Assembly: GCA_031272655.1 (NCBI GenBank)
Contig: JAISTJ010000009.1
Coordinates: forward strand, 1-17,886
Length of the DNA: 17,886 bases
Source of the DNA: Tannerella sp.
Lineage (GTDB): Bacteria; Bacteroidota; Bacteroidia; Bacteroidales; Tannerellaceae
Direction: 5' to 3'
Shown here: positions 1 through 17,886 of the stretch, one piece after another
Layout of the letters: each line of letters opens with the position of its first letter
Numbering within the stretch: the stretch's first letter is position 1
Translations under genes and position numbers: made by a program
Notes under the pieces: generated by a model
What the model was told of the DNA's origin: nothing
Databases searched by the model: none
The model's input: the letters and a program-made list of their open reading frames with translations, nothing else

Positions 1-117
1 AGTTACAAGTCTCAGGCGCTCGGATGGAAAATTTCTGGAGCCGGTGGTGGCGGGTATCTTGTCTTCGTCAGCGAGAAAGTTGTCCGCAACGGGATACGGA
101 TTAGAATTAAGAATTAA
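1..117 (+). CDS. GHMP-family sugar kinase, C-terminal fragment
   Basis: The window opens inside a gene read in frame 1; only the last 38 codons are present. The peptide contains GWKISGAGGGGYLVFV, which matches the glycine-rich C-terminal motif of GHMP kinases, the subgroup with sugar kinases such as heptose-7-phosphate kinase (HddA) and fucokinase-like enzymes. The substrate cannot be told from this fragment. Lying just before rmlA on the same strand, it fits a role in making activated sugars for surface polysaccharide. The last residues (IRIKN) and the stop codon are encoded by the start of a heptamer repeat array, so the native C-terminus may have been altered. Family assignment is fairly sure, exact function is not. 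Confidence 0.65.
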   Translation, partial: SYKSQALGWKISGAGGGGYLVFVSEKVVRNGIRIRIKN

Positions 118-160
118 GATTTTAGATTTCAGATTTTAGATTTCAGATTTCAGATTTTAG
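105..160. repeat. Heptamer tandem array between GHMP kinase and rmlA
   Basis: Eight consecutive 7-bp units: AATTAAG twice, then ATTTTAG, ATTTCAG, ATTTTAG, ATTTCAG, ATTTCAG, ATTTTAG. The array begins inside the last codons of the upstream gene, supplies its TAA stop (115-117) and ends 11 bases before the rmlA ATG. The AATTAAG unit recurs at 16416-16457, so this is a repeated sequence type and not chance AT-richness. Confidence 0.85.
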
Positions 161-171
161 AATTATATGAT

Positions 172-1041
172 ATGAAAGGAATTGTATTGGCGGGAGGTTC
201 GGGTACGCGGCTTTATCCGATTACCAAGGGGGTATCGAAACAGATGCTTCCGATTTACGACAAGCCGATGATTTACTATCCCGTATCAACGCTGATGTTG
301 GCGGGGATACGCGATATACTTATAATCTCCACCCCGCAGGATCTGCCCGCGTTCAAGCGTTTGCTTGGCGACGGGAGCGACTACGGGGTGCGGTTTGAGT
401 ACGCCGAGCAGCCGTCACCCGACGGTCTGGCGCAGGCGTTCATCATCGGCGCCGATTTTGTCGGCAATGATGACGTCAGCCTTGTGCTTGGCGACAACAT
501 CTTCTATGGTCAGAACTTCTCGGCGATGCTGAAAGAAGCGACCGAGAACGTCAAACAAATGAAAGCGACCGTTTTTGGGTACTACGTCAATGATCCCGAA
601 CGGTACGGTGTAGCCGAGTTTGACGCCGCCGGCAATGTCGTCAGCATTGAGGAGAAACCGGCTGCCCCGAAGTCCAACTATGCCGTTACGGGATTGTACT
701 TCTATCCGAACAGGGTGGTTGAGATAGCCCGCAACATCAAACCGTCGGCACGTGGCGAGCTTGAGATAACAACCGTCAACCAGCGCTTTTTAGAAGAAAA
801 CAGCCTGAAAGTAATGATTCTCGGTCGCGGATTTGCGTGGCTCGACACCGGCACCCACGATTCGCTTTCGGAAGCGTCATCATTCGTTGAAGTCATTGAA
901 AAACGCACGGGTTTGCAGATAGCCTGCCTCGAAGAAATTGCGTTCAGGAATGGATGGATTGACGCCGAAAAACTCCGGAATTTAGCTCAGCCGATGAAAA
1001 AAAATCCGTACGGGCAATATATTTTGAAACTTTCCGAGTAA
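172..1041 (+). CDS. rmlA: Glucose-1-phosphate thymidylyltransferase RmlA
   Basis: Catalyses glucose-1-phosphate + dTTP to dTDP-glucose + pyrophosphate, the first step of dTDP-L-rhamnose and related deoxysugar synthesis; cytosolic. The 289-residue length is normal for the family. The N-terminus carries the nucleotide-binding signature GGSGTRLYP (residues 8-16), followed by [15 protein letters not shown] (23-37), LGDNIFYG with the metal-binding Asp108, and the sugar-binding EEKP segment near residue 160. The C-terminal region [10 protein letters not shown] is also typical. No rmlB, rmlC or rmlD is visible in the window, so the fate of dTDP-glucose cannot be read here. The spacer upstream is a heptamer array with no clear promoter, so rmlA may be read through from the preceding sugar kinase. 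Confidence 0.96.
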
Positions 1042-1139
1042 AAATAAAAAAAACGGCGTTTTGAAAGTACTGATTATCAATAAGATAACACATTTTAATC
1101 ATTATTATGGAAAATTATAATAAAAAAAACGCTCTTTTT

Positions 1140-1171
1140 TTTGGCAGGCTCAAAAATATCAAATATCTTTG
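1140..1171 (+). promoter_or_regulatory. Bacteroidota-type promoter of the OmpA-family gene
   Basis: TTTG at 1140-1143 and TATCTTTG at 1164-1171 are separated by 20 nt, matching the Bacteroidota consensus TTTG-N(17-23)-TAnnTTTG. Transcription would start near 1178, leaving a leader of about 65 nt before the ATG at 1244. This rules out the in-frame ATG at 1169, which lies within the promoter. Confidence 0.75.
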
Positions 1172-1243
1172 CATTGGATTTGTAGCATTTTTGTACAGAT
1201 TATCAACAACAATGAATTATTGTTAAATTTAAAATTTATAATT

Positions 1244-2410
1244 ATGAGAACTAAGGTTTTACTGTTATCTTTTTTGTGTGGTTTATTGACGTCAATCTCT
1301 GCACAGGAGTACCAGCCGCAGGTTGGATTTAGTACGGAGAATGGCTCAAAAGTGAATTTCAAGAAGAATAAAGCGAGTGACAACATCTTTATATCTCTTG
1401 GAGGAGGCATTAGCACGTTGTTGGGCGACCAAAACAGCGAGGCAGCGATGGGAGACCGTCTTAACTGGGCCGGCGCTTTGTCGGTTGGCAAGTGGTACAC
1501 CCCGTATCTGGGCTGGCGTATGCAGTTCAACGGCGGTCAGTTGAAAGACTTTGCTTACATTAATGTAAGCGGTTCGCAGAAACTGTCTGAGAAAGACTTC
1601 ATGTATGGCAACATTCATGCAGATCTGTTGTGGGACTTAACCAATTTCTGGGCGCCTTACAATGAGAAAAAGGTTGTTCGCTTCATTCCTTTCGCCGGTA
1701 TCGGATACGCTATCCGCGCGGGAAAAACTGTTGACGGATTCGCCTACAGGCGTACTGAATCCCCGTCGGTTAATCTCGGTGTTCAGCTTCCTTTCCGTCT
1801 GAGCGAAAGAGTTGATCTCTACCTCGAAGGTATGTACAGTCTCTACAATGAGGCTTTCAACCGCGTGGATATGGGTCATGAGGAAGACCGCGTCTTCCAA
1901 GGCTTGATCGGCTTGAATTTCAAACTCGGCAGAACTAATTTTGAGGTTATCGAACCGATGGATTATGACCTGCTTAACGACCTCAACTCGCAGATTAACG
2001 CTCTGCGCGCTCAGAACGACGAACTGAGCAAACGTCCGAAATCTTGTCCGGAATGCCCGAAGGTAGCTCCCGTTGTTGAAAGCCACGAGAGCCTGAAGAA
2101 CGTTGTATTCTTCCGCCTGAACAGCTCCGTCATTGACAAGAATCAGGAAGGTAATATCTTCAATACTTCCGAGTATGCGAAGAAATACAATCTGCCTGTA
2201 AAAGTGGTTGGTTATGCCGACAAGAAAACCGGTACTGCCGATTACAACTACGGTCTGTCTGAAAGACGCGCTCGCGCCGTTGCCAAGAGACTTAACGAGG
2301 CTTACGGCATCCCGACCGAAAAGATTTCTATCGAGTGGAAAGGCGACACCCAGCAACCGTATGAGATCAACAACTGGAACCGCGTCGTTATCATGGATAC
2401 AAACAAGTAG
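1244..2410 (+). CDS. OmpA-family outer-membrane beta-barrel protein
   Basis: A 388-residue outer-membrane protein expected to link the outer membrane to peptidoglycan. Residues 1-20 form a signal peptide (MRTKVLLLSFLCGLLTSISA), followed by a barrel region at about 40-230 rich in alternating aromatic and polar residues. A short heptad-like linker (LNSQINALRAQNDEL) and a Pro/Cys segment (SCPECPKVAP) come next. The C-terminal OmpA domain (about 285-388) has VVFFRLNSSVID, then VVGYADKKTGTADYNYGLSERRARAVAKRL, the usual TD-x10-LS-xxRA-type peptidoglycan-binding core. The ATG at 1244 is chosen because the signal peptide starts there and the promoter lies just upstream; a longer frame opening at 1169 overlaps the promoter. 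The gene is flanked by its own promoter and terminator, so it is probably monocistronic. Confidence 0.9.
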   Translation: MRTKVLLLSFLCGLLTSISAQEYQPQVGFSTENGSKVNFKKNKASDNIFISLGGGISTLLGDQNSEAAMGDRLNWAGALSVGKWYTPYLGWRMQFNGGQLKDFAYINVSGSQKLSEKDFMYGNIHADLLWDLTNFWAPYNEKKVVRFIPFAGIGYAIRAGKTVDGFAYRRTESPSVNLGVQLPFRLSERVDLYLEGMYSLYNEAFNRVDMGHEEDRVFQGLIGLNFKLGRTNFEVIEPMDYDLLNDLNSQINALRAQNDELSKRPKSCPECPKVAPVVESHESLKNVVFFRLNSSVIDKNQEGNIFNTSEYAKKYNLPVKVVGYADKKTGTADYNYGLSERRARAVAKRLNEAYGIPTEKISIEWKGDTQQPYEINNWNRVVIMDTNK

Positions 2411-2440
2411 TTTTTAAAGGTAATAGATTGTCCAAAGGGA

Positions 2441-2482
2441 AGAAAGACCGATGTGTGAAATTCTCATCGGTCTTTCTTTATT
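2441..2482 (+). terminator. Rho-independent terminator after the OmpA-family gene
   Basis: A perfect 13-bp stem (2441-2453 AGAAAGACCGATG paired with 2465-2477 CATCGGTCTTTCT) with an 11-nt loop, followed by a T-rich stretch. It lies 30 bases after the stop codon. The HAD-hotdog gene begins only 15 bases after it with no visible promoter in between, so some read-through or a promoter inside the hairpin region is likely. Confidence 0.85.
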
Positions 2483-2496
2483 TAAATACTTAAAAT

Positions 2497-3729
2497 ATGG
2501 AATATAAACTGATAGTACTTGATATTGACGGCACGCTACTCAATAACGATAATATTATAACTTCCAGAATGCGAGCAACTTTGATAAAAGTGCAGCAGAT
2601 GGGTGTGAGGCTTGTACTGGCTTCGGGCAGGCCGCCTTACGGCATCATGCCGTTAGTCAAAGAACTCGACATGGATAAACACGACGGCTATATCCTGTCG
2701 TACAACGGCGGGCAAATAGTGAATGTATCCAAGAATGAAGTCGTTTTTGAGAAACGGATAGACCCGAGCATGATACCATACCTCGAAAAAAAGGCGCAAA
2801 AGGAAGGATTTGCGATATTTACCTACCGTGGCGACACAATCATAACCAACGATGTAACAAACAAGCACATCATACATGAGGCGGAACTGAATGCGATGAA
2901 GCTTGAGCAGGTAGAAAATTTTTCGGAAACGATTGATTTTGAGCCGGATAAATGTATGATCGTAAGCGACGACGAGGACGCCCTCGCCGAGCTTGAAAAT
3001 CACTGGAAGAAGCGTCTTGCTGGTGTGCTCGACGTTTTCCGCTCTGAGACATACTTCCTCGAAGTAGTGCCGCCATTCATTGATAAGGCTTACACGCTGG
3101 CTATCCTGCTTGAGAAACTTGGCGTTTCGACGGAGAATATCATTGCGATAGGCGACGGCGTGTGCGATGTGAACATGTTGCAGTTAGCCGGTCTTGGTAT
3201 CGCGATGGGCAATGCGCAGGATTCGGTCAAGGCATGCGCCGACCATATAACGCTTACCAACGAGGAAGACGGCGTCGCGGTCGCTATTGAAAATGCTGTT
3301 TTGTCGGAGATGCACCCTACGGCTATTCCGCTCGACAAGCTGAATGAAGCCGCCAAACATGCCCTGATGGGCAACCTCGGCATCCAATATACCTACGCCT
3401 CGGAAAACCGCATAGAGGCTACCATGCCCGTTGATGAGCGCACACGGCAACCTTTCGGCATACTGCACGGCGGGGCGACGCTTGCTCTTGCCGAGACGGT
3501 CGCGGGGCTTGGCTCGCTTGTGTTATGCAAGCCTGATGAAGTGATGGTTGGGATGCAGGTCAGCGGCAATCATCTTGCTTCGGCGCACGAAGGCGACACC
3601 GTCCGCGCCGTCGGCACAATCCTGCACAAAGGGCGTTCTTCCCATGTCTGGAACGTAGATATCTTTACCTCAACCGACAGGCTCGTTTCTACCGTCCGTA
3701 TCGTGAATAGTATCTTGAAAAAGAAGTGA
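2497..3729 (+). CDS. HAD phosphatase-hotdog thioesterase fusion (probable DHNA-CoA thioesterase)
   Basis: A 410-residue two-domain protein. Residues 1-270 are a Cof-type (IIB) HAD phosphatase: nucleophile and acid Asp9/Asp11 in DIDGTL, Ser43 in LASGR, Lys197 in FIDKAYTL, and GDGVCDVNML with Asp220 and Asp224. Residues about 280-410 are a PaaI-like hotdog thioesterase with HGG at 324-326 and catalytic-type Glu333 (HGGATLALAET). This architecture is known in Bacteroidota: as I recall, BF1314 (Bacteroides fragilis) and PG1653 (Porphyromonas gingivalis) were studied as menaquinone-pathway fusions hydrolysing 1,4-dihydroxy-2-naphthoyl-CoA. The role here is inferred from that family; no other men gene is in the window. 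The gene ends 20 bases from the convergent DUF5020 gene. Confidence 0.88.
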   Translation: MEYKLIVLDIDGTLLNNDNIITSRMRATLIKVQQMGVRLVLASGRPPYGIMPLVKELDMDKHDGYILSYNGGQIVNVSKNEVVFEKRIDPSMIPYLEKKAQKEGFAIFTYRGDTIITNDVTNKHIIHEAELNAMKLEQVENFSETIDFEPDKCMIVSDDEDALAELENHWKKRLAGVLDVFRSETYFLEVVPPFIDKAYTLAILLEKLGVSTENIIAIGDGVCDVNMLQLAGLGIAMGNAQDSVKACADHITLTNEEDGVAVAIENAVLSEMHPTAIPLDKLNEAAKHALMGNLGIQYTYASENRIEATMPVDERTRQPFGILHGGATLALAETVAGLGSLVLCKPDEVMVGMQVSGNHLASAHEGDTVRAVGTILHKGRSSHVWNVDIFTSTDRLVSTVRIVNSILKKK

Positions 3730-3749
3730 TAAACAGCAGTCTTTAAAAG

Positions 3750-4532
3750 TTAGAAGTCGTAGCGAATGGCGGCTGTGGGGATAAAGTAAGCGCCTTTGCG
3801 GGCGGCAAAATTATATGAAATTTCGGTTTCCGAGCCTATGCTGAGATTGAAATCGTCCGGATAGCCTTGTATGCGGTTTAGATGAATCCATATTTGTGGT
3901 TCGGCAAGGAAAATATGCGTGCCGTGAAGGTTTTTTTCGCGCCACAAGTCGGCAAAACCGGTGAAAGTGAATACATCGTTGCCGAAATTGAGACGCCATA
4001 CGCCCGTAATCTGGAAGTTGTGAGGCTCGCCAAAGTCTTGCTTTTGGATGTATTTGTACATGGCGCTTAACGACCACCCGAAAGCCCTGCTGTTATACGA
4101 ATATGTTGCTCCGGACAGGTATGCGTTCCGGACGTAAGGCGTTCCGCCGTTGTACTCAAAGTGGAGGGATACCGGCGCTTTCCAAAATTTCAGTTCACGG
4201 GAAATTTCCCAGTATGCAGACGCTACGCCGGTTGATTTGTAGTCGAAATCGGTGAAGAAGAAAGTGCTGCCGAAGCGGTCAGGCTTGAACATCTCCACTG
4301 TGGAGGTGAAAAGCGGGCGTCCATGCAGGTCGTCGGGATAAAGGAATCTGCCGAGGTCATAGTGGAGTTGGATGTTTTGGGCTTGGATGGATGTCGCTGA
4401 TAATAAGAGGATTATTATTATGAGGGATTGCTTCGCTGCGCTCGCAATGACGGAAAAGGCGCTTGCAATGACGGGGCGGGCGCTCGCAATGACGGGCTTC
4501 GATAATTCTTTACGAAAGAAAATTTTGTTCAT
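3750..4532 (-). CDS. DUF5020-family outer-membrane protein with repeat-derived N-terminal insert
   Basis: A 260-residue protein matching the Bacteroidota DUF5020 family, presumed outer-membrane beta-barrels of unknown function: NIQLHYDLGRFLY, TSTVEMFKPDRFGSTFFFTDFDY, VASAYWEISRELKFWKAP and HNFQITGVWRLNFG are typical blocks, and the chain ends in an aromatic (YDF), as barrels do. The N-terminus is odd. Residues 1-12 (MNKIFFRKELSK) are followed by a repeat-encoded block at 13-36 (PVIASAR, PVIASAF, SVIASAAKQS) and only then the hydrophobic signal core LIIIILLLSATSIQAQ. No ATG, GTG or TTG codon lies in frame between the repeat and the signal core, so the repeat must be translated if the gene is expressed. 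The ATG at 4532 is preferred over the one at 4676, which lies inside the divergent coaX gene. Confidence 0.85.
   Translation of the reverse strand: MNKIFFRKELSKPVIASARPVIASAFSVIASAAKQSLIIIILLLSATSIQAQNIQLHYDLGRFLYPDDLHGRPLFTSTVEMFKPDRFGSTFFFTDFDYKSTGVASAYWEISRELKFWKAPVSLHFEYNGGTPYVRNAYLSGATYSYNSRAFGWSLSAMYKYIQKQDFGEPHNFQITGVWRLNFGNDVFTFTGFADLWREKNLHGTHIFLAEPQIWIHLNRIQGYPDDFNLSIGSETEISYNFAARKGAYFIPTAAIRYDF
4425..4495. repeat. Dispersed element with 21-bp tandem units inside the DUF5020 gene
   Basis: On the plus strand: head GGATTGCTTCG (4425-4435), a short spacer, then units at 4443-4463, 4464-4484 and the core of a third at 4485-4495. Each unit is 21 bp and begins with YGCAATGACGG. The head and the first core form a small inverted repeat (ATTGC/GCAAT). 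The same head and core occur at 11172-11313 within rlmN. In the minus-strand gene the units read as the heptapeptide VIASAxx, so copy changes keep the frame. Confidence 0.88.
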
Positions 4533-4563
4533 TGAAGATAAAATTTTTGTTATTAAAATGCCG

Positions 4564-4571
4564 CGAAGGTA
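4564..4571 (-). promoter_or_regulatory. Possible -7 element of the DUF5020 gene
   Basis: The minus strand reads TACCTTCG here, one mismatch from TAnnTTTG, about 32 bases upstream of the ATG at 4532. No clear TTG -33 box was found at the expected spacing, so this is tentative. It would lie back to back with the coaX promoter. Confidence 0.4.
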
Positions 4572-4590
4572 CAAAAAAATATTGAAAAAG

Positions 4591-4620
4591 TTGAAAATTG
4601 AAAGATTTTTATTATCTTTG
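4591..4620 (+). promoter_or_regulatory. Bacteroidota-type promoter of the coaX envelope operon
   Basis: TTG at 4591-4593 and TATCTTTG at 4613-4620 with a 19-nt spacer fit the Bacteroidota consensus closely. Transcription would begin near 4627, downstream of the in-frame ATG at 4598, which therefore cannot be the coaX start. Confidence 0.75.
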
Positions 4621-4645
4621 CAGCCGAATTTTAATAAAAACGAGT

Positions 4646-5383
4646 TTGAATTTAATCGTAGATAAAGGTAATACATGTCTGAAGTTGGCAGTGGTTGATA
4701 ACGGCAAGATCGTTGATGAGATGACGACGTATGACGTGCCGGACGCTGTTGGATGGCTTGAGGCTGTGGTATTTATTTATAAGATGGATAAAGCAATTTT
4801 GTCGTCGGTAACTGATTACGACCGCGACATCATGCGTTTCTTCAAAAAATACATGCCGCGGTTCAAATTCATGGATACTCGGATGTCATTACCGATAACG
4901 GTTGAATACGAGACAAAGGAAACGCTGGGAGTGGACAGGATAGCAGCGGCTGTCGGCGCTTACAGCGAGAAAGAAGGTGAAAACCTGATAGTTATAGATG
5001 CGGGAACGGCCATCACATACGAGGTTATAGAGGCGTCAGGGAAGTACGTCGGCGGGAATATCTCTCCTGGCATGATAACCCGCTTCAGGGCGCTGAACAC
5101 GTTTACGAAGCGATTGCCGTTAGTGCAAAAGCAGGACGACGCGCCTCTGACGGGCACAAACACGCAAACAGCCATACTTTCGGGCGTGATAAACGGCATA
5201 GTTTTCGAGATGGACGGCTTTATAGACGCTTACAGGGCGAAATACGGCGACATTTTCGTTTTTTTAACAGGCGGAGACGCGTTTTTTTTTGAAAAACGGC
5301 TAAAAAATCGCACCTTTGCAGACGCAAACTTAGTTATTAAAGGTTTAAACAGAATTTTGGAATATAATGATAAAGTTAATTAA
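4646..5383 (+). CDS. coaX: Type III pantothenate kinase CoaX, TTG start
   Basis: Phosphorylates pantothenate in the first step of coenzyme A synthesis; cytosolic ASKHA-fold enzyme. From the TTG at 4646 the protein is 246 residues, normal for CoaX, and begins (M)NLIVDKGNT, the phosphate-binding DxGNT motif in its usual place at residues 6-10. Later motifs are ETLGVDRIAAAVGAY, VIDAGTAITYEV and GGNISPGM, followed by LTGGDA. The start is inferred: an ATG at 4598 in the same frame lies within the promoter, and the next ATG would remove the DxGNT motif, so TTG at 4646 is the best remaining choice. The gene overlaps the next one by 17 bases, which indicates translational coupling within an envelope-biogenesis operon. 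Confidence 0.92.
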   Translation: MNLIVDKGNTCLKLAVVDNGKIVDEMTTYDVPDAVGWLEAVVFIYKMDKAILSSVTDYDRDIMRFFKKYMPRFKFMDTRMSLPITVEYETKETLGVDRIAAAVGAYSEKEGENLIVIDAGTAITYEVIEASGKYVGGNISPGMITRFRALNTFTKRLPLVQKQDDAPLTGTNTQTAILSGVINGIVFEMDGFIDAYRAKYGDIFVFLTGGDAFFFEKRLKNRTFADANLVIKGLNRILEYNDKVN

Positions 5384-6602
5384 TCTTACGATTACATTAC
5401 TGATAATGTGCATGTTAGCTGCCGAAGTGTCGGCCCAGAACAGCACAAATTCCCCCTACAGCCGTTACGGATACGGGGAGATAGCAAACCGTTCGTTTGG
5501 AGCGGGCAGGTCAATGGGCGGTATCGGCATCGGGCTTCGCAGCTCGAAGCAGATAAACCCGCTTAATCCGGCGTCGTATTCGTGCATGGACTCGCTGACT
5601 TTCCTGTTCGACTTCGGGGCTACGGGGCAATATTCGTGGTACACCGACGGGGTGAACAAGCAGAGCGACATCAACGGCAACGTTGAATATATGGCGATGC
5701 AGTTCCCCATACACAGGAAAATTGCCGTAAGCATCGGGATGTTGCCGTTTTCGCACGTAGGATACAAGTACGGCGAATCGAAAGTGAGCAACGGACTGAC
5801 TTATGTTGAGACATTTGAAGGCAGCGGCGGATTAAACCAATTGTACGGCGGAGTGTCAATAGATGTATGGAAGAAGCGTCTTTCAGTCGGAGCGAACCTG
5901 AACTATATTTTCGGTACGGTAACCCATAGCAGCACAAGTACATTTTCATCCGAAAACTCCACGTATATACTTAGCAGCAAGGCGTTTAAAGTTGGAAAAG
6001 CGTATTTGGATTACGGAGTGCAATATGTTCACTTGTTGTCGAAAACATCAAGTTTGACCTTCGGAGCGACATTTGCGCCGAAAACAAACTTAAGTGCAAG
6101 GACTTACGAAGCTGTGCAAAGTACTGTAATTCAGACAGATACAGTCAGGGGACTGAAATATGAAATACCGACCACTTATGGTTTGGGCGTTTCATACGAG
6201 AAGACCGACAAGCTGATCATAGCAGCCGATTACCAATATCAAGGCTGGGGTTCGGTGAAATTTTCGGACAAAGGCGGCTTGTTTCAAGACCGTTCCAAGG
6301 TAGCGATAGGAGGCGAATATATCCCCAACCTGTATTCCCAACCCTATCTTAACCGCTTGAGATACAGGATTGGAGGAAGTTATGCAAACTCGTACATGTT
6401 GTCTAACGGCAACGGCTACAAAGAGTTGAGCGCCACCATAGGGGCAGGCTTTCCGATGAGCGACGGACGTTCTTATATTAATGTGTCGTTTGAATATGTG
6501 AAAGTGAAGCCGGAAGTTTATAACATGGTGAGCGAGAGCTATTTAAAGATGACATTAAGTTATACATTTAATGAATATTGGTTTTTCAAGAAGAAATTTT
6601 AA
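5367..6602 (+). CDS. Outer-membrane beta-barrel protein of unknown function
   Basis: A 411-residue protein with a signal peptide (MIKLINLTITLLIMCMLAAEVSA, cleavage before QN). The mature N-terminus NSPYSRYGYGE followed by GRSMGGIGIGLRSSKQINPLNPASYSCMDSLTFLFD is a conserved block of a Bacteroidota outer-membrane family with no assigned function that I know of. The rest alternates polar and hydrophobic or aromatic residues, repeatedly uses Gly and Tyr, and ends in a barrel-like strand (SYTFNEYWFFKKKF). It overlaps coaX by 17 bases and precedes a TPR gene and lptC, suggesting a part in outer-membrane assembly or lipid handling. A FadL-like transporter is an alternative I cannot confirm from sequence alone. 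Confidence 0.82.
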   Translation: MIKLINLTITLLIMCMLAAEVSAQNSTNSPYSRYGYGEIANRSFGAGRSMGGIGIGLRSSKQINPLNPASYSCMDSLTFLFDFGATGQYSWYTDGVNKQSDINGNVEYMAMQFPIHRKIAVSIGMLPFSHVGYKYGESKVSNGLTYVETFEGSGGLNQLYGGVSIDVWKKRLSVGANLNYIFGTVTHSSTSTFSSENSTYILSSKAFKVGKAYLDYGVQYVHLLSKTSSLTFGATFAPKTNLSARTYEAVQSTVIQTDTVRGLKYEIPTTYGLGVSYEKTDKLIIAADYQYQGWGSVKFSDKGGLFQDRSKVAIGGEYIPNLYSQPYLNRLRYRIGGSYANSYMLSNGNGYKELSATIGAGFPMSDGRSYINVSFEYVKVKPEVYNMVSESYLKMTLSYTFNEYWFFKKKF

Positions 6603-6633
6603 TTATTGTTGAACTATTTTAAAGAAACAGGAT

Positions 6634-7992
6634 ATGAAAAGTAAAGTATTTATTTTGGCTGCAGCATTGATGACAGCAGCATGTGCAAGCGCACAAAAGG
6701 GAATAGACAACGGTACGCCCTATGGTTCGGGGGCCGACAGCCTTGAATGTATTAAAAACATCAGTCTGTTTATCCCGTACGCCAAGTCAAACAATTTCAA
6801 GGACGCTTTGCCGTTCTGGGAGAAGGTTTATGCTGAATGTCCGGCTTCGACCAAGAATGTTTACGTTTACGGAGTGGACATCATCGGCTGGCAAATTTCG
6901 CAGGCTACGGATGCTACACAGAAGAACGCTCTGATTGACAAGCTGATGAAACTGTATGATGACCGCGTGAAATATTTCGGCAATGACAAAAAGTATGGCA
7001 AGGACTGGATTGTGTCACGTAAAGCGCAGACATACAATCAGTTAAAAGGCGATGAAACTGATCCGACGGTGATTTATCAGTGGACGAAAGAAGTACTTGA
7101 TGAATTTAAGGAGAAAACGGAGCCGCTTGCGATATCGCTTTATATGTTTGCCTCGTTCAAACAAATGCAGGGCGACAAAGAGAAATATAAAGAGCAGTAT
7201 GTCAATGACTTCCTGAAATGTACAGCATATCTCGATCAAGCTATAGCAGCGCAATCCGACGAGAAAGAAAAAGAGAACATTCTCGCCCGCAAGACCGAGA
7301 TTGAGCAAAACTTCGCAGGCAGCGGAGCAGCTGACTGTGAGACGCTTCAAAGCATTTACGCATCGAAAGTTGAAGCCAACAAGGATAATCTGGATTTCCT
7401 GAAAGAGACAATGACGCTGCTTAGGCGCGTAGGTTGCAAAGAGACAGACGTTTACATGGCGGCATCGGAGTATGCTTACAAGCAAGAACCTACGGCTGAA
7501 TCGGCAATGGGTCTCGGCGGCAAGGCTTTCAAGGCGGGTGACTATGCCGCGGCCGAGAAATATTACAATGAGGCTATCGGGATGACCGAAGATACTGATA
7601 TTAAGGCAGATCTGTATTTTGCGCTGGCAGCGATGGCGGCTTCGCAAAATCAATATTCCAAAGCTAAGAGCCTGTCTCTCAAGTGTTTGGAAGCAAAGCC
7701 ATCTTACGGAAGAGCTTATATCCTTATAGCACAGCTTTATTCGCAGGGCGGCAGGGCAGCGTTCCCCGATGACCCCGTAAAGGCGAAGCTTGTGTTTATA
7801 GCCGCATGCGACAAAGCCGAACGGGCGCGTCAGGTTGATCCGTCGGTAGCCGACGAGGCGGCAAAGCTAATACGCACATATCGCGAGTATTTCCCCACGA
7901 AACAGGAAGTATTCATGCACCCCGAACTTAATGAAGGCGCTGATTTTAGCATAGGAGGCTGGATTGGCGAGAAGGTGAAAATACGCTTATAA
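6634..7992 (+). CDS. Periplasmic tetratricopeptide-repeat protein
   Basis: A 452-residue exported protein. Residues 1-20 (MKSKVFILAAALMTAACASA) form a signal peptide; the Cys in TAAC might be a lipobox but its -3 Thr is poor, so ordinary cleavage before QKG is as likely. The body is helical and rich in Ala, Lys, Tyr and Glu. Clear TPR helices occur at about 285-380, for example AMGLGGKAFKAGDYAAAEKYYNEAIG and DLYFALAAMAASQNQYSKAKSLSLKCL followed by AYILIAQLYSQGG. TPR proteins are scaffolds; the partner is unknown. It lies 31 bases after the barrel gene and 21 bases before lptC on the same strand, which points to the same operon and to envelope assembly. Confidence 0.85.
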   Translation: MKSKVFILAAALMTAACASAQKGIDNGTPYGSGADSLECIKNISLFIPYAKSNNFKDALPFWEKVYAECPASTKNVYVYGVDIIGWQISQATDATQKNALIDKLMKLYDDRVKYFGNDKKYGKDWIVSRKAQTYNQLKGDETDPTVIYQWTKEVLDEFKEKTEPLAISLYMFASFKQMQGDKEKYKEQYVNDFLKCTAYLDQAIAAQSDEKEKENILARKTEIEQNFAGSGAADCETLQSIYASKVEANKDNLDFLKETMTLLRRVGCKETDVYMAASEYAYKQEPTAESAMGLGGKAFKAGDYAAAEKYYNEAIGMTEDTDIKADLYFALAAMAASQNQYSKAKSLSLKCLEAKPSYGRAYILIAQLYSQGGRAAFPDDPVKAKLVFIAACDKAERARQVDPSVADEAAKLIRTYREYFPTKQEVFMHPELNEGADFSIGGWIGEKVKIRL

Positions 7993-8013
7993 TTCCACAA
8001 ATACATAATAGGT

Positions 8014-8664
8014 GTGTTTAACAAATACAGTTGTTTTCCATTGAGAAGCATGGCAATCACGGTTTTAGTGCTTGCCGTGCTTCCTTTTTTCATGCCGGTT
8101 ATGCAGTCGTGCGGAGGCGGCAAGAAAGAGATGGTTGAAGTGGAGTTCGACCCGGAAACTTCTTACACGCTAAAGGAAACACACATAGAATCTTACGTGT
8201 CGGATTCTGGCATCACCCGTTACAAGATAGAAGCCGAGACATGGTTGATGTACGGCAAAGCGAAAGAGCCTTTCTGGTTTTTCCCCGACGGCGTCTATTT
8301 GGAAAAATTCGACACGCTTTTTAACATCGAAGCAAGCATCAAATCGGACAGCGCCTACTACTACGAACGGCGGAAGATATGGGAACTCGACGGCAATGTG
8401 GACATATCCAACCTTGAAGGCGTCCGGTTCCAGACTCAACAGCTGTTTTGGGACCAAAATCGCGAGAAAATTTACTCGGATTCGTTCATCAAGATTACAA
8501 AAGGGGAGAACATTAATTATGGGGTAGGGTTCGTTTCCAATCAGGACATGAGCGTTTATGAGATTTTTAACCCTATGGCGGAATTCTTTATAGTTCAGGG
8601 GAGTGCGGCTCCGGATTCGGCTGCGGTTGTCGCCTCGGATACGACTGTTATTTCGGATAATTAA
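8014..8664 (+). CDS. lptC: LPS export periplasmic protein LptC
   Basis: LptC bridges the LptBFG transporter and LptA in lipopolysaccharide export, as a membrane-anchored periplasmic protein. From the GTG at 8014 the protein is 216 residues. It has an N-terminal hydrophobic anchor (MAITVLVLAVLPFFMPVMQSC) and an LptC/OstA-like beta region: ITRYKIEAETWLMYGKAKEPFWFFPDGVYLEKFDTLFNIEASIKSDSAYYYERRKIWELDGNVDISNLEGVRFQTQQLFWDQNREKIYSDSFIKIT is the diagnostic stretch. The Cys after MQS may be a lipid-modified residue. The ATG at 8050 is an alternative start; GTG is preferred because it gives the basic residues (Lys4, Arg11) expected before the anchor. The acidic, Ala/Ser-rich tail looks unstructured. 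Related Bacteroides operons, as I recall, carry a HlyC/CorC gene after lptC; none is here. Confidence 0.86.
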   Translation: MFNKYSCFPLRSMAITVLVLAVLPFFMPVMQSCGGGKKEMVEVEFDPETSYTLKETHIESYVSDSGITRYKIEAETWLMYGKAKEPFWFFPDGVYLEKFDTLFNIEASIKSDSAYYYERRKIWELDGNVDISNLEGVRFQTQQLFWDQNREKIYSDSFIKITKGENINYGVGFVSNQDMSVYEIFNPMAEFFIVQGSAAPDSAAVVASDTTVISDN

Positions 8665-8704
8665 AATTTTTTTTCAAAAATGTAGCATTAACAAAAATAA
8701 TTTG

Positions 8705-8712
8705 TACCTTTG
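8705..8712 (+). promoter_or_regulatory. Possible -7 element before the PpiD/SurA-like gene
   Basis: TACCTTTG matches TAnnTTTG exactly and lies 37 bases upstream of the ATG at 8750. No convincing TTG box was found about 20 nt further upstream, so the strength of the promoter is unclear. It also argues against reading the frame from further upstream (8603). Confidence 0.5.
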
Positions 8713-8749
8713 CGCCCTTGAAAATAATAAAAAATATAATAATCACAGA

Positions 8750-10891
8750 ATGGCAACACTTGAAAAAATCAGGAACAAAGCGGGATTGCTGGTCGGAATA
8801 GTCGGTCTGGCTCTGTTCGCTTTCATTATTGGAGACCTGCTGAATTCAGGCTCTTCAATTTTAAACAAAAACCAGAATAATGTGTTGGTGGTGAACGGCG
8901 AAGCCGTTGATTATCAGGAATACATGAGTCTGGAAAACGAACTGACGGAGGTTTACAAGATTCAGTCGGGTTCGTCGAATCTGTCAGAGGCTTACGTAAA
9001 TCAGATTCGTCAGGTGATATACGACGATGTTGTGATGGAGAAGATTATGGCGCCTCGCTACGAAGACCTTGGTATAGAGGTTACTGCGGAAGAGATGCTC
9101 GACATGACCGAAGGGGAGAATATCTCGCCCGTGTTACTGCAACTGCCTCTTTTCCAGAACCAACAGACCGGTCAGTTTGACAGGAATCAGGTTATCAACT
9201 TCTTAAATCAGATTAAGAACATTGACATGTATCCCGCAACCGCTCAGGCACAGCTTAGTCAGTACAGGCTGCTGTGGCTGTTTTGGGAGAAGAATATCAA
9301 ACGCAACCGACTGAGCGAGAAATACACAAATCTGCTTTCAAAGGCGATTACGGCTAATTCGCTTGACGCTAAGGACGAGTTCGCCAACTCGTCGGTAAGC
9401 TCCGACATCGCTTTCGTGATGGAATCGTTCGCTTCGCTTAACGATACAACGATAACCGCTTCAAATGCGGAGTTGGAAAAGCTTTATAATGAGCGCAAAG
9501 AGATGTTTCGCCAGTCGGAAACGACTGTTATAGACTATATTGCTTTTGACATCACGCCGAGCCAGGACGATTACGACAAGGTCTCAAAAGAGATGGACGG
9601 GATCCGCGCCGAGGTTGAGACGACCGATAATATCGCATCGCTGACGAATGAGAAGTCGGAACGCAAGTATATCAACGCTTTCTTTTCGGTCGCCGGTTTT
9701 GGGACAGATGAAGATATAACCAAGTTTGTCGCTGAAGCAAAAGTTGGGGACATTGAAGGCCCTGTTTTTAAGGATAATACGTACCGTATTTTGAAGTTAG
9801 TTGACAAGACGGAAGCTGCCGATTCGGTCAATGTTTTGGAGATGCTTTTGGCACCGCGGGCAACCGAATCCGAGTCGCGCGCTTATGCCGACAGCCTTCT
9901 GCAGGTTATCAAGAACGGCGGCGATTTCAAGGAGTTGGTTAAGCAATACTCTGTAGATCAGCTTGTTGAAAAAGATGGCGAGCTTGGATGGATTACAGAA
10001 TCAGGCGCTTTGCAAGGCATCAATGAGGAGTTTAAGAACACTGTGTTTTCTTTGCCGGCAGGCCAGAGCGCTATAGTAAAATCGAACTTTGGGCTTCATA
10101 TTGTGAAAGTTACGGAGAAAACCAAACCTGTAGCGAAATATAAAATCGCTGACATCGTTTACACCGTAACGCCGAGTTCCGCAACACGCAGCCAGCTGTA
10201 TAATCATCTTAACCAGTTTATAGTCAAGAATAACAGCATAGAATTGATTGAAGCCAACGCTAAGGATGCCGGTTTTGACCTCGTTACAAACGCAAGGGTT
10301 GTCAGCACAGACCAGACTGTAGGCACGATAACAGGCGCTCGTCAGGTTGTACGGTGGGCGTTCAACAGCAAGAAAGGCCAGATTGCGGACGAGATTTTTG
10401 AGTGCGACGGCAAGTTTATTGTTGCAGCCAACAAAGGCAAGTTGCCTGAAGGTTATCAGTCGCTCATTGCCGTTACGCCTCAGCTTAAGGCCGAGATCAT
10501 CGCGCAGAAGAAAGGCGAGAAGATAGCCGCCGATCTTAAGGCCAAGAACCTGACTTCCTTATCGTCGTATGCCGAAACGATTGGCGTTCTGCCCGATACC
10601 GTCAGGTACATCAACATGGCTACTTCGCGCATCACAAAGATCGGCAGCGAGCCGAAACTGAACGCTTTAATAGCAGCCGCTCCGCTCAATACGCTTAGTG
10701 AGCCGGTTGTCGGTAACAACGGCGTTTATGTTTTTGAGGTTATCAACCGCACAAACGAAGATTTTACATACGACGAGAAGCAGACAATCAATATGATTAA
10801 CGCTAATAATGCGTATAAGATTGGCGGTCTTGCGTTCAGGAACATCCAGCAGAAAGCGAAGATTGTTGATAATAGGATAAGGTTTTATTAA
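8750..10891 (+). CDS. PpiD/SurA-like membrane-anchored peptidyl-prolyl isomerase
   Basis: A 713-residue chaperone with a parvulin domain, expected in the periplasm and tethered to the inner membrane, where it assists folding of outer-membrane proteins. Residues 12-30 (GLLVGIVGLALFAFIIGDL) are a single membrane span after a short basic N-terminus. A SurA_N/PpiD chaperone region runs to about 340. The rotamase domain lies at about 360-455 and contains VNVLEMLLAPR, GGDFKELVKQYSVD, DGELGWITESGAL, FSLPAGQSAIVKSNFGLHIVKV. A second, weaker rotamase-like or chaperone region continues towards the C-terminus. The ATG at 8750 is chosen because the PpiD-type N-terminus MATLEKIRNKAG starts there; the frame open from 8603 overlaps lptC. 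A terminator follows. Context with lptC and barrel genes fits outer-membrane biogenesis. Confidence 0.9.
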   Translation: MATLEKIRNKAGLLVGIVGLALFAFIIGDLLNSGSSILNKNQNNVLVVNGEAVDYQEYMSLENELTEVYKIQSGSSNLSEAYVNQIRQVIYDDVVMEKIMAPRYEDLGIEVTAEEMLDMTEGENISPVLLQLPLFQNQQTGQFDRNQVINFLNQIKNIDMYPATAQAQLSQYRLLWLFWEKNIKRNRLSEKYTNLLSKAITANSLDAKDEFANSSVSSDIAFVMESFASLNDTTITASNAELEKLYNERKEMFRQSETTVIDYIAFDITPSQDDYDKVSKEMDGIRAEVETTDNIASLTNEKSERKYINAFFSVAGFGTDEDITKFVAEAKVGDIEGPVFKDNTYRILKLVDKTEAADSVNVLEMLLAPRATESESRAYADSLLQVIKNGGDFKELVKQYSVDQLVEKDGELGWITESGALQGINEEFKNTVFSLPAGQSAIVKSNFGLHIVKVTEKTKPVAKYKIADIVYTVTPSSATRSQLYNHLNQFIVKNNSIELIEANAKDAGFDLVTNARVVSTDQTVGTITGARQVVRWAFNSKKGQIADEIFECDGKFIVAANKGKLPEGYQSLIAVTPQLKAEIIAQKKGEKIAADLKAKNLTSLSSYAETIGVLPDTVRYINMATSRITKIGSEPKLNALIAAAPLNTLSEPVVGNNGVYVFEVINRTNEDFTYDEKQTINMINANNAYKIGGLAFRNIQQKAKIVDNRIRFY

Positions 10892-10913
10892 TTTCAGTAG
10901 TGTTTCATAATGG

Positions 10914-10953
10914 AAAGCCGTCGGGTAACTTAGGTTGTCCGGCGGCTTTTTTT
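10914..10953 (+). terminator. Rho-independent terminator of the envelope cluster
   Basis: Stem AAAGCCGTCGG (10914-10924) pairs with CCGGCGGCTTT (10939-10949) with one U-G wobble, a 14-nt loop and a run of T residues after it. It lies 22 bases downstream of the isomerase stop codon. Confidence 0.85.
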
Positions 10954-11086
10954 GGGGGGTGGTGAGATGCGCTTAAGCTGCCTATTGGCGTTTATAAAGC
11001 AGATAATTCTCTTTGAAGTTGTAATAGAATTTCAACGAATCTTTCCGTCAGATAGTAAGATTTTTTCGTAATTGCGGAATTTTTTG

Positions 11087-11094
11087 TTACTTTG
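11087..11094 (+). promoter_or_regulatory. Possible -7 element of rlmN
   Basis: TTACTTTG differs at one position from TAnnTTTG and lies 57 bases before the rlmN ATG. No -33 box stands out at the expected spacing. It supports a transcript that includes the ATG at 11152 and so the repeat-encoded extension. Confidence 0.4.
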
Positions 11095-11151
11095 CAGTTT
11101 GATTTGAGATGTTTTATTTGTTAATATCTTGATTATTAATAGTTTAGATTT

Positions 11152-12327
11152 ATGGAAAAGAAAAATGATATGGATTGCTTCGTGCCTCGCAATGACGGGA
11201 AAAAGGAACGCAATGACGGAAAAAAGGAACATAATGGCGGAAAAGAAGGACGCATTGACGGGAAAGAGGATTGCAATGAAGGGGTAGGGGAGCGCGATGG
11301 CGGGAAGCGGGAGGCTCTTGCGGGGATGACTTTGGGGGAACTTAAGGCTGTTGTCGGCAGTCTTTCGATGCCGCCATATACGGCCGGACAGATAGCTGAT
11401 TGGTTGTATAAGAAGAAGATACGCACGATTGACGAGATGACAAATATCTCGGCAAAGAACCGTTTGCTTTTGGCTTCACAGTTTGAGGTTGGGTTGAAAC
11501 CGCCTGCCGGGAAAAAAGAATCGGCCGATGGCACTGTCAAATATCTTTTTGCGGCAGGCGGCGGCGATGACAAGTTCGTTGAAACGGTTTTTATTCCCGC
11601 CAAAGAACGTTCTACGCTTTGTGTCTCGTCGCAGATCGGCTGCAAGATGAAATGCGCGTTTTGCATGACTGGTCGGCAGGGTTTTAAAGGCAATCTTACT
11701 TCAAACGGGATACTGAACCAGATCCTCTCAGCGCCCGAATGTAACGAACTGACGAACGTTGTCTTTATGGGGATGGGTGAACCGCTTGATAACTACGGCG
11801 AAGTGCTCAAAACGCTTGAGATACTGACCGCCCCTTATGGCTTCGGATGGAGTCCTAAAAGGATAACTGTCTCAACGATAGGTATTTTGCCTTCACTTAA
11901 ACGCTTCCTTGACGAGAGTTCGTGCAATCTTGCCGTCAGCCTCCATTCGCCTTACCATGATGAACGGTTGTCGCTGATGCCCGCCGAGAAAGCTTTTCCG
12001 ATAGATGCCGTGATTGATTTGTTGCATGAGTATGATTTTAGCCACCAGAGGCGTGTTTCTTTTGAATATATTATGTTTGAGGGAGTTAACGACAGCGAAC
12101 AGCATGCCAAAGATCTTGCGCGGATGCTTAGGGGGATAGAATGTAGGGTGAATATCATCCGTTTCCATTATATAAAAGGCATCAATCTGCACAGCTGCGG
12201 CGAGCGCAAGATGGAATTTTTCCGCGACACCCTCAACGCATTGGGCATAACTGCAACTATCCGCACCTCAAGAGGCGAAGACATCCTCGCCGCCTGCGGG
12301 ATGCTTTCAACCGGCAAACGTCAATAA
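11152..12327 (+). CDS. rlmN: 23S rRNA/tRNA adenine C2-methyltransferase RlmN with repeat-derived N-terminal extension
   Basis: A radical-SAM enzyme that methylates C2 of A2503 in 23S rRNA and A37 in some tRNAs; cytosolic. The [4Fe-4S] motif is CKMKCAFC (Cys164, Cys168, Cys171). The two methyl-transfer cysteines are visible as Cys157 (STLCVSSQ) and Cys382 (GEDILAACGML). FMGMGEP and the N-terminal helical domain MTLGELKAVVGSL also fit. At 391 residues it is about 45-50 longer than usual: between MEKK and EALAGMTL lies an insert containing six imperfect heptapeptides of type RNDGKKE, encoded by 21-bp repeats. Without the insert the protein would be about 342 residues, the normal size. An alternative ATG at 11326 would start at MTLGELK and skip the insert. 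The 3' end overlaps the convergent hepT by 21 bases. Confidence 0.94.
   Translation: MEKKNDMDCFVPRNDGKKERNDGKKEHNGGKEGRIDGKEDCNEGVGERDGGKREALAGMTLGELKAVVGSLSMPPYTAGQIADWLYKKKIRTIDEMTNISAKNRLLLASQFEVGLKPPAGKKESADGTVKYLFAAGGGDDKFVETVFIPAKERSTLCVSSQIGCKMKCAFCMTGRQGFKGNLTSNGILNQILSAPECNELTNVVFMGMGEPLDNYGEVLKTLEILTAPYGFGWSPKRITVSTIGILPSLKRFLDESSCNLAVSLHSPYHDERLSLMPAEKAFPIDAVIDLLHEYDFSHQRRVSFEYIMFEGVNDSEQHAKDLARMLRGIECRVNIIRFHYIKGINLHSCGERKMEFFRDTLNALGITATIRTSRGEDILAACGMLSTGKRQ
11172..11313. repeat. Dispersed element with six 21-bp tandem units inside rlmN
   Basis: Head GGATTGCTTCG (11172-11182), spacer TGCCT, then six 21-bp units starting at 11188, 11209, 11230, 11251, 11272 and 11293. Units 1 and 2 differ by one base (CGCAATGACGG followed by GAAAAAGGAA or AAAAAAGGAA); units 3 to 6 drift progressively. 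In the rlmN frame they encode RNDGKKE, RNDGKKE, HNGGKEG, RIDGKED, CNEGVGE and RDGGKRE. Head and core match the element at 4425-4495. Confidence 0.9.
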
Positions 12328-12651
12328 ACATTGTGCTTCTGTCTTCAATACAGGCAAATGATTAACTACAATACTCCACAGAATATCGGGGGCAAGAGAA
12401 TCATAGCCGTGTATCACATAATTGCGGGTATCCACAATTTTTCGGGCATTTGTTATCGCTATTGAAGCATCGTTTTTCAGTATTCGGTTAACGGCTTCGC
12501 CAATGATTTCAATATTCCTTTCAACGGCACGCCTAATAAGTAAATCATTGATAAATATGTCATAACGTTTTGGAATTCGTTCAAAGAACGCATCAATTTC
12601 TTCGATTGCTATTAATATATCTTCAAGCCATTTCTTTATCCGGTCATCCAT
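12307..12651 (-). CDS. hepT: HepT-type toxin (DUF86, HEPN RNase)
   Basis: A 114-residue all-helical protein of the DUF86/HepT family, the toxin of MntA-HepT (type VII) pairs; known members cleave RNA. The catalytic RX4HXY motif is intact: Arg76, His81 and Tyr83 in RNYVIHGY. RRAVERNIEIIGEAVNRIL is the typical preceding helix. In characterised systems the antitoxin transfers AMP groups to the motif tyrosine. The gene overlaps mntA by 8 bases, with the ATG at 12651 inside the end of mntA, so the two are translationally coupled with antitoxin first. Its 3' end overlaps the rlmN stop region by 21 bases tail to tail. Function in this organism is inferred from the family. Confidence 0.88.
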   Translation of the reverse strand: MDDRIKKWLEDILIAIEEIDAFFERIPKRYDIFINDLLIRRAVERNIEIIGEAVNRILKNDASIAITNARKIVDTRNYVIHGYDSLAPDILWSIVVNHLPVLKTEAQCLLTFAG

Positions 12652-12943
12652 ATATCAAAGTTTTAGTGTTTTCTATGTTTTTTCTTAGATATGAGTTGCG
12701 TACAGGATGGTCTTCCATAAGATCTACTGCTCTTCCTAAGACGTTTTCCAAAGAATATTTGAAATCAAAATAGTTTATAAAGCGGTCAGTAACAGCATTT
12801 TCATCAAAATGGACAATCAAATCAACATCGCTCTGTTCATTGAACTTGTCGGTCAAAACAGAGCCGAACGCAAACAACCGACTGACGTTGTACTTGCGGC
12901 ACAAGTCGGCAATCTGACTGTAATATGAACTTAAATAATCCAT
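12644..12943 (-). CDS. mntA: MntA-type nucleotidyltransferase antitoxin
   Basis: A 99-residue minimal nucleotidyltransferase. The family signature GSX10DXD is complete: Gly27-Ser28 in AFGSVL, ten residues, then Asp39 and Asp41 in DVDLIV. As the antitoxin partner of HepT, it would inactivate the toxin by AMPylating its RX4HXY tyrosine. The C-terminal part (LENVLGRAVDLMEDHPVRNSYLRKNI) is normal for the family and includes a conserved VDL strand that usually carries a third acidic residue. It is first in the two-gene minus-strand unit. A TAATTTTG -7 element lies about 20 bases upstream of the start codon. Confidence 0.88.
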   Translation of the reverse strand: MDYLSSYYSQIADLCRKYNVSRLFAFGSVLTDKFNEQSDVDLIVHFDENAVTDRFINYFDFKYSLENVLGRAVDLMEDHPVRNSYLRKNIENTKTLIYG

Positions 12944-12963
12944 TCTTAGCTGATTAGTCTCTG

Positions 12964-12971
12964 CAAAATTA
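12964..12971 (-). promoter_or_regulatory. Possible -7 element of mntA-hepT
   Basis: The minus strand reads TAATTTTG, a full match to TAnnTTTG, about 20 bases upstream of the mntA ATG. No clear -33 TTG was found. An inverted repeat (12973-13012) lies directly upstream and could be an operator. Confidence 0.45.
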
Positions 12972-12972
12972 C

Positions 12973-13012
12973 AAAAAAATCCTTAATCATAGCGTTTTTG
13001 CAGGATTTTTTT
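12973..13012. repeat. Inverted repeat between mntA and the DUF4837 gene
   Basis: AAAAAAATCCT (12973-12983) pairs with AGGATTTTTTT (13002-13012) around an 18-nt loop. It lies between divergent genes, so a terminator role is not required; it could act as an operator for the toxin-antitoxin pair or be a leftover hairpin. Most of the stem is A-T, so its significance is uncertain. Confidence 0.5.
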
Positions 13013-13056
13013 TAGAATTTGAGTTTGAAAAAAGGTTAGGGTATTAAATTTTTTCT

Positions 13057-13064
13057 TACCTTTG
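13057..13064 (+). promoter_or_regulatory. -7 element of the DUF4837-pdxA operon
   Basis: TACCTTTG matches TAnnTTTG exactly, 35 bases before the ATG at 13100. The upstream box is weak: TTA near 13036 is the closest to TTG at a suitable distance. Confidence 0.55.
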
Positions 13065-13099
13065 TAGTTGATTTTTCATTCACTTTAAAAATTGGAATT

Positions 13100-14140
13100 A
13101 TGAAACAGACTGTAATTTTTTTATCGGCTATGATGATTTTGGCAGGGCTAAATTCCTGTAACCAAGGCATTTCCGTAGTACGGGCATCCGGTCTGGCATA
13201 CGAAGTGTGTGTGGTCATGGAACAGTCCCTCTGGGACAACGAACTTGGTGAAACGGTCATGGAAGAGCTTACTTCACCGGTACCTTACCTGTTGCAGGAT
13301 GAGCCGTCAATGAGGGTTACGCGCGTTACCCCCGACCAGTTTGACGGATTGTTGAAATATATGCGTAACATTCTTATTATCAACGTTGATAATAACAAAT
13401 ACACAAAAGTTTCGATGCACAGCGAACATGATAAATGGGCTGATGGTCAGACAGTTGTGTATATCAATTCGCCGAGTGAGTTGATGCTTGACGGGTATCT
13501 TACTGAAAACGAACGCATGCTTGTCAATTATTTCAATAACGAAGAAATGAAGCGGGCGAGCGCCTATTTGTTGCGGTCGTACAGCCCGTTAGTGATGGAC
13601 AAGGTGAAAGATAAATTCGGCATCTCGCTGAACGCGCCGAATGACATCACATTATTCAAGGAAGGCGACGACTGCCTGTGGTTTTCAAACGACGCCGCGC
13701 TTGGACGCTGCGACCTGCTTGTTTACAGCTTCCCGTTCACTGACAAGAATACCTTCACTCTCGACTATCTTGTAGCCAAGCGCGACAGCGTTGCTAAGAA
13801 GCTTGTACCCGGCTCATTTGCAGGCTCTTACATGGCGACCGAGAAGCGGGTAGTAGATTTTTTCCCTTCAACGCTCAACAACAAGTATTGCGGCATCCTG
13901 CGCGGATGGTGGAAGATGGAAGGCGGCGACATGATGGGCGGACCGTTTGTCAGTTACGCGCGTGTGGACGAGGCTAACAAGCGGGTAATAGTAACGGAAG
14001 GGTTTGTGTATGAGCCAAATAAAGAGAAACGCAAGTATATCCGCCGTCTCGAAGCGGCGTTGCGGACTGCGTTGCTGCCTGACGAGCTGTCGGCCGCTCC
14101 TGCAAGCCCGACCGCTGTAATCCCGAACTTAAAAGAATAA
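13100..14140 (+). CDS. DUF4837-family lipoprotein
   Basis: A 346-residue protein resembling the DUF4837 family of Bacteroidota, function unknown. The N-terminus MKQTVIFLSAMMILAGLNSC is a lipoprotein signal with the likely lipidated Cys20 (LNSC), so the protein should be anchored in a membrane facing the periplasm. Recognisable blocks are YEVCVVMEQSLWDNELGE, QDEPSMRVTRV, the RNILIINVD strand, a central DCLWFSND segment, and GSYMATEKRVVDFFPS with ILRGWWKMEGGDMMGGPFVSYA. The last motif is the best-conserved part of the family as I remember it. Only 9 bases separate it from pdxA, so they are surely co-transcribed. In related Bacteroides I recall rlmN, this gene and pdxA in series; here a toxin-antitoxin pair lies between rlmN and it. 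Confidence 0.82.
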   Translation: MKQTVIFLSAMMILAGLNSCNQGISVVRASGLAYEVCVVMEQSLWDNELGETVMEELTSPVPYLLQDEPSMRVTRVTPDQFDGLLKYMRNILIINVDNNKYTKVSMHSEHDKWADGQTVVYINSPSELMLDGYLTENERMLVNYFNNEEMKRASAYLLRSYSPLVMDKVKDKFGISLNAPNDITLFKEGDDCLWFSNDAALGRCDLLVYSFPFTDKNTFTLDYLVAKRDSVAKKLVPGSFAGSYMATEKRVVDFFPSTLNNKYCGILRGWWKMEGGDMMGGPFVSYARVDEANKRVIVTEGFVYEPNKEKRKYIRRLEAALRTALLPDELSAAPASPTAVIPNLKE

Positions 14141-14149
14141 TTAAATATA

Positions 14150-15253
14150 ATGGAAGAAAAACTGATAAAAATTGGCATAACGCAGGGCGACTGCAACGGA
14201 ATAGGCTATGAGATAATACTTAAAACCTTCTCCGACAGCCGGATGTTTGAACTTTGTACACCGGTTTTGTACGGCTCGACGAAAATCACTTCTTACTACA
14301 ACAAAATACTTGAATCGGCCGAATGTGAACCTGTCCCGACACATCTTGTTGCGGATGCGCAAAGGGCTGTTAATGAGAAACTTAATGTTTATCGCTGTGT
14401 GGATGACAATCTCATTGTGGAACCCGGCAAACTGTCTCCAGAAGCCGGAAAGGCAGCGTTTTTATCGCTTGAAGCTGCTGTGGCAGACCTGAAAAAAGGT
14501 TCTATAGACGGCATACTGACTGCGCCCATCAGCAAACATTCCATTCACAGTGAGGAATTTAACTTCCCCGGCCATACCGAATATCTTGAAAGTAAGTTTG
14601 GGGACAGTTCTCCGAAATCACTTATGGTATTGATAAACAGTATGTTACGTATAGCATTTGTTACGGGGCATATTCCATTGGGAGAAGTCAAAAAACATAT
14701 CACCAAGAAAGCTATTTTTGATAAGTTGCTGATTTTCAGTAGATCGTTACATCAGGATTTCGCTATTCCGCGTCCGCGGATAGCTGTATTGTCGCTTAAT
14801 CCTCATGCCGGTGATAAGGGGCTTATCGGCGACGAGGAGGCAACAATCATCAGTCCGGCTATTGAAGAGGCTTCCGGCAAGGGTGTGCTTGCGTTTGGGC
14901 CTTATGCCGCAGACGGTTTTTTCGGTTCGCGCACGTACCTTCAGTTTGACGGCATCCTTGCTATGTATCACGACCAAGGGCTTGCACCGTTCAAGGCGCT
15001 TGATATGGACGGCGGAGTGAACTTTACAGCTGGGCTGCCGGTGATAAGGACTTCGCCTGCGCATGGCACGGCTTTTGACATCGCCGGAAAAAATCTCGCT
15101 AACGAAAACTCTTTCCGTCAGGCGCTTTATACACTGATTGACATCAGCCGTAACCGCAAGTCATATCGTGAGGCGACCGCCAATCCGCTCACCAAACAGT
15201 ATTACGACCGTAGCGGCGACAGCGAAAAACTCGACCTCACCAAAGAAGAATAA
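14150..15253 (+). CDS. pdxA: 4-hydroxythreonine-4-phosphate dehydrogenase PdxA
   Basis: Oxidises 4-phosphohydroxy-L-threonine in the DXP-dependent route to pyridoxal 5'-phosphate; cytosolic, NAD- and metal-dependent. The 367-residue length is somewhat longer than the roughly 330 of E. coli PdxA, a common feature in Bacteroidota. The start GITQGDCNGIGYEI, substrate-binding GHTEYL (His142, Thr143) and metal-binding histidines His174 (TGHIPLGEV), His219 (SLNPHAGDKGLIGDEE) and His274 (YHDQGLAPFKAL) are present, as is TSPAHGTAFDIAGK. Its gene lies 9 bases after DUF4837 and 16 bases before the SDR-cytidylyltransferase fusion. PdxA paralogues with other substrates exist, but this one has every canonical motif. 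Confidence 0.95.
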   Translation: MEEKLIKIGITQGDCNGIGYEIILKTFSDSRMFELCTPVLYGSTKITSYYNKILESAECEPVPTHLVADAQRAVNEKLNVYRCVDDNLIVEPGKLSPEAGKAAFLSLEAAVADLKKGSIDGILTAPISKHSIHSEEFNFPGHTEYLESKFGDSSPKSLMVLINSMLRIAFVTGHIPLGEVKKHITKKAIFDKLLIFSRSLHQDFAIPRPRIAVLSLNPHAGDKGLIGDEEATIISPAIEEASGKGVLAFGPYAADGFFGSRTYLQFDGILAMYHDQGLAPFKALDMDGGVNFTAGLPVIRTSPAHGTAFDIAGKNLANENSFRQALYTLIDISRNRKSYREATANPLTKQYYDRSGDSEKLDLTKEE

Positions 15254-15269
15254 TTTGAAGAACAATAAT

Positions 15270-16421
15270 ATGAAAATCAAAGCATTAATTGTTGGCGGAA
15301 GCTCCGGTCTCGGTCTCGCTTTCGCCCACAAACTTCTGTCGCCGGCGTACGACTGCGAGCGGTTGTACGTTCTCGACCGCGTTGAGCCGCAAATAGCAGA
15401 CGAGCGCATCGTCTTCGTGCGGCATAACCTCCTTGCCGACGAGATGGAGGTCTTCGACCGCTTCAAGGATATTAACACGCTGATTATCACCGCCGGTTTC
15501 GGAAGGGTAGCGCCTTTTGACGAACTCCTTGATATAGAGATAGTTAACAGTTTTAAGGTGAACACCCTCGCAACTGTCAGAATAATAAAGCATTTCTACG
15601 AGCGGATGCGTTCGGCGGACGATTTCTATACATTAGTGATGGGAAGCGTCAGCGGCATGATGTCGTCGCCGCTCTTTGCCGTTTATGGCGCTACAAAAGC
15701 GGCTGTGGACATGTTCGCCGAGAGCGTTAATACCGAGCTTGAGTTGCTGCCTACAGCTAACCGCATCCTGAACGTCGCTCCCGGCTCGCTTAAAGGTACA
15801 AGTTTCAACGGCGGTAAAACTTCTTTAGAAACCCTTTCCGAGCTGACCGACACGCTGTTAGAACGCCTCTTCAAACGCGAGACGCTATATATTCCTCAGT
15901 ATGAGGAAGTTTACAAAAACGTCCTGCATAAATATCGCACCGACCCGCACCAATCGTCGGTGGACAGTTACAACTATAAACTCGCTTCGGGCAGAATCAA
16001 CCACCGCCCGCAGGTCAAAATAGGCTACCTGAGCGGCACTTTCGACCTCTTTCATATCGGGCACCTCAACCTGCTACGCCGCGCCAAAGATTACTGCGAC
16101 TACCTCGTCGTCGGCGTTCACGAGAGCGGCGCACGCAAGGGTAAAGAGACATTTATCCCGTTTGAAGAGCGTCTCGACATCGTCCGGAGCGTCCGCTACG
16201 TTGACCGCGTCATGAAGTCGTACCTTGAAGACGCCGACGCATGGCAGGAAGTGCAGTACGACTACCTCTTCGTAGGCAGCGACTACAAGGGCAGTGAGCG
16301 CTTCGCCCGCTACGAAGAGTTCTTCCGCGATAAAGACGTGAAAATCATCTACTTCCCCTACACGCAAGGCACCAGCAGTACGCAGATACGACGGGCGATA
16401 GAGGGAGGGGCGAAAAATTAA
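15270..16421 (+). CDS. SDR oxidoreductase-cytidylyltransferase fusion protein
   Basis: A 383-residue two-domain protein. Residues 1-240 are a short-chain dehydrogenase: cofactor motif GGSSGLG (9-15), TAGFG in place of NNAG, Ser126/Ser128, and Tyr139-x3-Lys143 in YGATK, so the domain looks catalytically intact. Residues about 250-383 are a TagD-like cytidylyltransferase (glycerol-3-phosphate or ethanolamine-phosphate type): GTFDLFHIGH with HxGH at 262-265, FIPFEERLDIVRSVRYVD, and TQGTSSTQIRRAI (from 365) as the RTxGxSTT equivalent. It may reduce a keto- or aldo-phosphate to a polyol phosphate and then make the CDP derivative. Haemophilus Bcs1 is a functional analogue with unrelated domain order. 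The ATG at 15270 is chosen because the SDR motif begins there; the stop codon lies in the first unit of a heptamer array. Confidence 0.85.
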   Translation: MKIKALIVGGSSGLGLAFAHKLLSPAYDCERLYVLDRVEPQIADERIVFVRHNLLADEMEVFDRFKDINTLIITAGFGRVAPFDELLDIEIVNSFKVNTLATVRIIKHFYERMRSADDFYTLVMGSVSGMMSSPLFAVYGATKAAVDMFAESVNTELELLPTANRILNVAPGSLKGTSFNGGKTSLETLSELTDTLLERLFKRETLYIPQYEEVYKNVLHKYRTDPHQSSVDSYNYKLASGRINHRPQVKIGYLSGTFDLFHIGHLNLLRRAKDYCDYLVVGVHESGARKGKETFIPFEERLDIVRSVRYVDRVMKSYLEDADAWQEVQYDYLFVGSDYKGSERFARYEEFFRDKDVKIIYFPYTQGTSSTQIRRAIEGGAKN

Positions 16422-16457
16422 GAATTAAGAATTAAGAATTAAGAATTAAGAATTAAG
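16416..16457. repeat. Six perfect AATTAAG heptamers at the fusion gene stop codon
   Basis: Six identical 7-bp units run from 16416 to 16457. The TAA of the upstream gene (16419-16421) is inside the first unit. Since 7 is not a multiple of 3, the array presents TAA in every frame on both strands. The same unit occurs at 105-118. Confidence 0.92.
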
Positions 16458-16469
16458 AGTTTGATGTTT

Positions 16470-16497
16470 TTTTATCTTTTATTTTTTATCTTTTATT
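16470..16497. repeat. T-rich heptamer array before the CDP-alcohol transferase gene
   Basis: Four 7-bp units alternate TTTTATC, TTTTATT, TTTTATC, TTTTATT and end seven bases before the ATG. They contain TATCTTTT, one base from the TAnnTTTG promoter element, with a TTTG at 16460-16463. Confidence 0.8.
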
Positions 16498-16504
16498 TTA
16501 CTGA

Positions 16505-17380
16505 ATGGATACAGAGTACGAGAAATCATTAAAGTCGTTAGAGACAGAGAATTACTGGGACAGGAACTACTTTCGCCCATTAGGTTTCCGCATCGCAAAG
16601 GCGTTGCGTAACACCGGCATTACCCCTAACGCCGTAACTATCATTTCAATCTTTATAGGTGCGGCAGCCGGACCGCTGTTCTATCCAGAGAATTTGGCGC
16701 TCAACGCATTAGGTGTAGCGTTGCTGTTCATAGCTAACATCTTAGACTGTGTTGACGGTCAGTTAGCCCGCCTTACCGGTATCAAGTCCGAGATAGGGCG
16801 CATCCTCGACGGTCTCGCCGGCGATATCTGGTTTGCCCTGATTTACACCTTCTTAGCCCTGCGCCTCAATAGGCAGTTCGACACGAACCTCTTCTTCATC
16901 CCCGCCGTTCTGTCCGCCCTCTCGCACCTCCTGCAAGCCAACATCACCGATTACTACAAGACAGTCCACCTCTTCTTCATCAATCGCGAGAAAGGCGCCG
17001 AGTTTCAAAACTGCGCAGAAGTGCGCCGCAAATACGCCGCCATGAAGCCCGGCATAGGTAAAGTCCTGTTTTACTTTTATTTATGGTACACAACACTGCA
17101 GGAAACCGTAACGCCAAAACTCCAAAAACTGCTTCAAACGCTAAAAGAGAAATACGGCGACGACATACCCGAAGACCTGCGCTTGAGCTTCCGCCGCAGC
17201 AGTTCGCGCCTCATGAAGCATTGCATTGATATGATGACCTTCAACTGGCGCTCGCTTGTCCTATATCTCTCGGTATTAACCGGTTACGTCTGGTTTGACT
17301 TCTTTTTTGAAATAATAATTCTAAACATAATACTCTGTATATCAATCTTTAAGCACGAAAAAATTTGCAAAAAGTTATGA
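16505..17380 (+). CDS. CDP-alcohol phosphatidyltransferase family protein
   Basis: A 291-residue integral membrane enzyme that would transfer a phospho-alcohol or phosphatidyl group from a CDP donor. The motif DxxDGxxAR is at 81-89 (DCVDGQLAR), followed by eight residues, Gly98 and Asp102. The last aspartate is at 107 where the consensus DGx2ARx8Gx3Dx3D expects it at 106 (Gly here). Several hydrophobic spans lie at about 40-80, 107-120, 130-145 and near the C-terminus (VLYLSVLTGYVWFDFFFEIIILNIILCISIF). It follows the fusion gene after an 83-base repeat-rich gap and its stop overlaps the ATG of the next gene (ATGA). The substrate is unknown; phosphatidylinositol-phosphate-like, phosphatidylglycerol-like or Kennedy-type chemistry are all possible. 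Confidence 0.88.
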   Translation: MDTEYEKSLKSLETENYWDRNYFRPLGFRIAKALRNTGITPNAVTIISIFIGAAAGPLFYPENLALNALGVALLFIANILDCVDGQLARLTGIKSEIGRILDGLAGDIWFALIYTFLALRLNRQFDTNLFFIPAVLSALSHLLQANITDYYKTVHLFFINREKGAEFQNCAEVRRKYAAMKPGIGKVLFYFYLWYTTLQETVTPKLQKLLQTLKEKYGDDIPEDLRLSFRRSSSRLMKHCIDMMTFNWRSLVLYLSVLTGYVWFDFFFEIIILNIILCISIFKHEKICKKL

Positions 17381-17886
17381 AACGAACGGTTTTGGAAATA
17401 GAAGATATTCAGCGACAGGCGCCAATACTAAACAACAGGCTTGGTCATTGGCTTTTAGAAAAGGTGTTCCCCCTGTTAGATATTGATAAGGTCAATCGTA
17501 TTCACGGCAATCACTGCGACTTGCGCGGCGCGGACTTCACGTCTGCTATGCTTGCCGATCCGCTGATGGATGTAAAATACAACGTCCATAACCCCGAAAT
17601 ACTGCAACAACTGCCGCAGGGCGCTTTCATCACGGTTTCAAACCATCCGATAGGCTCGCTCGACGGTATTATTCTGATAGACCTTTTCGCCCGCCTGAGA
17701 CCCGATTTCAAGGTGATGGTCAATAAGATACTCGCTCACATCACAGCTATGGGCGATAATTTCATTTCTATAACACATAGAACATCTGATAATAAGGAAG
17801 ATAACAGCAATGTAAACATCATTCGCTTAGCATTAAGTCATTTGAAAGAAGGTCATCCGCTCGGATTTTTTCCGGCAGGCTCTATG
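17377..17886 (+). CDS. Lysophospholipid acyltransferase family protein, N-terminal part
   Basis: The gene is open for 170 codons to the window edge. It contains the acyltransferase motif region TVSNHPIGSLDG (His-x5-Asp as in the hemolysin/OlsA-like subgroup, instead of the H-x4-D of PlsC) and, near the edge, LGFFPAGS, matching the FPxG block of motif III. The N-terminus (VLEIEDIQRQAPILNNRLG and VNRIHGNHCDLRGADFTSAML) resembles a Bacteroidota acyltransferase family, some of which serve aminolipid or phospholipid synthesis. Its ATG overlaps the stop of the preceding gene by four bases, indicating translational coupling and a shared pathway. The catalytic C-terminal half is outside the window. 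Confidence 0.82.
   Translation, partial: MKRTVLEIEDIQRQAPILNNRLGHWLLEKVFPLLDIDKVNRIHGNHCDLRGADFTSAMLADPLMDVKYNVHNPEILQQLPQGAFITVSNHPIGSLDGIILIDLFARLRPDFKVMVNKILAHITAMGDNFISITHRTSDNKEDNSNVNIIRLALSHLKEGHPLGFFPAGSM

What the first reader, a model, noticed from the sequence alone, without database searches (positions are those of the whole stretch)
15270..17886. Candidate lipid or polyol head-group pathway: SDR-cytidylyltransferase fusion, CDP-alcohol transferase and coupled acyltransferase
Seen: one protein joins an intact-looking SDR (GGSSGLG, YGATK) to a TagD-like cytidylyltransferase (HIGH, TQGTSST); the next genes are a CDP-alcohol transferase and an acyltransferase joined by an ATGA overlap. 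Known: cytidylyltransferases of this type make CDP-glycerol, CDP-ethanolamine or similar; Haemophilus Bcs1 couples reduction and CDP-ribitol formation with different domains. Inferred: the fusion reduces a sugar or ketone phosphate and activates it as a CDP-polyol, which the transferase attaches to a lipid acceptor partly made by the acyltransferase. Such a Kennedy-type route would be unusual in bacteria. No inositol-3-phosphate synthase is visible, which weakens a simple inositol-lipid explanation.
Basis: partly seen in the sequence, partly recalled or inferred. Interest (0 to 1): 0.7.

Follow-up and report, generated by a model that had tools for sequence, protein, structure and literature searches.

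The report
Capsule-type enzyme in a lipid operon
A gut-type bacterium appears to build an unidentified membrane lipid with a small gene set in which the two enzymes that prepare the lipid's head group were swapped for one fused enzyme otherwise seen in surface-sugar gene clusters, which hints at what that head group is.

Summary
In detail: an intact-looking SDR-cytidylyltransferase fusion (15270-16421), a CDP-alcohol transferase (16505-17380) and, by ATGA overlap, an acyltransferase cut off by the contig end. In the same genus this slot (pdxA > cytidylyltransferase > SDR > CDP-alcohol transferase > acyltransferase) holds two separate, distantly related genes in 14 of 14 loci examined. The fusion was found in none of 40 other congeners, and neither native gene in the 72.5% complete window genome. 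The fusion's own family (23 in-frame fusions among 80 loci) lies mostly near LicD- or CDP-glycerol-type phosphotransferases; relatives of the native genes do so too in three loci. Two distantly related SDR+cytidylyltransferase modules thus serve both settings. Best reading: both make a CDP-polyol (glycerol- or ribitol-like) that the transferase moves to a lipid, Kennedy-style. An operon of this make-up is already in print for Parabacteroides as an unidentified 'alternative lipid' cluster helping bile-salt growth (PMC11300592). New here: the module swap, and a testable link to substituted phosphoglycerol dihydroceramide, which among the gut species tested only P. distasonis and P. merdae made (PMC3037954). 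Chemistry and acceptor are inferred.

The parts
15270..15980 (+). SDR domain of the fusion (GGSSGLG, S126, Y139, K143): proposed NAD(P)H-dependent reductase making a polyol phosphate
   Evidence: AlphaFold model of the fusion, mean pLDDT 88.1; the 50 PDB fold matches shown are SDR-type enzymes
16005..16421 (+). TagD-like cytidylyltransferase domain of the fusion (HIGH, TQGTSST): proposed CDP-polyol synthesis
   Evidence: in the clade of natural fusions in the tree
16416..16458 (.). heptamer array AATTAAG x6 between the fusion and transferase genes
16505..17380 (+). CDP-alcohol phosphotransferase, 291 aa, type II clade; motif DCVDGQLARLTGIKSEIGRILDGLAGD
17377..17886 (+). acyltransferase (nearest GlsA/OlsF-type), start overlaps the previous stop (ATGA), 3' end cut by the contig
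14150..15253 (+). pdxA: upstream synteny anchor of the operon
13100..14140 (+). DUF4837 gene: upstream synteny anchor

Best explanation
The locus is a variant of a lipid head-group operon found across its family. The SDR domain reduces a keto- or aldehyde phosphate to a polyol phosphate, and the fused TagD-like domain activates it with CTP to a CDP-polyol, most likely CDP-glycerol or a CDP-pentitol such as CDP-ribitol. The CDP-alcohol transferase moves the polyol phosphate to a lipid alcohol, diacylglycerol or dihydroceramide, as in the Kennedy pathway. The acyltransferase then adds a fatty acyl ester. In this lineage the ancestral pair of separate genes (cytidylyltransferase then SDR) was replaced in place by a horizontally acquired SDR-cytidylyltransferase fusion of the kind seen in capsule- or teichoic-like glycan loci. 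Shown by sequence: gene content, synteny, displacement, conserved residues, use of both modules in lipid-type and glycan-type settings. Inferred: every enzymatic step, the polyol, the lipid acceptor, the order of acylation.
For: Order pdxA > cytidylyltransferase > SDR > CDP-alcohol transferase > acyltransferase in 14 of 14 genus loci read in full and in P. distasonis. In 23 of 24 congeners a transferase at 56-70% identity is present (one, G306, only in part), and in those 23 a separate cytidylyltransferase lies on the same strand just upstream (coordinates compared by eye). The fusion is in 0 of 40 other congeners. The native cytidylyltransferase is in 3 of 3 other genomes of the family in the order sample but not in G000 at E 1e-35; the native SDR is in 4 of 4 control genomes but not in G000 at E 1e-20. 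The one other, weak cytidylyltransferase-like hit in G000 is a GHMP-kinase-type fusion, not the native gene. Trees: the window's transferase lies in a clade of 16 rows, all of its genus (99/96); its cytidylyltransferase lies in the fusion clade, apart from the native one (100/99). Glycan setting of the fusion: LicD- or Glyphos_transf-like genes within 3 kb of 16 of 23 fused loci (query proteins confirmed by Pfam), plus L083 by Pfam. Mixing: native-type cytidylyltransferase + fusion-type SDR + Glyphos_transf (L106); native-type pair + Glyphos_transf (L225); native-type cytidylyltransferase + another SDR + LicD (L226). The fusion near a CDP-alcohol transferase in a Bacillus (L083), and the non-fused SDR of its family beside one in Segatella baroniae (L118). 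Nearest solved fold of the transferase: AF2299. Bile-salt benefit of the published operon in B. theta (PMC11300592). Serine palmitoyltransferase in G000 over its cut-off.
Against: No activity, substrate or product is shown. The fourth aspartate of the CDP-alcohol transferase motif is glycine in the window and in 51 of 56 other family rows, with Asp (40) or Asn (11) one residue later; 4 rows have Asp and 1 Ser there (a few genes are counted twice), so the chemistry may differ from textbook members. If the polyol were ordinary sn-glycerol-3-phosphate, no SDR should be needed (general knowledge). LicD/TagF-like hits are also near 34 of 57 non-fused relatives, so that setting is typical of the SDR family, not of fusions alone. 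6 of 23 fused loci, some on short contigs, show neither with the queries used. In L224 the native-type pair and a distant transferase (31%) occur without the acyltransferase. The cytidylyltransferase tree carries the tool's warnings of long branches and an unsettled bootstrap. One incomplete MAG; the acyltransferase is incomplete.
Confidence: 0.66

Rival explanations
1. The operon specifically makes substituted phosphoglycerol dihydroceramide (SubPG-DHC): CDP-glycerol + dihydroceramide gives PG-DHC, and the acyltransferase esterifies it.
For: Of over 90 intestinal species only P. distasonis and P. merdae made PG-DHC, with little or none in the unsubstituted two-chain form (PMC3037954). P. distasonis has the operon; the published operon was enriched from P. 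johnsonii and P. merdae libraries and is absent in B. theta (PMC11300592). Glyphos_transf, named for CDP-glycerol transfer, accompanies the same modules in glycan loci. G000 has a serine palmitoyltransferase.
Against: The correlation rests on few named species. P. gingivalis and T. forsythia also make PG-DHC and could not be checked by name here. The SDR is not needed for ordinary glycerol-3-phosphate. The position of the extra ester was not read in any held paper.
Confidence: 0.25
2. The transferase makes a soluble or glycan-linked polyol phosphodiester, like archaeal di-inositol phosphate synthases, and the acyltransferase is unrelated.
For: The transferase also matches IPCT-DIPPS models weakly (31.5 bits, cut-off 580; 4mnd), both cytidylyltransferase modules serve glycan loci elsewhere, and L224 lacks the acyltransferase.
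Against: The acyltransferase follows in 14 of 14 genus loci and in the f3 genomes, there behind an LPG-synthase-like membrane gene; the published operon protects against bile salts.
Confidence: 0.12
3. The SDR is not part of head-group synthesis but reduces a lipid ketone (3-ketosphinganine or 3-oxoacyl), so only the cytidylyltransferase makes the donor.
For: The native SDR scores best with YmfI/FabG-type models, below their cut-offs.
Against: Both SDR types sit beside or fused to a cytidylyltransferase, also in loci where no acyltransferase of this kind lies within 6 kb (0 of 80 loci have one), and a fused SDR-cytidylyltransferase replaced both genes together.
Confidence: 0.1
4. It is an inositol-lipid cluster of the Bacteroides type.
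For: The transferase is a roughly 40% paralogue of the one in the alternative inositol cluster.
Against: No NTP transferase or MIPS relative in the window; both operons coexist in P. distasonis, and 15 of 24 congeners have both transferases; type II forms its own clade (100/100).
Confidence: 0.04
5. Assembly or binning chimera.
For: Single MAG, 72.5% complete; the heptamer array at the 3' junction is a possible assembly weak point.
Against: Both flanks (pdxA, transferase) are genus-like and the insert lies exactly in the operon slot; neither native gene is found elsewhere in the assembly.
Confidence: 0.04

Closest known systems
Parabacteroides 'alternative lipid' operon (HMPREF1077_RS03620-03635; PMC11300592)
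   Same: same four functions by the paper's annotation (its sequences were not compared here); in P. distasonis the operon has the same pdxA/DUF4837/rlmN synteny and a transferase 60% identical to the window's
   Different: cytidylyltransferase and SDR are separate, in the other order and of other subfamilies; here one fusion replaces both
Alternative inositol-lipid cluster of Bacteroidota (PMC9246714)
   Same: homologous CDP-alcohol transferase (about 40%) fed by a nucleotidyltransferase; Kennedy-like logic
   Different: NTP_transferase-fold enzyme, ATP-grasp-like gene, HAD and often MIPS instead of TagD-like enzyme, SDR and acyltransferase
Haemophilus Bcs1/Acs1 CDP-ribitol synthase (recalled; no sequence compared)
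   Same: reductase and cytidylyltransferase in one protein
   Different: recalled as an IspD-like domain then SDR; here SDR then TagD-like (PF01467) domain
TagD / TarD glycerol-3-phosphate cytidylyltransferase
   Same: same fold family; the best solved relatives include 1coz
   Different: scores 77.4 bits against the TIGR01518 cut-off of 165.4; fused to an SDR
CpgD, Caulobacter phosphoglycerate cytidylyltransferase for a sphingolipid head group (PMC12275187)
   Same: CDP-activated three-carbon head-group donor (proposed) for a bacterial sphingolipid
   Different: COG1213-type enzyme, said to have no homology to TagD; makes CDP-glycerate; different partner genes

Membership tests
Parabacteroides alternative-lipid operon | CDP-alcohol transferase and acyltransferase of the same groups as in P. 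distasonis, adjacent, after pdxA | tested here: met
Parabacteroides alternative-lipid operon | the native cytidylyltransferase and SDR genes in front of the transferase | tested here: not met
   31-39% identity to congeners' cytidylyltransferases, other clade, fused; native SDR not found in the assembly
Parabacteroides alternative-lipid operon | benefit in bile salts | not testable with these tools
   shown for the published operon in B. theta (PMC11300592, section 15 read)
Kennedy-type CDP-alcohol pathway | cytidylyltransferase that forms a CDP-alcohol | tested here: inconclusive
   domain and conserved residues present; activity not testable
Kennedy-type CDP-alcohol pathway | transfer from CDP-alcohol to diacylglycerol or ceramide | not testable with these tools
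   no substrate data
CDP-alcohol phosphotransferase superfamily | PF01066 over its cut-off and AF2299-like fold | tested here: met
   43.3 bits vs 22; 4o6m top fold hit, E 1.6e-4
CDP-alcohol phosphotransferase superfamily | complete motif DxxDGxxAR...GxxxDxxxD with the fourth Asp | tested here: not met
   Gly at that position, Asp one residue later; 51 of 56 other rows also have Gly there
Alternative inositol-lipid cluster | NTP transferase, HAD and MIPS neighbours | tested here: not met
   no relative in the window at E 1e-3; present as a separate cluster in relatives
Bcs1-type CDP-ribitol synthase | IspD-like cytidylyltransferase N-terminal to SDR (recalled) | tested here: not met
   SDR first, CTP_transf_like (PF01467) second
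TagD equivalog TIGR01518 | score over curated cut-off | tested here: not met
   77.4 vs 165.4 bits
GlsA equivalog NF053697 | score over curated cut-off | tested here: not met
   window fragment 67.6 and full-length orthologue L060 138.2 vs 260 bits

The most novel reading that the evidence does not exclude
The operon is the missing biosynthetic route of substituted phosphoglycerol dihydroceramide, a TLR2-active sphingolipid of Parabacteroides, Tannerella and Porphyromonas. It would work Kennedy-style from CDP-glycerol, with the SDR setting a particular glycerol phosphate (for example the sn-1 enantiomer). The window's lineage would then have rebuilt the donor step with a capsule-type CDP-polyol synthase, either keeping the same head group or changing it.
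Probability: 0.25. Interest if true: 0.8.

Novelty: new variant of a known kind. Interest (0 to 1): 0.6.

Why it matters
A bile-protective lipid operon of common gut bacteria has been reported without a product. The natural replacement of its two donor enzymes by a module seen in surface-glycan loci, and the presence of both kinds of module beside CDP-glycerol-type phosphotransferases, narrows the head group to a CDP-polyol that such transferases accept. Together with the published species distribution of PG-DHC, this makes the product directly testable by one deletion and one lipid extract. It would also support a second Kennedy-like route in Bacteroidota besides the proposed CDP-inositol one.

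Tried and rejected
Rejected: inositol lipid (separate coexisting cluster); a fusion conserved within the genus (0 of 40 other congeners); Bcs1 membership (domain order and fold differ). The substrate could not be fixed: PDB sequence and fold searches put the SDR near 17-beta-HSD and other broad SDRs, and none of the 50 fold rows shown covers the cytidylyltransferase domain alone. Codon and GC figures gave no clear foreign signature apart from a higher GC3 in the cytidylyltransferase part (0.735). Paper searches: no held paper has both 'phosphoglycerol dihydroceramide' and 'CDP-alcohol'; the five-term search found 0; (at least 3 of 4 terms) listed 4 papers, of which only PMC11300592 has all four terms. 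PMC8791184 was seen in a listing only. Dropped before counts: 99 of the 179 relatives found were not kept by the tool; L082, L085 and L128 were fused but left out of the model alignment A5 (20 of 23 used). The cytidylyltransferase tree used 18 chosen native-type rows. The transferase tree took one hit per locus of at least 230 columns and holds 3 duplicate rows; the genus is split in it, 8 other congener rows grouping with P. distasonis and the other family genomes (98/85). Full gene order was read for 14 of the 40 other congeners; for 23 only coordinates of two genes were compared. L132, flagged with a CDP-alcohol transferase-like hit within 6 kb, was not followed beyond.
Full report
What is there. 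The window is a whole contig (G000:C192) of a 72.5% complete assembly. At its 3' end lie a 383-aa SDR-cytidylyltransferase fusion (15270-16421), a 291-aa CDP-alcohol transferase (16505-17380) and an acyltransferase that starts in the previous stop codon (ATGA at 17377) and is cut off by the contig end. Pfam finds each domain over its cut-off. Aligned with 23 other natural fusions, the window departs from columns uniform in the others at three places only. The fusion model is confident (mean pLDDT 88.1, lower in the last 20 residues), and the PDB fold matches shown are SDR-type enzymes. The transferase model (87.3) is nearest AF2299, a CDP-alcohol phosphotransferase.

What relatives have in the same place. 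In the genus, a separate TagD-like cytidylyltransferase and a separate SDR sit between pdxA and the transferase: pdxA > cytidylyltransferase > SDR > CDP-alcohol transferase > acyltransferase in 14 of 14 loci read in full. In 23 of 24 congeners searched a transferase at 56-70% identity was found (in part only in G306); in all 23 a separate cytidylyltransferase lies just upstream on the same strand (coordinates compared). The exception, G314, has only a 38% paralogue. None of the 40 other congeners has the fusion: 38 match essentially only its second domain, at 31-39% identity, and 2 (G314, G330) do not match. The order sample shows the native cytidylyltransferase in 11 of 295 genomes, among them 3 of 3 other genomes of the family, but not in G000 at E 1e-35. 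The native SDR was found in 4 of 4 control genomes and not in G000 at E 1e-20. The only other cytidylyltransferase-like hit in G000 (C135) is joined to a GHMP-kinase-like part and is not matched by the native gene at E 1e-3. The window's transferase groups in a clade of 16 rows, all of its genus (99/96), whereas its cytidylyltransferase groups with the fusions, apart from the native clade (100/99; long branches and an unsettled bootstrap flagged by the tool). The simplest account is that a horizontally acquired fusion replaced both native genes in place.

Where the two modules occur elsewhere. A scan with the SDR alignment found 179 relatives, of which 80 were kept; 23 are in-frame SDR-cytidylyltransferase fusions from Bacteroidales, Clostridia and one Bacillus. 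LicD- or Glyphos_transf-like genes lie within 3 kb of 16 of the 23 fused and 34 of the 57 non-fused members (the query proteins are LicD and Glyphos_transf by Pfam), and in L083 by Pfam. The modules mix. L106 has a native-type cytidylyltransferase (72%), a fusion-type SDR (47%) and a Glyphos_transf gene (31.6 bits, cut-off 22.1); L225 has a native-type pair with Glyphos_transf (172.4 bits); L226 has a native-type cytidylyltransferase, a more distant SDR (26%) and LicD; L227 has parts of both native-type genes before a LicD-like hit. Bacillus sp. FJAT-29790 (L083) carries the fusion with two Glyphos_transf genes, a CDP-alcohol transferase and a HAD gene downstream; Segatella baroniae (L118) carries a cytidylyltransferase-Gfo/Idh fusion, a non-fused SDR of this family and a CDP-alcohol transferase. 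Gemmobacter aquarius has a related but separate SDR (34%) and cytidylyltransferase (65%) before LicD in an O-antigen-type locus. Both kinds of module are thus found with a glycan phosphotransferase or with a CDP-alcohol transferase, as expected if both make a CDP-polyol.

The transferase family. Type II is a clade of its own (100/100). The others (type I) lie with an NTP transferase in 14 of the 20 phylum regions examined, one of which, L186, is type II; this is the setting that PMC9246714 proposed as an alternative, Kennedy-like inositol-lipid route (passages read). Type II lies with the cytidylyltransferase-SDR pair in family f1 and, with an extra LPG-synthase-like membrane gene, in f3. Both types coexist in P. 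distasonis, and 15 of 24 congeners have both transferases, so their products probably differ. Most of the family lacks the usual fourth aspartate of the motif: glycine stands there in the window and in 51 of 56 other rows, with Asp (40) or Asn (11) one residue later. This departure from the family signature should be tested before assuming standard chemistry.

What is in print. PMC11300592 (section 15 read; passages) reports a four-gene operon of this make-up in Parabacteroides, absent from B. [quoted passage not shown] theta. No product is given in what I read; the link to the operon studied here rests on the annotations and on P. distasonis, not on a comparison of the paper's sequences. PMC3037954 (passages) reports that of over 90 intestinal species only P. 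distasonis and P. merdae made PG-DHC, with little or no unsubstituted (two-chain) form. P. distasonis has the operon, and PMC11300592 found it in P. johnsonii and P. merdae libraries. G000 encodes a serine palmitoyltransferase over its cut-off (676.5 vs 640 bits). This points to substituted PG-DHC as a candidate product, but the species overlap is small and causation is untested. PMC12275187 (abstract and passages) shows that a cytidylyltransferase needed for a bacterial sphingolipid head group makes CDP-glycerate, which its authors hypothesize to be the donor.

Mechanism and certainty. Shown: gene content, order, displacement, conserved residues, module mixing. Inferred: the SDR reduces a sugar phosphate; the second domain makes the CDP-polyol; the transferase attaches it to diacylglycerol or dihydroceramide; the GlsA/OlsF-like enzyme (138.2 bits to GlsA for the full-length orthologue L060, cut-off 260) adds an ester. 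Glycerol and ribitol are the leading polyols because Glyphos_transf enzymes use CDP-glycerol or CDP-ribitol (general knowledge); the SDR argues for a polyol phosphate that central metabolism does not already supply.

Noticed in passing
window 12307-12943 (-): HepT-like / nucleotidyltransferase gene pair, the make-up of an MntA-HepT-type toxin-antitoxin module (recalled), between rlmN and the DUF4837 gene, which are neighbours in P. distasonis; its GC is 0.36-0.37 against 0.44-0.52 for the other upstream genes.
   Followed up: partly
window 11167-11327: A 21-bp repeat (CGCAATGACGGGAAAAAGGAA-like) runs through the 5' end of the rlmN reading frame, and a similar one is at 4438-4496; the true start of rlmN may lie downstream of it.
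   Followed up: partly
window 103-165, 16416-16458 and 16470-16496: Short heptamer arrays (AGATTTA, AATTAAG, TTTTATC) in intergenic stretches.
   Followed up: no
window 2497-3729: One protein joins a HAD phosphatase (Hydrolase_3) to a 4HBT thioesterase domain.
   Followed up: no
window 16505-17380 and its family: The CDP-alcohol transferase motif lacks the canonical fourth Asp: Gly in the window and 51 of 56 other rows, with Asp or Asn one residue later.
   Followed up: partly
L060:7495-7977, L070:8760-9215, L182:7777-8244: These native cytidylyltransferases show HxNH where the window's fusion has HIGH (HxGH) (L182).
   Followed up: no
L118:7649-10514 (Segatella baroniae B14): Cytidylyltransferase-Gfo/Idh fusion, SDR and a CDP-alcohol transferase in a row, apparently inside a glycan locus: a possible third donor module for such transferases.
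   Followed up: partly
L072:7584-8441 and L071:6337-7203: A roughly 285-aa gene between the NTP transferase and the CDP-alcohol transferase recurs in all 14 NTP-transferase regions; Pfam gives no family, and the L071 copy has weak ATP-grasp similarity.
   Followed up: partly
L017:3995-5128 (G000, another contig): A cytidylyltransferase-like domain joined to a GHMP-kinase-like C-terminal part in the same genome.
   Followed up: partly
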